A stretch of 64,000 nucleotides of DNA. Origin: Ignavibacteriota bacterium (GTDB lineage Bacteria; Bacteroidota; Ignavibacteria; Tepidaquicellales; Tepidaquicellaceae). Under the pieces are notes generated by a model that made no database searches, was not told the DNA's origin, and was given only the letters and a program-made list of their open reading frames with translations. The position numbers were made by a program, and so were the translations under genes. Shown here piece after piece: positions 1 through 64,000 of this stretch. Each line of letters begins with the position of its first letter. Position 1 is the stretch's first letter. The DNA lies in contig JACREY010000021.1 in NCBI GenBank assembly GCA_016218085.1, positions 62,001-126,000 of the forward strand, given 5' to 3'.

Positions 1-276
1 ATCCCTGTATTTATCAAAAACACGTTGAAGCGCGAGTTTAGGTTCTACTGCTTCATAATATTTTATTTTTCCAACAAGACGCTCTGTGCAGATTCCTCTT
101 GCTACCATTTTCTGAAGTATCTCATAAATTTTAGTGCGAGTTATATCCACAGAATTCTGGATTTCGGATGTAGTAAAACTCTTTTTGGTAAGAAGAATCA
201 TATAAACTTTAGTTTCTCTTTCGGTCAGGCCGAAATCAATAAAATTCTGGAACTGCTCTTTATAATCTTTTGTCAT
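1..276 (-). CDS. TrmB-family transcriptional regulator (N-terminal part, cut by window edge)
   Basis: Reading the minus strand from an ATG at 276 gives 92 codons with no stop before the window edge. The protein begins MTKDYKEQFQNFIDFGLTE and continues with a winged helix-turn-helix (ETKVYMILL, then TTSEIQNSVDITRTKIYEI as the recognition part, then a wing near GKIKYYEAVEP). This is the N-terminal domain pattern of TrmB-type regulators (known family feature), which bind DNA and sense sugars or other small ligands through a C-terminal domain lying outside the window. The ligand and targets cannot be told. About 200 bases of AT-rich DNA separate its start from the terminator of the deiminase gene, so it probably has its own promoter. 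The family call is fairly secure; the role is not. Confidence 0.75.
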   Translation of the reverse strand, partial: MTKDYKEQFQNFIDFGLTERETKVYMILLTKKSFTTSEIQNSVDITRTKIYEILQKMVARGICTERLVGKIKYYEAVEPKLALQRVFDKYRD

Positions 277-480
277 AACTTTTTCAAATTATTTACCTTG
301 CTATACCCCCGTAAAGGGGATACAGTTTTCAATATCCTAAAATCGGATAAAATTGTCAAGGCACATTATTATAGAATCATACCTGTTAGAGAACAGAATC
401 AAAAAAAGCGGAGGGAAATTTAATTGTTAACTTACATATATTTATACAGGTTTCACAATAATTTAAATAAAACTGTGCAT

Positions 481-515
481 AAAAAACCCGTCTTTTTGAT
501 AAAGACGGGTTTTTT
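481..515 (-). terminator. Rho-independent terminator after the deiminase gene
   Basis: An AAACCCGTCTTT arm pairs with AAAGACGGGTTT around a 5-base loop. On the minus strand the hairpin is followed by a T run and lies 12 bases past the stop at 527. The A/T runs on both sides mean it could work in both directions. Confidence 0.85.
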
Positions 516-526
516 ATATTAAATCT

Positions 527-2260
527 CTATTTACAAATAACAAATTTTTTAGTATCGGAAAAACCACCACTGTTTAGTCTGTAAAAATACATACCTGATG
601 AAAGATTTTCAGAATTCAGTGATAGTGCAGCCTCATACAAACCGGATTTTTTAAACTCATTTACCAGAACGGCAACTTCCCTACCAAGTACGTCATAAAC
701 TTTTAGAGATACCAAGCCATCTTTTGGAATCTGGTATTTTATTACAGTCGCGGGGTTAAAAGGATTGGGATAATTTTGATAAAGCCTGTAATCCTGCGGA
801 ATAATTCCGTTATTTTCAGCGGATGTAGTATTTGATATTGTAAAGGTGAAATAACCAGAAGGAGCCGTAAGAGGTTTTGTAATCGTTTTGCTGTTGTTTG
901 ATGTTGCTGAAATATAGTAATAAACTTTTGTATTCAAGGATTGAGCTGGAATATAAGCCCTAAAAGTATCAGCAGTAAGTTGAGTCATATTCAGCAATGA
1001 ATACGGGTTAAGTGTATCAGTTCTCCAATACACTTTTGCATTTGCAATTCCGGTTTTTGTTTTTATTCTTGCTTTTACTTCATAGGGTGATGAAGTAACA
1101 TTAGTATTTCGGAGTCCTGAGTGCGAGATAAAGACGGGATTAACAATTCCTATTTCTTTTGTAATGCAGTGAATAGCCCCGCTTGCAGAAATCATACTGC
1201 TGCAATTAATTCCAACAACTCTATACCCTGGCATTGCCTGTCTGTATATTCTCAATGCAGTAGTATCCAAAGCAAAACCATAAATCGGCACTAAAACTGT
1301 TTTATTGACTATCAAAGAATTTGTATAAGTAAAATAACTTGAGTTTGGCGGATACTGCCCTGAAGAGCTTGGTGGCTGCGGAATCCTGACAACTTTATAA
1401 GGTTTTCCGAAACAGGTCTGGAAGTTATTTAAAACATACTGAAGATTTGCTTCAATCTGCGGGCCGTCTGAGACACCCGTGGGGTACTGTCCTACCAGCA
1501 GGGTTTCTTCATCCAGCAGTTTCATATGCATATCTATGTGGTGGATTCCGTCATAAGGCAGAGTTTCCATTTTAATAAATCTATTCAAGCCAAGATATTT
1601 TTTTGCAATAGTATCAATCTGAGCTTCAGTTTTACCGGAATTTTCCTGCAAAATAAGTTTCGATGCAAAACCAGTACCGTGCCCATCAACCATAAAATTT
1701 CCTCCTGTATGAGTCAGGTCATTTGGTGAAGTAATCGCCTGATGCAGAGGAACATTGAAAAACTGCGCTACATAAACCGGAATCTGATCATCCGATGGTC
1801 TGGGCCGGTTATAAATCCAGTCTATCATTTTCAGGGAGTCAATCTCATTTGTATAACCGTTCCACTGCCCATAATCCCTGTTCCAGACTGAATTGAACGG
1901 TTTAATAAGAAATGCAAGATTTGTCAAAGGTACACCGAACGAAGTCAATTGTGATTTTACAGAATTAGAATCAGTACAGATAATTAAGCAAATGCATTCA
2001 TCCTGAATATAATCAACAATCTGAGCAATAATTGAAGTATAGGATGTCCAGGTAACCATAACAGCCTGGTTTTCTTCCCATTCTGCAATTGTTCTGACGG
2101 GATTATAAGGAGGATTAACATCTTTCTCATTTCCGACCGGGGGGATGTAATAAGGGTAAATCTTTTTTTCGTATTCAGTCAGGTAATTTGGCAGGAACTG
2201 GGAATAAACCGAGACAGAAACAAATAATATTGCAAATAAAAATAAAACAAACTTTTTCAT
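527..2260 (-). CDS. Secreted peptidylarginine deiminase/agmatine deiminase-family protein with T9SS sorting tail
   Basis: This 577-residue protein has three parts: a signal peptide (about 1-20, ending in SVYSQ), a PAD_porph-type guanidino-deiminase domain (about 55-385), and a linker plus type IX sorting domain (about 490-577, YQNYPNPFNPATVIKYQI ... LKVYDVLGREVAVL). Family motifs seen are HTGGNFMVDGHG, GIHHIDMHMKLLDE and the catalytic-cysteine segment SGAIHCITKE near residue 363. The family hydrolyses guanidino groups of agmatine or of protein arginine, releasing ammonia. Cytoplasmic agmatine deiminases lack both a signal peptide and a sorting tail, so this one should act outside the cell or on its surface, like the Porphyromonas gingivalis enzyme, which is also T9SS cargo. 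The substrate is not settled by sequence. It starts 8 bases after hldD and is probably cotranscribed with it; a terminator follows. Confidence 0.85.
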   Translation of the reverse strand: MKKFVLFLFAILFVSVSVYSQFLPNYLTEYEKKIYPYYIPPVGNEKDVNPPYNPVRTIAEWEENQAVMVTWTSYTSIIAQIVDYIQDECICLIICTDSNSVKSQLTSFGVPLTNLAFLIKPFNSVWNRDYGQWNGYTNEIDSLKMIDWIYNRPRPSDDQIPVYVAQFFNVPLHQAITSPNDLTHTGGNFMVDGHGTGFASKLILQENSGKTEAQIDTIAKKYLGLNRFIKMETLPYDGIHHIDMHMKLLDEETLLVGQYPTGVSDGPQIEANLQYVLNNFQTCFGKPYKVVRIPQPPSSSGQYPPNSSYFTYTNSLIVNKTVLVPIYGFALDTTALRIYRQAMPGYRVVGINCSSMISASGAIHCITKEIGIVNPVFISHSGLRNTNVTSSPYEVKARIKTKTGIANAKVYWRTDTLNPYSLLNMTQLTADTFRAYIPAQSLNTKVYYYISATSNNSKTITKPLTAPSGYFTFTISNTTSAENNGIIPQDYRLYQNYPNPFNPATVIKYQIPKDGLVSLKVYDVLGREVAVLVNEFKKSGLYEAALSLNSENLSSGMYFYRLNSGGFSDTKKFVICK

Positions 2261-2268
2261 ACAGGGTT

Positions 2269-3246
2269 TTAGTTTAAGTGTGAATATTCTTTATTAAGGT
2301 AATTTGAGACATAATCTGTAACGGCATCTGTGATATCAGTAATTTCTTTTTGATAGCCTGCATTTCTGATTTTACTAATATCTGCCTCAGTGAAGCTCTG
2401 GTATTTATTTTTCAGAACTTCTGGCATTTCGAAATACTCGATATTTTCTTTAATCCCGAGAGATTTAAAGATTGGTTTTACAAGACTATTAAAGGAATTA
2501 GCATTGCCAGTACCGATATTGTAAATTCCGTTTATGATTTTATTTTCACCGAAGAACAAAGTCATATCGACAGCATCCTTGACATAAATGAAATCCCTTT
2601 TCTGCTCACCGTCTGCCATACCATTAACTGTTGATTTAAACAAGCGTGTTTTTTTTGATTCTATAATCTGGTCAAAGCTTTTGCTAACTACACTTCGCAT
2701 ATCATTTTTATGATATTCATTCGGGCCGTACACGTTGAAATATTTAAGACCTACGACTTTATCAAGGAAACCGTTATTTTTTATCCAGAGGTCAAAGAGC
2801 TGTTTTGAATAGCCGTAGCCGTTTAAAGGGCGCAGAGTTTCGAGTTGTGATTCATCATCGGAATAGCCATTGCTTCCGTCTCCGTATGTAGCGGCTGAAG
2901 ACGCATATATAAAGCGGATATTGTTATCCACTGCATTTCCACAGAGGAATTTACTGTATTCATAGTTATTATGCAGGAGGTAATTAAAGTCCTGCATAGT
3001 AGTGGAGCTGCAGGCGCCAAGATGATAGATGGTTTCGATTTTATTATCTTTTAGAAAACCTTCATGAACCATAGAGCCGAAATATTCCCTGTCGAAGACA
3101 TCAATGAATTTCAGAGGGATTAAATTTTTGAATTTTTCATTTTCGCCAAAATGGTCGACGACAATTATATCTGATATGCCCATCTGGTTTAATCTCCAGA
3201 TTAGCGCACTACCGATAAATCCCGAACCTCCTGTTACAATAATCAT
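2269..3246 (-). CDS. hldD: ADP-L-glycero-D-manno-heptose 6-epimerase
   Basis: The 325-residue protein is a short-chain dehydrogenase/epimerase: an N-terminal NAD(P)-binding TGGSGFIGSA loop, GACSSTT, YASSAATYGDGS, the catalytic pair in YGYSK (about 145-149), and the YFNVYGPNEYHK segment typical of HldD. It carries out the last step of ADP-heptose synthesis, inverting C6 of ADP-D-glycero-D-manno-heptose for the LPS inner core. Length matches the family (about 310-330). The other pathway genes lie elsewhere in the window (gmhA at 10.0 kb, rfaE2/rfaE1 at 23.7-25.2 kb). The deiminase gene follows after 8 bases. The ATG at 3246 has no clear Shine-Dalgarno sequence but is fixed by the Rossmann motif at the extreme N terminus. 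Confidence 0.93.
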   Translation of the reverse strand: MIIVTGGSGFIGSALIWRLNQMGISDIIVVDHFGENEKFKNLIPLKFIDVFDREYFGSMVHEGFLKDNKIETIYHLGACSSTTMQDFNYLLHNNYEYSKFLCGNAVDNNIRFIYASSAATYGDGSNGYSDDESQLETLRPLNGYGYSKQLFDLWIKNNGFLDKVVGLKYFNVYGPNEYHKNDMRSVVSKSFDQIIESKKTRLFKSTVNGMADGEQKRDFIYVKDAVDMTLFFGENKIINGIYNIGTGNANSFNSLVKPIFKSLGIKENIEYFEMPEVLKNKYQSFTEADISKIRNAGYQKEITDITDAVTDYVSNYLNKEYSHLN

Positions 3247-3252
3247 AATTTA

Positions 3253-3284
3253 GTTATTAAGTTATTATGTTATTAAGTTATTTC
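3253..3284. repeat. Short tandem array, 8-bp period (GTTATTAN)
   Basis: Four consecutive octamers of the form GTTATTAA/GTTATTAT fill the space between the NUDIX stop and the hldD start. It belongs to the 7-8 bp tandem arrays that follow stop codons elsewhere in the window. Confidence 0.7.
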
Positions 3285-3310
3285 GTGTTGCTTCTTTCTA
3301 ATTTTAATTC

Positions 3311-3338
3311 GTTAATTGTTATCTGTTATTTGCTATTT
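3311..3338. repeat. Heptad array running through the NUDIX stop codon
   Basis: Four heptads (GTTAATT, GTTATCT and two variants) lie across the 3' end of the NUDIX gene. The last residues of that protein (QIANNR) are therefore encoded by repeat units, and the array continues past the stop. Confidence 0.6.
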
Positions 3339-3786
3339 GAATCATTGTATTTTCGATTTTACCGCATAAAATATCATTCAATATCATTAAATTTTCTTTC
3401 TGGCTGTACCAGTGAATTTTTTTAAAAGCATCTTCAAAATTCAGCCATTCAAATTCAACATGCTCATCTGACATTATCACCCTTTTATCCGAGACCTCTG
3501 CTGCAAAAACTGGTATCAGGTATATTTTATCGTTATGCGGGGTATAGAATTCGTTTATCTTAGGGTGCACGAAACAGTTAATCATATCAAGTCCTGTTTC
3601 CTCTTTTACTTCCCTAAGTGCTGTTTTAAAAGCTTCCTCATCTTTTTCCATTCTTCCTGTAACAATCTGCCATATACCCGGATACGGTTCTTTCTCATTG
3701 CTTCTTTTCAGAATGAGGTATTTTATTACCCCATTTTCAAACCTGTACACATAGCATTCAATATATTTTGATAATATCTCCGGCAA
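3319..3786 (-). CDS. NUDIX hydrolase
   Basis: This 155-residue protein has a complete Nudix box, G(R)MEKDEE...REVKEETGL (about 43-66), the Mg-binding helix that cleaves nucleoside diphosphates linked to another group. The stretch PGIWQIVTGRMEKDEEA resembles the NudB-like dihydroneopterin-triphosphate pyrophosphatase group of folate synthesis, but the substrate cannot be assigned from this motif alone. It lies 45 bases after polA and is probably cotranscribed with it. Its 3' end is made of heptad repeat units, so the last few residues may be a lineage-specific addition. Confidence 0.85.
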   Translation of the reverse strand: MPEILSKYIECYVYRFENGVIKYLILKRSNEKEPYPGIWQIVTGRMEKDEEAFKTALREVKEETGLDMINCFVHPKINEFYTPHNDKIYLIPVFAAEVSDKRVIMSDEHVEFEWLNFEDAFKKIHWYSQKENLMILNDILCGKIENTMIQIANNR

Positions 3787-3831
3787 TTTTTAAAATTAAA
3801 TTATTTATTTTAAAAATCCCAATAATCAGTT

Positions 3832-6756
3832 TTAGTGAGCATCAAACCAGTTTCTTCCCTCGCCAACTTCAACTTCAATCGGAACGTTAAGTTTAATTGC
3901 ATTCTTCATATTTCTTATCACGCACTTTTTAACATCTTCAGATTCTCTTTTATCAACTTCAAAAACCAGTTCGTCGTGCACCTGCAAAAGCATTTTCGAT
4001 TTATACTTGTTTTTTCTGAAATCCTCGTAAATGTTTATCATTGCGATTTTAATCATATCAGCTGCAGTGCCCTGAATCGGCATATTTATTGCGGCTCTTT
4101 CGTCTTCTGCTCTGACAGTCGGGTTCTGGTTATTAATCTGGGGCAGGTAGCGTCTTCGTCCCATAAGTGTTTGCACGAAACCATTCTGCCTGGCAAACTT
4201 TTTTGTATTTTCCATATACTCTTTTACTTTAGGGTACTCCCTGAAGTATCTATCTATAATGTCACGGGCTTCGGAATTTCTAATTTCGAGTCTGTTAGCA
4301 AGCCCAAATGCACCTATACCATAAATGATTCCGAAGTTAACTTCTTTTGCTTTTCTTCTCATACCCTGTGTTACGTCTTTCTTATTTTCTATTCCAAAAA
4401 CCCTCATCGCTGTTTCCGTGTGTATGTCTCTTCCTTTTTTAAATGCATTAATGAAGTTCTCGTCTTCCGAAACGTGTGCCATAATCCTAAGTTCCACCTG
4501 TGAATAGTCGGCAGACATTATACTAAATTCATCATAAGCCGGAACAAAAGCTTTTCTAAGGTTTCGTCCGACTTCGGAGCGAATTGGTATATTCTGCAGG
4601 TTCGGATTCACGCTGGACAGTCTTCCTGTAGATGTAAGTATCTGATTGAATGATGTATGAACTCTTTTAGTTTTCGGATTAATCGCTTCGAGCAATCCTT
4701 CGATATAAGTAGATTTCAGTTTAGTCAGCATCCTGTAATCAAGCAGTATTTGTGCAATCTCGTGCTGCGATTTAAGCTCTTCCAATACGCTGACATCAGT
4801 CGAATAGCCTGTTTTAGTTTTCTTCGATGGAACAAGTTTTAATTTTGTGAAAAGAATTTTCGCAAGCTGCTGCGTGGAATTTATATTGAACTTTTCTTCG
4901 GCTATTTTATATATCTTATCTTCGCACTGTTTAATTATTCCGATAATTTCTTTATCCAGAACTTTCAGCATTTTATCATCTACCCTGATGCCTTCAAGTT
5001 CCATATCAGCAAGTACCTGAACCAGAGGAAATTCAATATCAGTGCACAGCTTGTAAAGATTTATTTTTTGAAGCTCGTATTTAAGCCTGTGAAATAGCTG
5101 CAGCGATACATCGGCATCTTCTGCGGCATATTCTGTTATTACATCGACATCAACGTCAGCCATTGATTTCTGGTCTTTGCCTTTTCCGATTAATTCTTCT
5201 ATGTGCACCGGAGTGTAATTCAGGTATCGCTCCGAAGCCGCATCCATATTGTGAAATTCACCGAGTCCAGGCGACAGGATATATGAGGCAACCATCGAAT
5301 CGAAGAAAATATTTGCAATTTCGATTCCATAATTTTTCATAACCATATAATCGTATTTCAGGTTATGTCCTACTTTTCTAATTTTTTTATTTTCAAGAAC
5401 AGGTTTCAGTTTTTCAATTGCAAAACTGATTTCAACACCTATTTTTTCTATCTTTTCTTCGACAGAAGAGCTGAATAAATCACCTGAATCCTTTTTATCT
5501 GTTTTGTATTCGCCAAAAACAGGTACATAAAATGCTTCTTTTTCCTGATAGGCAAAAGACATCCCGACAAGCTTATCAGCAAAGACATCAAGACCGGTAG
5601 TCTCCGTATCAAAAGAAATCAATTCTTCTTCCATCAATTTCTTCATCAATCTTTCATAATCTTTATTATTCTTTATTGTATAATATTTATGCTGAACGTC
5701 TTTAATTGTCAGAAGCTTTATTTCGTTTTCGGGAATATTCACTTTTACATCATCAAGTTTCATTCCCTTGATTGTAATTTTCATATCTTCCGCCGGTTCT
5801 TCGGGTTCGAGCTCTTCGGGAATAAGCGCCTTATCTATCTTTGCAGGTCCATCGGGTATGGGTTCCTGTTTTGCTGATGAGAATTTTTTGATGAAAGATT
5901 TAAATTCAAGTTCTTCCAGCAAGGAAACAAGCTCCTGAAACCTGACATCTTTCCTGATGAGATCGTGAAAATTAATTTTAAGCGGTACATCTGTCTTGAT
6001 TGTTACCAGTCTTTTAGCAAGAAATGCGTCTTTTTTATATGTGAGGAGATTTTCTTTTAATTTTGTCTTTGTAACTTTTCCTATATTTGCATAAATATTA
6101 TCAATCGAGCCGAATTCCTGAATAAGCGCTGTTGCTGTTTTCTCCCCGACTCCCTTAACTCCGGGAATATTATCTGAAGCATCGCCCATCAAACCAAGAA
6201 CTTCTATCACCTTATCGGGTGTAACTCCGAATTTCTCATTTACACCTTCGAAACTCACGACTTCAAAATCAGAATACTTACCGCCGGAGATATTTCTCGA
6301 CGGCTTGTACATATAAGTCAGTCCTGAAATCAGCTGCATATAGTCTTTATCAGGAGTTACCATATAGCTAATAACTTTCTCTTTCTCAGCTTGTTTTACA
6401 AGTGTTCCGATAATATCGTCGGCTTCGAAACCGGGCATTTCTATCATCGGAATATTCATAGCTGTCACGAGTTCTTTCACTTTACCTATCTGCCAGGGCA
6501 TATCGTCAGGAATTTCCTGGCGCTGGGCTTTATACTGCGGGAATTCCTTATGACGGAAAGTGGGTTTTTCCGTATCGAAACATACGGCAATATGGTCAGG
6601 TTTTTCATCATCGATTATTTTTAAAAGTGTGTTCAGAAAACCGTAAACTGCTGATGTATTTTTTCCATCCTTATTGGTTAAAGGGCGTGATATCATAGCG
6701 AAGTAGGCACGGTAAATCGTAGCCATTGCATCTATTAAAAAGAGTTTTTCTGCCAT
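3832..6756 (-). CDS. polA: DNA polymerase I
   Basis: The 974-residue protein has all three classical domains. The 5'-3' exonuclease (1-~290) shows AEKLFLIDAMATIYRAYFA, FEADDIIGTL and MGDASDNIPGVKGVGEKTA. The 3'-5' exonuclease (~375-560) shows FDTETTGL near residue 380, GHNLKYDYMV and YAAEDADVSLQ. The polymerase domain (~600-974) shows DYSQVELRI near 745, the RRKAKEVNFGIIYG helix and QVHDELVFEV near 927. The proofreading acidic residues are present, so proofreading is probably active, unlike in polymerases such as Taq where the site is lost. The enzyme fills gaps, removes RNA primers and serves in repair. The acidic linker between the first two domains (about 305-350) is longer than usual. A NUDIX gene follows after 45 bases. 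Confidence 0.97.
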   Translation of the reverse strand: MAEKLFLIDAMATIYRAYFAMISRPLTNKDGKNTSAVYGFLNTLLKIIDDEKPDHIAVCFDTEKPTFRHKEFPQYKAQRQEIPDDMPWQIGKVKELVTAMNIPMIEMPGFEADDIIGTLVKQAEKEKVISYMVTPDKDYMQLISGLTYMYKPSRNISGGKYSDFEVVSFEGVNEKFGVTPDKVIEVLGLMGDASDNIPGVKGVGEKTATALIQEFGSIDNIYANIGKVTKTKLKENLLTYKKDAFLAKRLVTIKTDVPLKINFHDLIRKDVRFQELVSLLEELEFKSFIKKFSSAKQEPIPDGPAKIDKALIPEELEPEEPAEDMKITIKGMKLDDVKVNIPENEIKLLTIKDVQHKYYTIKNNKDYERLMKKLMEEELISFDTETTGLDVFADKLVGMSFAYQEKEAFYVPVFGEYKTDKKDSGDLFSSSVEEKIEKIGVEISFAIEKLKPVLENKKIRKVGHNLKYDYMVMKNYGIEIANIFFDSMVASYILSPGLGEFHNMDAASERYLNYTPVHIEELIGKGKDQKSMADVDVDVITEYAAEDADVSLQLFHRLKYELQKINLYKLCTDIEFPLVQVLADMELEGIRVDDKMLKVLDKEIIGIIKQCEDKIYKIAEEKFNINSTQQLAKILFTKLKLVPSKKTKTGYSTDVSVLEELKSQHEIAQILLDYRMLTKLKSTYIEGLLEAINPKTKRVHTSFNQILTSTGRLSSVNPNLQNIPIRSEVGRNLRKAFVPAYDEFSIMSADYSQVELRIMAHVSEDENFINAFKKGRDIHTETAMRVFGIENKKDVTQGMRRKAKEVNFGIIYGIGAFGLANRLEIRNSEARDIIDRYFREYPKVKEYMENTKKFARQNGFVQTLMGRRRYLPQINNQNPTVRAEDERAAINMPIQGTAADMIKIAMINIYEDFRKNKYKSKMLLQVHDELVFEVDKRESEDVKKCVIRNMKNAIKLNVPIEVEVGEGRNWFDAH

Positions 6757-6890
6757 AAGCCTTTTATATTTCTAACCAATAAAAAAATTTAATCGTTTGA
6801 TTAATACAATATAAAAATTTCAATATCTTAAATATATCTAATTATTTATTTCTACAATATCTTCTTTCCGTTGATGCAAAAATGAATAAA

Positions 6891-6914
6891 AAAACCCGCA
6901 TTAAGCGGGTTTTT
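6891..6914 (-). terminator. Rho-independent terminator after the DUF6600-like lipoprotein gene
   Basis: AAACCCGC pairs with GCGGGTTT around the loop ATTAA, with A/T runs on both sides, 24 bases past the lipoprotein stop at 6938. It separates that gene from polA. Confidence 0.85.
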
Positions 6915-6937
6915 GTTTATTAAAGAGGAACGTATAG

Positions 6938-8545
6938 CTAATCACCTTTCTTCGTTCCGTTGTTCTTTTTTATTTCGGGGGCTTTCTCTTTATTAATCTT
7001 AGGTGCCTGTTCCGTCTTCTGCTTTTGTTCTACTTTCGGCGCCTGTTCTGTTTTTTGCTTATGTTCTACTTTCGGAGCCTGTTCCACTTTCTGTTTCTGT
7101 TCGATACGCGGTTTCTGTTCAACTTTGGGTGTTTCTTTTACAAAACTATTTTTGTTTTCTGATTTAGTCACTACTTTTTCATTGCTCTTGCCGGTATTCT
7201 CAGTCTTTTTTGTAACGGTATTATTTGTTTTGGTATTATTGCTATTTGTATTATATTCAGTGGAGTTATTCTTCTTTCCTGATTCTTTTTTCTGATTATC
7301 CTTAACAACAGTACGGGTTTCGTTTTTGGTAGTATTATTTGAGCTTAACGAATTATTCTGCCTTTTATTTATATTTTCGTCAGACTTTTTCCTGGATTCA
7401 TTTGTTGTGTTCACATTTACAGATTTTACGGTGTTGTTTTCTTTTTTCTTCCGGGTATTCCTTTCCGTATTTTTCAGTTCATTGTCTGCGGACTTATTCT
7501 CATTCTTCAATGTATTTTGTTTTTTAGTTGAAACAGTATTTTCATATTTAGTATTTTTTTCCTTATCCGATGCAGTATTCACATAATTCACTTTTTTCGT
7601 ATCGGTTTTTTTAGTCTGCATTTCGTTTTTAATTACACCGGTATTCTTATTTGTCAGTATATTTCCGTCTTTCTTCAATGTAATTACCGGGTCAGTTATT
7701 TTTATAATTTCATTCTTTTTTGTACCCGTGATGATAGTAGTATTGTTTACTTTTTTTGTGAAATCTTCCTTTTTCACAATTACCCATCCGTTGTTCAATC
7801 TCGGCATTATCGGGGAAATTACTCCGTTATGATGTCTGACTCTCGGCGAAATCGGATGCCACCCAGTATAATGTCCGTGATGTCTCCACATAACCCATCC
7901 GGGAGCCCATCTTCTGCCCGGCGACCAGACCCATCCGTACCTGTGAGAATACCACCACCTGCCGTAATGATAAGTATATCTTCCCCAGTGATAATATGAT
8001 TTCCAGGTCCATCCGTATCGAGTCCAAACCCATCTTCCGTTAGTATAAGGATTCCATCCGACATAAACATATTTTATTTTCGGCACCCAGATTACATTTG
8101 TATAAACATCCACATCGCAATAAGTTGTCTCAGTTGATACATTATTATCGGAGTCGATTTCTTCTTCAGATATTTTAACAAAATCACCGTCTGAGGAAAG
8201 TTTGCTTTCGAATTCGTCAAGACTCGCCTCTTCATCCACGGGGAGAGGATTTTCATTAAGAATTTCCTCTTCTTCATATTTATTATAATTATCAGAAATC
8301 TGTTCATCAGGAGCGACCTGCTCATAGTTTCCGGCATATTTATAATTCAATCCCTGGCTTCGGTTATCAGAAATATCATACAGTAATTCCTCGCTCTGCA
8401 GTTCAGGGTTATTCGTATCCTCAGAAACAATCTGCCTTCCTGCAAAACTGCTGCTTGTTTCTGCTTTTTTCAGAAGGCCGCAGCCGCTGAAGGAAAACAG
8501 AATAAAGGCAACTGCCAGTCCGTTAATCAGAATTCTCGTTTTCAT
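6938..8545 (-). CDS. Lipoprotein with DUF6600-like W/Y/G-rich domain and long repetitive polar tail
   Basis: The start is taken at the ATG at 8545 because TTAAGGAG lies 8 bases before it; an upstream in-frame ATG at 8584 would add a leader with no signal peptide. The 535-residue product has a lipoprotein signal (FILFSFSGCGLL), an acidic segment, then an aromatic domain around 150-245 with YGRWWYSHRYGWVWSPG and WAPGWVMWRHHGHYTGWHP. That spacing of W, G and P matches DUF6600, a family of unknown function in envelope proteins. From about residue 270 to the end the chain is low-complexity, rich in N, K, T and E, and finishes with near-identical 9-18 residue repeats (VEQKQKTEQAPK). The tail may span or bind peptidoglycan or polyanions (inference). 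It is a single-gene unit with its own terminator. Confidence 0.7.
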   Translation of the reverse strand: MKTRILINGLAVAFILFSFSGCGLLKKAETSSSFAGRQIVSEDTNNPELQSEELLYDISDNRSQGLNYKYAGNYEQVAPDEQISDNYNKYEEEEILNENPLPVDEEASLDEFESKLSSDGDFVKISEEEIDSDNNVSTETTYCDVDVYTNVIWVPKIKYVYVGWNPYTNGRWVWTRYGWTWKSYYHWGRYTYHYGRWWYSHRYGWVWSPGRRWAPGWVMWRHHGHYTGWHPISPRVRHHNGVISPIMPRLNNGWVIVKKEDFTKKVNNTTIITGTKKNEIIKITDPVITLKKDGNILTNKNTGVIKNEMQTKKTDTKKVNYVNTASDKEKNTKYENTVSTKKQNTLKNENKSADNELKNTERNTRKKKENNTVKSVNVNTTNESRKKSDENINKRQNNSLSSNNTTKNETRTVVKDNQKKESGKKNNSTEYNTNSNNTKTNNTVTKKTENTGKSNEKVVTKSENKNSFVKETPKVEQKPRIEQKQKVEQAPKVEHKQKTEQAPKVEQKQKTEQAPKINKEKAPEIKKNNGTKKGD

Positions 8546-8743
8546 AATACTTCTCCTTAATTTTAGATTTATTAAAAGCATCATTCCGTTTACCTGTTCA
8601 CTTTTAACCGATTCAATATTTTTATTTGTGTTCTTCTTTTACTTTTCTTACTTCATTTGACAAAATTAGTTTCAATAAAGTTTAATAATATTTTTTTTAA
8701 AATTTCTATATATATGTTTATTCAATTATTTAGAATAATATTA

Positions 8744-8768
8744 TTTTTACCCCTTCTTGGGGTAAAAA
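8744..8768. repeat. Perfect 10-bp inverted repeat with TTCTT loop
   Basis: TTTTTACCCC and GGGGTAAAAA flank TTCTT, about 200 bases upstream of the lipoprotein start. No T run follows on either strand, so it is not a standard terminator. The core resembles the ACCCC-TTC-GGGGT hairpins near 45.5 kb. The rest of 8546-8870 is AT-rich with no gene I can support. Confidence 0.6.
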
Positions 8769-8870
8769 CTAAATAAATTGATAATAAAAGTCAATAGATT
8801 AAGAAATATTGATTTTGCGGTATGGATATGAAATCCGCAATTGAAACTTAAATATAGAGTAAAATTATAA

Positions 8871-8918
8871 GCTAAGGAGGGTGGAACTCCTGATTTCTCT
8901 GATGAACATCGGGATTTA
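8871..8918 (-). pseudogene. Decayed tRNA-Ala 3'-half copy A
   Basis: On the minus strand this matches the T arm and 3' acceptor strand of the intact tRNA-Ala at 9466-9539 (GGAGTTCCACCCTCCTTAGC). In place of the anticodon arm it has a palindrome-like CCCGATGTTCATC. The 5' half of the tRNA and the 3' terminal TCCA are absent. It is the most diverged of three copies. Confidence 0.6.
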
Positions 8919-8942
8919 ATATAAAATGAGTTTTAAAAGCGA

Positions 8943-8990
8943 GATCCCCGCTTGATCCCGTTTTAAATCATAACGGGACGCGGGGATGAC
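8943..8990. repeat. Nested palindromic repeat (GATCCCCGC ... GCGGGGATGAC)
   Basis: The outer arms ATCCCCGC/GCGGGGAT enclose a second inverted repeat with arms CCCGTT/AACGGG. The same outer element, without the inner one, recurs at 63945-63973 inside a coding sequence. This is an interspersed REP-like element. Confidence 0.75.
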
Positions 8991-9060
8991 ATACGTATTG
9001 GAATACAATATATTATAAAAAAATTCAAATATTTAGATAATTTTATTTAATTAAGTATTC

Positions 9061-9134
9061 TGCATAAATATTACCGGCTAAAGCCATTTTTAATAGCAAT
9101 TTTTCCACGACCTAAAGGTCGTGGCTATTGAGCG
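9061..9134. repeat. REP-like double-palindrome unit, copy 1
   Basis: Two TAAA-centred palindromes, GGCTAAAGCC and CCACGACCTAAAGGTCGTGG, are separated by about 20 AT-rich bases and followed by CTATTGAGC. A second copy lies at 9255-9327, about 193 bases further on, with few differences. Paired palindromes of this kind are typical of REP/BIME elements mobilised by REP-associated transposases (known elsewhere; no such transposase is in this window). Confidence 0.8.
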
Positions 9135-9143
9135 AAAAGAAAA

Positions 9144-9167
9144 AACCCGATAATTACTTATCGGGTT
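9144..9167 (-). terminator. Terminator hairpin after tRNA relic B
   Basis: AACCCGATAA pairs perfectly with TTATCGGGTT around TTAC, followed on the minus strand by a run of T. It follows tRNA relic B in the way the 9414-9449 hairpin follows the intact tRNA. Confidence 0.75.
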
Positions 9168-9172
9168 ATTTG

Positions 9173-9228
9173 TGGAGCTAAGGAGGGTCGAACCGGTGAC
9201 CTTCCCGATGACATCGGAGCGCTTTCGT
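9173..9228 (-). pseudogene. Decayed tRNA-Ala 3'-half copy B
   Basis: The minus strand carries GTTCGACCCTCCTTAGCTCC exactly as in the 3' end of the intact tRNA-Ala. The 5' strand of the T stem is changed (ACCGG, which cannot pair with CTCCT), and the anticodon arm is replaced by a CCGATG/CATCGG palindrome. There is no D arm or 5' acceptor strand, so no functional tRNA can form. Confidence 0.75.
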
Positions 9229-9254
9229 GAAATGGGTAATAAAAAAAAGTGTAC

Positions 9255-9327
9255 TGCTTAAATATTAACGGCTAAAGCCATTTTTAATTGCAACTTTTCC
9301 ACGACCTAAAGGTCGTGGCTATTGAGC
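9255..9327. repeat. REP-like double-palindrome unit, copy 2
   Basis: Second copy of the unit at 9061-9134. Together with the flanking tRNA relic it forms a tandem duplication of roughly 190 bases. Confidence 0.8.
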
Positions 9328-9356
9328 AAAAAAAACCGCATTAAGCGAGTTAAATG

Positions 9357-9413
9357 TGGAGCTAAGGAGGGTCGAACTGGTGACCTCTCCGATGAACATC
9401 GGAGCGCCTTCGT
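9357..9413 (-). pseudogene. Decayed tRNA-Ala 3'-half copy C
   Basis: This is the copy closest to the intact tRNA. The T loop and 3' acceptor strand through the discriminator base match the real gene. The T-stem 5' strand is ACCAG and no longer pairs, and the anticodon arm is a CTCCGA/TCGGAG palindrome with a 6-base loop. A decayed terminator (9329-9350) follows on the minus strand. Confidence 0.75.
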
Positions 9414-9449
9414 AAAAAAAAAACGTTACCAAGCAGGAGCTTGGTAACG
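9414..9449 (-). terminator. Terminator of tRNA-Ala, built from a CGTT...AACG palindrome
   Basis: CGTTACCAAGC pairs perfectly (11 bp) with GCTTGGTAACG around a 4-base loop and is followed on the minus strand by ten T. It belongs to the same palindrome family as 36171-36200 and 36224-36274. Confidence 0.85.
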
Positions 9450-9465
9450 AGATTAATTAATATTG

Positions 9466-9539
<74 letters not shown>

Positions 9540-9590
9540 GTTTATACAAAAATAGCTCTTATGCGAATTAATTACAAACCAAAATACAGT

Positions 9591-10010
9591 TTACCTTTTA
9601 TCAGTCAGCAGCTGATAATAATCCTTAAGCTGATTAGCACGCGTTCTGACAATTTCAAGCCTGGATAAAGCCTGTATCGGAATATACATTGTGCCGTCGA
9701 AATTGGAATAAATCTGCTCAAGGTTTGCGAACTCTTTATCCCTGAATTCTATCCACCTGAGTTCAGACTCTTTCAATGCTTTTGCACCGTCATCATTAAG
9801 AATGCCCAAAAGAAGTTTATAATATTTATTCAGTTCATTATCCCACATTTGAAAAGCCTCATCAGTGCATTTGAGAATCCCCATTGTAGATGGATTTTTT
9901 TCCATGCAGGTATCAAGATAAATATCAATCGGATTTTTGTTTTCCTGCGAAAACGATTTTGCTGAAATCAGCAAAACAAATAAAAGACCTACCAAAAAAT
10001 AATTTTTCAT
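9591..10010 (-). CDS. Secreted LprI-like (DUF1311) protein
   Basis: The 139-residue protein has a signal peptide (MKNYFLVGLLFVLLISAKSFS) and a DUF1311 domain: paired cysteines in DTCMEKN and ILKCTDEAFQMWDNELNKYY, then ESELRWIEFRDKEF. The family is named for the Mycobacterium lysozyme inhibitor LprI, but many members have no tested function. It is the last gene of the pyrH-frr-waaA-gmhA run, starting 6 bases after gmhA, so it is probably made with LPS-core enzymes and works in the periplasm. Lysozyme inhibition is possible but unproven. Confidence 0.78.
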   Translation of the reverse strand: MKNYFLVGLLFVLLISAKSFSQENKNPIDIYLDTCMEKNPSTMGILKCTDEAFQMWDNELNKYYKLLLGILNDDGAKALKESELRWIEFRDKEFANLEQIYSNFDGTMYIPIQALSRLEIVRTRANQLKDYYQLLTDKR

Positions 10011-10016
10011 AATATT

Positions 10017-10601
10017 TTATTTATAAATTTCTCTTTCGGTAATTTCGCAGAGTATGTGTCCGACGGTGATATGTGATTCCTGTATTCTCTGTACATTTTC
10101 AGAAGGTATGCATACGGAATAATCGCATTCTGATTTCATTCTGCCTCCTGTTTTTCCGAGCAAGCCTACCGTTATTATTCCTTTTTCTTTTGCTTTCTTC
10201 ATAGCACGGATTATATTTTCGGAGTTACCGCTTGTAGAAATGCCGATTAATATATCGCCTTTACTTCCAATTCCTTCCACATTACGGGCAAAGATATTTT
10301 CGAAACCGATATCGTTTCCGCCTGCAGTGATATTTGAGCTGTCAGTGGTAAGCGCTATTGCGCCGATAGCAGGACGCTTGACATCGTGGGAAAGTCTTAT
10401 CATAAATTCAGTAGCGAGGTGCTGGCAGTCTGCGGCGCTACCGCCATTTCCGCAGAAGAGGAGCTTGTTTCCGCGTTTTATGCATTCCACGAACACATCA
10501 CCGATTTTAAGAATGTCATCATAGCAATTATCAAGAACTTTCAGTTTAATTTCAGAACTCTCTTTTAGAGATTCTTTTATAAATACCTTTTTATCGAACA
10601 T
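10017..10601 (-). CDS. gmhA: Sedoheptulose-7-phosphate isomerase
   Basis: The 194-residue SIS-domain protein has the GmhA signature FCGNGGSAADCQHLATEF (about 50-67), ALTTDSSNITAGGND and GISTSGNSENI. It converts sedoheptulose 7-phosphate to D-glycero-D-manno-heptose 7-phosphate, the first step of ADP-heptose synthesis. AAGGAG lies 7 bases before the ATG. It follows waaA by 11 bases, placing two inner-core LPS genes together. The next pathway genes, rfaE1 and rfaE2, are 13 kb away. Length matches the family (about 190). Confidence 0.95.
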   Translation of the reverse strand: MFDKKVFIKESLKESSEIKLKVLDNCYDDILKIGDVFVECIKRGNKLLFCGNGGSAADCQHLATEFMIRLSHDVKRPAIGAIALTTDSSNITAGGNDIGFENIFARNVEGIGSKGDILIGISTSGNSENIIRAMKKAKEKGIITVGLLGKTGGRMKSECDYSVCIPSENVQRIQESHITVGHILCEITEREIYK

Positions 10602-10612
10602 TTTTTTCTCCT

Positions 10613-11908
10613 TTAATTTGAGTTCTTAATATCCATTAAATGGTTTACGATTTTCTTTGCTATTCCTGCTTTATCGCTAAAAACTCTTTCGCATTCCTTA
10701 CCGATTTCATTGCGAAGATTTTTATCCTCGAGAATTCTCCTGAAATCTTTATAAAATCCGTCGCGACTATTAACAAGGATTCCGCAACCGTATTTGAGAA
10801 GTACTTCATCCTCATCAGAATTCTTCACTTCATTCGCAAAGAACACGGGCATATTAAATATTGCAGGTTCCAATATATTATGCAATCCCGAACGGAATCC
10901 CCCGCCAACATAGCTAACGTATGAAACAGAGTACAGGTTTAGCAATTTTCCGATACAATCAACAATAATTACATTTTCACCGGAATAATTATTAATTGAG
11001 GAGTATCTTATGGATTTCAGGTTTTTAAAATTCTGTTCTATATTTTTCTCAATTAAAACAAGTTTTGTTTCTTTCGGTTCGTGGGGCACAAGTATTGTAA
11101 GGAGTTCAGGTTCATACTGCATAATTTTATTCAGCACGGGAAGAATAATATCTTCATCATCTTTCCAGGAGCTTCCTATTACAAATACTTTCTTACCGTC
11201 TGTAATTTTCCTGTCAATTACTTCTTCGCGCTTTACGGATTTGACTGACTGCAATACCCTTTCGAACTTCGAGTCTCCGACTTTAAATATTCCGCAGTTT
11301 TTTTTCAGAACTTTTTTAAAGTTCATTTCATCTTCATCGTCTATTGCAAACAGAACATCAATCATATTAAACATACACTTCTTGAAAGAGCTTACCAGAG
11401 GGATTCTCCAGGTTTTATCGTTTGTATCAAATCGGGAATTTGCAATGACAGTCATAATATTCATTTTCCTTGCCCTGAAAAGAAAATTATACCAGAGGTC
11501 ATACCTCATCATTATTATAATATCAGGTGATAATATTTTAAGAAAACTCTTAATCCTGTAATAAGAATCAAAAGGCAGATAAATTTTTATTACTCTTTCA
11601 TCCGTTATTTTTGAATTTTTGTATCCTGAAGGGGAGAAGAAAGTAATTATTATGTTGTAATTATATTTCAGAAGTTCCTGATAGATAGGAATTGCCTGCT
11701 GGTATTCTCCGAGTGATGAGCAGTGTATAATTATGTTTTTATTACCGTTTTCGAGCAGTGGTTTGTTTTTCTCAAGATAAACAAAAATATTTTTTCTTCC
11801 TGAGAATCCTTCCCTTATTTTGGAATTAAAGAGTGAAAGTAACCTGAATATAATCCAGATAGCAGGTACAGAAATCGCATTGTAAAAATATAGCCAGAAT
11901 TTACACAT
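10613..11908 (-). CDS. waaA: 3-deoxy-D-manno-octulosonic acid (Kdo) transferase
   Basis: The 431-residue GT30-type protein has an N-terminal membrane anchor (about 8-25), the HCSSLGEYQQAIPIY segment holding the catalytic glutamate of the family, and a C-terminal nucleotide-sugar half with VIGSSWKDDED, LVPHEPKE, the YVGGGFRSGLHNILEPA loop and a late GCGILV. It moves Kdo from CMP-Kdo onto lipid A precursor at the inner membrane. How many Kdo residues it adds cannot be read from sequence. It sits between frr (14 bases upstream) and gmhA (11 bases downstream) on one transcript. Confidence 0.93.
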   Translation of the reverse strand: MCKFWLYFYNAISVPAIWIIFRLLSLFNSKIREGFSGRKNIFVYLEKNKPLLENGNKNIIIHCSSLGEYQQAIPIYQELLKYNYNIIITFFSPSGYKNSKITDERVIKIYLPFDSYYRIKSFLKILSPDIIIMMRYDLWYNFLFRARKMNIMTVIANSRFDTNDKTWRIPLVSSFKKCMFNMIDVLFAIDDEDEMNFKKVLKKNCGIFKVGDSKFERVLQSVKSVKREEVIDRKITDGKKVFVIGSSWKDDEDIILPVLNKIMQYEPELLTILVPHEPKETKLVLIEKNIEQNFKNLKSIRYSSINNYSGENVIIVDCIGKLLNLYSVSYVSYVGGGFRSGLHNILEPAIFNMPVFFANEVKNSDEDEVLLKYGCGILVNSRDGFYKDFRRILEDKNLRNEIGKECERVFSDKAGIAKKIVNHLMDIKNSN

Positions 11909-11922
11909 AATAAAACGGAAGT

Positions 11923-12480
11923 TTACACTTCCATTATTTCTTTCTCTTTTTTGGCTAAGATTTCGTCAATTTCTTTGATGAATTTATCCGTAAGTTTCTG
12001 AATTTCAACTTCGCCGTGTTTCCTGTCGTCTTCAGAAATGTGCTCAGCTTTTTCAGTTTTCTTCATTTTTTCAATTTCGTCTCTTCTGATATTTCTGATT
12101 GCCACTCTTCCCTCTTCCGCCATTTTTTTCACGAGCTTTACAAGTTCTTTTCTTCTTTCTTCATTTAATGCAGGAATCGGAACCCTGATAACCGAACCGT
12201 CGTTTGCGGGATTGAGTCCGAGATTCGAATTCAGAATTGTTTTTTCGATTAAACCGATAACGGACTTGTCCCAAGGCTGGATTGTGATAGTATGAAAATC
12301 GGGAGTGCTAATATTCCCGACCTGATTTAAAGGTGTTGGTGTTCCGTAATAATCAACTTTAATTCCGTCAAGCAGTCCGACTGAAGCCTTGCCGGTTCTT
12401 ACTTTAATAAACTCTGATATAATGTGTTCGACAGCTTTTTTCATTCTGTCGTTTGAATCTTTAATAATATCTTTAATCAT
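11923..12480 (-). CDS. frr: Ribosome recycling factor
   Basis: The 185-residue protein matches RRF along its length: KAVEHIISEFIKVRTGKAS, the VDYYGTPTPLNQVGNIS hinge, IQPWDKS, GLNPANDGSVIRVPIPALNEERRKEL, and the conserved RRDEIEKMKK helix. With EF-G it splits ribosomes after termination. It sits 28 bases after pyrH, the usual bacterial order (rpsB-tsf-pyrH-frr). Confidence 0.97.
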   Translation of the reverse strand: MIKDIIKDSNDRMKKAVEHIISEFIKVRTGKASVGLLDGIKVDYYGTPTPLNQVGNISTPDFHTITIQPWDKSVIGLIEKTILNSNLGLNPANDGSVIRVPIPALNEERRKELVKLVKKMAEEGRVAIRNIRRDEIEKMKKTEKAEHISEDDRKHGEVEIQKLTDKFIKEIDEILAKKEKEIMEV

Positions 12481-12508
12481 ATTGAATTAGTTTAATTAAT
12501 TAAACTTT

Positions 12509-13219
12509 TTATGAAATAATTGTTCCTATATCAACGCCCGTAACAAGTTTTCTAAGGTTATCCTTAACATTCATATTGAAAACCACTATAGGCAGGTCAT
12601 TCTCTCTACAAAGGGTTATAGCGGTAAGGTCCATCACTCTCAGGTTTTTTATCAGGACATCCTCATAATTAAGTTTTTTAAACATTTTTGCTTTCTTGTT
12701 TTTTTCCGGGTCCGAATCATAAACCCCGTTAACCCTGGTTCCTTTTATTATCACATCAGCTTTAATTTCAACTGCTCTCAGGACTGCAGCCGTATCTGTA
12801 GTGAAGTAGGGTTCCCCGGTTCCCGCGGCGAAAATAACTATTCTCTTTTTTTCGAGGTGCCTGTTTGCACGCCTTATGATAAGGGGCTCTGCTATTTCAT
12901 CCATCTTAATTGCGGACTGAACCCGGGTATAGATACCATATTTCTCGAGAGAGTTCTGGAGAGCAAGAGAATTCATAACGGTAGCAAGCATTCCCATCTG
13001 GTCGCCCGTTACGCGATTAACTCCCTGCTGGGAAGCCGAAAGTCCGCGGTAGATATTTCCGCCGCCTATTACAATTCCGATTTCAATTCCGAGTTTATGG
13101 ATTTTTACAATTTCATTAGTGATGTGCTCAACGATGGCGGAATCAATTCCGTAACTCTTATTTCCCATCAAAGATTCCCCGCTAAGTTTAAGGAGAATTC
13201 TTTTAAATTTTTTTGACAT
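12509..13219 (-). CDS. pyrH: UMP kinase
   Basis: The 236-residue amino-acid-kinase-fold protein shows [13 protein letters not shown] at the N terminus, [28 protein letters not shown], and [13 protein letters not shown]-type residues ([19 protein letters not shown]). It phosphorylates UMP to UDP and is a hexameric bacterial enzyme regulated by GTP/UTP in well-studied species. A terminator separates it from tsf, so pyrH-frr-waaA-gmhA-lprI may be partly independent of the ribosomal genes. Confidence 0.97.
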
Positions 13220-13330
13220 GTTTTTATAATCTAAAATTTCTTCCGATACCTCAAATGCGGAAGTAAAAAAAGAAACAGAGTTAAAAATTTAGGACAATTA
13301 GTTTCTAAAATCAATTCACGAACTTATACA

Positions 13331-13376
13331 AAAAAATGTTCCTGCAATTCCGCCGATTTTGCGGAACCACAGGAAC
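13331..13376 (-). terminator. Two-tier terminator after tsf
   Basis: The outer stem GTTCCTG/CAGGAAC and inner stem TTCCGC/GCGGAA form a long hairpin. On the minus strand a run of seven T follows. It lies 11 bases past the tsf stop and about 110 bases before pyrH. Confidence 0.85.
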
Positions 13377-13386
13377 AGAATTATAA

Positions 13387-14238
13387 TTATCCGAGCTGAT
13401 ATCTTACCATTGCAGTAACTTCAGCCGGTTCGCCTGTTTTCCTGGTATATTCTTTAAGTAAATCACCAACGCATTTGCTTGAATCCTGAATGTATTCCTG
13501 TTCGAGAAGGCAGTTTTCCTGATAGAATTTTTCAACTTTATTCTGGATTATCTTGTCGATAATTTTTTCAGGTTTTCCTTCGTTTTTGCACTGAATAGCA
13601 TAGATTTCCTTTTCTTTTTCAATTACATCAGCTGAAATATCTTCTCTTTTTACGGAGATAGGATTCATTGCCACAACCTGCATGGACATTTTTTTTCCGA
13701 TTTCGTGAAGTTCTTCAGTGAATTTTCCTTTTATTCCTACCATACCACCGACTTTGCTGCCAAAGTGAATGTAGAATGCAACAAAGCCATCCGGAACATT
13801 AATCAATTTTGCTCTTTTGAACTCAATTTTTTCACCGACTTTTCCCATCATGCCGTCTATATTTTCCTGAATAGTAAGTCCGTCTCCGCCTTTAGCTTTG
13901 AGAAGGACTTCTAGTGAATCTGTACCACTGATAAGCGAAGTATCGGCAACGCTCTGAGCAAAGTTCTGGAAATCATCGCCTTTTGCAACGAAATCCGTTT
14001 CACAGTTCACTTCGATTATCACGCCGGATGTGTTATCGCTGTTTACGCTGGCTTTTATAGCTCCTTCTTTAGCAATTTTATCGGCTCTTTTTGTAGCCAT
14101 TGCAGCGCCTTTCTTGCGAAGGTATTCTATGGCTTTCTTAATATCGCCGTCTGATTCCTGAAGGGCTTTTTTACAATCCGCCATACCGGCGCCGGATTTT
14201 TCCCTTAACTCTTTTATTAATTCTAATGTGATTTGCAT
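13387..14238 (-). CDS. tsf: Elongation factor Ts
   Basis: The 283-residue protein has the N-terminal UBA-like domain (LIKELREKSGAGMADCKKAL), the signature CETDFVAKGDDFQNFA near residue 80, and the C-terminal dimerisation half (PEKIIDKIIQNKVEKFYQENCLLEQ). It exchanges GDP for GTP on EF-Tu. It follows rpsB by 30 bases and is closed by a terminator. Confidence 0.97.
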   Translation of the reverse strand: MQITLELIKELREKSGAGMADCKKALQESDGDIKKAIEYLRKKGAAMATKRADKIAKEGAIKASVNSDNTSGVIIEVNCETDFVAKGDDFQNFAQSVADTSLISGTDSLEVLLKAKGGDGLTIQENIDGMMGKVGEKIEFKRAKLINVPDGFVAFYIHFGSKVGGMVGIKGKFTEELHEIGKKMSMQVVAMNPISVKREDISADVIEKEKEIYAIQCKNEGKPEKIIDKIIQNKVEKFYQENCLLEQEYIQDSSKCVGDLLKEYTRKTGEPAEVTAMVRYQLG

Positions 14239-14268
14239 ATTATTGTGATTATATTTTATTCTGTTAAA

Positions 14269-15006
14269 TTATACTTCCATTTTTTCTTTCATTTCTTCCG
14301 ATTCGTCTTCTTTTCTGGTCTTGGCTGCAGCAATTCCATCAACCACAGAATCTGCAACTGCTTTAGTAATAATCTCGATTGATTTCACTGCATCGTCGTT
14401 TGCAGGAATCGGATAATCGATTAAATCAGGATCGCAGTTAGTATCAACTATTGCGAAGATTGGAATGTTGAGTTTTCTTGCTTCATCGATGGCAATATGT
14501 TCTTTTTTAATATCGACTATGAACAGAGCACCGGGAAGTCTTGTCATGCTGGCTATTCCGTTAAGGACCTTTTCAAGTTTTTCCTTTTCGCGGGACATTT
14601 TGAGTCTTTCTTTCTTTATAAATTTTTCCGCAGTTCCGTCTGTTTCCATCTTCTGCAGGGTAGTAAGTTTCTTGATGCTTTTTCTAACGGTGTTGAAGTT
14701 TGTCAACATTCCGCCGAGCCATCTTTCGCATACGTAGAAGGCTTCGCATTTTTCTGCCTGTTCCTTAATAATAGCCTTAGCTTGTTTCTTCGTACCTACG
14801 AAAAGAATCTTTCTTCCGTCTGCTGTGATTTTATTTATTGCATTGCAGGCATCCTGCAGGAGATTTAAAGTTTTCTTTAAATCAATAATGTGAATCCCGT
14901 TTCTTTCCATGAAGATATATTTCTTCATTTTGGGATTCCATCTTCTTGTTAAATGGCCGAAATGCGAACCTGCTAACAAGAGGTCTTCAATCTGTACTGC
15001 TGACAT
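14269..15006 (-). CDS. rpsB: 30S ribosomal protein S2
   Basis: The 245-residue protein shows [52 protein letters not shown] and [20 protein letters not shown], all typical of S2. AAGGAG lies 7 bases before the ATG. A structured leader (15031-15104) sits just upstream, which fits autogenous control as known for rpsB in other bacteria, though the structure differs. Confidence 0.97.
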
Positions 15007-15030
15007 TTTTTACTCCTTAATGTTTTTATA

Positions 15031-15104
15031 AAAGCCCGTAAGCCATAAGACTATGCATCTTAAATAAAGATGTGTTCGAGATGTGTAAGGCTAATGCTGG
15101 CTTT
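15031..15104 (-). promoter_or_regulatory. Structured rpsB 5' leader, candidate attenuator or S2-binding site
   Basis: On the minus strand the ends AAAGCC and GGCTTT pair (6 bp), an inner AGCC can pair with GGCT, and CATCTT-TATTT-AAGATG forms a hairpin. The octamer ACACATCT occurs twice, 3 bases apart, and either copy can pair with the single downstream AGATG, so two exclusive folds are possible. The leader ends about 25 bases before the rpsB start codon. Regulation is an inference from position and structure. The rest of the gap (15105-15226) contains another inverted repeat (TTCCGTT/AACGGAA) and no gene. Confidence 0.45.
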
Positions 15105-15226
15105 TGTTTTTCTTCTATTTCCGTCTTCTTTTGATTTTACATTCCGTTAATCCTTAAACTGAAAAACGGAACACGGGTAAAACAAAATCGGGAAATATGT
15201 ATTTTAAAATAACGTTTATTAAAAAA

Positions 15227-15619
15227 TTATCTCTTAGAGAACTGGAATCTTTTCCTTGCTTTTGGTCTTCCGTATTTTTTGCGTTCTACCATTCTCGGGT
15301 CCCTTGTCATAAATCCGTTTTGTCTTAACACACTTTTGAATTCTTCATTTCTTTCAACCAAAGCCCTTGCAATACCGAGTTTGATTGCTCCGATTTGCCC
15401 TGTAAATCCTCCGCCAGCGACATTGATTTTAACATCAAGTGTACCGAGAGTATTTGTGACTTTAAAAGGCTGCAATACGCTCTGGAATAATGAAGGTGAT
15501 TTTACATAATCTTCACCGTTCTTTCCGTTTATAGTAACCTTTCCCGTACCTTCAGACAGATAAGCTCTAGCTACCGCTGTTTTTCTTCTGCCTACTTTAA
15601 TTGTTGATTTTACTGTCAT
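15227..15619 (-). CDS. rpsI: 30S ribosomal protein S9
   Basis: The 130-residue protein has the S9 pattern: VGRRKTAVARAYLSEGTGK, VAGGGFTGQIGAIKLGIARAL, and the basic C-terminal tail DPRMVERKKYGRPKARKRFQ...SKR that reaches the P-site tRNA. It follows rplM by 19 bases, the usual rplM-rpsI pair. Confidence 0.97.
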   Translation of the reverse strand: MTVKSTIKVGRRKTAVARAYLSEGTGKVTINGKNGEDYVKSPSLFQSVLQPFKVTNTLGTLDVKINVAGGGFTGQIGAIKLGIARALVERNEEFKSVLRQNGFMTRDPRMVERKKYGRPKARKRFQFSKR

Positions 15620-15638
15620 AATTTATTTAGAAACAAAT

Positions 15639-16097
15639 TTACTTAATATTTAATGCAACAGGCTTTTGTGCGCTGTGCGGATGCTCAGAACCTCTGTACA
15701 CTTTTAATTTGTGGATTAAATGTTTTCCGAGTTTGGTTTTCGGAAGCATTCTTTTTACTGCAAGTTCAACTACCCGTTCGGGTTTTGAAACTATCATTTC
15801 GCTGTACGGGGTAATTTTCTGGCCGCCCGGGTATCTTGAGTGAGTTTTGTACTCTTTTAATTCTGCTCTTTTTCCTGTGACTTTTACCTTTTCCGCATTT
15901 ATTACAACTACGAAATCACCCGTGTCTGCATTGGGGGTATACTGAGGGCTGGATTTACCTCTAATTCTTTTTGCAATTTCCGAAGCCATACGGCCCAAAA
16001 CTTTTCCTTCGGCATCAACTAAATACCATTTTTCCGGATTTTCCGCTTTTGTTGCGTATTTTGTAGTTCTGACTGATTTACTTATAGCTATTCTCAT
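15639..16097 (-). CDS. rplM: 50S ribosomal protein L13
   Basis: The 152-residue protein shows KWYLVDAEGKVLGRMASEIA, YTPNADTGDFVVVINAEKV, KITPYSEMI and MLPKTKLGKHLIHKLKVYRG. It is several residues longer at the N terminus than many L13 proteins (MRIAISKSVRTTKYATK). The start at 16097 is kept because it lies about 17 bases downstream of a good promoter. It heads the ribosomal cluster. Confidence 0.96.
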   Translation of the reverse strand: MRIAISKSVRTTKYATKAENPEKWYLVDAEGKVLGRMASEIAKRIRGKSSPQYTPNADTGDFVVVINAEKVKVTGKRAELKEYKTHSRYPGGQKITPYSEMIVSKPERVVELAVKRMLPKTKLGKHLIHKLKVYRGSEHPHSAQKPVALNIK

Positions 16098-16119
16098 AAA
16101 ATTTTTCCATTAAACCTTA

Positions 16120-16148
16120 AAAATATAAAAAATCAATAAAAATGTCAA
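16120..16148 (-). promoter_or_regulatory. Promoter of rplM-rpsI
   Basis: On the minus strand a perfect -35 TTGACA is followed after 17 bases by TATTTT. The predicted start of transcription is about 16113, giving a very short untranslated leader. The rest of the gap to 16280 holds a perfect AT-rich stem-loop (16210-16233; TTAGAAATTT/AAATTTCTAA) and no gene. Confidence 0.6.
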
Positions 16149-16279
16149 CGCAATAAGAATGAATTATGCGCAATTTGTAATGACTGATAAAATATAAAAT
16201 GCTTGAAAATTAGAAATTTGCTAAAATTTCTAAAAGAGATTTAGAATGGTAAATTCAAAGATCAGGTTTTACTATATTC

Positions 16280-17098
16280 TTAGTATCCTTTAATACCGAA
16301 GTTATTTTCAAGATAAGTTGATAAATCATAATAATTTACATTGCCATATAAATCGTTGAACAGAAACTGTGATTGCTCAACAATATAATAGTTTTCTTTT
16401 CCTGCTTTTTTAAGAATTGAAGTAAAACTTGACATTAATTCTTTAAGAATCTGTTCCTCCAAAAAAAAGAGTTTAAAAGATGCAAGTTTTTTGGACTCTT
16501 TTTTTCCGATATTATTATAGTATATACTAACAAATTCAATACTATCGGGATTCGCATCTTCAAGAACATCTTTCCGGATTACCAAACAATTTTTTTCAAA
16601 CTTCAATTTCTTCTCAATTTCTTTTCCATCATACAAATAATTTAGCGAGAAATAATTTATCTCATTTAATTTATACACCGATGTATCCGCATAAACCCTG
16701 CTTTCATTAATTACGAAATAACTCACACCAAATTCATCTTTAAAAAGATTAAGGTTCATTTGTTCATCATCGAATTCCATTAACTTAGTGCTTAATCTCT
16801 CTTTCCCGGCAAACAAGACTGAGTTGACAAAAGCAATTAGTTCGTTGTTAGTATTTTTCCCTGAAACCTTAACGACAAATCTTCCCTGATCGGAGCTGAG
16901 TACCGCGGCTTTCGAATCCTTTGTCGAAAATTTTAGTTTGTCTGTTGCACAGATTTCATCCATTTCCTTTATCGGCTGTCCTGTTTTTTCCGAAATTATT
17001 TCTCCTTTAACGGAAAGAACAGTATAGCATTGGGAGAAGGAATTACCGGTAATGATAGCCAATAAAAATACAGAAAGGAACAATGAATACTTTTTCAT
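16280..17098 (-). CDS. Secreted protein of unknown function
   Basis: The 272-residue protein has a signal peptide ending near NSFSQC. The N-terminal segment (about 22-75) runs YTVLSVKGEIISEKTGQPI then a polar segment and DQGRFVVKV, which looks like a small beta domain resembling FecR-type repeats, but I cannot name a family. A second, mixed alpha/beta part (about 125-272) ends in an F-rich segment. It is the last gene of the run headed by the histidine kinase at 28764, 37 bases after rnr, and is expected in the periplasm or outer membrane space. Function unknown. Confidence 0.6.
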   Translation of the reverse strand: MKKYSLFLSVFLLAIITGNSFSQCYTVLSVKGEIISEKTGQPIKEMDEICATDKLKFSTKDSKAAVLSSDQGRFVVKVSGKNTNNELIAFVNSVLFAGKERLSTKLMEFDDEQMNLNLFKDEFGVSYFVINESRVYADTSVYKLNEINYFSLNYLYDGKEIEKKLKFEKNCLVIRKDVLEDANPDSIEFVSIYYNNIGKKESKKLASFKLFFLEEQILKELMSSFTSILKKAGKENYYIVEQSQFLFNDLYGNVNYYDLSTYLENNFGIKGY

Positions 17099-17135
17099 TA
17101 TAAATAATATTTTTTAATATTAAAAATCTTACAAA

Positions 17136-19100
17136 TCACACCAGCAAAAAATCAATCTTTTTTGTCTCCGTATCTGTATTCAGGATTTTTACTACAACCT
17201 TCTGTCCGATGCGGAAAGTTTTTCCTCTTCGGGCACCGATTGCAGCGTGTTTCTTCTCGGAGTATTCGTAATAATCACCTTCTATATCCCTGAACCTGAC
17301 CAATCCCTCTATAGCCATTTCAATTATCTCTACAAACATGCCATAATGAACCATTCCTGAAATTATTCCGAGGAATTCGTCTCCCAAGTGATTGCTCAAA
17401 TACTCAATCTGCTTAAGTTTTATGATTTCCCTTTCTGCCTGTACAGCATTCTGTTCCATTGCAGAAGACGTTTTGCAAACATCGGGCAGAATCTTTTTAT
17501 AATATTTGATTTTTTTGTGAACGAAATTCCTGTCGGATGCAAAAGACAAATAGTCTTTCAGAATCCTGTGCACGATTAAATCCGGATACCTCCTTATAGG
17601 AGAAGTGAAGTGAGTGTAATCCATAAAACCAAGTCCGTAATGCCCGATATTCTTTTCATCATAAATTGCTTTTGCCATGGAGCGGATAAGCAAATCATTT
17701 ATCAAATATTCTTCCGGTTTATCTTTTATGGAATCGAGCAGGGCTTTAATCGAGTCTTTGTCATCCACGTGCAGCCTGTATCCGAACTGCGAAACAAATT
17801 CCGAAAGGTTATTGAGCTTTTCTACATCCGGCTCTTCGTGAATCCTGTATATAAAAGGAAAGTCCTGCTTTTGCTTTTTCGCCAATCCGGTTACAAATTC
17901 AGTCACGCATTTATTTGCAAGAAGCATAAATTCTTCTATCATCCTCATAGAATCAAGACGCTCTTTCACTTTAATGCCGGTAATTCTGCCGTCAGCATCA
18001 TAATCGAATTTCACTTCGCGCGATTCGAAATCAATGCTACCCTCTTTCATTCTCTTTTTATAAAGCTGTTTTGCAACCTTATCCATCAGGGTCAGCTCTT
18101 TTTTAAAATCTCCTTTCTTCGCATCAACAATATTCTGTACTTCTTCATAGGTAAACCTTCGTTTGCTGGCAATTATTGATTTGAAGATTTTATAATCTTT
18201 CACTTTGAAGTTTTTATTCAGTTCTATATCGATTGAAAATGTCATCCTGTCCTGATTCGGCTTTAGCGAGCAAATATCGTTTGATAGTTCTTCGGGAAGC
18301 ATTGGTATAACACTGTTTAAAAGATAAACGCTTGTTCCTCTTCTTAAAGCTTCATTATCGAGTTTAGAATTCTCTTTTACGAAATAGGAAACGTCTGCAA
18401 TATGGACTCCGAGTATGTATCCGCCCTCACCGGTTTTTTCAATCGATACAGCATCATCGAAATCTTTTGCATCGGCAGGGTCAATAGTAAAGCAGATTCT
18501 CTCCCTGATATCCTTTCTTCCGCTGCTGAAATCGCTTAATTCCAACCGAACGGTTTCATCGTTAAAGTTTTCGACTTCACGCATAGCTTCTTCAACAACA
18601 TCCACTGGAAAATTTCTTTCAAGGTTGTATTTTCTTGAAATCGAAACAATTTCGGTGTCAACATTTCCCGCTTTACCAAGCACCTCAATAATTCTGCCTT
18701 CGGGTTCTTTATTATTTTCTTCAGGGTCATAGTTAATCAATTCGCATACGACCTTATCGCCTTCCTTTGCATTCAGATAATTTTTCTTTGATATATAAAT
18801 ATCATTTTTAATAATTCTGGAATCCGGTATGACATAACCGAAATATTTATTTTTTTCAAATCTGCCGGTAACTGTGAGAACTTTTCCCGGAGCAATGCTG
18901 CCCGGTTCTTTTTTATCTCCGGTTTTTACATAATACCATTTTCCTGACCTTATAACTTTCTTTTGTCTAACAAGCTCATTAAGCTGGTTTCTAAGCTCTC
19001 CCTGAAGCCTTCTGTCAATTCTCATTCTTTTTAGAATTGAATTAAACTTCAATGATTCGCCTTCTTTTTTCTGAAGAACTTTGAGAATTTGTTTTTCCAA
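17136..19100 (-). CDS. rnr: Ribonuclease R
   Basis: The 654-residue protein has an N-terminal winged helix (1-~60), cold-shock/OB segments (~75-180), the RNB catalytic domain (~190-540) and a C-terminal S1 domain (~570-654). The catalytic aspartates are in TIDPADAKDFDDAVSIE; further RNB motifs are YLLNSVIPMLPEELSNDICSL and HFTSPIRRYPDLIVHR. It degrades structured RNA 3'-5'. The lysine-rich tail of the long enterobacterial enzyme is absent and it ends soon after the S1 domain. It follows tamB by 11 bases. Confidence 0.93.
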   Translation of the reverse strand: MEKQILKVLQKKEGESLKFNSILKRMRIDRRLQGELRNQLNELVRQKKVIRSGKWYYVKTGDKKEPGSIAPGKVLTVTGRFEKNKYFGYVIPDSRIIKNDIYISKKNYLNAKEGDKVVCELINYDPEENNKEPEGRIIEVLGKAGNVDTEIVSISRKYNLERNFPVDVVEEAMREVENFNDETVRLELSDFSSGRKDIRERICFTIDPADAKDFDDAVSIEKTGEGGYILGVHIADVSYFVKENSKLDNEALRRGTSVYLLNSVIPMLPEELSNDICSLKPNQDRMTFSIDIELNKNFKVKDYKIFKSIIASKRRFTYEEVQNIVDAKKGDFKKELTLMDKVAKQLYKKRMKEGSIDFESREVKFDYDADGRITGIKVKERLDSMRMIEEFMLLANKCVTEFVTGLAKKQKQDFPFIYRIHEEPDVEKLNNLSEFVSQFGYRLHVDDKDSIKALLDSIKDKPEEYLINDLLIRSMAKAIYDEKNIGHYGLGFMDYTHFTSPIRRYPDLIVHRILKDYLSFASDRNFVHKKIKYYKKILPDVCKTSSAMEQNAVQAEREIIKLKQIEYLSNHLGDEFLGIISGMVHYGMFVEIIEMAIEGLVRFRDIEGDYYEYSEKKHAAIGARRGKTFRIGQKVVVKILNTDTETKKIDFLLV

Positions 19101-19111
19101 TTTAGATGGTA

Positions 19112-22100
19112 TTAAAATTTTATTTTGTAATAGAGCATACCGCCGGTTCTGGAATTTCCGGAAAGGCTCTTATTCTGGTTAAACGGGTCCACGGTTCTTT
19201 CAAACATGAATATCAGGTTATTGGAGAGGCTTTTAATTTTAAGAAGTTTATTAAGCGGATACTCAATTGCAATGTTAGTATTTGATAAATCCCTGAAGAT
19301 CTGTCCGCCCAATCTAACGGTCGCATCTCCGAACTCCGCAGTTATTCTAATATCAGTATTCTGAGCAACATTACCGTTCTGGTTCGTATTATAATTGATA
19401 TCAGTATTTACAATGAAAGGAATGTAGTTCTGCATAACGCTTGTAAGGTATTGCGAAACATATGATGTACCGACATTTGCGCTGACATTCGAAACGAGGT
19501 TCATTCTCTGGTCTGCATTAAGTTCGTCAGTAAATTTACCGAAGAAAATATAGCTTGCAGCTTCCTGGTCAGGGCTTCCTCCTCGGGGATTGCCATTTAC
19601 AAGTATTTTCCAGTCAAGTTTCATCTTTGATGTTTCCCCTGTTACTTTTAGGTTGATATTGACAGTTCTTGTATTCCTATCATCTTTCGGGTCAACCGAA
19701 ACCGAATTATAATCCGCTTCAATATTAAGTTCGGGATTGATTATATTTCCTGTAAAATTCAGATCACCGGTAGCTTCGAAATTTTTATAAAACTTATAGT
19801 AACAATTATCTTCGAGGGTTACTCTCCCCCTCACGTTAAGCGAATCATTATCGAGATTACTAAATGTGAGGTTTGTATTCACGTTGCCGAAAAATTCCTG
19901 CCCGGTTTTTTCTTCCAGCACGAAGTTCACATAAAGTTTTTTTTCAGTTCCGATTGATATATCATAATAGAACGGGCTTTTTTTCTGTAGTAATTTAGTC
20001 AAACCGCTTACCTTTGACAGGAAATTGTTATCAAACGGATCGAGTCTTTTTTTATCAGCAGTTTTGAGGCTGTCTTTGAGCTTGTTTTTAAACCAATTAA
20101 GGCTGTCGCTGCTGAAACTAGCAGAATCGAAAAACACTTTATAGATGTAATTATCAGAATAAAGGCTGTATGCTTCTTTTTTAAAAGGAGGGATATAAAT
20201 TCTTCCTTTTGTAAGAATAAGATTACCGGTCATATCAAGTCTATCGGGATTGCCTTTAAGCATAAGTTCAGGAGTTCCGGTTTTAGCATACAATTCACCG
20301 TATACACCCATTATATTCTGGGAAATCTGGTTATCAAGAACTTTAATTCTGCCCGTCATAATAAGTTCAAGGTCATTCATCTCAAGATTCGTAAAGTCGA
20401 TGTAGCCTTTTACCTTGAATGCATTTTGGTCTTCGTAAGGAGCAAATATTCTAATGCCGGGGAATAGAAGTTTCTGGTCCTGTGTAGCAATATCTGCAAG
20501 AAAATTATAATTCATACCAGTCATATTCAGCTTAAATTTTCCGTTTTTAATATTCATATTACCTGACAGAAGCGGGCGTTTAACTTTTCCTTTCACGTCA
20601 ATTGCTCCGTTCATATTTCCACGCAAACGAGAGATAACAGGAATTATCTGTTCGAGAATATTAATCTGAAAATTCTGAGCCGAGATTTTAAGGTTTATAT
20701 CATTTTCGAGAAGGTTATCTCTTTGTTCCTTTTCACGAAAAGTCTGGAGCGGATTCTGCAAAGGTATTTCACCCTTAATCTGCATATTGCCTTCGTTGTT
20801 GACATTTGTAAAGGAAATCTGCGGATAAGCAGCATTGTTATGATAGCCAAGCAGAGCATCTATCCTGCCCAGTTTCACTTTCTGAAGTCCGAGAACTTCT
20901 GTATTCAATTCCGCATCCAGTTCGGGGTCGTCGAGATTTCCCGTATATTTAATTGAAAACCTTCTAAGCTCTCCTGTTATCACTTTTTCCTCTTCAATAT
21001 CCGGGTTAAGAAATCGCTGGAACTCGCCGACTTTTATTCTCTGACCTCTGACTTCCAGTTTGCTGTTTTGATTCAGGGAGTAATACCCTCTTACCATCAT
21101 TCTCTGTTTATCGGGAGTGGTAAGTCTGAAATTCTCAAATTCGATTACATTATCTTCATTCGAATCGAGCATTTTGTAATTAAGTCTGATTGATTGTCCG
21201 TTCGAAATGCTGTAATTCTTGTATCCGAAACACAACGTATCTAAAAGAAGTCTTACGGATTTCCCTCCGGTCGAAAATCTTCCGAGTGATTGAACTTTTA
21301 CCGTAGTATCTATATTACCGGTGAGCATGAATAAGCCCTTGTCCATTCCGTAGTTCACCCTGAAAGTGGTCGTATCAAATTTTCTGTTAGCCGCAATAAA
21401 ATCATAAGACTTCATATCAAGATTTGCAAATGTAATTCCTGTCTCTTTATTTTGAGTATAATCATTTTTCAGATCAATATCTACGAGGCCGTTTTTAAAC
21501 ATTATTGTTGAATCCCTGTAACTGAATTTATCAATTTCTCCGGTAACTTTCATATTAAAGATGTTCCTGCTGTTGTATATCTCACCATTTATCTTACCGC
21601 TGAATTTTATGGAACTGTCTTTGAGAAGTACATATACCGGATGAATATCCTTTACCTTCAGACTATAAGATAGGTATATATCAGACGGGTCAGAAAGTTC
21701 AACAGGTTTATCGATTCTTGCACTTACGTTTCGGATGTTCTGAAATGTAAAATCCGAATTCAAACTGTCTTTTTCAAATTCTTTCTGAAATTCCCCGGAT
21801 ATATTTCTGAAATTAGAAGCTATAACATTGGGAAGAGATAAATACGAAAATTTACCTCTTGCTTCAAAATCAAAAATATCAGAGACAAGGAATACATGCC
21901 TTTCTTCACCGTTCTTTTCAATTTTAGCAGTCAGCTGAACCGGAGGAATAATAAAATAATCAAAATTAGACTGAGTGAAGTTCAAATTATAGCTCCCGAT
22001 TATTTCATCGGGGTTGTAACCTTCTCCCTGCATGTCGAATACAAAGTTCAGATTGCTTTTGTCGTCTTTATTATTTGTAAATGTAGAAATATCAAGGCTC

Positions 22101-23749
22101 TGGACATTTCCTTTCACGTTATATTTTGGTCTGGATATATCCTTAACATCTACCATTCCCTGCACTTTCGTCGTGAGTGAATTAGAAGAATAAGAAAGCT
22201 CAAGGTCAAGGTTTCCAGAGTTTGCCTTTATGGTTCCGTTCGTTTTAGAAATCCTCTGTCCGTAAAAGTCTGAATTATTGATGTCAAAATCAATATTACC
22301 GACCAGAGTTCTGTAATCGAAACCTTTTCCATTAGCTTTAATTTCAGAATTAATATTGCTTTTGAGCTTATCGTTTTTAATTATTCTTCCTATATCCAGA
22401 TTCCTGGTGGAAAAATCCGCATTATACTCGAATTTTCTGTCTTTCAAATCGAGATAAGTTTTCCCTTTTACATCACCCGCACTAGTTTTTATATCATATT
22501 CAGTATTAAACTTAACCGGTTCTCCTTTGAACGTGAATGATGCAGTGACTTTTCCTATATGGCTGTAATCAGGGATAGGAAGACCCGGAAGATGGTTTTT
22601 GGTATCAGCAGGATCGAGTTCTGCTTTTTTTACATTCACATCGAGATATAATTTTTTTGGGTCGTGCAGGTTATCGACTTTTCCGGATACTGATAAATTC
22701 GAATTGCCGGTTTTAATCACAAGATTTCTTACATTAATATCATTATACTTCCCGTCCGCTTTAATCTGGCAATAGACTTTACCGTTTAAAAAATCTATCG
22801 ACGGGAGAAAAAAAACGAGGTCGTCCGAATCGAATTTATCCGCCAGCAAGTCAATGTACGCATTTTTATCCTTAAAGTTTTCATAAATGACTTTTTCTTT
22901 CAGAGGGTTAAGGTTTTCAATATATGCCTCATTAATTACAATATTGCTTCGCGTAGTGATGATTTGAAAATTCTTAAGACTTGATTTATTATCCTGAAGA
23001 ATCGATGCTTCGAAAGTCAGTTTTTTCAAATCAATCAGTGAGTTTGTATTCAGTGTTATGTTTTTTACATTAACAAATTTTTCATCGGGGTGATAATAGC
23101 CAGAAAGGTTGATATTCAGATTTGTAACATCGAGATTATCAATATCCATACCTGATATATTTGGCATGCCGATTTCCCTGATGGATTTATCAGAATTTTT
23201 TTCCGCAAGGAACCGCACAGCACCGTTAATAAGCTCGAAGTTTTTAGCGGTAATTTTCCAGTCGAACTCCTTTTTGACAGTATCCTCTTCCTCCTCCTGT
23301 TTTTCGAGAAGGTAGGCAAAGTTCCAAACAGATTCACCTTTTTTGTTCAGTATTTTTGTGAAATTCAGCTGAGGATTCAAGAGAGAAACAGATTTGATAA
23401 AAACTTCTTTTTTCAGAAGTCTAAGCAGGCTGTAGTTAGCATCGAGTTCAGAAACTTTAAGCATAGTGTCATTTTTAACCACGAGGTTTACATTCTTAAG
23501 CGTAAATCCGCGGACAATAGTGCCTTCGATCGAGCCCGCATATAGCTTGCTGTCCTTTTCAGCAAGTGATTCGTTAATAGTTTTTACAGCATAGTGCAGA
23601 AACCAGTTTTTAAAAAAAGGAGTCTGAATAAATATCACCAGACATATCAGTAGTGTAAGAAATGAACCAGTCGATATGAAAATAAACTTTAAAAGTTTTC
23701 TAAAAAAACTTTTAGTCTTTTTTGTATTCTCTTCTTCCTTAGTTTTCAA
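19112..23749 (-). CDS. tamB: TamB/DUF490-family envelope protein
   Basis: The 1545-residue protein has an N-terminal transmembrane anchor (about 18-42), a very long beta-rich AsmA/TamB body of repeated short beta strands (dozens of LxVxGxV- or LDLKxx-like units), and a DUF490 C-terminal block (about 1150-1545) with LTKGRIYIPPF, VRLGGQIFRDLSN and the end YYKIKF. The family forms a hydrophobic-groove tube across the periplasm, involved in outer-membrane protein insertion and phospholipid transport. Its partner is an Omp85 barrel; one is found at 51289-53325. It overlaps rfaE2 by 11 bases and precedes rnr. Symbol by homology to the family, not proven orthology. Confidence 0.85.
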   Translation of the reverse strand: MKTKEEENTKKTKSFFRKLLKFIFISTGSFLTLLICLVIFIQTPFFKNWFLHYAVKTINESLAEKDSKLYAGSIEGTIVRGFTLKNVNLVVKNDTMLKVSELDANYSLLRLLKKEVFIKSVSLLNPQLNFTKILNKKGESVWNFAYLLEKQEEEEDTVKKEFDWKITAKNFELINGAVRFLAEKNSDKSIREIGMPNISGMDIDNLDVTNLNINLSGYYHPDEKFVNVKNITLNTNSLIDLKKLTFEASILQDNKSSLKNFQIITTRSNIVINEAYIENLNPLKEKVIYENFKDKNAYIDLLADKFDSDDLVFFLPSIDFLNGKVYCQIKADGKYNDINVRNLVIKTGNSNLSVSGKVDNLHDPKKLYLDVNVKKAELDPADTKNHLPGLPIPDYSHIGKVTASFTFKGEPVKFNTEYDIKTSAGDVKGKTYLDLKDRKFEYNADFSTRNLDIGRIIKNDKLKSNINSEIKANGKGFDYRTLVGNIDFDINNSDFYGQRISKTNGTIKANSGNLDLELSYSSNSLTTKVQGMVDVKDISRPKYNVKGNVQSLDISTFTNNKDDKSNLNFVFDMQGEGYNPDEIIGSYNLNFTQSNFDYFIIPPVQLTAKIEKNGEERHVFLVSDIFDFEARGKFSYLSLPNVIASNFRNISGEFQKEFEKDSLNSDFTFQNIRNVSARIDKPVELSDPSDIYLSYSLKVKDIHPVYVLLKDSSIKFSGKINGEIYNSRNIFNMKVTGEIDKFSYRDSTIMFKNGLVDIDLKNDYTQNKETGITFANLDMKSYDFIAANRKFDTTTFRVNYGMDKGLFMLTGNIDTTVKVQSLGRFSTGGKSVRLLLDTLCFGYKNYSISNGQSIRLNYKMLDSNEDNVIEFENFRLTTPDKQRMMVRGYYSLNQNSKLEVRGQRIKVGEFQRFLNPDIEEEKVITGELRRFSIKYTGNLDDPELDAELNTEVLGLQKVKLGRIDALLGYHNNAAYPQISFTNVNNEGNMQIKGEIPLQNPLQTFREKEQRDNLLENDINLKISAQNFQINILEQIIPVISRLRGNMNGAIDVKGKVKRPLLSGNMNIKNGKFKLNMTGMNYNFLADIATQDQKLLFPGIRIFAPYEDQNAFKVKGYIDFTNLEMNDLELIMTGRIKVLDNQISQNIMGVYGELYAKTGTPELMLKGNPDRLDMTGNLILTKGRIYIPPFKKEAYSLYSDNYIYKVFFDSASFSSDSLNWFKNKLKDSLKTADKKRLDPFDNNFLSKVSGLTKLLQKKSPFYYDISIGTEKKLYVNFVLEEKTGQEFFGNVNTNLTFSNLDNDSLNVRGRVTLEDNCYYKFYKNFEATGDLNFTGNIINPELNIEADYNSVSVDPKDDRNTRTVNINLKVTGETSKMKLDWKILVNGNPRGGSPDQEAASYIFFGKFTDELNADQRMNLVSNVSANVGTSYVSQYLTSVMQNYIPFIVNTDINYNTNQNGNVAQNTDIRITAEFGDATVRLGGQIFRDLSNTNIAIEYPLNKLLKIKSLSNNLIFMFERTVDPFNQNKSLSGNSRTGGMLYYKIKF

Positions 23750-24209
23750 GTCCTTTAAGTTTATTGATAGTACCTGTCGTGGAATAATTATCCACGTATT
23801 TAAGACTGATAACTTTCCCGCCTGTTTTTTTGACTATATCAGCGCCGACAATTTCATCTTCTTTCCAGTCACCTCCCTTGACCAGAAAATCCGGCACAAC
23901 TTCCTTAATTAAATTATACGGTGTATCTTCAGTAAAAATAATAACTGCATCAATGACTTTCAGCGAATCAAGCACATAAGCCCGGTCATTTTCATTATTA
24001 ACCGGTCTTGAATCTCCTTTAATCCTTTTTACGGATTTGTCTGAATTAAGACCTATCACAAGATAATCACCGAGAGTTTTGGCCTGCTCCAGATATTCTA
24101 TGTGCCCTCTGTGGAGAATGTCAAAACATCCGTTTGTGAAGACCAGTTTTTTATTCTGTTCTTTTAATTTCTGTCTGACATTAGTAAATTCACCTATCAC
24201 GTATATCAT
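23739..24209 (-). CDS. rfaE2: D-glycero-beta-D-manno-heptose 1-phosphate adenylyltransferase
   Basis: The start is placed at the ATG at 24209: the upstream gene ends TGA and this ATG follows after one base (TGATATG), whereas the longer open frame to 24284 would add 25 residues unlike the family. The 156-residue nucleotidyltransferase shows VFTNGCFDILHRGHIEYLEQ (the HxGH site), LVIGLNSDKSVKRIKG, RPVNNENDRAYVL and the EDTPYNLI...VKGGDW block. It attaches AMP to heptose 1-phosphate. In enterobacteria this domain is fused to the kinase as HldE; here it is a separate protein. It is probably translated by coupling to rfaE1. Confidence 0.93.
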   Translation of the reverse strand: MIYVIGEFTNVRQKLKEQNKKLVFTNGCFDILHRGHIEYLEQAKTLGDYLVIGLNSDKSVKRIKGDSRPVNNENDRAYVLDSLKVIDAVIIFTEDTPYNLIKEVVPDFLVKGGDWKEDEIVGADIVKKTGGKVISLKYVDNYSTTGTINKLKGLEN

Positions 24210-24210
24210 A

Positions 24211-25206
24211 TCAATAATTATTTTGCTTAATCCGGTTAACAAGGTTTTTCTTAACAATCGGAACGATACCCACTTCTTCAACAACTATTCCGGCTGCAAT
24301 ATTCGCAACTTCAACGGCATCGATAATGCTCGCACCTCCTGCAAGCATCACAGCTATAGTCGAGATAACCGTATCGCCCGCACCCGAAACATCAGAAACT
24401 TTTCTTGCGTGAGTTTTGGTAGTATGAATTTTAATTTTACCTTTTTCTTTTCTTAAAATTTTCATGCCATGCTCGCCGAGTGTAAGAACAAGATTCGTGC
24501 ATTTGATTTTATTGAAAAGTTCAACAGCATTCTTTTCAAGCTCGGATTCGTTCTTTGCCTTTTTGCCCAGTGCATCTTCAAGTTCTTTTCTGTTCGGTTT
24601 GAATACAAAAACATTTTTATACTCCATAAAATTCTCAAACTTCGGGTCCACTAGCACTTTTATTTTATTTCTTCCTGCAAAATTAATAATTTTTTTTATC
24701 AGAGATTTTGTCAGCAGTCCCTTATTATAATCCTGAAGTACTATAATACCTATATTATCCGAATGCTCATCCAGAATTCCAAGTATTTTCTTTTCCGTTG
24801 ATTTACCGATTTCCTCTTTTGATTCGCTGTCGATTCTCAGGAGGTGATGGGATGAGGCGATAACCCTGGTTTTACATGTAGTCGGTCGGTTAGCATCTTC
24901 GATTAGGCATTCTGTTGACTGATTCTGCCCCTTCATCACTGTTTTGATTATTTCTCCTTCAGCATCCTTTCCAATCAATCCTATTAAGACGGGTTCAGAA
25001 TGGAGTGTCTTGATATTCAGACTTACATTAGCCGCACCTCCTAATTTAGGTTCGGTTTTCTTAATGTCGAATACCTGAACAGGTGCTTCAGGAGAAATTC
25101 TTGTAACATCGCCGATTAAATACCTGTCGAGCATTATATCGCCGATAATGCAAATTTTTCTTCCCGAAGCTTTTGAAAAGATTTTATCTATTTTATTCTT
25201 TATCAT
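24211..25206 (-). CDS. rfaE1: D-glycero-beta-D-manno-heptose-7-phosphate kinase
   Basis: The 331-residue PfkB-family sugar kinase shows GDIMLDRYLIGDVTRISPEAP (about 22-42), LGGAANVSLN, CKTRVIASSHHLLRID and the catalytic-anion loop VSDVSGAGDTVISTIA near 275-290. It phosphorylates heptose 7-phosphate at C1. The length corresponds to the N-terminal domain of fused HldE. No gene for the next phosphatase (gmhB) was seen in the window. Confidence 0.94.
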   Translation of the reverse strand: MIKNKIDKIFSKASGRKICIIGDIMLDRYLIGDVTRISPEAPVQVFDIKKTEPKLGGAANVSLNIKTLHSEPVLIGLIGKDAEGEIIKTVMKGQNQSTECLIEDANRPTTCKTRVIASSHHLLRIDSESKEEIGKSTEKKILGILDEHSDNIGIIVLQDYNKGLLTKSLIKKIINFAGRNKIKVLVDPKFENFMEYKNVFVFKPNRKELEDALGKKAKNESELEKNAVELFNKIKCTNLVLTLGEHGMKILRKEKGKIKIHTTKTHARKVSDVSGAGDTVISTIAVMLAGGASIIDAVEVANIAAGIVVEEVGIVPIVKKNLVNRIKQNNY

Positions 25207-25255
25207 CCGGTAAAATTAACTTTATTTATATGGTTATTCAATGAAATAAATACTA

Positions 25256-27562
25256 TTAAAAATAATTAAACACAAAATTCAGGAAATTGTCTCCCTGGTA
25301 TCGCTGTGAGAAGAATACCTGAAGGCCATTCTGAGTAATTATCCTGTAAAAATTAATATTTGTTTTCTTAGCGAGTTTTTCTATATTCGTGTTCGGAAAC
25401 ATTGCTATTATACTTCCGAGATTATATGAATAAACAACGGAGTCTTTATTAGATGAAGTTTCCTTCGGTCTGATTTTTACAGAGTCCTGAATCTTATTCA
25501 CCGTTGTGTCTTTAATTCCCGCACCTTCAGTTCTGTAAAGTGAATTACCCCTGTAAAGCACAAGGTCCTTTTTCTTTTTTGAGTCATATACCCTCAGTGA
25601 AAGATTGTATACACCGCTTTCGAACATATAGTTATTCATTCTTCTGGAATAGAAAATCACAGCAAACGGTTTAAGAACAATTATGCTTCTGACATCATTG
25701 TAGAATACGAGGTCCTCGATATTCCTGTCTGAAAATATTCTTTTAGTTTCGGTATAAACTACGGAATCATCCTCGACAGACTTAATATCTATCACTGCAT
25801 TATACCTATCGAAATCGAGATTTTCATAATCTATGCTGTCGAGAATATTTTTATTGACTGCGCTCCATTCGATTGTTATTGTCTGCGGATTAAATCCGAA
25901 ATTAGAATTATCAATCTTTACATCCTTGACCGCAATTGTCTTGTTAAAGTTTATCAAATCCGGATTTTTTTCAAGGGAATTGATATTTTTTGCAAAAACG
26001 GAAATGGTCGAGTCAGTAAGGTTTGATTCAATATCTTTAATATAAAAAATCTTGTATTCTCCAATCTCTTCATTTTTAAGACTCAATTTTCTCAGCTTTT
26101 CAACATAGCTGTCGCTTTTTACGACTGCCATAGAAATTCTGTTTTTTTCAAAATAATTTTTCAGGTCCAGAATGTTAAGTTCTTCGTCTGTCGGTTGTCC
26201 CTTCTTCTTTTTTGTTTTCTTTTCTTCTGTTTTAATCAGCGGGAAATTGCCGAGTACAAACTTTGCCGGATTATTTGAGAGTGCCTGAACTGCAAATACA
26301 TCATAGTACCCTTCCACTTCCTCGAAATAAATTTTCTCATCCTTCGCAATATTTTTCTCAATCTGGTCTTTAAGCAGCAAGCCTGTTTCTATTGTGTCAG
26401 CTCTGAAGGACTGGGGGTAATAAAAGCACCAGATATAATTCACAAGAATTATAACAATAAGAAAAGACACAACCAGTGTTTTTCTGAATTTAAAAATCTG
26501 GTACACAGCAAATGGAAGGAACAGAAGAGCATTTATCACAATATATCTCGAAATCATATTTGTTCCGCCCGTACCTGCAAGTCCCTGAAGCATAAGAAGA
26601 GTAAGTTCTAGCATATTGAACATTGCAAAGTAAAGCATCATTTTGCTGAAACCGTTTCTGTCCGAAAACAATCCCCGTACAAAATCCCAAGCGACCTTTA
26701 TGGAAAGCACGGTAGTCAATGGAGCAATATAAAATAAAAAAGTCGGATATTGTATAAGCCTTTGCAGGTACTTAGCCGAGCCGTAATCTTCATAAATTTT
26801 ATTTGTCTCCTTTGCAAAATAGAATACGTCTTTGTAGTCAATATAATTTAATACAAGCCAGACAACAACGGTTACGATCGAAATAAGAGAAATCAGAACA
26901 TTTTTTGTAACTTCCCGCGAATATTTTTTTTCAAATCTGTAATCCATTGCAACAAATAAAACAAATACGGCACTAAAGAGCCATCCTTCATATCTGAACA
27001 TATTCGAGAACATAAACATAGCAGATGCGGCATAAAGAAACAATTTATTGCCCGCGGAGGTTTTCCATTTAATAAAATAATATATTCCTACAATCACAAA
27101 GAAAAAGTAAATAGATTCAGGTAGGCCTGAAATGCTAAGCCATACCTGGAATGGAAAGACGCAAAATAAAAGAGACGAGAAAAATGCTGTTCTTTTGTCG
27201 AAGCAGATTTCAATTACATTATAAAAAAAGTAAAGTGTAAGAGTAGAAAATATAATATTCACGGTTGTCGCAGCGACGAACAGGTTTTTTATAAAAAGCA
27301 TCGCTATTCCGTTAACCCAAAAATGCCCTGAAAGCCAGACTCCCGAATGCAGTTCGGGTTTTTGAAGCCATTCAAAGGATTTCACAGTCCTGCAGAAGTC
27401 ATCTGCGGAGAGCCATTTATATCCGCTCTGAAACAGCGAGAACTGAAGAAAAACTTTTATGGCAAGAAGCAATATATATATCAGATATTTTCTATCAGAA
27501 AATAAGCCAACAGTAAATTTTACTTTTTCAGATATTTTATTATTTAAATCAGGAATGTTCAC
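25256..27562 (-). CDS. GT-C type membrane glycosyltransferase (ArnT/PMT-like)
   Basis: The 768-residue protein has about ten hydrophobic segments in the first 400 residues and a soluble C-terminal region. The first loop, after the first membrane helix, contains SADDFCRTVKSFEWLQKPEL, the acidic pair typical of dolichyl/undecaprenyl-phosphate-dependent GT-C enzymes. LPESIYFFFVIVGIYYFIKW and FRYEGWLFSAVF also resemble mannosyltransferase-type members. The donor is likely a polyprenyl-phosphate sugar, and the acceptor could be a protein, lipid A or polysaccharide; neither can be read from sequence. The C-terminal half (about 430-768) is predicted periplasmic and not recognised. It overlaps the kinase gene by 4 bases, and rfaE1 follows after 49. 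Confidence 0.7.
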   Translation of the reverse strand: MNIPDLNNKISEKVKFTVGLFSDRKYLIYILLLAIKVFLQFSLFQSGYKWLSADDFCRTVKSFEWLQKPELHSGVWLSGHFWVNGIAMLFIKNLFVAATTVNIIFSTLTLYFFYNVIEICFDKRTAFFSSLLFCVFPFQVWLSISGLPESIYFFFVIVGIYYFIKWKTSAGNKLFLYAASAMFMFSNMFRYEGWLFSAVFVLFVAMDYRFEKKYSREVTKNVLISLISIVTVVVWLVLNYIDYKDVFYFAKETNKIYEDYGSAKYLQRLIQYPTFLFYIAPLTTVLSIKVAWDFVRGLFSDRNGFSKMMLYFAMFNMLELTLLMLQGLAGTGGTNMISRYIVINALLFLPFAVYQIFKFRKTLVVSFLIVIILVNYIWCFYYPQSFRADTIETGLLLKDQIEKNIAKDEKIYFEEVEGYYDVFAVQALSNNPAKFVLGNFPLIKTEEKKTKKKKGQPTDEELNILDLKNYFEKNRISMAVVKSDSYVEKLRKLSLKNEEIGEYKIFYIKDIESNLTDSTISVFAKNINSLEKNPDLINFNKTIAVKDVKIDNSNFGFNPQTITIEWSAVNKNILDSIDYENLDFDRYNAVIDIKSVEDDSVVYTETKRIFSDRNIEDLVFYNDVRSIIVLKPFAVIFYSRRMNNYMFESGVYNLSLRVYDSKKKKDLVLYRGNSLYRTEGAGIKDTTVNKIQDSVKIRPKETSSNKDSVVYSYNLGSIIAMFPNTNIEKLAKKTNINFYRIITQNGLQVFFSQRYQGDNFLNFVFNYF

Positions 27563-28764
27563 TTTTGCAATTTAATTCTGAATGTAGTACCCGAATCCAG
27601 CACTGATTCCAGCATAAAAAGCTTTCCCTTGTGATAATCATCGATAATCCTCTTTGCAAGAGACAACCCAAGCCCCCACCCTCTGCGTTTCGTTGAATAA
27701 CCCGGGCGGAAAATATCTTTCTTGAATTTTTTATCTATTCCTTTCCCGCTATCCGAAATATCCAGTATCACTTCTTTTCCCTTATCCGAAATCCTGAAAT
27801 CAATCGAGCCTGTATTTTTATCAATTGCATCAAGAGCATTCTTGAGCAAGTTTTCAATAACCCACTCAAACAGATCTTTATTTATTTTAACGATAATTTT
27901 TTCATTTGTATGGATATTAACGGATACTTTTTTTGAAACTTTTCCGTCAGTACTCACAAGAGAAGGAATTCTTTTCTCAAAATAATTGCATACTCCTTTT
28001 ATCACCTCGGTAATATTCTCTTCCACAAGTTTCGGTTGCGAGCCGATTTTCGAAAACCTTCCGGTTATTTTTTTCAGTTTTTCCAGGTCATTTCCGATTT
28101 CCGAAGAAATTTCATCAAGTTCGACTGATTTTGTCTTATATTCCTTAAGCATTTCCTGCCATCCGAGAAGCGATGAAAGCGGAGTTCCAAGCTGGTGTGC
28201 AGTTTCTTTGGAAAGTCCTACCCATATATTGCTCTGCTCGTGTTTTTTGATATAAGAGAACCCAATATAACCGAGCAGAATAAAAATTCCGGCAATCATA
28301 AATTCAAAAAAAGGAAGATATTTCATTTGGGTAACAAGGCTGGATTGACCGTAGTTAACATAACTTAATACAATCGAATCCTGATAAGTTACTTTCACCG
28401 GAGGATTAATTTCTTTCATATCATTTGCCAGAGCCAGCAGTACTTCATTTCGCTTTTTAAGACTTAAGTTCGTATCAATTTCAACATTCTTATGGAACTC
28501 TACATTTTTATATTCCTTATCGGTGGCAATTATCGGGAAGTCGATCTGCAATATAATTTCATTAAAAATAAAGTTATATTCACCTGTCGAACTTGTGTCA
28601 TTTGCAATATATTCAAGGGATTTTGCATACAGGTCTGCTATTTGTGCTTCCCTAATCTGGATTTTTGTTACGACTGTCTGGGTATAATACAATATACCAA
28701 GCGCAATTACAACGCCGCTCAGGAGGAGAGCAATTTTTATATTTAGTGAACCAAATTTATTCAT
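27559..28764 (-). CDS. Two-transmembrane sensor histidine kinase (orphan)
   Basis: The 401-residue protein has transmembrane helices near 10-28 and 136-156 with a small periplasmic sensor between. The H box reads KETAHQLGTPLSSLLGWQEM (about 183-202), then the N box WVIENLLKNALDAID, the G1 box DISDSGKGID and the G2 region RRGWGLGLSLAKRI. The HQLGTPLS version of the H box, in place of HE(I/L)(R/K)NP, is common in Bacteroidota kinases. There is no response regulator in the window, so it may signal to a distant one. It heads the minus-strand run with the glycosyltransferase, heptose genes, tamB and rnr, which suggests envelope sensing (inference). Confidence 0.88.
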   Translation of the reverse strand: MNKFGSLNIKIALLLSGVVIALGILYYTQTVVTKIQIREAQIADLYAKSLEYIANDTSSTGEYNFIFNEIILQIDFPIIATDKEYKNVEFHKNVEIDTNLSLKKRNEVLLALANDMKEINPPVKVTYQDSIVLSYVNYGQSSLVTQMKYLPFFEFMIAGIFILLGYIGFSYIKKHEQSNIWVGLSKETAHQLGTPLSSLLGWQEMLKEYKTKSVELDEISSEIGNDLEKLKKITGRFSKIGSQPKLVEENITEVIKGVCNYFEKRIPSLVSTDGKVSKKVSVNIHTNEKIIVKINKDLFEWVIENLLKNALDAIDKNTGSIDFRISDKGKEVILDISDSGKGIDKKFKKDIFRPGYSTKRRGWGLGLSLAKRIIDDYHKGKLFMLESVLDSGTTFRIKLQK

Positions 28765-28821
28765 TACATCTTAATCAACAGTCATTTAAATTACATAAAT
28801 TTTTAGAAAGAAATAATACTT

Positions 28822-29826
28822 TTGTCAAGGAGACTTTCAATACTGATTTTTCTGTTTATTTTACTGATTTTATCGGTAATAATATCATTATTATCGGGAA
28901 GTAATTTCATATCACCGGAAGTATTCTTCAACCTCGGAGCTTCTGAAAATGAAATCAGCAGAAAAATAATTTTAGATATCAGGCTACCGCGGATTTTGAA
29001 TGCTATTGCGGTCGGCTCATCGCTTTCCTGCGCAGGCATAATCCTGCAGTCTCTTCTGCGGAATAACCTGGCAGAGCCGGGTCTTCTCGGAATTTCAGCC
29101 GGTGCGGGTTTTGGGGCAATTGTATTGTTTTTAATACCTTTTCCAGCTGCAATTGCATTTCTGACACCGGTTTCTTTCATTTTCGCTTTAATTACAACAA
29201 TAATAATATTTAATATCGCAAAAGGACTTAATAATAAATATACAAATTTTTTATCATCTAATAAAATCATACTTGCCGGAATAGCGATAAATGCACTTTT
29301 GTCTTCATTAAACGGTTTTTTCCTGCTCATTTCGGGAAAGAACCTGACACAGATTATTTACTGGCTGAGCGGCGGACTTTCCGGCAGGGGCTGGACCGAT
29401 TTTTACTACACTTCTGGATTTGTTCTGGCAGGCATAATCGCATCCGTCCTGCTTTCAAAAGAACTGAATGTTTTGAATCTTGGCGACGAGCTCTCTATTT
29501 CTCTTGGACTTAATATAAAGACGGTACAGAAAATCTCAATTGCAGTTTCATCACTACTTGCAGCTGCTGCAGTTTCAATTGCAGGAATTATTTCTTTTGT
29601 AGGGCTTGTCGTGCCGAATATTTCCAAGCTGCTGATAGGAAATGACAGCCGCTACAATATTCCATGCACGGTTTTGCTGGGGGCGGTTTTTTTAATTGTA
29701 TCAGACACGATATCAAGAACTGTAATTTCGCCTGCAGAAATTCCTGTTGGAATAGTTACATCTTTTATCGGTGCTCCGGTATTCATCTGGCTAATTTTAA
29801 GAAAAGGGAATAACAGCATACAATGA
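28822..29826 (+). CDS. FecCD-family ABC transporter permease (BtuC-like)
   Basis: The roughly 334-residue protein has 9-10 membrane segments and FecCD motifs: DIRLPRILNAIAVGSSLSCA, LLRNNLAEPGLLGISAGAGF, the GGLSGRGWTDF loop, LGLNIKTVQKISI and GLVVPNISKLLIGNDSR. Family members import siderophores, haem or cobalamin. No ATG occurs near the N terminus. The start is TTG at 28822, or possibly the ATA/CTG just after the AAGGAG at 28827. No ATPase or binding-protein gene is beside it. The stop overlaps the mnmE start by 4 bases, so the two are coupled. Confidence 0.85.
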   Translation: MSRRLSILIFLFILLILSVIISLLSGSNFISPEVFFNLGASENEISRKIILDIRLPRILNAIAVGSSLSCAGIILQSLLRNNLAEPGLLGISAGAGFGAIVLFLIPFPAAIAFLTPVSFIFALITTIIIFNIAKGLNNKYTNFLSSNKIILAGIAINALLSSLNGFFLLISGKNLTQIIYWLSGGLSGRGWTDFYYTSGFVLAGIIASVLLSKELNVLNLGDELSISLGLNIKTVQKISIAVSSLLAAAAVSIAGIISFVGLVVPNISKLLIGNDSRYNIPCTVLLGAVFLIVSDTISRTVISPAEIPVGIVTSFIGAPVFIWLILRKGNNSIQ

Positions 29827-31193
29827 ACCTTAACGATACAATATCGGCAATATCAACTCCAATCGGAGAAGGCGGAATATCCGTAACAAGGATTTCGGGC
29901 AGCAATTCATTCGGAATAACCGAAAAAATATTTTTTAAAGACACAGCACGAAACAGGAAAATCAGTATTCAGGAAACAGCTTCGCACACAATTCATTTCG
30001 GTTATCTGTTTGACGGGGAAAACCAGATTGACGAAGTTATGGTTTCGATTTTTAAAAAACCGAATTCTTATACAGGAGAGGATACAATTGAAATTTCCTC
30101 ACACGGAGGTGTTCTGGTTACCCAGAAGATACTTTCCCTTACCATAAAAAGCGGGGCAAGGCACGCAGAGCCGGGAGAATTCACGAAGCGAGCATTCCTG
30201 AACAAGCGGCTCGATTTATCCCAGGCAGAAGCGGTAGCTGATTTAATTAAGGCAAAAACCGATTCAGCACACGAATCATCCCTTAAACAGCTTGAAGGTT
30301 CTTTATCAAAATACATCAGTACTGTAAGACAGGAAATTATTGATGCAACATCTTTAATCGAGCTCGAGCTTGATTTTTCAGAAGAGGATATTGAGTTTGT
30401 GCCGAAAGACGAGTTCAGAAATAAAATAAGCGGTATTGTGGAAAAGCTGAATGAGATTATTTCATCCTACATTTCCGGAAAAATAATCCGAGACGGAATA
30501 AACCTTGTGATTTCAGGAAGAACAAACAGCGGAAAATCTTCGCTGTTCAACCAGTTGCTAAAATCCGACAGGGCGATAGTCAGCAATATATCAGGCACGA
30601 CACGCGATTATCTGCAGGAAAATATTGTTATTGACGGAATATTATTCAATCTTATCGATACTGCGGGAATCAGGCAATCTGAAGATGTCATTGAAACAGA
30701 AGGGATTAAAAGAAGTTTCAGGAAAATCGAGGAAGCGGATTTCATTCTATACCTGATAGATTCAACCGAATCTATGGACTTTATAGAAAACGAAGCTGAA
30801 TATTTCAAGAATAATTTCGACTTAAAGAAATCAATTCCGGTATTCACAAAAAAGGACATCGGAAAAGTCAGAAAAGGAGAAATCTCAATATCGGTTTATG
30901 ATGAAGGTTCAATAAAGGAACTTAAAAGTAGCATTACCGGTAAAATAAATGAAAGTGCAAACGTTAAAACAGGAAGTGAAATAATACTCACAAATTTGAG
31001 GCATAAGCTGTGCATTGAAAGTGTCGTTAATTCTCTCGAACAGGTAATTTCCGGCATAGACAGGAAAATGAGCGGAGAATTTATTTCTGTTGACCTGAGA
31101 AATGCATTAAACTATCTTGGAGAAATTACAGGCGAAGTAACAAACGAAGAAATACTAAATAATATTTTTAAAAATTTCTGTATCGGAAAGTGA
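29823..31193 (+). CDS. mnmE: tRNA uridine-5-carboxymethylaminomethyl modification GTPase
   Basis: The 456-residue protein has the folate-binding N domain (DTISAISTPIGEGGISVTRISG), helices, and an inserted G domain with SGRTNSGKSSLFNQLL (P loop), SGTTRDY, DTAGIRQSEDVIETEGI and a FTKKD guanine-specificity site. It ends in FCIGK, the invariant C-terminal cysteine motif. With MnmG it modifies U34 of certain tRNAs. It is translationally coupled to the FecCD permease upstream, an unusual partner. Confidence 0.97.
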   Translation: MNLNDTISAISTPIGEGGISVTRISGSNSFGITEKIFFKDTARNRKISIQETASHTIHFGYLFDGENQIDEVMVSIFKKPNSYTGEDTIEISSHGGVLVTQKILSLTIKSGARHAEPGEFTKRAFLNKRLDLSQAEAVADLIKAKTDSAHESSLKQLEGSLSKYISTVRQEIIDATSLIELELDFSEEDIEFVPKDEFRNKISGIVEKLNEIISSYISGKIIRDGINLVISGRTNSGKSSLFNQLLKSDRAIVSNISGTTRDYLQENIVIDGILFNLIDTAGIRQSEDVIETEGIKRSFRKIEEADFILYLIDSTESMDFIENEAEYFKNNFDLKKSIPVFTKKDIGKVRKGEISISVYDEGSIKELKSSITGKINESANVKTGSEIILTNLRHKLCIESVVNSLEQVISGIDRKMSGEFISVDLRNALNYLGEITGEVTNEEILNNIFKNFCIGK

Positions 31194-31205
31194 AGAAAAA
31201 ATACT

Positions 31206-31469
31206 ATGAAAGAAATAGGAGCAATATTACTGGTACTCGGATTGACAGGGATATATTATTTCCAATTCGAGTTTGATACATCAATAAATATGGAATCAGG
31301 AAAAAGCAGTTATTCGAAACCGATAAATCCGCAGGACAAGGACGGTAACACGGGTTTAAATCAGGACAGGAATAATTACACTTATATTTCCATTGGCGTA
31401 AGCATTATCGGGGCCGTGATGCTGGTAGCGGGAATCAGAAAGAACAGAGCCGGCGGTATTAGGCCATGA
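31206..31469 (+). CDS. Small two-helix membrane protein, unknown function
   Basis: The 87-residue protein has a helix at about 4-22 (IGAILLVLGLTGIYYF), a polar loop (about 25-60) and a second helix (about 61-80, YISIGVSIIGAVMLVAGI). It overlaps the next gene by 4 bases (ATGA) and lies 12 bases after mnmE. No family can be named. Confidence 0.6.
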   Translation: MKEIGAILLVLGLTGIYYFQFEFDTSINMESGKSSYSKPINPQDKDGNTGLNQDRNNYTYISIGVSIIGAVMLVAGIRKNRAGGIRP

Positions 31470-32113
31470 AAATACTTAATTGCTATTACGTACAATTGCA
31501 TAAAATAATCCTGTTTTCAGTTTTGAGTCTGATTTTTTCAGCAGGAAAAGTATCTTCGCAGACAGCAGAGGAATTTTTCGAAATGGGATTTGACAGTTAC
31601 TTCGACAGAAACTTCGAAGATGCCATTTCATATTTCAGCAGGGCAATTCAGATCAAACCTGACTACACGGAAGCCTACCTGTACAGAGGAGAGGCAAGGA
31701 GCGATTACGGAAGATACAGCGATGCTCTTGCGGATTTTGACAAGGTAATCAAACTGGATTCCGTTAATTTCGATGCTTACTTTCAAAAATGCATTACTGA
31801 GTACAGGATGGGAAATTATGAAGAAGCACTGAGGGATTGCGACAGAAGTATTTTAATGAGGCCACCGTACGACATGGCTTATTATTTCAGGGCAAAGATA
31901 AAAAGAGAACTGCAAGATTACGAGGGAGCAATTTCAGACTGCAACGAGGCGATTGGATTAATGCCGGCTTTTTTTCCTTATTATTCGGAGCGCGGGATAT
32001 ACAAAATTCTAGCAGGAAAGAAAGAAGAGGGTTGCAAGGATTTAAAAAAGGCATTAGAGATGGGTGAAGATCCGAATTCCATAAAGCAGATAATGGATGC
32101 GCATTGCAAATAA
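31466..32113 (+). CDS. TPR-repeat protein, exported
   Basis: The 215-residue protein has a signal-like hydrophobic segment (about 12-32, ending KVSSQ) and five tetratricopeptide repeats from about 33 to 190. They show the pattern A..YF.RAI...PDY..AY..RG and include YSDALADFDKVIKLDS and YEEALRDCDRSI. TPR domains bind peptides or other proteins; the partner is unknown. It is likely periplasmic. Confidence 0.8.
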   Translation: MKILNCYYVQLHKIILFSVLSLIFSAGKVSSQTAEEFFEMGFDSYFDRNFEDAISYFSRAIQIKPDYTEAYLYRGEARSDYGRYSDALADFDKVIKLDSVNFDAYFQKCITEYRMGNYEEALRDCDRSILMRPPYDMAYYFRAKIKRELQDYEGAISDCNEAIGLMPAFFPYYSERGIYKILAGKKEEGCKDLKKALEMGEDPNSIKQIMDAHCK

Positions 32114-32156
32114 AAAGATTAATAAATTCTTCATAACTAAATCGGATATAATTCTT

Positions 32157-33050
32157 ATGCATAAAATATTCCTTCTTTCGATATTGATTCTGTTAATTTC
32201 CTGCAAGACAAAATCTTCGCAGGTAGAAAAGCCGGCAGAGATAATAAAAAAAACAGAGGTTGAAGATACGATAACATTTGATTATGATTCAAAGATATCC
32301 GAATTAAGGAAACAGCTTCCTGAAAATTTCATATTGAAATCCCATTCCTGTTTTATCATAGCGAGCAATATGAGCGAAGAAGAGACAGGCAGGCTTATCG
32401 ATCATACGATAGCAGGTGCAGAGGATTGTTTCTACAATAATTACTTCGAAAAAAAGCCCGACGAGCTTATCACTATTTTTCTCTTCAAGGACGATAACAC
32501 ATACAGATACTGGGCGAAGAAATTATACGGCGATACGGACCTTTCACGCTTCGGATATTACAAGCCCTCCAAGAGAGTAATGCTGATGAACATAAGCACG
32601 GGAGGCGGTACGCTTGTACACGAATTGACTCACGCATTTGTCAGGTATGATTTTCCGGATATTCCTTCGTGGTTCAACGAAGGTCTCGGCTCACTTTACG
32701 AAAGATGCTCAATGAATAACAAAGAAATACTCGGACATACAAACTGGCGTCTGCCAGAACTTCAGGATGCCATTAGAGATAAAGCCTATACTTCGCTTGA
32801 TTTGCTTACAAGCACAAACGATGACGAGTTTTACGGTGATAATAGTTCATATAATTATGCCCAAGCGCGTTATCTCTGCCAGTATCTTCAAGAGAAAAAC
32901 CTCCTAAAAAAGTTTTACAAAACCTTCCGCGATAACTACGAGAAAGACAAGACAGGAAAAACTTTCCTCGAAGAAGTAACAAAATTGAAACTCGCAGAAC
33001 TGGAATACGAATACATCGAGTGGGTGAAAAATCTCAAGTACAGTGATTAG
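32157..33050 (+). CDS. Lipoprotein with gluzincin-type (HELTH) metallopeptidase motif
   Basis: The start is set at the ATG at 32157 because the protein then begins MHKIFLLSILILLISCKTK, a clean lipoprotein signal; the in-frame ATG at 32097 would overlap the TPR gene and place 20 polar residues before the signal. The 297-residue product has GGGTLVHELTHAFVRYDFPDIPSWFNEGLGSLYE (residues about 140-175), combining HExxH with a glutamate 18-20 residues on, as in peptidase MA-type/DUF1570-like enzymes. It is probably a zinc-dependent periplasmic peptidase; substrate unknown. Confidence 0.7.
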   Translation: MHKIFLLSILILLISCKTKSSQVEKPAEIIKKTEVEDTITFDYDSKISELRKQLPENFILKSHSCFIIASNMSEEETGRLIDHTIAGAEDCFYNNYFEKKPDELITIFLFKDDNTYRYWAKKLYGDTDLSRFGYYKPSKRVMLMNISTGGGTLVHELTHAFVRYDFPDIPSWFNEGLGSLYERCSMNNKEILGHTNWRLPELQDAIRDKAYTSLDLLTSTNDDEFYGDNSSYNYAQARYLCQYLQEKNLLKKFYKTFRDNYEKDKTGKTFLEEVTKLKLAELEYEYIEWVKNLKYSD

Positions 33051-33080
33051 CATAAAGGGAGCAGGTATTACCCAAAATTT

Positions 33081-33109
33081 TTGAATTTTAAAAAAATTCT
33101 GTTTAAGAT
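33081..33109 (+). promoter_or_regulatory. Candidate promoter of the ammonia-lyase gene
   Basis: TTGAAT and TAAGAT are spaced by 17 bases and end 35 bases before the start codon. AGGAGAAGG serves as ribosome-binding site 6 bases before the ATG. Confidence 0.4.
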
Positions 33110-33144
33110 ATATTAGTAAAAAATTAAACCACCAGGAGAAGGTT

Positions 33145-34671
33145 ATGTCAGTTGTCATCACAGGTAAAAATCTTAAAATCGAAGATGTTTACAACGTAGC
33201 AGTAAATGGAGAAAAAGTCGAGCTTCACAAAGACGCCATAGCGAGAATTACAAAATGCCGCGGCTTTTTGGAAAAAAGAGTAGTTGCAAAAGAAATAATG
33301 TACGGCGTAAATACAGGCATCGGAGAGCTTGCAAACGTAGTACTGAATGATGAGCAGGTAAAAGAATTTCAGAAATATTTAATCTATAATCATGCGGCCG
33401 GAATCGGAGAGCCTTTCCCCATCGAAACAGTTCGCGCGGCAATGCTTGCAAGAATAAACGTTCACGCAAACGGATGCTCGGGATGCCGTCCTGTAATCAC
33501 ACAGACTTATGTAGATATGCTTAATAAGGGCGTAACACCGGTTGTCTGCTCAAAAGGCAGTGTAGGCGCTTGCGGTGACCTTTCACCGATGAGCCAGATT
33601 GCTCTATCGCTGATGGGCGAAGGTGAATCTTTTTACAAAGGAAAAAGAATGCCGACTAAAGATGCACAGGCAAAAGCAGGTATTCCGATTCCGGGACTTC
33701 AGGCACGTGATGGGCTTGCGGCAATTAACGGCTCGAACGTAATCAACGGGATGGCCTGCATACAGATTTATGAGATTGAAAGATTTTTAAAACAGGCGGA
33801 AATAGCATGCGCAATGACACTCGAAGCGCTGATGGCAAATATGAAACCCTATGACACTCGTCTGCATTCACTTCGCGGATTCCGCGGTGCGGTAACATCT
33901 GCAGAAAATATAAAAAGAATTATAGACGGTTCCGACCTGCTCGGAAAAGTAAAAGTCAAAGTTCAGGATGCATACTCTATGCGCTCATCTCCTCAGGTTA
34001 TCGGCACAGCCCGTGACCAGCTAAGATGGACAAAGGAGCAGGTAGAAACAGAACTCAACGGTGTCGGTGATAATCCGATATTCCTCCCCGATGATGAAGT
34101 GGTGCTGACAGGCGCAAACTTCCAGGGCTCGCCAATCTGTGTACCGCTGGATACTCTCGGAGCTACGGTTGCTATGGTGTGCGTACTTTCGGAAAGAAGA
34201 CTCAACAGGTTATTACATCCTGCATTAAGCGTAGGACTTCCTGCATTCCTTACAAAAGGAGCAGGAATGTTTTCGGGGCATATGCTAAGCCAGTACACAG
34301 CAGATATGATGATAGTGGAGCAGAAGATTTTATCCGCTCCTGCTTTCATTCAATCAATCCCCGCGGCGGCAGACCAGGAAGACTTTGTAAGCATGGGAAT
34401 GAACACAGCGCTCAAGACAAGACAGATTTTAGAAAACGCATACGGCATACTCGGAATAGAATTTATTTCGGCGGCACAGGCAATTGACTTCCGTGAATAC
34501 AACGTAGGAAAAGGAACAAAAACCGCGCATACGGCAGTCAGAAAAGTTGTAGAGCACCTCGAAGTTGACAGACCTCTCTTCACCGACCACAACAATATGA
34601 TGGCTTGCGTAAAGAGACGCGATATACTGCATGCGGTGGAAGACGAAATCGGAGAGTTGAAAACGTACTAA
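33145..34671 (+). CDS. hutH: Histidine ammonia-lyase-like MIO enzyme with Ala-Cys-Gly in place of Ala-Ser-Gly
   Basis: The 508-residue protein aligns with bacterial histidine ammonia-lyase without gaps at the N terminus. Tyr53 lies in YGVNTGIG, Asn82-His83 in YNHAAGIG, and the MIO triad is at 142-144, the same numbers as in the Pseudomonas enzyme. The triad reads GSVGACGDLSPM, so the serine that becomes dehydroalanine is Cys143. Other active-site parts are present: YSMRSSPQV (Arg280) and QEDFVSM (Glu412), the latter having Phe where HAL usually has His. NGSNVING replaces the usual NGTQ. His83 favours histidine over phenylalanine or tyrosine, but the substrate is uncertain. No hutU, hutI or hutG is nearby. 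It is a single gene with its own promoter and terminator. Confidence 0.85.
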   Translation: MSVVITGKNLKIEDVYNVAVNGEKVELHKDAIARITKCRGFLEKRVVAKEIMYGVNTGIGELANVVLNDEQVKEFQKYLIYNHAAGIGEPFPIETVRAAMLARINVHANGCSGCRPVITQTYVDMLNKGVTPVVCSKGSVGACGDLSPMSQIALSLMGEGESFYKGKRMPTKDAQAKAGIPIPGLQARDGLAAINGSNVINGMACIQIYEIERFLKQAEIACAMTLEALMANMKPYDTRLHSLRGFRGAVTSAENIKRIIDGSDLLGKVKVKVQDAYSMRSSPQVIGTARDQLRWTKEQVETELNGVGDNPIFLPDDEVVLTGANFQGSPICVPLDTLGATVAMVCVLSERRLNRLLHPALSVGLPAFLTKGAGMFSGHMLSQYTADMMIVEQKILSAPAFIQSIPAAADQEDFVSMGMNTALKTRQILENAYGILGIEFISAAQAIDFREYNVGKGTKTAHTAVRKVVEHLEVDRPLFTDHNNMMACVKRRDILHAVEDEIGELKTY

Positions 34672-34677
34672 TGAAAC

Positions 34678-34754
34678 GTGAATAGTCAATCGTCAATCGT
34701 GAATTGCGTCGCGTAAAATGTAAATAGTAAATTGTAAAAAGTAAAAAGTAAGAG
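34678..34754 (+). repeat. Heptad tandem array after hutH
   Basis: Eleven consecutive 7-base units run from 6 bases past the stop. The first are GTGAATA and two GTCAATC units; the later ones are GTAAAAT to GTAAAAA variants. All begin with G and keep exact 7-base phase for 77 bases. Confidence 0.75.
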
Positions 34755-34765
34755 CTTTAATATAG

Positions 34766-34803
34766 AATCGTTCCGGTGCAAAAGTACCGGAACGATTTTT
34801 TTT
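34766..34803. terminator. Terminator between hutH and the Ycf48-like gene
   Basis: AATCGTTCCGGT pairs perfectly (12 bp) with ACCGGAACGATT around 8 bases and is followed by eight T on the plus strand. It closes hutH. Confidence 0.9.
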
Positions 34804-34839
34804 ATATTATCGAAATACTTTTATCCATATACGCTTTCG

Positions 34840-36063
34840 CTATTTTATCATCAACATTTTTTTTACTTCGGTGAAGTATGGCGTTTCGAGTTTATAGAAA
34901 TACACACCGGACGAAATGCCTGAAAACGGGATTTCATAGCTACCCGCTGTCAGCTGTTCGCTTACAAGCGATGCAACTTCCCTGCCGAGCATATCATACA
35001 CTTTCAGGGTGACGAAAGAGTTTTTAGGTAAATCGAATTTTATTTTTGTTTCAGGATTAAAAGGATTCGGAAAATTCTGATAGAGATTATAAAAATTCGG
35101 TACGGTTTTACCCGTATTATTTAAAAATGAAATCTGTCCTCCGCCATTTGTAGTTTTGAGAATCGTGCCGGAGTTTCCGCAGATATATCCTGTATTATCA
35201 TTCAGATAGAAAAATGTGGAATTAAGATTTTGAGTTGTCGGAGAACTCTGAAAGCCCCAGTTTACGCCGTTATTAGTGGATTTTAAAATAGTGCCGTTAT
35301 TTCCGCAGGCATAAATGCGTGAAGTATTATTAACTGAATATTCGACAGCCCTAAGTCTGCTCCCTGTGCCTGTAACCGGATTAAACCAGTTGGTTCCGTT
35401 ATTAGTGCTTCTTAACACAAGTCCGTTATCACCTACTGTTATATCTGCACTTCCGAATAGCGGAACGCCATAAAGGTTATTCGAGGTACCGCTGTTTACC
35501 GGTACCCAGTTTGTTCCGAGGCTGAATCCTTTTAATATTGTACCGCTGTCACCAACAGCATAATAAGAAAAAGTAGCACAGACGGCATTTAATCTTCGAG
35601 TAACAGGACTTGGGATTATGCTCCAGTTCAGACCTGTATTTGTTCCTTTTAAAATCGTGCCATTGTCGCCGACAATTATGAAATTAAAATCGCTGAAATC
35701 CCTGAGTGTTGCAGTTGTAGGCGAAGGCACTGAAAACCAGTTTGCACCATCATTAGTAGTTTTCAGAATAGTCCCGCCGGCTCCGATTGCAAAAACGGGA
35801 CCGTCTGCGATTTCAATAAATACAATAGAATACAGATTATTAGCGGTTCCGCTGTTTTGCTGAATCCAGTTAGTGCCGCCGTTAGATGTATATAAAATTA
35901 CACCGTTATCACCGCAAGCCCATGCAATATCTTCATCACCGTGGCTGAAATTTATACTGTTCAGATTTACGGTTGTACCGCTGTTTTGAAGAATCCAGCC
36001 GGCGGTAGTGAAATTAGAGGAGATAAGTATATTAATTAATAAAATATAAATGTATTTTTTCAT
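34840..36063 (-). CDS. Secreted Ycf48-like repeat protein with T9SS sorting tail
   Basis: The 407-residue protein has a signal peptide (1-~21) followed by six to seven repeats of about 40 residues with the pattern (A/I)(V/C)GDNG(T/L)ILK(S/T)TN.G.NW, as in Ycf48/BNR-like beta propellers (about 25-310). It ends in a type IX sorting domain (about 325-407, YQNFPNPFNPETKIKFDLP). Such propellers bind proteins or glycans on the cell surface; the ligand is unknown. The sorting tail is close to that of the carboxypeptidase next door, at DNA level too, which points to duplication or conversion. It is the downstream neighbour of the M14 gene on the same strand, separated by two terminator-shaped repeats. 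Confidence 0.85.
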   Translation of the reverse strand: MKKYIYILLINILISSNFTTAGWILQNSGTTVNLNSINFSHGDEDIAWACGDNGVILYTSNGGTNWIQQNSGTANNLYSIVFIEIADGPVFAIGAGGTILKTTNDGANWFSVPSPTTATLRDFSDFNFIIVGDNGTILKGTNTGLNWSIIPSPVTRRLNAVCATFSYYAVGDSGTILKGFSLGTNWVPVNSGTSNNLYGVPLFGSADITVGDNGLVLRSTNNGTNWFNPVTGTGSRLRAVEYSVNNTSRIYACGNNGTILKSTNNGVNWGFQSSPTTQNLNSTFFYLNDNTGYICGNSGTILKTTNGGGQISFLNNTGKTVPNFYNLYQNFPNPFNPETKIKFDLPKNSFVTLKVYDMLGREVASLVSEQLTAGSYEIPFSGISSGVYFYKLETPYFTEVKKMLMIK

Positions 36064-36170
36064 AATTTGGTATTATTTCACGGTTATGCTATTTGATTAT
36101 AAAACAATAACGGAAATAAAAAATTCCAAGTTGATACTCTATAGCAGAAAATAATTTCAGGGAAAAAAAA

Positions 36171-36200
36171 ACGTTCCCACGCAAGAGCGTGGGAACGAGG
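36171..36200 (-). repeat. Terminator-shaped palindrome CGTTCCCACGC...GCGTGGGAACG, copy 1
   Basis: A perfect 11-bp stem with the loop AAGA follows a run of A, which reads as a T run on the minus strand. It belongs to the same family as the tRNA-Ala terminator at 9424-9449. Confidence 0.85.
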
Positions 36201-36223
36201 GTTAAGGAATATAAGCTAAAAAA

Positions 36224-36274
36224 ACGTTCCCACGCTGTCCGCCACAGCGGATTTTCAAGAGCATGAGAACGAGG
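36224..36274 (-). repeat. Terminator-shaped palindrome with a second palindrome nested in its loop, copy 2
   Basis: The left arm CGTTCCCACGC and the decayed right arm GCATGAGAACGAGG enclose a second inverted repeat with arms TCCGC/GCGGA. Seven A precede it, giving a T run on the minus strand just after the carboxypeptidase stop. It probably serves as that gene's terminator. Confidence 0.75.
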
Positions 36275-36282
36275 AAGTAAAT

Positions 36283-38682
36283 TTATTTGCTCAGTATCAT
36301 TTTCTTTACATCGGTGAAATTGCCTGTTTCGATTTTATAGAAATACACTCCCGAAGAAACGCCGCTGAAAGGAATTTCATAACTTCCCGCTGTCAGATGT
36401 TCATTTACAAGTGATGCAATTTCCCTACCGAGCAAATCATATACTTTAAGACTGACAAATGAATTTTTCGGCAGGTCGAATTTAATTTTTGTTTCAGGAT
36501 TAAACGGGTTCGGATAATTCTGATACAGGGAATATGAGCCAGGGATTTCAGAATTTACCGGTGATATAGCGGCTGCAGTTTCCCTATAATCCACGACTCT
36601 AAAATCATCGAAATAGAATCCGTCACCGGGGGTACCGCTATCGGTATAATAATTAAATCTAATTTTAATGCTTTGTCCAATATATGCGCTCAGATTTACC
36701 TGTTCATAGCACCAGTGGTGCAGTCCGACATAAGACGGAGTTGAAGAAAGCAAAGTAGTAAATCTTCCGGGTAGGCTTGTCCAGGTAGAGCCGCCGTTGG
36801 TACTCACCTGAATTCTGGCATAGTCATAACCAATTTCGGTTGCCCATTTTGCAGCGTATTCGATTCTCGGATTAAATTTCCCGGTCAGGTTTATCGTATT
36901 ATTAAGAGTAAAATAATTTGTAGTGGAGTTAGATGAATTTCCCCATCTTGAATCCGTAAAGCTATGTCCGCCTTTCCAATAGGAGATATAGGAAGTATCC
37001 CACAGTTTGCCGTTTCCAGAGATAGTCCAGTTACCTTTTCCGTTTTCAGCATTATCCGAAAAGAGTGTTTCAATATTTCCAACGGTTACATAAAAAGTAT
37101 CAACGGAAGCAACTATTCCCGCCTGCTTGACTTTGCAGATAAACTGCATATTGTCTCCGATATTTGCTGTGTTCAGAATTTTATATTTAAAATAATTCGA
37201 AGTATTTTCCCTGATTTGACCGACAGGAATGCTGTCGAAGTTAACAGACGACACCATTGAAACGGCATTAGCATAATTAGTAGTAAGTTCAACCACAACA
37301 GGATTTGAGGTCTGAGAAAGACCTTTATTTCTTACAGCAATTTTCAGCTGAAGCGTATCATTTTTGCTTGCGGCGCCTTTTCCCATAACAGAGAAGTTCT
37401 GCATTTTCGGATAAGCACCTCCGACCCAGCTAATATATTTCATCATCGGCAGGTTAAGGTTATTGAGCGGGATAATTTCTGTTGTTGCAGGCCAGAAATC
37501 AGTGCCAGAAATTTCGACTGTCCATCCGTAAGTTCCCGTAACGTGCATAAAGTCCCTTGTCGTTCCGCTTGAATAATATGCAAGCATTTCATTAACAGTG
37601 CCATAGAGATACTGGTTTGTAGGACCGAAGTCAGAGCTGAAATCCGCATATAAATCATATCTGATTGCAGTATCACAATAGCTATAAGGATTTAGAATAG
37701 AGCCGGCAACCGAATGAATAGAGAGTGCAATTTTCGGATGTCTGAGAAGAAGGAAATCCCTGACGCCCTGCGTTTCCGGTTCTGAGAAAGCTGAAGGTCC
37801 GCGGTAAGTATCGGAGCTTGGGGTGCCGCTGGAGCCGCTGTTCAGTCCCCATCCATAGCTGTAATTCCTGTTCAGGTCAACACCGTAGCTACCGCCGTTA
37901 TTGCGTCTGTTTTTTCTCCATCCTCCGCCGCCGTTCGGATTTGTTGTCTGGTTATAGACATATCCGTCAGGATTTACGCAAGGCAGGAAAAATATTTCCC
38001 TGTTATTAACGAGGTAAGCGGCTTCAGGATTAGAAGCATAGTTTTCGCACAGCCAATACATATAATATAGTTGAACTTCAGAAGACATTGGTTCCCTTGC
38101 GTGGTGAAGCCCGTCATAATAAATTACGGGTTCTGTAGAAGATTCATTCACATTCGGATTATCCGAAATTTTTATTCCCCATAGTGTTCTATTTTCCTGC
38201 GAAAGGCCGACGCTGAACTTAGCAGAGACAATATTCGGGAAAAGCAGGGTAAGGGTATCGAGCACCCGGATTATTTCCGAATAAGTATGCGCGCCTTTCA
38301 TTGTACCAAGTGTATAGCCGTTTATACCGTCCGAATGCATTAGCTCCCTGCTCTTTGCAATATCCTGAGCTGAAGGTTCGGGCATTTCTTTGTAATACTT
38401 ATCCATATCATTTACAAGAATCTGATACCTGAATCCTGTGCCGTATAACTGAGCCATTTCATAAGAGTTCAGGACAAGAATAATTCCGTCTTTAGCGCCT
38501 CCCCAAAATTCATCTGCTGATATTCCTTTTGAAATCAAGGACTGAATATCGGCAGGAGAATTCAAGAAGATTTTTACTTTTGAATACTTTTCAGGATTAT
38601 TCACGGGGCTTCCTGACATAGTAAAGCTAAAAGCTGAAATTATCAGGACAGTGAATAAGATGTAATAGATTGACTTTCTCAT
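36283..38682 (-). CDS. Secreted M14 zinc carboxypeptidase with T9SS sorting tail
   Basis: The 799-residue protein has a signal peptide (1-~25), a propeptide-like region, and an M14 domain (about 120-425). The zinc ligands are HAREPMSSE (His194, Glu197) and the His of ALSIHSVAG near 324; GVDLNRNYSYGWG lies between, and the catalytic glutamate is in GWTVEISGTDFW near 391. A middle beta region (about 450-550) and a jelly-roll domain (about 555-705; DNAENGKGNW ... FYFDDFRVVDY) follow, then the type IX sorting domain. It removes C-terminal residues from peptides outside the cell. Its sorting tail resembles the one at 34840. Confidence 0.92.
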   Translation of the reverse strand: MRKSIYYILFTVLIISAFSFTMSGSPVNNPEKYSKVKIFLNSPADIQSLISKGISADEFWGGAKDGIILVLNSYEMAQLYGTGFRYQILVNDMDKYYKEMPEPSAQDIAKSRELMHSDGINGYTLGTMKGAHTYSEIIRVLDTLTLLFPNIVSAKFSVGLSQENRTLWGIKISDNPNVNESSTEPVIYYDGLHHAREPMSSEVQLYYMYWLCENYASNPEAAYLVNNREIFFLPCVNPDGYVYNQTTNPNGGGGWRKNRRNNGGSYGVDLNRNYSYGWGLNSGSSGTPSSDTYRGPSAFSEPETQGVRDFLLLRHPKIALSIHSVAGSILNPYSYCDTAIRYDLYADFSSDFGPTNQYLYGTVNEMLAYYSSGTTRDFMHVTGTYGWTVEISGTDFWPATTEIIPLNNLNLPMMKYISWVGGAYPKMQNFSVMGKGAASKNDTLQLKIAVRNKGLSQTSNPVVVELTTNYANAVSMVSSVNFDSIPVGQIRENTSNYFKYKILNTANIGDNMQFICKVKQAGIVASVDTFYVTVGNIETLFSDNAENGKGNWTISGNGKLWDTSYISYWKGGHSFTDSRWGNSSNSTTNYFTLNNTINLTGKFNPRIEYAAKWATEIGYDYARIQVSTNGGSTWTSLPGRFTTLLSSTPSYVGLHHWCYEQVNLSAYIGQSIKIRFNYYTDSGTPGDGFYFDDFRVVDYRETAAAISPVNSEIPGSYSLYQNYPNPFNPETKIKFDLPKNSFVSLKVYDLLGREIASLVNEHLTAGSYEIPFSGVSSGVYFYKIETGNFTDVKKMILSK

Positions 38683-38750
38683 ATAATTGAATTTATTTAT
38701 CTACAAAAATATATAAAATCGATTTAATTAACGAGTTATAAAAAAATTGC

Positions 38751-40058
38751 TCAGGAAAAAACATTCCCTTTTTTAAACAGAATTATGCTCACAATATTGA
38801 CAACCAAAGCAATTCCGAAAAGAATCGCAATATAATGCCAAATATCCGCCAACCCCGCACCGCGCCAGAGAACTGCGAGGAATCCTTCCACCGACCAGTA
38901 AACCAGAGTCAGCTTGCTGAAAAACTGAATTCCTTCCGGCATAAAAGAAACAGGAAACCATGCGCCACCGACTGCACTCATCATTAGAATCAAAAATGTT
39001 CCCCATCCGTCCGCCTGCTTTGTTGTTTTTACGAGTGAAGCAAGCAGCATTCCGAAAGCCGTGCACGCAGTTGATGAAGCAAGAATTATCAAAGCAAGAT
39101 TTAATAAATTAGAAAATATATCTATTTTAAAAACAAGAAATCCGAAAATAAACATAACAGAAAGCTGAAGAAGACCGAGCGACATATTGTATAAATATTT
39201 TCCCCATAAAATCTGTGTACGCGAAACAGGTGCCGAGAGAATCCTTATCATCACTCCGCTTTTCTTTTCATCCAGAAGCGATGTAGCCGAGCCTGTAATA
39301 GTAAAGAGCAAAAACATCATAGCCCAGCCGCCAACGCTGCGTGTTGCCATCGGGTTTGCGATATCCTTTCCGACAAGCTGTTCCTTTTCCACTTTAACAA
39401 TATTTCCGAATATATTATTCCCGCCTGATTTTATTGCAGTATCGCTTTCCGTATTCAGATTCCTGTTTAAAATTTTTGAAGTATCTATATTAAAATACCT
39501 GCTGACTGTTTGAGCAATTTCATTATTGAATTTATCCCCTTTATCTTTACCGAGTTTAGTTTCTGCCTGACGCATCATGCTTTTCTGAAAAATTTCGGGA
39601 GCCTGCTGCATTATTGTCTGCTGGAGCATTCCGTCTATCAGGTTCATTTCAAATTCATTTTTCGGGTCATAATAATATTTAAGCTTAAGGGAAGTTGAGG
39701 TATCGGTATAAGCATCAGCGGGAATTACAAGTGCGGATGAGAACTTACCTGTCTTTATATGATTCTTAATTATATTAGTGTCGTATTTCACCTGCTCGCC
39801 TTTTTCGTTTTTATATGTCTTCACCAGCGAAAAAGTTTTTGTGGTATCGAGAATTTTTTCGAGTTTTTTTGCAACAGGCGCTTCGCTGTTGTTTATAAAG
39901 CCAAGCTTCAGATGTTCCACTCCGTTTCCGGCATTTCCGAAAACCTGTCCGAAAATATAAATCAAAACAATCGGAACAATGAAAGTCAGGCTGAGCGCAA
40001 CCTTATCACGTAAAAACAGCGTATAATCTTTTACAAAAAGTTTTAAAACAGTTTTCAA
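38751..40058 (-). CDS. ABC-2 type transporter permease
   Basis: The 435-residue protein has one N-terminal membrane helix (about 22-40), a large periplasmic domain (about 45-225) and five C-terminal helices (about 235-430) with the ABC2_membrane_3 pattern (GVMIRILSAPVSRTQILWGKYLY, SAVGGAWFPVSFMPEGIQFFS). It pairs with the ATPase whose gene overlaps it by 4 bases. Members of this family export drugs, lipids or polysaccharides; the substrate is unknown. Confidence 0.9.
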   Translation of the reverse strand: MKTVLKLFVKDYTLFLRDKVALSLTFIVPIVLIYIFGQVFGNAGNGVEHLKLGFINNSEAPVAKKLEKILDTTKTFSLVKTYKNEKGEQVKYDTNIIKNHIKTGKFSSALVIPADAYTDTSTSLKLKYYYDPKNEFEMNLIDGMLQQTIMQQAPEIFQKSMMRQAETKLGKDKGDKFNNEIAQTVSRYFNIDTSKILNRNLNTESDTAIKSGGNNIFGNIVKVEKEQLVGKDIANPMATRSVGGWAMMFLLFTITGSATSLLDEKKSGVMIRILSAPVSRTQILWGKYLYNMSLGLLQLSVMFIFGFLVFKIDIFSNLLNLALIILASSTACTAFGMLLASLVKTTKQADGWGTFLILMMSAVGGAWFPVSFMPEGIQFFSKLTLVYWSVEGFLAVLWRGAGLADIWHYIAILFGIALVVNIVSIILFKKGNVFS

Positions 40059-40972
40059 TCTCTCAGCCTCCTTCCTGTAAGTTTGAGGAACAGCTCTTCG
40101 AGAGTTGGTTTGTGCAGGCTTACGCTTGAATAATCTATTCCTGCATCCTCGACAGTTTTGAATACGTCCGACATTTTTATTTCACCTTTTATTTTTATTT
40201 CGTATTTATCTCCGCTATCGCTTACTTCTCCGAGTTTTTCGAGCATAGATAAACCTGTTTCGCTTTTTTCGGATTTAGAAATCAATATTTCCTCTTTATA
40301 CGGCAGTATTTTAAGAAGTTCATCCTGAGTTCCTTCAGCAATAATTTTTCCCATATCTATAATGGCGATTTTTTTGCAGAGGCGCTCGGCTTCTTCCATA
40401 TAGTGAGTGGTATAAATTACGGTAATCCCCTCGCTGTTTATTTTTTCGAGAAAATCAAAAATTGCATTTCTCGACTGCGGGTCAACTCCGACCGTAGGCT
40501 CGTCACATAGAAGAACTTTTGGAGAATGCAGAAGCGCCGCTACGAGATTTAGCCTGCGTTTCATCCCTCCTGAAAAAGTTTTAACTAAATCTTTTCTTCG
40601 CTCGTATAAGCCCACCAGGTAAAGCTTTTCTTCGATAGATGCTTTGAGAATATCTTTGTCCAAGCTATAAAAGCTTCCGAATATTTTCAGGTTTGCTTCT
40701 GCGGAAATATCTTCATATAATGCAAGAGCCTGCGGAGCAAGCCCGATTTTTTTTCTGAACTTCATCGAATCTCTTCGAATAGGATAATCCTTGAAAGAAA
40801 CCGTTCCTTCATCTGAATCGAGATAGCCCGCCAGAATATTCATTAGCGTTGACTTTCCCGCTCCGTTCGGACCGAGCAATCCGAAAAACTCGCCGCTGTT
40901 TATTTCCAGCGAAACGTTATCAAGTGCGGTAATTTCTTTAAAACGTTTTGTAATGTTTTCTATTCTTATCAT
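40055..40972 (-). CDS. ABC transporter ATP-binding protein
   Basis: The 305-residue ATPase shows GLLGPNGAGKSTLMNILAG (Walker A), KTFSGGMKRRLNLVAALLH (signature), VLLCDEPTVGVDP (Walker B) and TTHYMEEAERL (switch His). A C-terminal extension (about 225-305) matches the regulatory region of DrrA/CcmA-like exporters. It forms the exporter with the permease gene it overlaps. Confidence 0.95.
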   Translation of the reverse strand: MIRIENITKRFKEITALDNVSLEINSGEFFGLLGPNGAGKSTLMNILAGYLDSDEGTVSFKDYPIRRDSMKFRKKIGLAPQALALYEDISAEANLKIFGSFYSLDKDILKASIEEKLYLVGLYERRKDLVKTFSGGMKRRLNLVAALLHSPKVLLCDEPTVGVDPQSRNAIFDFLEKINSEGITVIYTTHYMEEAERLCKKIAIIDMGKIIAEGTQDELLKILPYKEEILISKSEKSETGLSMLEKLGEVSDSGDKYEIKIKGEIKMSDVFKTVEDAGIDYSSVSLHKPTLEELFLKLTGRRLRD

Positions 40973-40997
40973 AAAATATCTTTTTAAGTCAAAAAAA

Positions 40998-41088
40998 ATC
41001 TAAATCCGAATTTCTAAATCCTAAACAATATCTAATAATCAAATCTTAATAAAACAGATTGAAATTTGAGATTTAGAATTTATTATTT
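40998..41088. repeat. Paired heptad arrays after pepP, in opposite orientation
   Basis: From 40998 to about 41046, seven 7-base units follow the ATCTAAA/TCCTAAA pattern. At 41061-41088 four units of the complementary form (on minus: AAATTCT, AAATCTC and similar) run the other way. The pair lies in the 146-base gap between the pepP stop and the ATPase start. No other feature was found in that gap. Confidence 0.6.
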
Positions 41089-41118
41089 GTTTAAAATTTT
41101 GATATTTGAATTTTGTAT

Positions 41119-42444
41119 TTAAGAGCTCATCATATTTTCTAAATCTGCAATATCTTTCGCTAAGGATGCAGTCAGTATTTCATTTCCGTTTTTAGTTACC
41201 AATACATCATCTTCAATCCTGATGCCGATTCCGCGGTACTTTACCGGAGAATCGCTGTCTTTTGAAATATATAAACCGGGTTCTACGGTTATTATGTTCC
41301 CTGCTTTTAATATATCATAATCGAATTTTTCATCATAGCCGAATTTCACGGCATCGTGAGTATCAAGTCCGAGATGATGTCCGACTCCGTGCATATAATA
41401 CTTCGTAACTTCTTCTTTCTTTTTAATGATTTTCAATGCTATTAGCCCCTTAGCGAGAGCATCGCGGGTGTATTGCTTCAGATAAGATAATTTTACTCCG
41501 GGTTTTATTTTTTTAATAACGTCTTTCTGAACTTTCAATACGAGCTGATAAATTTCTTTTTGTTCTTTTGTAAATACACCGCTGACGGGAACCGTGCGGG
41601 TGATATCGGAATTATACCCGTTATATTCGCAGCCGGAATCAATCAGAACCAAATCGCCTTCTTTCAATATGTCCTGATTTGTTTCATAATGCAGAGTGCA
41701 GGCATTATTTCCCGAGGCAACGATTGTGTTGAAAGCCGTATCCATAGCGCCGTATGCCTTGTAGTTATATTCAAGCACGGACTGAACCTGGTATTCGTAA
41801 AGCCCGCCGCCAATCTGCGATATTGCATCCTGAAAAGCGGTGACGCAGATTCCCGCTGAGCGTTTCATTTGCGATATTTCATAACCGGTTTTTACAAACC
41901 TCAGTTTTCCGATTAAGTAATTTATGTCAATCAGATGAACATTCGGAGTAAGAGTGAATAGTCTTTCGTAGAAATCCACCATCAGTCTTTTCATTTCGCC
42001 TGTGAGAGCGTACAGTTCGGGAATGTTGATGTAAAGCTTGTTGATTTGCGGAGTAAGGTTCGAGGTGAGGAAATTCATTATTTCGGAATTCACCTGTCCG
42101 TATTCGATGCCGAGCTCTTTATTCACGTTTTCGAATCCGAGGCGTTTGCCGGTCCACACTTCGCGTGATTTATCTTTCTGCTGAACGAATAAAATTTCTT
42201 TTACGTTTTTGAATTTATTTTTACCGGCGGATACCTTTATTCCGCCGGGAGCGAGGAGCAGAGCCGCATTTGGCTCTTCGAATCCCGTGAGATAAAAGAA
42301 ATTTCTGTTTTGTTTTAAGTGAAAATCATAATCGTATGATTTGTGCTTGAATGTAGCTCCGAAAACCAATGCAAGCGAATGCTTGTCAATTTGTTTAAGC
42401 AGTTCCTGCCTGCGGGATTTATGGAAAGCGAGTTGGAGTGTCAT
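41119..42444 (-). CDS. pepP: Xaa-Pro aminopeptidase (M24B)
   Basis: The 441-residue protein has the AMP_N domain (about 10-145) and a pita-bread catalytic domain. Metal ligands are seen in LIDSGCEYNGYNSDITRTVPVSG (two Asp), HGVGHHLGLDTHD (His), TVEPGLY (Glu) and GIRIEDDVLVT (Glu), with the second HxxH segment intact. It cleaves N-terminal residues before proline, in the cytoplasm. It is followed by a heptad array. The HEPN-like gene starts upstream on the same strand. Confidence 0.93.
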   Translation of the reverse strand: MTLQLAFHKSRRQELLKQIDKHSLALVFGATFKHKSYDYDFHLKQNRNFFYLTGFEEPNAALLLAPGGIKVSAGKNKFKNVKEILFVQQKDKSREVWTGKRLGFENVNKELGIEYGQVNSEIMNFLTSNLTPQINKLYINIPELYALTGEMKRLMVDFYERLFTLTPNVHLIDINYLIGKLRFVKTGYEISQMKRSAGICVTAFQDAISQIGGGLYEYQVQSVLEYNYKAYGAMDTAFNTIVASGNNACTLHYETNQDILKEGDLVLIDSGCEYNGYNSDITRTVPVSGVFTKEQKEIYQLVLKVQKDVIKKIKPGVKLSYLKQYTRDALAKGLIALKIIKKKEEVTKYYMHGVGHHLGLDTHDAVKFGYDEKFDYDILKAGNIITVEPGLYISKDSDSPVKYRGIGIRIEDDVLVTKNGNEILTASLAKDIADLENMMSS

Positions 42445-42464
42445 AGGGAAAATGTAAATAATAT

Positions 42465-43247
42465 TTAAATTTTATTGAAATAATTTTTTATTAAAATAAA
42501 TGATTCTTGATAAAAAGATTCTATAATCTTACTCTTTAAATCAAATAATAATAGTTCTATATCAGATAATTCTTGATCGATTTTTTTATAAATTAAATCT
42601 CCTAATTTATATTCAGGCTTTAATTTTTTATCATTTATGTTTTTAAGGTATCGTTTATCTACAACTCCATACCGATGAACTAGCATATTTCTATTTTGTG
42701 AATGATAGTACAGTCTTAACAAATAATCGTCTTCTATATTAGTTAATAAATTAAATTTATTTTTAAATTCTTCAAATATTATTTTATCGATACTTTTTTT
42801 GATAAAAATATTCTCTGATTTTTCAAATAAATCCAAATTATCATTATAATCATCAGTTAATTGTAATTCATCAATATTCAGATTTTTAATACTTTTTCTA
42901 GGGAAATAATATATAAAAGCAAGAAGGCATTCATGCAAATAATCTTCAAAGATTTGATACGAATCCACATATTTTTTTTCTTTTATAAACATTTCAAAAC
43001 TTTTCCCCTTAATTTCTAAATCAGTTTTCATTTTTTTAAAACCATCTATTGTTTCTTTACTAATGTTTAAAATATTTAAAGAAGTAGAGTTATCTGAAAT
43101 CAATTTCATTGTAACAGAAATACCTTCAAAATATATTAATTGACTTCTTTTTTCCTCGTAATCCTCACTCGCTATTTTTAATTTATTAATTAATTTATTT
43201 CTATGATTTGATAATTCGGCTGGTAAATCATTTAAAATAAAATTCAT
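42465..43247 (-). CDS. HEPN-like orphan protein
   Basis: The 260-residue, mostly helical, K/N/I/D-rich protein is not recognised by overall similarity. Around residues 180-195 it shows YYHSQNRNMLVHRYGVVDKR, where RN-x3-H matches the active-site motif (R-x4-6-H) of HEPN RNases found in toxin-antitoxin, abortive-infection and RNA-processing proteins. A HEPN-like fold is suggested but not shown, because only one motif is visible. The gene is far more AT-rich than its neighbours, as are the next three genes. It lies 20 bases upstream of pepP. Confidence 0.45.
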   Translation of the reverse strand: MNFILNDLPAELSNHRNKLINKLKIASEDYEEKRSQLIYFEGISVTMKLISDNSTSLNILNISKETIDGFKKMKTDLEIKGKSFEMFIKEKKYVDSYQIFEDYLHECLLAFIYYFPRKSIKNLNIDELQLTDDYNDNLDLFEKSENIFIKKSIDKIIFEEFKNKFNLLTNIEDDYLLRLYYHSQNRNMLVHRYGVVDKRYLKNINDKKLKPEYKLGDLIYKKIDQELSDIELLLFDLKSKIIESFYQESFILIKNYFNKI

Positions 43248-43334
43248 AATATCTTTAATTTATATTTTTCTGCAGCTGATAATATCGCCCGCCGCTATGG
43301 GTTTAAACACCAAAACAGGGAAAAGAAACTTTTT

Positions 43335-43667
43335 TCAACATTTAAATATTTGTATTAAAGTTAGAATTATTGAAATAATTATTGCAACTACAGAAATGCC
43401 TATAGCTTTTTTGGAATCTTTTCTTGCTTCTTCTAATCGAATATGTTCAAGATATTGAAAATAGGAATCAAGAGAAATTACGTACTTTGCACCACCAAGG
43501 GTTATCTGTTTAAATATACTTTCAAAAATATTATCAACAATTGATTTATCAAGACTTTTTTCATACTGCTTAATTTTTAGTTGTTCAAACAATTCCTCTT
43601 TTGTTATTTGCTTTCCTATATTTTCCGAGCCATATTTTAGAATTTTTATATAAAGATTTTGCTCCAT
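43335..43667 (-). CDS. Small protein with winged-helix-like N terminus and C-terminal membrane helix
   Basis: In the 110-residue protein, residues 1-70 (LYIKILKYGSENIGKQITKE ... AKYVISLDSYFQYLEHI) look like a winged helix by pattern: KQITKEELFEQL as a helix-turn-helix-like start, then GAKYVISLDSY as a wing. A basic segment (RLEEARKDSKKAIG) follows, then one transmembrane helix (about 89-108). A tail-anchored protein is therefore likely. I recognise no named family. Confidence 0.5.
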   Translation of the reverse strand: MEQNLYIKILKYGSENIGKQITKEELFEQLKIKQYEKSLDKSIVDNIFESIFKQITLGGAKYVISLDSYFQYLEHIRLEEARKDSKKAIGISVVAIIISIILTLIQIFKC

Positions 43668-43792
43668 AGTATTTTATAATTATTTTATTAATTTAATAGG
43701 ATTTACTGTTTTATTGTAATTTATATTTTGCATTATTAAAAAATTTAACACTGACAAGACTCTTATTTAACTATTATGTTTTAGAATTAGTA

Positions 43793-44155
43793 TTAAAAAC
43801 GCTTTATCCAGAAATCTGTTTTTGGTTTCGTCTCGGAAATTATATTTAACCATTTCTCTAATTCCTTTAATTCTTCATTCAATTCGGTATTATCTAACTC
43901 ACCATCTCTCCATGCTTCCCATGCATTTTCAATTAATCTTTGAAAATTTTCAGGTGGGTAGATAGAGTCATTATTTAGTATTTGATATAAATTATCACCA
44001 CTCCATTCAGCATCCCTATTTTCAATCCATTCGCATTTAGCAATCCTTGCACCTTGTTTTATTACAATATTATTTCTTGAAAATATAAACTCATATGTAT
44101 CTGTATGGCCCCATCTTGGGCTAAAAATTTCTAATTCAACTATTGCTTCATCCAT
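43793..44155 (-). CDS. Conserved-looking hypothetical protein, 120 residues
   Basis: AAGGAG sits 7 bases before the ATG, so the start is secure. The protein begins MDEAIVELEIFSPRWGHTDT and ends WLNIISETKPKTDFWIKRF, with tryptophan-rich EWIENRDAEWSGDNLY and AWEAWRDGELDNTELNEEL between. Short proteins with this style of beginning and FW..(R/Y)F ending are frequent as orphan genes in variable regions (recollection, not checked). Cytoplasmic, no signal or membrane segment. Function unknown. Confidence 0.6.
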   Translation of the reverse strand: MDEAIVELEIFSPRWGHTDTYEFIFSRNNIVIKQGARIAKCEWIENRDAEWSGDNLYQILNNDSIYPPENFQRLIENAWEAWRDGELDNTELNEELKELEKWLNIISETKPKTDFWIKRF

Positions 44156-44320
44156 TTTAATTCTCCTTAAATTAAAGTTGTTTTTTAGAAATTAATTTTC
44201 TGAAATTGTAAATAAAGTTTTTTATTATTTGGTTGTACATATTCAAGATAATATTATTTGAGTACTGAAAAATGAAGTACGATAAATAAATAGAGAGATT
44301 CAAATCAAAATAAAGGAGTA

Positions 44321-44554
44321 TTAAGTAGGTAATTTAATATATTTATAATTCTTTACTTTCTCAATTTGAATTTCTGCTTTTCTATTGCCTTCATTATCTC
44401 TGAAGTATCTCAAATCACCAACTATCTCGTCACCCTTTACAATGTTACCCCGCTTGTCAATTGTCACCTTATCATTATTAAGACAATCCTTCAAAAATTC
44501 AACTATAGAGTTTAAGTCATCATTATATAATATTTTTAAATAATATTCTTTCAT
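44321..44554 (-). CDS. Short hypothetical protein, 77 residues
   Basis: It has an alpha/beta pattern, MKEYYLKILYNDDLNSIVEF ... KRGNIVKGDEIVGDLRYFRD, with no signal or membrane segment and no recognised family. It is the first gene of the AT-rich islet on this strand and is preceded by about 180 bases of noncoding DNA leading to the tandem array. Confidence 0.45.
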   Translation of the reverse strand: MKEYYLKILYNDDLNSIVEFLKDCLNNDKVTIDKRGNIVKGDEIVGDLRYFRDNEGNRKAEIQIEKVKNYKYIKLPT

Positions 44555-44738
44555 CTTAAAGATTATTTAATATTAAAAAAATACTAACTTTTTAAAAATA
44601 TAATAAATAAGTTCCAAAATCAACAAATATAATTATAATAGCAATATCACACATATTCTAAGATTCGGAATACCGTCTTTTATGGTACTTTTAGGGGGAT
44701 AAATCTCTTTTTTTGTATATTTATTAACTTAATATTTA

Positions 44739-44912
44739 GAAATGCGCACTTTTTCGGAATATTTTTGCACTTTTAGAAAAGAAATGTTCACATTTTCGGA
44801 ATTATTTTGCACTTTTAGAAAAGAAATGTGCACATTTTCGGAATATTTTTGCACTTTTAGAAAAGAAATGTTCACATTTTCGGAATTATTTTAGACTTTT
44901 AGAAAAGAAATT
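44739..44912. repeat. 42-bp tandem array with 21-bp half-units and 84-bp alternation
   Basis: Four full 42-base units occupy 44739-44906, then a partial one. Each unit has two related 21-base halves, one with TTTTCGGAAT and one with GCACTTTTAGAAAA. Units 1 and 3 share AATATTTTT, and units 2 and 4 share AATTATTTT. A diverged single copy of the motif (TTCGGAAT ... ACTTTTAG) lies upstream near 44663-44694. The rest of 44555-44738 is AT-rich with nothing else visible. Confidence 0.9.
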
Positions 44913-44917
44913 TGAAC

Positions 44918-45451
44918 TTAAAAATTATATTTTATTCCGCCGTAGAAACCGAAGTAGTCAATGACAGCGGCTCCGCCTTCATTTGCAACGAAGTGCGGAT
45001 GATATTTTGCTTTGATTAATACATCAAAATCCTTATTAATTTTAATTGCTGTACCGATTCCCGGGCTTGCGCCAAACCAGACACTTTTGTTTTTATAATC
45101 AACAAAATAAAATCCGAGTCCTGCATCAATAAAAGGGCTTATATTACCATCGTGCAAATACAATCGTGGTCCGGCAGTAAGTTCGATAAAACTTTTTGTA
45201 TAAGGCGGGTTTTCGGGATAATAAATATATTCCATTCTTCTGGATAAATTCACATTAAATTCAGCAAAGAAAGCCCAGGGTTTTTTGAAATATTGAAATT
45301 CAGCTCCGATATTCCATCCGGTTTTGAATTCATCAATTTCATTATTGGGGAAAAATACTCCGGAATTTAAAGCAATAGAATATTTTTTGCTTTGCGGGAA
45401 AGAATTGGAAAAAATAATTAAAGCTGTAAGGATAAAAATTATTTTTTTCAT
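44918..45451 (-). CDS. Outer-membrane beta-barrel protein (OmpW/PorT-like)
   Basis: The 177-residue protein has a signal peptide (1-~20) and then eight or so alternating amphipathic strands (KYSIALNSGVFFP, WNIGAEFQYF, AFFAEFNVNL, FIELTAGPRLYL, PFIDAGLGFYFV, SPGIGTAIKI, DVLIKAKYHP), ending in YNF, the terminal aromatic residue of outer-membrane barrels. Size and pattern fit small eight-strand barrels. Function unknown. It ends beside the 42-bp array. Confidence 0.75.
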   Translation of the reverse strand: MKKIIFILTALIIFSNSFPQSKKYSIALNSGVFFPNNEIDEFKTGWNIGAEFQYFKKPWAFFAEFNVNLSRRMEYIYYPENPPYTKSFIELTAGPRLYLHDGNISPFIDAGLGFYFVDYKNKSVWFGASPGIGTAIKINKDFDVLIKAKYHPHFVANEGGAAVIDYFGFYGGIKYNF

Positions 45452-45487
45452 AATATTTTATTTTGAGCTTATGCCCGAGTATTTAAT

Positions 45488-45553
45488 ATCACCCCTTCGG
45501 GGTTTGATTTACATTTATAACTTTTCTATAATATTATCACCCCTTCGGGGTTT
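45488..45553. repeat. Pair of ATCACCCC-TTC-GGGGTTT hairpins
   Basis: Two identical 18-base hairpin repeats lie 48 bases apart (45488-45505 and 45536-45553). Their loop resembles a UUCG tetraloop. They sit upstream of the barrel gene and past the purF stop. The gap has no gene. Confidence 0.75.
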
Positions 45554-45583
45554 CGATCTTTATAATTTTTTCTCGTTAAAAGA

Positions 45584-45660
45584 AATTCATAATTCGGAAT
45601 TCATAATTTGCGTTCTTTGCATCCCGATGTTCTTTATCGGGACAGAATTCAGAATTGGGA
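45584..45660. repeat. Convergent heptad arrays flanking a CCCGAT...ATCGGG hairpin, after purF
   Basis: AATTCAT/AATTCGG heptads run at 45584-45611, and a short opposite-orientation set (CAGAATT repeated) runs at 45642-45656. Between them is a palindrome with arms TCCCGAT/ATCGGGA. The block begins 3 bases after the purF stop at 45663. Confidence 0.6.
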
Positions 45661-45662
45661 AA

Positions 45663-47216
45663 CTAATCTTCGAAATTTTCTTTTTCTTTGTGCTCGATAT
45701 CGTAAACGGGAATCGGGTATTTGCAGTTAAAGCAGGCGGTGCAGTAATCCGTTTTCGCGCTTGTTTTCGGAACGGCATCGAGAAGCTGTTCGAGCGAGAG
45801 ATATCCGAGTGAATCAACTCCGAGCTCTTTTCTGATTTCCTCGATATCACCATTATGCTGGTTTGCGATAAGCTCTTCCTTCGAGGGAAAGTCCATACCG
45901 TAATAGCACGGCGACACAATCGGTGGTGAAGTTATACGCAGATGAATTTCTTTCGGTCCTGCTTTTTTGATTAAGTCCACAAGCATCTTCAGTGTATTAC
46001 CGCGGACGATAGAGTCATCAACGATTACAACTTTGCGGTTCGCCAGTACGCCTTTTACTATATTGAATTTTACTTTTATTTTCAGCTTGCGGTTATCCTG
46101 TCCGGGCTGGATGAATGTCCTACCGACATAGTGACTGCGGATTAATCCTATTTCGTGTTTGAAATTTCGGTTTGTTTTAATAGCCTCGTTGAAATATCCG
46201 AGCGTAGCAGTGTTGGAAGAGTCGGGCACGTTTATAATAATCACTTTCTTTTCGTCGTCGTCTCCCGGGTCGTCCTTATCAGGCGGAGGCTGCTCGATGG
46301 AAAGGTTGCGTCCGATATTTCTTCTTACCTTATCAACTTTTTCTTCGAATATCTGGCTGTCGGGACGTGAGAAATAAATATATTCGAATATGCAGTGTTT
46401 ATATTTTTCTGCTGTCTTGAAAATTATGGATTTAGGTTTTTGTGTCTTAAGGACTTCTTTATCTATTACAATCATTTCGCCCGGCTCCACGTCACGGATA
46501 TAATCGGCGTTAAGAATATCGAGAGCGGTTGTTTCCGATGCGAAGATATAGCTGTCTTCGAGTTTTCCCATTACAAAAGGTCTGACGCCATAGGGGTCGC
46601 GGACTGCAATTAATTTATCATCGGTGAGGATACAGACGGAATAAGCACCTTCGACCTGAGAGAAGGCATCGAGCAGTTTATCTTCTATAGTTTTCTCCTT
46701 GCTCTTTGCAATCAGATGAAGAATAATTTCGCTGTCTGTTGTAGTCTGAAAAATTGTACCTTCTTCCTGAAGTTTATTCCTGAGATAGCTTGTATTTGTG
46801 AGGTTTCCGTTATGAGACAGAGCAAGATTGCCGTCTTTGAAATTCACTTTGAAGGGTTGAATATTATTCCTCCTGCCGGATGCTCCGGTAGTGGAATACC
46901 TGTTATGTCCGATTGCAGAATTTCCTTTCAGGTCTTCCGTTAAAATGAGTTCATCGGAAAAAACATCAAGCACGAGTCCCGAGCCTTTATGAACATTAAA
47001 ATGATGTCTCTTTTTATCTTCGAGATATTCGCACGCCACTATTCCCGCCGCTTCCTGTCCTCTATGCTGTAGTGCGTGAAGTCCGTAGTATGTAAGAATA
47101 GCTGATTCGGGGTGGTTATAAATCCCGAATACTCCACAGTTGGAGTGAATTGATTTAGTATAAAAATCTACGAAGTGTTTTTGCCTCCGAAGTAATCTTT
47201 CTTTATCCCTTTTCAT
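45663..47216 (-). CDS. purF: Amidophosphoribosyltransferase
   Basis: The 517-residue protein has a 26-residue N-terminal propeptide, then Cys27 in CGVFGIYNH, the glutaminase nucleophile after cleavage. YYGLHALQHRGQEAAGI follows, and the PRTase site VIVDDSIVRGNTLKMLV. The iron-sulfur cysteines of the Bacillus-type enzyme appear in SPCYYGMDF and DYCTACFNCK. It catalyses the first step of purine synthesis (PRPP plus glutamine to phosphoribosylamine). A short acidic insertion, PPPDKDDPGDDDEKK (about 300-315), sits before the usual VPDS segment. The PHP gene precedes it by 8 bases. Confidence 0.95.
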   Translation of the reverse strand: MKRDKERLLRRQKHFVDFYTKSIHSNCGVFGIYNHPESAILTYYGLHALQHRGQEAAGIVACEYLEDKKRHHFNVHKGSGLVLDVFSDELILTEDLKGNSAIGHNRYSTTGASGRRNNIQPFKVNFKDGNLALSHNGNLTNTSYLRNKLQEEGTIFQTTTDSEIILHLIAKSKEKTIEDKLLDAFSQVEGAYSVCILTDDKLIAVRDPYGVRPFVMGKLEDSYIFASETTALDILNADYIRDVEPGEMIVIDKEVLKTQKPKSIIFKTAEKYKHCIFEYIYFSRPDSQIFEEKVDKVRRNIGRNLSIEQPPPDKDDPGDDDEKKVIIINVPDSSNTATLGYFNEAIKTNRNFKHEIGLIRSHYVGRTFIQPGQDNRKLKIKVKFNIVKGVLANRKVVIVDDSIVRGNTLKMLVDLIKKAGPKEIHLRITSPPIVSPCYYGMDFPSKEELIANQHNGDIEEIRKELGVDSLGYLSLEQLLDAVPKTSAKTDYCTACFNCKYPIPVYDIEHKEKENFED

Positions 47217-47224
47217 AACTTTAA

Positions 47225-48322
47225 TTATTTCCTTTTATCTGTTACTCTTATATGATTTGAAAATATCCATGCTTTCTCTCCGAGCCAGCATTCGATTCTG
47301 TAATTACCGGGTTCTATTTCATCCCAGACACTTCCAAGCCCTGTATGCTCTTCAATGCACTTGCCGTCTTTTATCAGTTTAAGTTTTGCTTCTTTCGGGA
47401 CATAAACATTAAAAATTATATTTTTACTTTTCTTTTTATCTATATGAATTTCATCTCCGAGATTATATGTAGCCCCATCGTATTCAGCAAAGAAGCGGAA
47501 GCCCTTCCCGTCTCCGTAGTAGCTGTTCACGATAAAGGATTTTCCATAGCGGAGAGCTTCGACTATATCTTTTTTATACTTTCCGAAGTTTGCATTATCG
47601 CCTTTTTTAATTTCTTCATTAAGCAGAACGTGAGTGCGGATGGATTTGAAGAGAACTTTATAAGGAAAAACTTCAATTGTATAGAAGCCCATAAGGTTCT
47701 GTTTATGCGCGTGCGCATCTATGCTACCAATAGCGGTAACTTTTCTGTCTTTATTAATCTCGTCCCATTTCTTTACGGCTTCTTTATCGGGTGCAACAAT
47801 TGATTTAAGCGGATGGAGGAATCTCTGGACCTTATTATCATCGTTCAGGCCTTCAACCCATTCGCTCATATGGTTCCATATTTCAATTCCGTCGAAATCC
47901 TTGCTTTTCCAGGCAGTCCAAGGATACGCAGGGTGTTCGGGGTATTGATTTCTTTTTTCAAAAGGATGTGCAATAAATCCCACACCGCCTTTCTTTTTTA
48001 TTTCGGCGACATATTCTTCTGCGGTCAGGTTGCAGCCGAGTTCGCCGTTATACAGCACCCTGAAAGTACCGATAAGTTCTTCGAGACCCATCACGAGGTA
48101 ATGATTTTTATTATTGGTATCATTTATTTCATATCCGACTATCACCATAGTTTTATCGAACCATTTTTCATAACCCTCATCTTTTGCAAGCAGGGTGTTA
48201 TGGTCGGTGAGCATTATGAAATCAAGATTGACTTCGCTTGCGGCTTTTGCAATCTCATCAACCGAGCCTGTACCGTCCGAAAATTTTGAATGAATATGTA
48301 TTGCGCCTGAGTATTCGTACAT
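47225..48322 (-). CDS. PHP-domain metal-dependent phosphoesterase
   Basis: The start is taken at the ATG at 48322; a TTG two codons earlier is possible. The 365-residue protein begins YEYSGAIHIHSKFSDGTGSV, with HxH and Asp metal ligands, then LTDHNTL, GFIAHP and a late SIDAHAHK, all of the PHP superfamily. The first 290 residues form the TIM-barrel-like domain and the rest (about 290-365) a beta domain. PHP proteins hydrolyse phosphoesters; the substrate is unknown. It is in one operon with purF. Confidence 0.85.
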   Translation of the reverse strand: MYEYSGAIHIHSKFSDGTGSVDEIAKAASEVNLDFIMLTDHNTLLAKDEGYEKWFDKTMVIVGYEINDTNNKNHYLVMGLEELIGTFRVLYNGELGCNLTAEEYVAEIKKKGGVGFIAHPFEKRNQYPEHPAYPWTAWKSKDFDGIEIWNHMSEWVEGLNDDNKVQRFLHPLKSIVAPDKEAVKKWDEINKDRKVTAIGSIDAHAHKQNLMGFYTIEVFPYKVLFKSIRTHVLLNEEIKKGDNANFGKYKKDIVEALRYGKSFIVNSYYGDGKGFRFFAEYDGATYNLGDEIHIDKKKSKNIIFNVYVPKEAKLKLIKDGKCIEEHTGLGSVWDEIEPGNYRIECWLGEKAWIFSNHIRVTDKRK

Positions 48323-48343
48323 AAGCAAATTTAGATTTTATTG

Positions 48344-48850
48344 CTATAAAATATTTTTCTTATTTCGTTTTTTTATTATGGACACGCCGAGTATTGCCCC
48401 GAGCATACCGAACAACGGGTATATTACTAAATTCGAAAACAAAGATACTATCGAAATAGTTGGTGAAAATCCGTATTTGTTAAACTCGTCAGAAAATTTA
48501 TTCATCTGCACTGTGACTTCGGGAGGAAGTGCAAAGTCATTCATCAGTTTCAGGGCTTCGTCAACGGGATTATGTTTCGACATAAGCATAAAAAGGAAAT
48601 TAATCAGGGAAACAAAGATACCCGCCAGAATTCCGCTAAGGATTCCAATCATCACACCGTCCTTAGAAGTGAGGGGAATATCGGTTCCGGCTATTTGCCT
48701 GTTATAAGAAAACACCCCTGCAATTCCGCCCAGAATAATTCCTGCACAAAAGAACAGGTTAATAAAATTGACAAGCGGAAGCACAGCAATCATAGTCATT
48801 ACAAACGTGCCATAAAGTACGGGCACCATCCGGTTCGGCTGATTCTGCAT
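48344..48850 (-). CDS. Four-helix membrane protein (DUF4199-like)
   Basis: The 168-residue protein has four transmembrane helices (about 10-28, 30-48, 65-90, 130-155) and a polar loop KHNPVDEALKLMNDFALPPE between the third and fourth. The helix layout, the glycine-rich second helix and this loop resemble DUF4199, a Bacteroidota membrane family of unknown function. The gene starts on the base after the DUF2085 stop, so translation is coupled. Confidence 0.6.
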   Translation of the reverse strand: MQNQPNRMVPVLYGTFVMTMIAVLPLVNFINLFFCAGIILGGIAGVFSYNRQIAGTDIPLTSKDGVMIGILSGILAGIFVSLINFLFMLMSKHNPVDEALKLMNDFALPPEVTVQMNKFSDEFNKYGFSPTISIVSLFSNLVIYPLFGMLGAILGVSIIKKRNKKNIL

Positions 48851-49357
48851 CTATTCTTTATTTCCTTTCGATTGATAATTTTTTTTAAAGTACGAAGAAA
48901 GCTCATTGCTGAAATTAAAAAATCCCGGTATCAGATAAAAAGGCAACACAAAGCCAATCAGTGCACCGGTAACGGCTCTTGAAACAAAAGTATTATTCAT
49001 AACGTTAAGAAAATCAAAAGCGGCATCAAGAAAAACAATGAACCCGGGGACTAAAAGAATCCATAATGAAGGTAATTTTACATTATTAAAACCTTTAAAA
49101 AATGGATAAATTATTACCGAAAAAAGGAAAGCCCAGTAAACGGAGGAACATCGGGAACAAACGGAAAGTTTTTCGCCTAAAAAATGAAAGGAGCGGTTAT
49201 CAATCTGGTGGCAGGTAACCGAGAAAAAAGAATAAGAAAACGAAGAAAGATAGCCGGTCAAGCCGCCGGAACCGGCAAAAAACGGCCCAAAAACGATTAA
49301 AATGTTCCAAATCAGCGTAAAAGACAAAAAAATAAAATAAATTCTTTTTCCGGACAT
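48851..49357 (-). CDS. DUF2085 membrane protein
   Basis: The 168-residue protein has four membrane helices. FFSVTCHQIDNRSFHFLGEKLSVCSRCSSVYWAF (about 43-77) carries the C-HQ-RSF-G-VC-RC motif of DUF2085, conserved cysteines that may bind metal or act in redox (inference). It heads the run DUF2085-DUF4199-like-PHP-purF. Function unknown. Confidence 0.85.
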   Translation of the reverse strand: MSGKRIYFIFLSFTLIWNILIVFGPFFAGSGGLTGYLSSFSYSFFSVTCHQIDNRSFHFLGEKLSVCSRCSSVYWAFLFSVIIYPFFKGFNNVKLPSLWILLVPGFIVFLDAAFDFLNVMNNTFVSRAVTGALIGFVLPFYLIPGFFNFSNELSSYFKKNYQSKGNKE

Positions 49358-49471
49358 TAAATTTTAGTTATTTTTGTATAAATAAAATAAATCTACTAAT
49401 AATAAATAAAAAGGTTAAACACCCTGATTTTGGTAAAAATATGTAAAAATACAGTTTTTTAATTTTATTTC

Positions 49472-49500
49472 TTGCATTTGTTAATTTTGTTTTGCATATT
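49472..49500 (+). promoter_or_regulatory. Possible promoter of hpf-hprK
   Basis: TTGCAT and CATATT spaced by 17 bases lie 52 bases before the hpf start. Both hexamers are imperfect. The rest of the gap 49358-49552 is AT-rich and holds no gene. Confidence 0.3.
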
Positions 49501-49552
49501 CGCAAAAAGTGTTCTTTTAAAATATATTCATTAACAATTTAATACCTGATAT

Positions 49553-49885
49553 ATGAAAATAAACATAACGGCTAGACATTTTAAAGCAAAGGATTCCCTG
49601 CAAAAATACGCTAAGGAAAGAATGGAAGAGCTCGGAAAGTACAGTGAGAATATACTGTTTGCGGATGTAATATTCTCATACGACAAACCTCCGGCGGACA
49701 CAAAGTACTGTGAAATGATATTCAAGCTGAAGGATAAGATAATAACAGCAAAGGAATCTGCAGGTGATTTTGAGAAAGCAGTTGACAATGCCACAATAAA
49801 AATTGAAACACAGCTATACAAATACAAAGATAAAAACAAAACATTAAAGCACGACAAAAGCACAGGAAAATACAAATCAATATAA
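49553..49885 (+). CDS. hpf: Hibernation-promoting factor/RaiA-family protein (short form)
   Basis: The 110-residue protein has the beta-alpha-beta-beta-beta-alpha HPF pattern: MKINITARHFKAKDSLQKYA, FADVIFSYDK, CEMIFKLKDKIITAKESAGD, FEKAVDNATIKIETQLYKYK. It binds 30S subunits in slow growth and silences ribosomes. The C-terminal dimerisation domain of the long form is missing, so it is the short type. It is followed 8 bases later by hprK, an arrangement known in several phyla. Confidence 0.93.
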   Translation: MKINITARHFKAKDSLQKYAKERMEELGKYSENILFADVIFSYDKPPADTKYCEMIFKLKDKIITAKESAGDFEKAVDNATIKIETQLYKYKDKNKTLKHDKSTGKYKSI

Positions 49886-49893
49886 AAAAATTA

Positions 49894-50943
49894 TTGCCCG
49901 ACAGATTCAAAAACATAAAAGAGTTCAAGAAAGATTTTATAAGAGTGGATTTTTTATACTCGGAGTGCAAGGACAGGTTCAGGTTGAAAAAGGCAACCGG
50001 CAATAAGATCCCCGAAGATAAAATCATAAAGGAAAAGGAATTTCACAGGCCGGGACTTGCACTGGCGGGTTACGTGGACCTTTTCACTCACAGCAGGGTA
50101 CAGGTTGTCGGGAACACCGAGATCAAGTACCTCAAGCAGTTAACAAGAAAGGACAGAATAGTCACTCTCAAGAGATTTTTTTCTTTCGATATTCCCTGCT
50201 TAATAATTACAAGCAACAACAAGGTCCCTAATGAATTGCTGAAGATAGCTGATGAAAGGAACGTGCCAGTATTCACTACGCCATACCAGACTACCCGTTT
50301 TGTTCACTTTATCAGTGATTTTCTTGATGACCAGTTTTCCTCGCAGGTAGCGATTCACGGTTCATTTGTTGATGTATACGGAGTAGGTTTGTTGTTTTGC
50401 GGCAAGTCCGGAATCGGTAAAAGTGAAATAACGCTTGACCTGGTAGAAAGAGGTCACAGGCTGGTAGCTGACGACATTGTGGTAATATCGAAAAAAGGTG
50501 AAAGCGTATTAATGGGAGCAGGGACATCATTGGTCAAGCACTTTATGGAAATACGCGGGCTGGGAATTATAGATATCAAGCAGATTTTCGGAATAAGGGC
50601 TATCAGATACCAGAAAAGAGTAGAGGTAATAGTCGAGCTCGAAGACTGGGACAGTTCTAAAGATTATGACAGAACGGGACTGGATTCCAGAACAATTTCT
50701 CTTCTTGGCATAGATATTGAGACAATAAAACTTCCAATATTTCCCGGTAAGAATATAACCGTAATAGCAGAAGTAATTGCTTTGAATTACCTGTGCAAAC
50801 ATTACGGTTACGATGCGGCAAAAGTATTCGGAAAAAGGCTCGAAGCCAAGATAAAAAACAATAAAGCCGAAAAGAGTTCCAAGAAGAATCCATTAAATGA
50901 TTTCAGCAGGAATACAGAGTATTTCGAGCATGATTTTGAATAG
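49894..50943 (+). CDS. hprK: HPr kinase/phosphorylase-family protein
   Basis: The first in-frame start is TTG at 49894; no ATG occurs before residue 200. The 349-residue protein has an HprK N domain (about 45-150, RPGLALAGYVDLFTHSRVQV) and the kinase domain with LLFCGKSGIGKSEITLDLVE (P loop, about 165-185), RGHRLVADD, the HPr-kinase loop FMEIRGLGIIDIKQIFGI and VELEDWD. It phosphorylates a serine of HPr or a related protein. No ptsH or EI gene lies in the window. A 25-residue tail rich in K and S is unusual. Confidence 0.92.
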   Translation: MPDRFKNIKEFKKDFIRVDFLYSECKDRFRLKKATGNKIPEDKIIKEKEFHRPGLALAGYVDLFTHSRVQVVGNTEIKYLKQLTRKDRIVTLKRFFSFDIPCLIITSNNKVPNELLKIADERNVPVFTTPYQTTRFVHFISDFLDDQFSSQVAIHGSFVDVYGVGLLFCGKSGIGKSEITLDLVERGHRLVADDIVVISKKGESVLMGAGTSLVKHFMEIRGLGIIDIKQIFGIRAIRYQKRVEVIVELEDWDSSKDYDRTGLDSRTISLLGIDIETIKLPIFPGKNITVIAEVIALNYLCKHYGYDAAKVFGKRLEAKIKNNKAEKSSKKNPLNDFSRNTEYFEHDFE

Positions 50944-50997
50944 AACAGTATTTCAAATATTTTAAAAATTTTATTTACAACGGAGGTATGAAGTAAT

Positions 50998-51225
50998 ATG
51001 GTCTGGACATTAGAATTAGCGTCTTATCTGGATGATGCACCATGGCCTGCCAATAAAGCAGAATTAATAGATTACGCTACCCGCACGGGCGCGCCAAAAG
51101 AAGTTGTTGACAACCTTATGGATCTGGAAGATACAGAAGAGCCTTATGAAAGCATGGAAGAAATATGGCTTGACTATCCGACAGACGAGGATTTCTTTTA
51201 TGACGAAGAAAATAAGGATTTTTAA
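50998..51225 (+). CDS. DUF2795 protein
   Basis: The 75-residue acidic protein, MVWTLELASYLDDAPWPANK ... YATRTGAPKEVVDNLMDLED ... YESMEEIWLDYPTDEDF, matches DUF2795, a small family of unknown role, with the W/P/K, YA..GAP and Y.S.EE positions kept. It has a GGAGGT ribosome-binding site. It lies 54 bases after hprK and is closed by a terminator. Confidence 0.8.
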   Translation: MVWTLELASYLDDAPWPANKAELIDYATRTGAPKEVVDNLMDLEDTEEPYESMEEIWLDYPTDEDFFYDEENKDF

Positions 51226-51248
51226 CAAAAATCACCGATGAATCAAAG

Positions 51249-51278
51249 CCCAATAAATAAATGTTATTGGGTTTTTTT
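51249..51278 (+). terminator. Terminator after DUF2795 gene
   Basis: CCCAATAA pairs with TTATTGGG around ATAAATG, followed by seven T. Confidence 0.88.
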
Positions 51279-51288
51279 ATGACACATC

Positions 51289-53325
51289 TTGAAAATTATT
51301 ATTCAAATATTATTTTTCTTATTCATTACGGGCAGGATATTATTTGCTCAAAATGAAGATATAGATTACAGGAAATACGAGCTTGATGAAGTAATATTCG
51401 AGTTCAGGGGAACGCAGTCTTTCAATAACAACGATATCAATGCTCTGATTAAAACAGGAAAATCCAAATACTTTGATTACCCGGAATTCTGCTCAGACAT
51501 TCTCAGAATAGAAAAGTTTTACTTCGATAACGGTTTTATCGATGCATCAGTTGATACGGCTATCATAATAAACGATAAGGAAAAGGAAATAAGCACCAAG
51601 TTTATAATAGATGAAAAGCAGCCATACTTAGTAAACTACATCGAGTACAGTGGGCTCAGAAAGATAGGGGATGTTTTTTACAACAGACTTTTTTTAGAGG
51701 AAGAACCTGTTATAAAGGTCGGAGACCTTTTCAACAAAAGCAAGCTGGCGCTTGAAATCTCACGCATAATGAAATTTCTGAATAATAACGGATTTGCTTA
51801 TGCGACAAATGACCCGCCTGAAATAATAAAAACGGTATCGAACAACCAGGAGAGGAAATACAAGATTGACCTGGTACTGAAATTCAATCCTGGTGAGTTT
51901 TACAGATTCGGGGCAACAAAAATTAACATAGAAGACAACAGGTACGGAATCACATTCGAAGAAGTATACAGGGAGCTGGATTATGTAGAAAATGATTATT
52001 ACAGCAAGGAAAAGCTTATCGAAAGCGAAAACAGGATAAACAGGATTTCAATTCTGGATAATGCAAGAATACAGGTTGATAATATCGATACAGTTGCAAA
52101 CAAGATTCACATGAAAATTACGGCAAGTGTCAGGAATAAGTATGAGCTTCAGCCTGAACTACTTGGTTATGACATAAACAACCTTTTTTACGGAGGCGGA
52201 GGAATGAGCCTGACAGACAGGTATTTTTTCGGAGGCGGCAGGACTCTTACAACAAAGATAGAGGCGCTGGTTCATTCACAGGATTACAACGGAATTGATT
52301 TTTCAATGAATATGTTTCAACCATACATATTCAATAATAATAAAATCACAGGCGACTGGAAAATAGGAGCATCGCTTTACAACCAGCTGGAATTCAGGAT
52401 AGTAGAGGCAAAAAACGAATTTAATATTAACTTCGAGCTTCCCAAACATACATATATTAACAATCTTATATTCGGATGGAAGCTGAGCGACCAGAGATAC
52501 ACGGTAAAGATGCCTGTAATAACTGAAATAACAGACGGCATAAAGGATACGATAATCATACTACCAGTGAATTCATTCATTAACACATTTTCATCCATAC
52601 TGAGTTTTACAGTAATACATAATAACACAAACAGTTTTCAGTTTCCAACAAAGGGCTACTTTCAGTCATATCTTTTCGAGGAAAGCGGCCTTCTTGGAAA
52701 TATTGCCAGGAAGATGTTTGATATCTCGACATTCAGTTATTTTAAATTTACCACGGTTCATAAATTTTTCCACAATCTTGCCAGCGACAACGAAGCATCC
52801 GTACTTGCTTTTAAAACGCTACTCGGAGTGATTTTCGAATACGGTGACAACACCTTGAAGTTAAGCGGGGTTGAGACAAACCTTAACCTGAATGTAATTC
52901 CACTTGACACCAGATTTATAGCAGGCGGGAACACAAGCGTTCGAGGCTGGCCGGGGAAAAAGCTGGGCACATTCGCGAACATGGAAAACGGCGGTAATTT
53001 CCTGATAGAGGGGAACATCGAGCACAGGACGAAGCCTTTCAGGCATTTAAAAAACATTTTCAAAGACCTCGGGTTTGTGACATTTTTCGATTACGGGAAT
53101 TTATGGGAATATCCATCAAAATTCCAGTTTCAGCAGATTGCACTGGCAATAGGGACGGGTATGAGATATTACACGATGGTAGGCCCGATCAGGATAGACA
53201 TTGGATTCAAGCTATATGATTATTTTGCAGAGAGCGGAACGAACAAATGGCTTTTCAATAACTCACTAAGCACGATAATAAAGAGTAAAGTAACTTTCCA
53301 GTTCGGAATAGGAAATACATTTTAG
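51289..53325 (+). CDS. Omp85-family outer-membrane protein (TamA/BamA-like)
   Basis: The start is TTG at 51289; the upstream ATG at 51279 is out of frame. The 678-residue protein has a signal peptide (1-~20), then POTRA-like domains (about 25-280) with EFRGTQSFNNNDINALIKT, YSGLRKIGDVFYN, PEIIKTVSNN and similar units, and a beta-barrel (about 285-678). The barrel shows the Omp85 VRGW motif (GNTSVRGWPGKKLG, near 550), GFVTFFDYGNLWEY, GTGMRYYTMVGPIRIDIGF and a final ...GNTF. The POTRA number and length are nearer TamA than BamA. It is a likely partner for TamB at 19112, though 28 kb away. Confidence 0.85.
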   Translation: MKIIIQILFFLFITGRILFAQNEDIDYRKYELDEVIFEFRGTQSFNNNDINALIKTGKSKYFDYPEFCSDILRIEKFYFDNGFIDASVDTAIIINDKEKEISTKFIIDEKQPYLVNYIEYSGLRKIGDVFYNRLFLEEEPVIKVGDLFNKSKLALEISRIMKFLNNNGFAYATNDPPEIIKTVSNNQERKYKIDLVLKFNPGEFYRFGATKINIEDNRYGITFEEVYRELDYVENDYYSKEKLIESENRINRISILDNARIQVDNIDTVANKIHMKITASVRNKYELQPELLGYDINNLFYGGGGMSLTDRYFFGGGRTLTTKIEALVHSQDYNGIDFSMNMFQPYIFNNNKITGDWKIGASLYNQLEFRIVEAKNEFNINFELPKHTYINNLIFGWKLSDQRYTVKMPVITEITDGIKDTIIILPVNSFINTFSSILSFTVIHNNTNSFQFPTKGYFQSYLFEESGLLGNIARKMFDISTFSYFKFTTVHKFFHNLASDNEASVLAFKTLLGVIFEYGDNTLKLSGVETNLNLNVIPLDTRFIAGGNTSVRGWPGKKLGTFANMENGGNFLIEGNIEHRTKPFRHLKNIFKDLGFVTFFDYGNLWEYPSKFQFQQIALAIGTGMRYYTMVGPIRIDIGFKLYDYFAESGTNKWLFNNSLSTIIKSKVTFQFGIGNTF

Positions 53326-53350
53326 AAGATTTGCTTAACAACAGAAGAAT

Positions 53351-54478
53351 ATGTGGTCAAACATAATAGGTCAGGAGAGAGTAAAAAAAATACTGAAAAA
53401 TATTTATTCCAGCAATAAAATCTCCCACGCATATATATTTTACGGAAAGGAAGGCACCGGAAAGGATGCCACAGCAATAGAATTTGCCAAATTGATAAAT
53501 TGCGAGAATAAAACAGGCGAATCAGAAGCCTGTGATATCTGCACAAGCTGCAGGCAGATAAGCACCTTAAATTCATCTATGTTCAAATTCATCACCGCAC
53601 TTCCTTCCGGAAAAAAAGAAACCTCTGAGGATGATAATCCCGTAAACACTTTGAGAGACGACGATTACGAAATATTCCTGGAGGAATTCGGCAGGAAATC
53701 AAAGGATAATTACTATAAGATAAGCATTCCAAATGCCAATGATATTAAAATAAGCAGCATAAGGCAGATTAAAAAAGAAATCTACCTTACCGGTGAGAGA
53801 GGGAAAAAGAAAATTTTCCTGATATCAAACAGCGACCAGATGAATCCGCAAAGCTCGAACGCATTTCTTAAAATCCTCGAAGAACCGCCGGGAGATGCAC
53901 TTATAATTCTGACTACATCGAGACTGAATGCAATGCTTCCGACTATTACAGGCAGGTGCCAGAAAATAAGGTTCGATGCGATTAAGAAAGAAGACCTTAC
54001 TAAATTTATATTGAATTTCAGAAGTGAATTGAAATTATCCGATGCCGAATTATATGCGGACATTTCAGACGGCAGCATACTGAAATGTAAAAGCATAATC
54101 GATTCATACTTCCTCGAACTCAGGGAGAAGATGATAGAGATGCTGATAGCGCTGGTAACGAATAAAAGCATCACGCTCAGCAATATTATAAATGAAATTG
54201 TCATTACAAAAGACAAGGAGAAGATAAGACAGTTTCTGCTTCTGATAATTATCTGGTTCAGGGATGTAATTCTTGTTTCAAGCGGAGAAAAGGAAAACAT
54301 TATCAACAAAGACAAAGCTGAAAGGCTGGAAAAATTTTCAAAGTTATACAAAACCGACAACTACAAGATTATTAATTTCGTGGAGGACAGTTACAAGGAG
54401 CTGGACCAGAATTTAAACATAGAACTGCTTCTGATGAATCTGGTATTCAGAATCAAATCGGAATTCAGAACTTTATAA
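53351..54478 (+). CDS. holB: DNA polymerase III delta-prime subunit
   Basis: The 375-residue AAA+ clamp-loader protein shows NIIGQERVKKILKNI, the P loop FYGKEGTGKDATAIEFA (about 31-48), a zinc cysteine set (NCENKTGESEACDICTSC), NAFLKILEEPPGDALIILTT, and ITGRCQKIRF (SRC-like box). Its P loop GKEGTGKD departs from the usual GxxGxGKT in the last base. The short C-terminal part favours delta-prime over DnaX. It overlaps the convergent Big_5 lipoprotein gene by 14 bases. Confidence 0.9.
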   Translation: MWSNIIGQERVKKILKNIYSSNKISHAYIFYGKEGTGKDATAIEFAKLINCENKTGESEACDICTSCRQISTLNSSMFKFITALPSGKKETSEDDNPVNTLRDDDYEIFLEEFGRKSKDNYYKISIPNANDIKISSIRQIKKEIYLTGERGKKKIFLISNSDQMNPQSSNAFLKILEEPPGDALIILTTSRLNAMLPTITGRCQKIRFDAIKKEDLTKFILNFRSELKLSDAELYADISDGSILKCKSIIDSYFLELREKMIEMLIALVTNKSITLSNIINEIVITKDKEKIRQFLLLIIIWFRDVILVSSGEKENIINKDKAERLEKFSKLYKTDNYKIINFVEDSYKELDQNLNIELLLMNLVFRIKSEFRTL

Positions 54479-55868
54479 AAACATTTTCAATTTTCCAGCC
54501 GCCCTTAAGATTCAGCACAGGCTCTAAAATCATAAACTTCTCCGAAGGCCTGAAGGGATAAGAGTTTCCGTAGTCACAGGTTTTATTTTTATCCGAATCG
54601 ACATATGAAAACAAAATATATTTTCCTTCGGGAATTTTCTTAAAAGCAAATAGTGAATCGCCCTCAAGCTGCTTTGAATAGAATGCAGTACTTATATCCT
54701 GGTTATAAATCTTTACAAACACAGGTCCCCGTGTCAAAGTTTCTGATGAAACCCTGCCGGAAACACTGCCCGATTTTCTCTCGTCGGCAACACTGAAAAA
54801 TATTTCATTAAAATATTTCATACCCTTAAAGTCGGCTGTCATTTTCAAAGAAGATGAATATTTCAGTTCTTCGGTCGGAGTCAATTCCAGAACGGAGTCG
54901 GAAGCCCAGTTATAGAGAAGCCTGTAGCTTTTTGCGCCCGAGGTATCCGTAAGCCTTAAATTCTCAGCTATATCGAAGCGGGACAATTTATTATTCTTAA
55001 AGTAAAAGACAAATCTTGAATCCACAGGGATATTGACCGCTTTATTCCTGAATGATGAATACATAAATGAGACAGTATCTGCAGGTAAGAGAGTCTGTAT
55101 GAATTTATCGGCAAAAATAAAATTGTCTTCCGGAATATAGTCTTTAAACAGAAAATTTGCATTATAGGTTGATACAGTATCTTCAACTTTAATATCCCCG
55201 TTAAGAACTGAAATTTCATCAGCACCGACATCGTACAGGAGGTTTCTGTTATTATCCTTCAGGGCAAAGAGCCTGAACTTTTCTTTCGGCAGGTGATAAA
55301 ACGAGAACATATTTTCTTCATTCAGCTGAGTAAAGAAATCCGGGAATTTATTATTGGGATTCAACAGCGAGTCGTGCAGTCCCCTATCGACGTAAGCCAA
55401 TATCATAACATTATCGGATTTCTGAGTATATACTTTTCCTGAAATTTTTCCGTTATCAATTGCAGGTCCTGTGGAAAATGCAAACTGTATCGGTGCAGTA
55501 ATTGAGTTATTATGAATATCCTTCAGCCCCTTGCCTATAATAAAAGTATAAGTCGTATTTTTCTGAAGTTTACCGGGGAATTCAATTTCCACGGAAGTTC
55601 CGCTCCAGCTGTAATTCAGTTCACCAGAAGGTTTTGGAGAGATGAATATTGCATCTTTCAGGCTTCTCCTGTCAACATATTCGCTGAAATCAATCGAGAC
55701 CTTATTTCCGCTGTAGTTCAGGGCATTTCTTCCCGGAACGATTTTCAGAATTTTGGGAGGCACGAGGTCATCATCGCCACCTGAGGGAGGAATCTGGTTT
55801 GCGCATCCAAAAACAAAGATCGACGTAAATAGAGGCAGAAGGAATATATTTACGAAAAATCTTTTCAT
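54465..55868 (-). CDS. Lipoprotein with N-terminal Big_5 Ig-like domain
   Basis: The 467-residue protein has a lipoprotein signal (FVFGCANQ), a GGDDDLVPPKILKI segment, and a bacterial Ig-like (Big_5) domain, about 35-130, with ISPKPSGELNYSWSGTSVEI and TTYTFIIGKGLKDIHNN. The following part (about 135-467) has carboxypeptidase-regulatory-like beta repeats (GKISGKVYTQKSDNVMILAY, YHLPKEKFRLFALKDNN, GSVSGRVSSETLTRGPVFVK). Bacteroidota often carry this family as an outer-membrane lipoprotein. Function unknown. It overlaps the kinase gene by 4 bases and follows it on the transcript. Confidence 0.8.
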   Translation of the reverse strand: MKRFFVNIFLLPLFTSIFVFGCANQIPPSGGDDDLVPPKILKIVPGRNALNYSGNKVSIDFSEYVDRRSLKDAIFISPKPSGELNYSWSGTSVEIEFPGKLQKNTTYTFIIGKGLKDIHNNSITAPIQFAFSTGPAIDNGKISGKVYTQKSDNVMILAYVDRGLHDSLLNPNNKFPDFFTQLNEENMFSFYHLPKEKFRLFALKDNNRNLLYDVGADEISVLNGDIKVEDTVSTYNANFLFKDYIPEDNFIFADKFIQTLLPADTVSFMYSSFRNKAVNIPVDSRFVFYFKNNKLSRFDIAENLRLTDTSGAKSYRLLYNWASDSVLELTPTEELKYSSSLKMTADFKGMKYFNEIFFSVADERKSGSVSGRVSSETLTRGPVFVKIYNQDISTAFYSKQLEGDSLFAFKKIPEGKYILFSYVDSDKNKTCDYGNSYPFRPSEKFMILEPVLNLKGGWKIENVFIKF

Positions 55869-58800
55869 TTACTTTTTTCTTTTACGGGAAATTTTAAAGT
55901 CACAGTGGTGCCTTCATCGATTTTGCTTTCGAATGATATTTCTGCTTTCATATCATCGAGTGTTTTTTTCGTGATAGCAAGGCCGAGTCCCATTCCCTGC
56001 GATTTCGTAGAGAAGTTAGGCACGCAGAGTTTCGACAATATCTCCGGTTCTATTCCGCATCCGTTATCGGTTACTTTCACATAAACGAATCCTTCGTGGA
56101 GAAAAGATTTCACTTCAACGGTTCCGTTTTCAGAAATCGCCTGAACGGAATTTTTTATAAGGTTCTGGAATGCCCTGTTCAGTTCCTGCTTGTCGCCATA
56201 AATATCAGGAATATTCGGGGAAAGCGCTTTTACGAAATCCACTTTAGGTTCGAGTGAGTAGAGGGAAATCACATCATCAATAATGAGATTTACATTCAGG
56301 TATTCATAGTTTCTTCTGGGCATTTTTGCGAAGTTTGAAAATTCGGTTGCAATCCTGTTTAGTTTATCAATTTCATTAACAATCAGGTTTTTTGTTTTAT
56401 CGAGCACTTCCTCGAACTCCTCTTTGGAATTATTCTTATAGAGTGAGAACAAATGCTGGATTGCAAGTTTCATAGGAGTAAGAGGATTTTTGATTTCGTG
56501 CGCTACGCGTCTTGCGATATCCCTCCAGGCCGCTTCGCGTTCAGCGCGTTTGAGTTCGTTTCTTGATTTCTCGAGTTCCTTTGTCATATTGTTGAATGAC
56601 TGAACCAGGCTTCCGAGTTCGTCATTGCTTCGCAGTTTTATTTCAATATTGCTTTCGCCTTTGGACAATTTATCGGTTGCATTTTTCAGTTCCATAATCG
56701 GCTTAGAGATTTTCTGTGTAATAAAGCTGACTACGATTAAGAGAATTATTATCACAATAAAATACGAGCCGAAAATGAAAGTAAGTGTTTCCGTAAGTTC
56801 TTCGTTAATTTCCTGCTGGCGGTAAACCGATATGGACGAAATAATCCCTGCAATATTATTCGATTTATCCTTATAGGGCTTGTAGCCGACAAGAAAATCG
56901 AAACCACCGATATCCTTCTGCTTTACGAAGAAATCCTTTTTAAGGAAGATAATATTGTAGAATGCATCATTATCCACACGGCTGTCTATTAGGTCCGCCT
57001 TGAAGAGTTCTTCATTAGTAGAGGCAACCAGCCTGTTCTTCATAAAGAAATTAAAATTCTTTTCGGTTCTTGAAAAATTCTTGTCGAGGATATCTTTCGA
57101 GACGCGCCGCAGGCTATCGAAAGACTTGTATTTGCTGACCGAAATCTTTTCATCTTTAAGACTTTCATTTACGAGGCTTAAATCAGAAATAATCTGGTTT
57201 TGTATTGAAGCATTATTTTTATTTGTAATGTATGTTCTGGTATATATTCCGAGAATAATAATAGGTATGATGGAAACCAGCACGAAAGACACAAACAGCT
57301 TTTCGCTGAAATTAAACTCGATTTTATGAACCTTAAAAAGCAGGAATATGCCGATAATGAGATATATAGCCAGATACACAAGCACGGTGAACACAATATA
57401 TTTCAGGTAGAAGAAGGTTGTCAGGGAAAAGTCATCCCGCTTAAGGCTTACTACATAAATTCTTTCATTATCAGAGCCATTAAAATCCGCAGAAGTATTT
57501 GGAGCGAGTATGTAAAATGATTTATAGGGTTCATTGTTTATATTTTCGAATCTCCAGTATTTGTTTCCGCTGCCCGTTTTCAGAAACTCCCTGAACGGCT
57601 CGAGTGATTTTGTCAGAACGCGGGAGACTTCAGCGTCAGTTGAATTGACTATATCCCCGTTCAGGAACTCCGTAATCACGGGTTTAGCAATAAGCTTGTC
57701 GGTCAGGTTATCGGTTGCATAGCTGCTGAAAATCTTAGAAGAGGTATTCGGCATCAGGTTTTTCGCTTCAGAATGCACAATCATCAAAAGGTAACCGAGG
57801 GTTTTAGCAAACTCTGTATTTTTGAGGGCGCGGCTTTCAACGGGCATTATTCCGATAAAATATTTTCCTTCCGGGTTTTTCAGAATGCTGATATCGCCGA
57901 AAGCCAGCGGAATATTGTAATCCCCGCTGCCTTCCTCGCTGTCGGTTTCCTCATCGGAGCTTAATTCGAAACCTGCCGAATCCGAATCGGGTATATTCAG
58001 CACATACTTACTGCTGAAAAATTTTCTTTTTGCATAGCCAACCACGCTGTCGGTATTCAGTATGTTGGAGTTTATATTAAAATCGCTGATAATTTTCTTC
58101 GATGTATCCAGAACAGCGATTGCGGAATTATAATTCTCAAAATTAAGCTTGCTTTCTTTCCAGAGGTAGAATGCAAGTTTCTGAATCTTGGTTCTGTCGG
58201 CCAGATTATCCTCGATGTTTACATTTGCGGCAAGATTCGTAAGTTCGTTTGAAATAAGATAAACTATTTTATCATCTTCCTGTTCAGAGAGTTCCGTTCC
58301 AAGCAGCTCGGTATATTTTGTTTCCTGCGATTTAGTCTTCTCCAGAAGTATCAGCGGAGAAATTATAATGCAGATAAGTAGCAGTATCGAAAAATTCTTA
58401 ATTGAAAGCAGTACAAAATTCCTTTTAAGCAGGATTGCCCTGTTAAGATAATAGCAGAATATAAAAAGCAGGACAATAATCAGTATTCTCTGAAGATAGA
58501 CCAGTTCAAGGTTATTATAAAAATAATCAACGACCTGATTAATAAGAAGGAATACAGCAAAAAGTATGAAGATGTAATATTTTTTCAGAAATTTATTATA
58601 CTTGAACTGCCGCATCCGCTCGAAGATTACAAGTATTAAAGAGGAATTGAAAAGCAGGTATGAGAGTGTAAATATCAGGATTACCAGCTGGACAAAAAAC
58701 AATCCGGAGCGCGGAATGATATCGCTTTTATCGAGAAATTTAATATTTGAATCGAATATGATAGTCTGGATGATAACGGCATAGATATTCGAGACATAGA

Positions 58801-59974
58801 AGAAAAGAGTTATAAGCAACACTATTGCCCCGATGGAAACAACAAAGTTTACATTATTTTTATCATTGGATTTTATGCTGTCATAAATCCACCTGGCGCT
58901 GAAAAGAGTAAACACAAGCACAAGCAAGGATGTAATGAACAAATCCCCCAGTGATTTCATCATTCCGAATCCGAAAGTGGATGCAAAGAAAGCAGGCGTG
59001 AATATTTCGCTTTCAAAAAGCCCGGACGGGAAGTCGAATATGATAAATACATAACGGAGAACAATAATATATACTCCGAACAGAAAGACTTTTAAAAGAA
59101 GATTCGGAATATTATTCAGCCAGATAACGGTAAGGAGGAAAGTCAGAATTGCAAGAACGAATATAAGGAAGGAAATCACCTTATTCGCATAGCGGTTGAT
59201 ATTTTGTGAATGGGTCGTTTTATCAAAAAGCGGCAAAAGCAGTTTACCTATTGTTTTTCCATCAATGCTGAAAAGGTTTATTTCCTGATTTTCCTTTAAT
59301 TTTACGGAATCGAGTTGAATGAAACCGCTAACCGGATTAGCGGGAATAATTTCAAAAGAAATATTGAAATTTTGATTAATATAATCCGCAAAGGAATTCG
59401 TTTTTACGGTATTATATTTATCGCGGTATTTTGAATTAATCAGTTTAGCTGTAAGCAGTACCCCGCATACCTGAGCTTCATCTTCCAGGCTGTGCACGGG
59501 AGTGAAAACGACTATATAAGTGGAGAAACCGATATCCTTAATAATTGAAAACCTGCTTCCCGAAAATGCTTTCTGGAGCAGAAAATACTCGGGCTCGAGC
59601 TGATTTCCTTGGAAGGCAAGTATATTCAGCCACTTGTCATAGATTTCAAACTGGAAATCGGAGGAAATATTATTTTTATAAATCTCATCGTATAATCTTT
59701 TTATATCACCCTTATCTGTTTGCTTTCTGATTTCGAGGTTGGAAGCGAGGATTTGAGATAAGCCCGAAACGTCATTTTGCACGGAACTGAATACACCGAC
59801 TATATTTTCTTTCCTGAGCTGTTCTTTTTCATTTTCGATGGATGCCCAGTCGTTATCTGCACTTGAAATCACAAAAAGGGAAATCAGTTTAACAACTGCA
59901 ATCCAGAATACAATGAATGCAAGAAACAGGGTAAGCACTTTATTGCGGGAGTTGAATATATTTAATATCTTCAA
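55865..59974 (-). CDS. Very large NtrY-like sensor histidine kinase
   Basis: The 1369-residue protein begins with a membrane helix (~13-33), then a periplasmic sensor (~35-260), seven or more membrane helices (~265-560), a second large periplasmic part (~565-845), two helices (~850-900), a further short periplasmic part, a helix, and HAMP (~1080-1130; KPIMELKNATDKLSKGESN). HisKA follows with REAAWRDIARRVAHEIKNPL, the NtrY-type H box, then HATPase with the N box LNRAFQNLIKNSVQA and the G2 region SKSQGMGLGLAITKK-like. Typical NtrY is about 700-750 residues. No ntrX-type regulator is nearby. It precedes the Big_5 lipoprotein gene. The stimulus is unknown; an envelope signal is a guess. Confidence 0.88.
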   Translation of the reverse strand: MKILNIFNSRNKVLTLFLAFIVFWIAVVKLISLFVISSADNDWASIENEKEQLRKENIVGVFSSVQNDVSGLSQILASNLEIRKQTDKGDIKRLYDEIYKNNISSDFQFEIYDKWLNILAFQGNQLEPEYFLLQKAFSGSRFSIIKDIGFSTYIVVFTPVHSLEDEAQVCGVLLTAKLINSKYRDKYNTVKTNSFADYINQNFNISFEIIPANPVSGFIQLDSVKLKENQEINLFSIDGKTIGKLLLPLFDKTTHSQNINRYANKVISFLIFVLAILTFLLTVIWLNNIPNLLLKVFLFGVYIIVLRYVFIIFDFPSGLFESEIFTPAFFASTFGFGMMKSLGDLFITSLLVLVFTLFSARWIYDSIKSNDKNNVNFVVSIGAIVLLITLFFYVSNIYAVIIQTIIFDSNIKFLDKSDIIPRSGLFFVQLVILIFTLSYLLFNSSLILVIFERMRQFKYNKFLKKYYIFILFAVFLLINQVVDYFYNNLELVYLQRILIIVLLFIFCYYLNRAILLKRNFVLLSIKNFSILLLICIIISPLILLEKTKSQETKYTELLGTELSEQEDDKIVYLISNELTNLAANVNIEDNLADRTKIQKLAFYLWKESKLNFENYNSAIAVLDTSKKIISDFNINSNILNTDSVVGYAKRKFFSSKYVLNIPDSDSAGFELSSDEETDSEEGSGDYNIPLAFGDISILKNPEGKYFIGIMPVESRALKNTEFAKTLGYLLMIVHSEAKNLMPNTSSKIFSSYATDNLTDKLIAKPVITEFLNGDIVNSTDAEVSRVLTKSLEPFREFLKTGSGNKYWRFENINNEPYKSFYILAPNTSADFNGSDNERIYVVSLKRDDFSLTTFFYLKYIVFTVLVYLAIYLIIGIFLLFKVHKIEFNFSEKLFVSFVLVSIIPIIILGIYTRTYITNKNNASIQNQIISDLSLVNESLKDEKISVSKYKSFDSLRRVSKDILDKNFSRTEKNFNFFMKNRLVASTNEELFKADLIDSRVDNDAFYNIIFLKKDFFVKQKDIGGFDFLVGYKPYKDKSNNIAGIISSISVYRQQEINEELTETLTFIFGSYFIVIIILLIVVSFITQKISKPIMELKNATDKLSKGESNIEIKLRSNDELGSLVQSFNNMTKELEKSRNELKRAEREAAWRDIARRVAHEIKNPLTPMKLAIQHLFSLYKNNSKEEFEEVLDKTKNLIVNEIDKLNRIATEFSNFAKMPRRNYEYLNVNLIIDDVISLYSLEPKVDFVKALSPNIPDIYGDKQELNRAFQNLIKNSVQAISENGTVEVKSFLHEGFVYVKVTDNGCGIEPEILSKLCVPNFSTKSQGMGLGLAITKKTLDDMKAEISFESKIDEGTTVTLKFPVKEKSK

Positions 59975-59989
59975 AATTCCGTCAGTAGT

Positions 59990-60451
59990 TTAGTTAAGAC
60001 TAATCTGGTCTATAATCCACTTTTCGTCCTTATATTTCAGGGAAACTGATGCGCTCAGTTCTCTTTTTCCGCTGCCCCTGTCATAGACGTATTTTCCGAG
60101 AGCAAAGGCAAACGTGCTTTTGAAATATGAATGTTTATATTTAAAGGAAACAACTCTGAAGTAATCCATAAAATCGGATAAAATCAGTTCTGCCTGGTTA
60201 GGGCTATAATATCCCTTTTCATTGCTGATAATATTAAGGTAAACCTCAGAACCAAAAAAAGCATTTATCTTGTTCACGTTTTGAGTATTGAAACCCGATG
60301 CAATATCCTTGAAAGTTTTCTTACAGAGGGCATATTTTGCCTTTGTTTTTTCGTCCTTGTATTTTTTATCCTTCCACCAGTCATCCTGAGCGTTCAGGTT
60401 TGCATAAACGATAAAAAACACCGTAATAGTAAGTAAAATCCTGATTTTCAA
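59990..60451 (-). CDS. Secreted DUF4783 protein
   Basis: The 153-residue protein has a signal peptide (1-~21, ANLNAQ) and a DUF4783 pattern with IASGFNTQNVNKINAFFGSEVYLNI, PNQAELILSDFMDYFRV and ELSASVSLKYKDEKWIIDQISL, an NTF2-like cone-shaped fold. The family is specific to Bacteroidota and relatives and has no known function. It starts the run with the large kinase 15 bases downstream, suggesting a shared envelope-related role. Confidence 0.8.
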   Translation of the reverse strand: MKIRILLTITVFFIVYANLNAQDDWWKDKKYKDEKTKAKYALCKKTFKDIASGFNTQNVNKINAFFGSEVYLNIISNEKGYYSPNQAELILSDFMDYFRVVSFKYKHSYFKSTFAFALGKYVYDRGSGKRELSASVSLKYKDEKWIIDQISLN

Positions 60452-60631
60452 ATTGATTCCGTTTTATATTAGATTCTATAAATTAAATAAAAAAGACTGT
60501 TAAATCAATCAAGATATTAAAGTTTTTTAACAGGATTTAATTCCATTCCATTAATATTATCAAAAACGAGGGCGCACTACAAAACAATTTTATTATTATT
60601 GCATTTATAATCTTTTTGTATTATATTGCTT

Positions 60632-60649
60632 TAGTTACATAAGCTACTA
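60632..60649. promoter_or_regulatory. Imperfect 18-bp dyad upstream of the S24 repressor gene (operator candidate)
   Basis: TAGTTACAT and AAGCTACTA form a dyad with six of nine matches, about 27 bases before the repressor start. An autorepressor often binds such a site at its own promoter. No other feature was seen in 60452-60675, which is AT-rich. Confidence 0.25.
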
Positions 60650-60675
60650 TCTCAATTAATTTAATATTTAACAAA

Positions 60676-61317
60676 ATGGATAAAGTTTTATTCAGCGTAA
60701 GGCTGAACGAATTCTGCAAAACCGTTTCACCGACTCAGGTGGATTTTGCAGCAAAGCTCGGGATGAAGCCGCAGACTCTGCAGAAATACCTTAAGGGACA
60801 CAGGCTTCCCCTACCTGACATACTTCACAGGATAAGCAGTTTAGGATGCAACATTAACTGGCTGCTGAACGGTGAAGGAGAGATGCTTAAAAAGCCCGAC
60901 AAACCGGGCGGAAAGACAAAGCCGATTCCCGTTCTAGCCACGGTTGAATGCGGCACACCCGTTTACAACCAGATAAGCGAGGAGGGGGTAAAAATGATGG
61001 AGCTGACGGACACAAATCATTTTACGAATCCGTTTGTTGCTGTAGCACGGGGGGATTCGATGAGGCCGTACATAAATCCCGGAGACTTCCTGCTATGCTC
61101 GGATGACTCGCAGAAAATCAAAGACGGGAGGGCAGTGGTTGTGAATTTCAAAACAATTCCCGAAACTTATTCAAGCAATGCAAAGCTGATAAAATTTCTG
61201 GATGATGACAGGATAATGCTGTACTCAGTGAATACAAAATTTCCTCCGACTGTACACAAGAAGAGCGAGATTTACAAGATATACAAGGTGGTGCGGATTA
61301 TACGTGACGTTAAATAG
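60676..61317 (+). CDS. XRE/S24-family (LexA/CI-like) transcriptional repressor
   Basis: The 213-residue protein has an N-terminal helix-turn-helix (about 15-65, QVDFAAKLGMKPQTLQKYLK) and a C-terminal S24 peptidase domain (about 85-213). The catalytic serine is in ARGDSMRPYINPGD (Ser128), and the lysine is most likely Lys170 in AKLIKF, by position. The self-cleavage site reads VECGTP, that is Cys92-Gly93 in place of the LexA Ala-Gly; UmuD uses Cys-Gly. It could therefore respond to DNA damage through RecA, but no SOS box or partner gene identifies its role. Not a prophage: no phage genes are near. Confidence 0.85.
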   Translation: MDKVLFSVRLNEFCKTVSPTQVDFAAKLGMKPQTLQKYLKGHRLPLPDILHRISSLGCNINWLLNGEGEMLKKPDKPGGKTKPIPVLATVECGTPVYNQISEEGVKMMELTDTNHFTNPFVAVARGDSMRPYINPGDFLLCSDDSQKIKDGRAVVVNFKTIPETYSSNAKLIKFLDDDRIMLYSVNTKFPPTVHKKSEIYKIYKVVRIIRDVK

Positions 61318-61358
61318 AATTATGAATTCTGAATGAAGAATGATGAATGAAGAGCTTA
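61317..61358 (+). repeat. Heptad tandem array starting in the repressor stop codon
   Basis: Six 7-base units (GAATTAT, GAATTCT and four more GA-starting units) begin at the last base of the TAG stop at 61315-61317. Confidence 0.75.
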
Positions 61359-61434
61359 AAAGAAATTAATTTGGTAACAAAGAAGCAAAATTTTCGTATA
61401 AATAAATAATTAACAAATTTTCAAATAATATATT

Positions 61435-63462
61435 ATGATAAAGAAAAATTTATTTCTATTTGCAATTCTTTTTGTTTTATCGGGGATGACATACTCACAG
61501 GAAAAATATTTTATGGAAGAGAATATAGATAAATCAGTAAACCCGGGAGATGATTTTTTCCTTTATGCAAACGGGAATTTTATTAAGCGCAACCCGATAC
61601 CTGCATCGGAATCCGTTTACGGTATATTCAACCTGATTACAGATGATGTATATGAATACCTGAAAAAAATCTGCATAGATGACATGAATGACAACACTGC
61701 TGTAAAGGGAAGCAACACGCAAAAAATCGGCGACTTCTTTTTCAGCGGGATGGATTCTGCCGGAATTGAAAAGCAGGGAGCAGGGCCTCTTAAGAAATGG
61801 ATGGAAAAAATTGACAGGATAAAAGATGTTAAAGACGTTTTAAAAGTTGCGGCAGAGCTGCATACGGCAGGGGTCGGACCGCTTTATATTTTTTATACAA
61901 GCCAGGATGACATGCAGAGCAGTGTGTATAAAGCTTTTCTCTACCAGGGGGGAATCGGCCTGCCAAACAGAGACTACTACTTCAAAGACGATGAAAGGAC
62001 AAAAAACATTCGTGCGAAATATATAAAGCATATAGAAAACCTTTTATTGTTAATCGGATACAAGCCGGATGAAGCAAAAAATGCGGCTAAAGAAATTATG
62101 AAACTGGAAACACAGCTTGCAAAATCATCGAGAAAGCTGGAAGAGCTGCGCGACTCCTATGCGAATTACAACAGGAGGACATTTAAGGAGTTATCGGAAA
62201 TCACGCCTTCCATCAACTGGAGGGAAGTTTTTAATATTTACGGAGTAAAAAAGACTGACACCGTAATTGTGTGCCAGCCGGAATTTTTTGCAGAGCTGGA
62301 AAAGGTCCTGAATGATTACGATATAGATGTATTAAAAGATTACCTGAAATGGAATTTAATCGATGAAACGGCAGGGCTTTTGAGCAATAAATTCAGTGAT
62401 GAGCATTTTGATTTTCACGGAAAAGTGCTTTCAGGCACGACGGAGCAAAGGCCGAGATTCAAAAGGGTTCTGGATAACACTAACGACCTGCTGGGTGAGA
62501 TACTCGGAATGGAATACGTTCGCATTTACTTTTCACCTGAAGACAAGGCAAGGACAAGGCAAATGGTAGATAATGTATTCGACGCTTTTGCAGAGAGAGT
62601 AAGGAATCTGGACTGGATGAGCGAGGAAACAAAGCAGAAAGCACTGTTAAAGCTGGGCACGGTAGACAAGAAAATCGGATACCCCGATAAATGGAAAGAC
62701 TATTCAACACTTGAAATTTCACGCAATTCATATTTAACAAATATATTCAACGCAAGGAACTGGGAATTCAAAAAGAACATTGCAAAGATGGACAAGCCCG
62801 TGGATAAGACCGAATGGCACATGAATCCGCAGACCTGCAATGCTTATTACAGTTCATCCAATAATGAAATCGTATTACCGGTAGCAATAATGACCGTTCC
62901 CGGCAAAAAAATGAGTGAACTCGATGATGCATTTCTTTACGGATACGTTGGAGCGAGTACAATTGGTCACGAACTTACACATGGATTCGATGATGAAGGA
63001 AGGAATTACGATGCAGATGGAAATTTAAAAGGTTGGTGGACAGCGGAAGATTCGGCTAAGTTTGTTTCGAAAGCGCAGAAGCTTGTAGAGCAATTCGATA
63101 ATTTTGTAGTTCTTGAGAATATGCACGTAAACGGTAAAGCGACGCTTGGCGAGAACATTGCCGACCTGGCAGGGCTCGTACTGGGATTTGAAGCTTTGAA
63201 AAAAACGAAGGAATGGCAGGAGAAAAAAGTGATAGGCGGATTCACTGTCGAGCAGAGATATTTTCTAGGTTATGCTTTTTCGTGGGCAGTATATTACAGG
63301 GATGAGCTGCTTGCACGTAGAATTATGACAGATGTACACTCGCCGCCGTTCCTAAGAATAAACGGACCGATGTCGAATTTAAAGGAATTTTACGAAGCAT
63401 TCGGAGTGAAAGAGGGGGATAAATTATACAGACAAGAAAGTGAAAGGGTGAAAATCTGGTAA
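61435..63462 (+). CDS. M13-family (neprilysin/PepO-like) zinc endopeptidase, exported
   Basis: The 675-residue protein has a signal peptide (1-~21), the M13 N domain (DKSVNPGDDFFLYANGNFIK) and the catalytic domain with IGHELTHGFDDEGRNYDADG (HExxH near 515) and NGKATLGENIADLAGL (third zinc ligand Glu). NAYYSSSNNEIVLPVAIM and the final ...VKIW complete the family pattern. Length matches (about 670-700). It cleaves small peptides in the periplasm or outside. Single-gene unit; a heptad array and tRNA follow. Confidence 0.93.
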   Translation: MIKKNLFLFAILFVLSGMTYSQEKYFMEENIDKSVNPGDDFFLYANGNFIKRNPIPASESVYGIFNLITDDVYEYLKKICIDDMNDNTAVKGSNTQKIGDFFFSGMDSAGIEKQGAGPLKKWMEKIDRIKDVKDVLKVAAELHTAGVGPLYIFYTSQDDMQSSVYKAFLYQGGIGLPNRDYYFKDDERTKNIRAKYIKHIENLLLLIGYKPDEAKNAAKEIMKLETQLAKSSRKLEELRDSYANYNRRTFKELSEITPSINWREVFNIYGVKKTDTVIVCQPEFFAELEKVLNDYDIDVLKDYLKWNLIDETAGLLSNKFSDEHFDFHGKVLSGTTEQRPRFKRVLDNTNDLLGEILGMEYVRIYFSPEDKARTRQMVDNVFDAFAERVRNLDWMSEETKQKALLKLGTVDKKIGYPDKWKDYSTLEISRNSYLTNIFNARNWEFKKNIAKMDKPVDKTEWHMNPQTCNAYYSSSNNEIVLPVAIMTVPGKKMSELDDAFLYGYVGASTIGHELTHGFDDEGRNYDADGNLKGWWTAEDSAKFVSKAQKLVEQFDNFVVLENMHVNGKATLGENIADLAGLVLGFEALKKTKEWQEKKVIGGFTVEQRYFLGYAFSWAVYYRDELLARRIMTDVHSPPFLRINGPMSNLKEFYEAFGVKEGDKLYRQESERVKIW

Positions 63463-63469
63463 AAGAGCA

Positions 63470-63563
63470 GAATTCAGAAGTTATGAAGTTAAGGAGTTAA
63501 GTATAAAACATTTTGATGTACACTCTATCTAAACTTCTTAACTTCTTTAACTTCTTAACTCCT
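63470..63563. repeat. Convergent short tandem arrays after the M13 gene
   Basis: Left array 63470-63501 has GAATTCA, GAAGTTAT and GAAGTTAAG units. Right array 63532-63563 has AACTTCTT and AACTTCTTT units, which are the complement, so the two can fold back on each other. It starts 7 bases past the M13 stop. Confidence 0.7.
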
Positions 63564-63621
63564 AAAAAGAAGCATTGAAAAAAAATTTATAATTGCTTAT
63601 TTTGTATTTCTTTAAAAAGTT

Positions 63622-63695
63622 GCCGGGATAGCTCAGCTGGTTAGAGCGTCGGAATCATAATCCGCAGGTCGAGGGTTCAAATCCCCCTCCCGGTA
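63622..63695 (+). tRNA. tRNA with CAU anticodon (Met, or Ile2)
   Basis: The 74-nt gene folds with acceptor GCCGGGA/TCCCGGT (one G-U), a D arm with AGCTCAGCTGGTTAGAGC, an anticodon loop ATCATAA (CAU), and T arm GAGGG-TTCAAAT-CCCCC-like. The discriminator base is A and no CCA is encoded. The initiator type is excluded because position 1-72 is paired. Elongator tRNA-Met is likeliest; a lysidine-modified tRNA-Ile cannot be ruled out. Confidence 0.92.
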
Positions 63696-63697
63696 CT

Positions 63698-63736
63698 AAA
63701 AAACCCCGAAAATCAGAAGATTTCGGGGTTTTTTAT
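63698..63736. terminator. Bidirectional terminator between the tRNA and the edge T9SS gene
   Basis: ACCCCGAAA pairs with TTTCGGGGT with A/T runs on both sides. It can end the tRNA on plus and the T9SS gene on minus (stop at 63763). Confidence 0.88.
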
Positions 63737-63762
63737 ATTTTAATACAAATTTCAGAATTAGA

Positions 63763-63999
63763 TTATTTCATCAGCACCATTTTTTTTGTTTCTTTAAAAT
63801 CCCCGGCAGTTAAAGAGTAAAAATAAATCCCGCTTGCAAGAGTTGAGCCATCGAATGAAACTTCATATGTTCCAGGTTCTTGTTTTTGGTTAATGAAAGT
63901 TGCAATTTCTTTTCCAAATATGTCGAAGATTTTAAGAAGAACCGGATCCCCGCTTAAAACATGCGGGGATGACAACACTGAAATCCGATATTTAATATT
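63763..63999 (-). CDS. C-terminal end of a T9SS-sorted secreted protein (5' part outside window)
   Basis: The frame is open to the window edge, so only the last 78 residues are seen. They form the type IX sorting domain: NIKYRIS ... LLKIFDIFGKEIATFI ... GTYEVSFDGSTLASGIYFYSL ... KKMVLMK. Between the first and second strands, the usual 5-residue turn is replaced by about 13 residues (VLSSPHVLSGDPV), encoded by a palindrome of the GATCCCCGC family (63945-63973). The upstream catalytic part is not in the window, so the function is unknown. Confidence 0.8.
   Translation of the reverse strand, partial: NIKYRISVLSSPHVLSGDPVLLKIFDIFGKEIATFINQKQEPGTYEVSFDGSTLASGIYFYSLTAGDFKETKKMVLMK
63945..63973. 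repeat. REP-like palindrome inside a coding sequence
   Basis: GATCCCCGC and GCGGGGATGAC flank a 9-base centre. The outer arms are the same as those at 8943-8990. It is in frame with the T9SS tail gene and keeps it open. Confidence 0.8.
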
Positions 64000-64000
64000 T

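Follow-up and report, generated by a model that had tools for sequence, protein, structure and literature searches.

The window analysed here, a stretch of 64,000 nucleotides of an Ignavibacteriota genome (G000:C14:62001-126000; genome of 3.31 Mb in 22 contigs), carries short degenerate tandem repeats directly at the stop codons of several genes, which raises the question of why such arrays lie at gene ends and how they arose there. The initial annotation listed six intervals beside genes named as NUDIX, hutH, pepP, purF, S24 and M13. Nine window genes beside the reported arrays were checked against Pfam, by which the flanking genes were confirmed and these names were found to be right (NUDIX, HutH-type, aminopeptidase P, PurF-like, S24 and M13). 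Genes were called with a purpose-written codon-score caller, so that gene starts are approximate, and the orientation of arrays was assigned from G versus C counts. The features concerned are as follows.

2269-3246, minus strand: epimerase gene
3248-3282, minus strand: 8-mer array, AACTTAAT on the coding strand, 1 nt before the epimerase start codon
3299-3339, minus strand: degenerate array of 7-mers over the NUDIX stop codon at 3319; units of AAATAGC/AAATAAC type (coding strand)
3319-3750, minus strand: NUDIX gene (Pfam)
33145-34671, plus strand: aromatic amino acid lyase/HutH-type gene (Pfam)
34672-34751, plus strand: 7-mer array, GTSAATM and then GTAAATN units, directly 3' of the HutH-type stop
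34750-34755, plus strand: AAGAGC on the 3' end of the HutH-type array
34766-34803, plus strand: separate intrinsic terminator downstream of the HutH-type array, AATCGTTCCGGT hairpin and T run, from sequence and fold
40973-41118, minus strand: aminopeptidase P 3' gap with a weak AT-rich imperfect hairpin (z -1.8); heptads at P = 0.059
41119-42444, minus strand: aminopeptidase P gene (Pfam)
45584-45660, minus strand: AATTATG/AATTCTG heptads downstream of the PurF-like gene, with a TCCCGAT...ATCGGGA palindrome and GATGCAAAGAACGCA between them
45663-47216, minus strand: PurF-like gene (Pfam)
60676-61317, plus strand: S24 gene (Pfam)
61317-61353, plus strand: GAATNNN 7-mer array, beginning on the last base of the S24 stop codon
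61350-61355, plus strand: AAGAGC on the 3' end of the S24 array
61435-63462, plus strand: M13 gene (Pfam)
63463-63468, plus strand: AAGAGC abutting the M13 stop codon
63477-63501, plus strand: 8-mer array GAAGTTAT/GAAGTTAA, left arm of the M13 3' hairpin
63528-63566, minus strand: facing 8-mer array, TTAACTTC on the plus strand, right arm of the M13 3' hairpin

For each listed interval, the best segment of period 7 to 9 was compared with 2000 dinucleotide-shuffled versions of its own stretch. Clear tandem arrays were found in four of the six, with P = 0.0005 for 3247-3340, 34672-34839 and 61315-61434 and P = 0.0015 for 63463-63620. The array at 45584-45660 is interrupted, its heptads being broken by the palindrome (45585-45665, P = 0.014), and the heptad periodicity claimed at 40998-41088 was not significant (40973-41121, P = 0.059). 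The interval 3253-3338 comprises two arrays, an 8-mer one beside the start of the next gene and a 7-mer one over the NUDIX stop; the G-containing strand of the former (3248-3282) reads away from the epimerase gene. Units of the NUDIX array type recur at L024:9826-9879, and the composite of the PurF-like gap has a near-identical counterpart at L009:7166-7255. The HutH-type protein is 80-90% identical to proteins of metagenome assemblies labelled Ignavibacteria or Bacteroidetes, and its convergent neighbour (34840-36063, minus strand) encodes a YCF48-like protein with a Por secretion C-terminal sorting domain. Two further repeats were noted in the window: about four copies of a 42/84-bp tandem repeat, AGAAATGTGCACATTTTCGGAATATTTTTGCACTTTTAGAAA, between genes at 44738-44933, which is unlike the heptads in kind, and a 36-bp tandem repeat of about 2.7 copies at 7005-7102, within the coding sequence 6938-8545 (minus strand).

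For a wider view, the window and forty 20-kb stretches were taken as a genome sample (864 kb in total, about one quarter of the genome), in which 470 intergenic gaps measured 20 bp or more; relatives of the same genus (G001) and of other genera (G002 and G005) were also sampled. Score thresholds for arrays were set by the author of the analysis, and at the cut-off used in the genome-wide scan (14 or more) intergenic DNA held 32 arrays of period 7 (0.6 in shuffles), 12 of period 8 and 10 of period 9, with 0-0.6 in shuffles over these periods, and just 0-1 array for each of the periods 4-6 and 10-13. The placement analysis of the same 864 kb comprised 44, 12 and 17 arrays of periods 7, 8 and 9, respectively. 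Coding DNA contained 12 arrays in 782 kb. Arrays were present in 56 of the 470 gaps, so the "many genes" of the initial annotation correspond to about 12% of gaps. The peak at period 7 was also seen in relatives and in Nostoc plasmids, and arrays were present in most sampled genera of the family. The proposed heptad phasing therefore stands as a peak and not as an exact seven; because periods 8 and 9 occur too, the class is one of 7-to-9-base repeats, with 7 the commonest. Arrays of 9-mers, e.g., AATCTTATA and TAGAGTGTA, are common, and several genera of the family have them (L170 in G001; L180 and L203 in G002).

Gene 3' ends, which had been suggested as the favoured site, were borne out as such. 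When each array was placed at random in its own gap (1000 simulations), 39 arrays were found within 20 nt of a stop in the G000 sample against 22.2 expected (sd 3.1), and none of the simulations reached this number. The result was replicated in another genus (G002, 29 against 15.1 expected; 0/1000 simulations as high). There was no such excess at starts, with 9 arrays against 12.6 expected in G000 and 10 against 11.4 in G002. The share of bases lying in arrays was 14.3% in convergent, 3.2% in unidirectional and 1.1% in divergent gaps. Array distances bunch about the stop, roughly from -20 to +9. Of the 40 arrays no farther than 30 nt from a stop, 22 become periodic 1-20 nt inside the ORF, which means that the stop codon often belongs to the array. 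Arrays that bring their own stop and truncate the gene could make at most a minor contribution to this pattern, since the ends of orthologous proteins are conserved, differing by few residues in most pairs. The arrays thus follow the last codons or replace only these.

The G-containing, C-poor strand of the arrays (C 5%, G 21%) reads outward at both gene ends, which is new here. The outward strand had more G than C in 27 of 33 stop-side arrays (27:6) and in all eight start-side arrays (8:0) of G000, and in 22/26 and 8/8, respectively, in G002. In the smaller samples of other relatives the counts were 13:0 at stops and 2:3 at starts, and on Nostoc plasmids, whose arrays are too few to judge orientation (11, nearly all of period 7), the stop-side G/C pattern was reversed in 3/3. 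A plain bias of strand composition was ruled out, as array-free gaps show no G/C skew (-0.017 after stops, 0.005 before starts). Neighbouring arrays within a gap were facing in 18 cases and back-to-back in none, the others being on the same strand (G000, G002 and G005), and two facing arrays usually come from different unit families. Their complementarity was no higher than that of random pairs (9.1 versus 8.4 and 9.15 versus 9.0); hairpin formation is therefore not the general reason for the arrangement, and it was dropped as a general function. The orientation does have consequences for translation. All three reading frames meet a stop codon within 45 nt in 24/36 stop-side arrays, compared with 8/36 if these are reversed (G002, 16/27 versus 8/27), and start-side arrays carry 0.67 start codons compared with 1.44 if reversed (G002, 0 versus 2.4). 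As the orientation found adds stops in all frames after genes and avoids extra starts before them, selection on translation could set array polarity in this genome. The same cannot explain polarity in Xanthomonas, where the GGGAATC unit gives neither stop nor start codon in either orientation.

The claim of a different unit at each locus is true only locally; genome-wide the units form recurring families, which differ between genomes. The AGTAGWY family of G000 is represented in the 864 kb by 19 arrays of 3-5 boxes, never more than 5, with linker dinucleotides TT, AT, TC or AC (W, then Y) in 61/63 cases, and their flanks have no evident similarity except for an adjoining AAGAGC. Further multi-copy families exist in G000, and the main families contain no GGG run. 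Some arrays are long and homogeneous, e.g., CACAAAGT x17, and no gradient of unit homogeneity was seen along arrays, against a mode of growth in which units would be older near the gene and younger farther away. No intergenic hexamer of G000 is more over-represented than AAGAGC (129 against 23.2 expected). It lies within 25 nt of the array 3' end in 22/68 arrays, at the 5' end in 7 and on the opposite strand in 2, compared with 1.9% of random intergenic 31-nt windows; among the cases within about 40 nt beyond the 3' end, it begins at positions -4 to +1 relative to this end in 17/23. It also divides other modules (CCGCCACGGCGG palindromes and CACTAAGG octamers), and it is on a single strand in 16/19 gaps that have two or more copies. 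The hexamer is enriched in G005, of another genus (18 against 3.4), and not in G002 (6 against 4.6) though arrays are abundant there, so the junction is lineage-specific, unlike the arrays themselves. A 1-kb convergent gap, G000:C3:147539-148606 (L014:7539-8606), is a mosaic of modules, namely AGTAG arrays, CACTAAGG octamers and CACAAAGT x17, in which the AAGAGC between modules is always on the same strand. At 36160-36275 of the window, a CGTTCCCACGC...GTGGGAACG palindrome has AAGAGC as its loop, and nearby a second copy has an insert of CCGCCACAGCGG followed by AAGAGC.

The arrays turn over rapidly between relatives. In 89 same-gene comparisons with six relatives (reciprocal-best pairs, some window genes being counted against more than one relative), arrays were present in both genes in 3, in only one in 21 and in neither in 65. 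At the hutH stop, the GTSAATM units of G000 are replaced in a 90%-identical orthologue by AATCTAG units, which take in the stop codon, and other orthologues have none. At the M13 stop, 3/5 orthologues carry arrays, with periods of 8, of 8 plus 7 and of 9 plus 8 and mostly different units; in the same-genus orthologue, 8-mers of a similar kind also face each other. Where an orthologue has no array, a simple terminator is retained or the gene runs directly into the next one. The S24 array is absent from the same-genus orthologue in G001 and from G005, and in the S24-M13 gap the flanks that enclose the array and AAGAGC in G000, immediately 3' of the stop codon, have matching counterparts in G001 that are joined. 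This clean case of insertion is one gap.

Given where the arrays were found to lie and which way they point, their families, the AAGAGC junction and the turnover seen among relatives, the reading we favour, at about an even chance, is that the arrays are dispersed, polarised modules of 7-9-mers inserted in gene tails and filtered by selection. We infer that copies move as modules by insertion and that selection, not the inserting machinery, sets their orientation. A module would be a run of C-poor 7-9-mers, in G000 often ending in AAGAGC and in some cases preceded by a second AAGAGC-like copy. Such modules may insert into non-coding gene tails and could later change as units are gained, lost or mutated. 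Insertions would survive where they are least harmful, between stop codon and terminator and in convergent gaps, and would rarely survive in divergent promoter regions. Neither a transposase nor any other enzyme could be tied to the modules. Transposition by RAYT/Y1 enzymes was rejected, as there are no arrays near the Y1 genes, which carry other palindromes nearby. These Y1 transposase genes, L191 (G000:C21:395425-395769), L189 and L192, have CCCCGAAGGGGT-type palindromes in a RAYT-REP-like setting separate from the arrays.

The origin by local slippage put forward in the initial annotation is a rival that we consider unlikely. Short gene-tail sequences would expand in place, 7-9 nt being favoured by the polymerase footprint (an idea of 7-nt polymerase contact is attributed to Mrazek 2007 in the passages of PMC4679880 and PMC4692102 that cite it), and selection would clear coding and promoter DNA. 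The period peak at 7 in G000, relatives and Nostoc plasmids, the rapid turnover and long homogeneous arrays such as the 17-unit one, which look like local expansion, are all consistent with it. However, slippage predicts neither unit families common to many loci, with the same fixed and variable positions and no more than five boxes, nor an exact AAGAGC end, and local slippage is for this reason not supported; moreover, homogeneity shows no gradient, and slippage alone does not yield a G strand that reads outward. Slippage explains changes in length, but not the common families or the junction. A further rival is the healing of breaks, in which a break in an intergenic gap would be resected toward the coding boundary, the 3' ends would receive C-poor G-strand repeats and the ends would be rejoined. 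Arrays made in this way would begin at the ends of genes and point toward one another, as fused telomeres do, in agreement with the sharp array start at the ORF end, the outward G strand at stops and starts in two genera, the 18 facing against 0 back-to-back pairs and their usually different families. It is nevertheless very unlikely, as it predicts neither dispersed identical families nor AAGAGC junctions, in the S24-M13 comparison no flanking DNA has obviously been lost at the insertion, and polarity is 2 versus 3 on the start side in the smaller samples and 0 versus 3 on the stop side of Nostoc plasmids. We also know of no bacterial enzyme for such polar 3'-end extension, which counts against it. 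A dedicated DNA process of this lineage that builds or inserts AAGAGC-capped arrays of C-poor 7-9-mers with a direction of their own, so that they grow away from coding sequence at either end of a gene, like healed chromosome ends, is likewise quite improbable.

A function in RNA, in which the arrays would end transcripts or shield the ends of mRNA, either as hairpins of the 3' UTR or as repeats bound by protein, is also improbable. The facing arrays 3' of M13 fold into a hairpin of -26.4 kcal/mol (z -3.4), the similar facing 8-mers of the same-genus orthologue and the limited number of AGTAG boxes (3-5) would fit such a function, and transcripts in Xanthomonas start or end more often at G4-forming than at control repeats (Rehm 2015, PMC4692102). 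An RNA role may therefore apply at single loci. As a general role, however, the RNA 3'-end formation proposed in the initial annotation was not supported: the hutH array has its separate terminator, facing arrays are complementary only at the level of random pairs, the region of the NUDIX array does not fold stably, array presence is not conserved between orthologues, array-free ones among them keeping simple terminators, and Rfam gave only tRNAs, with no match at array sites. Finally, an artefact of assembly or gene calling could be suspected from the 22-contig assembly and the home-made caller, but it is hardly credible, because the arrays are interrupted, varied among loci, inside long contigs and recurrent in independent assemblies of other genera, and the flanking genes were confirmed by Pfam.

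Insertion of modules thus remains the preferred reading, and this lineage offers a handle on the origin of such repeats in its several families within one genome and its precise AAGAGC end motif. Further handles are the polarity rule in two genera and a gap with an array in one species that is absent in a same-genus relative. Should the modules be mobile, 3' UTRs would be reshaped by a class of dispersed repeat that is very short; if the polarity comes from the inserting machinery, a DNA-processing activity not known so far would be implied.

Intrinsic terminators consist of a GC-rich hairpin followed by a T run, and the arrays differ from them in having an AT-rich hairpin in one case and little or no structure in another. 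REP elements are palindromic and are moved by RAYT (Y1) transposases. The arrays resemble them in being short, dispersed and intergenic, and Y1 genes are present in G000; unlike REP elements, however, they are tandem, not palindromic and not beside Y1 genes. In the literature searched, no report of such arrays in Ignavibacteria was found.

Several tandem systems are closer. In Beggiatoaceae, and in a few Bacteroidetes, TAACTGA direct repeats are intergenic and lie mostly just upstream of start codons (MacGregor 2015, PMC4679880). Unlike that single unit at starts, the G000 arrays are mostly at stops and have many units, and TAACTGA is not among the listed G000 families. Geobacter metallireducens has multicopy sites of four or five tandem hepta- or octanucleotides; the putative regulator-binding classes, mostly pairs on opposite strands, were proposed as sites of global regulators (in the sections of PMC2700814 on these sites). 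The dispersed families of 3-5 tandem 7-8-mers are alike, whereas the units differ and those sections state no placement at stop codons. Heptamer tandem repeats in bacteria have been noted at least since the LSSR survey of Mrazek 2007, with no accepted origin or role in the accounts that cite it. The arrays share with cyanobacterial STRR and with LSSR repeats, as these are cited in PMC4679880 and PMC4692102, the form of degenerate, intergenic, lineage-specific heptanucleotides, and the suggested resemblance to cyanobacterial heptamers was borne out, the comparison with STRR being one of form. No description of a stop-side bias or of an AAGAGC junction was found for STRR or LSSR in those citing passages.

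The closest system is that of the GGGAATC and GGGGA(C/T)T heptamers of Xanthomonas and Nostoc, which are stop-adjacent and strand-specific, some of them overlapping the stop (Rehm 2015, PMC4692102). On the sense strand they are found up to 50 bp from stops, and on the antisense strand ahead of starts; they are rare between divergent ORFs, often have few units and vary between related species (PMC4692102). The G000 arrays are likewise degenerate intergenic 7-mers, sense at stops, antisense at starts and rare in divergent gaps. On the other hand, they show no excess at starts, their units are AT-rich (G 0.21, C 0.05) and mostly unable to form G-quadruplexes, several families occur per genome, periods 8 and 9 are found too and AAGAGC is frequent at the end. 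Relative to the known heptamers, the AT-rich units, the several families, the periods of 7-9 and the AAGAGC junction are new.
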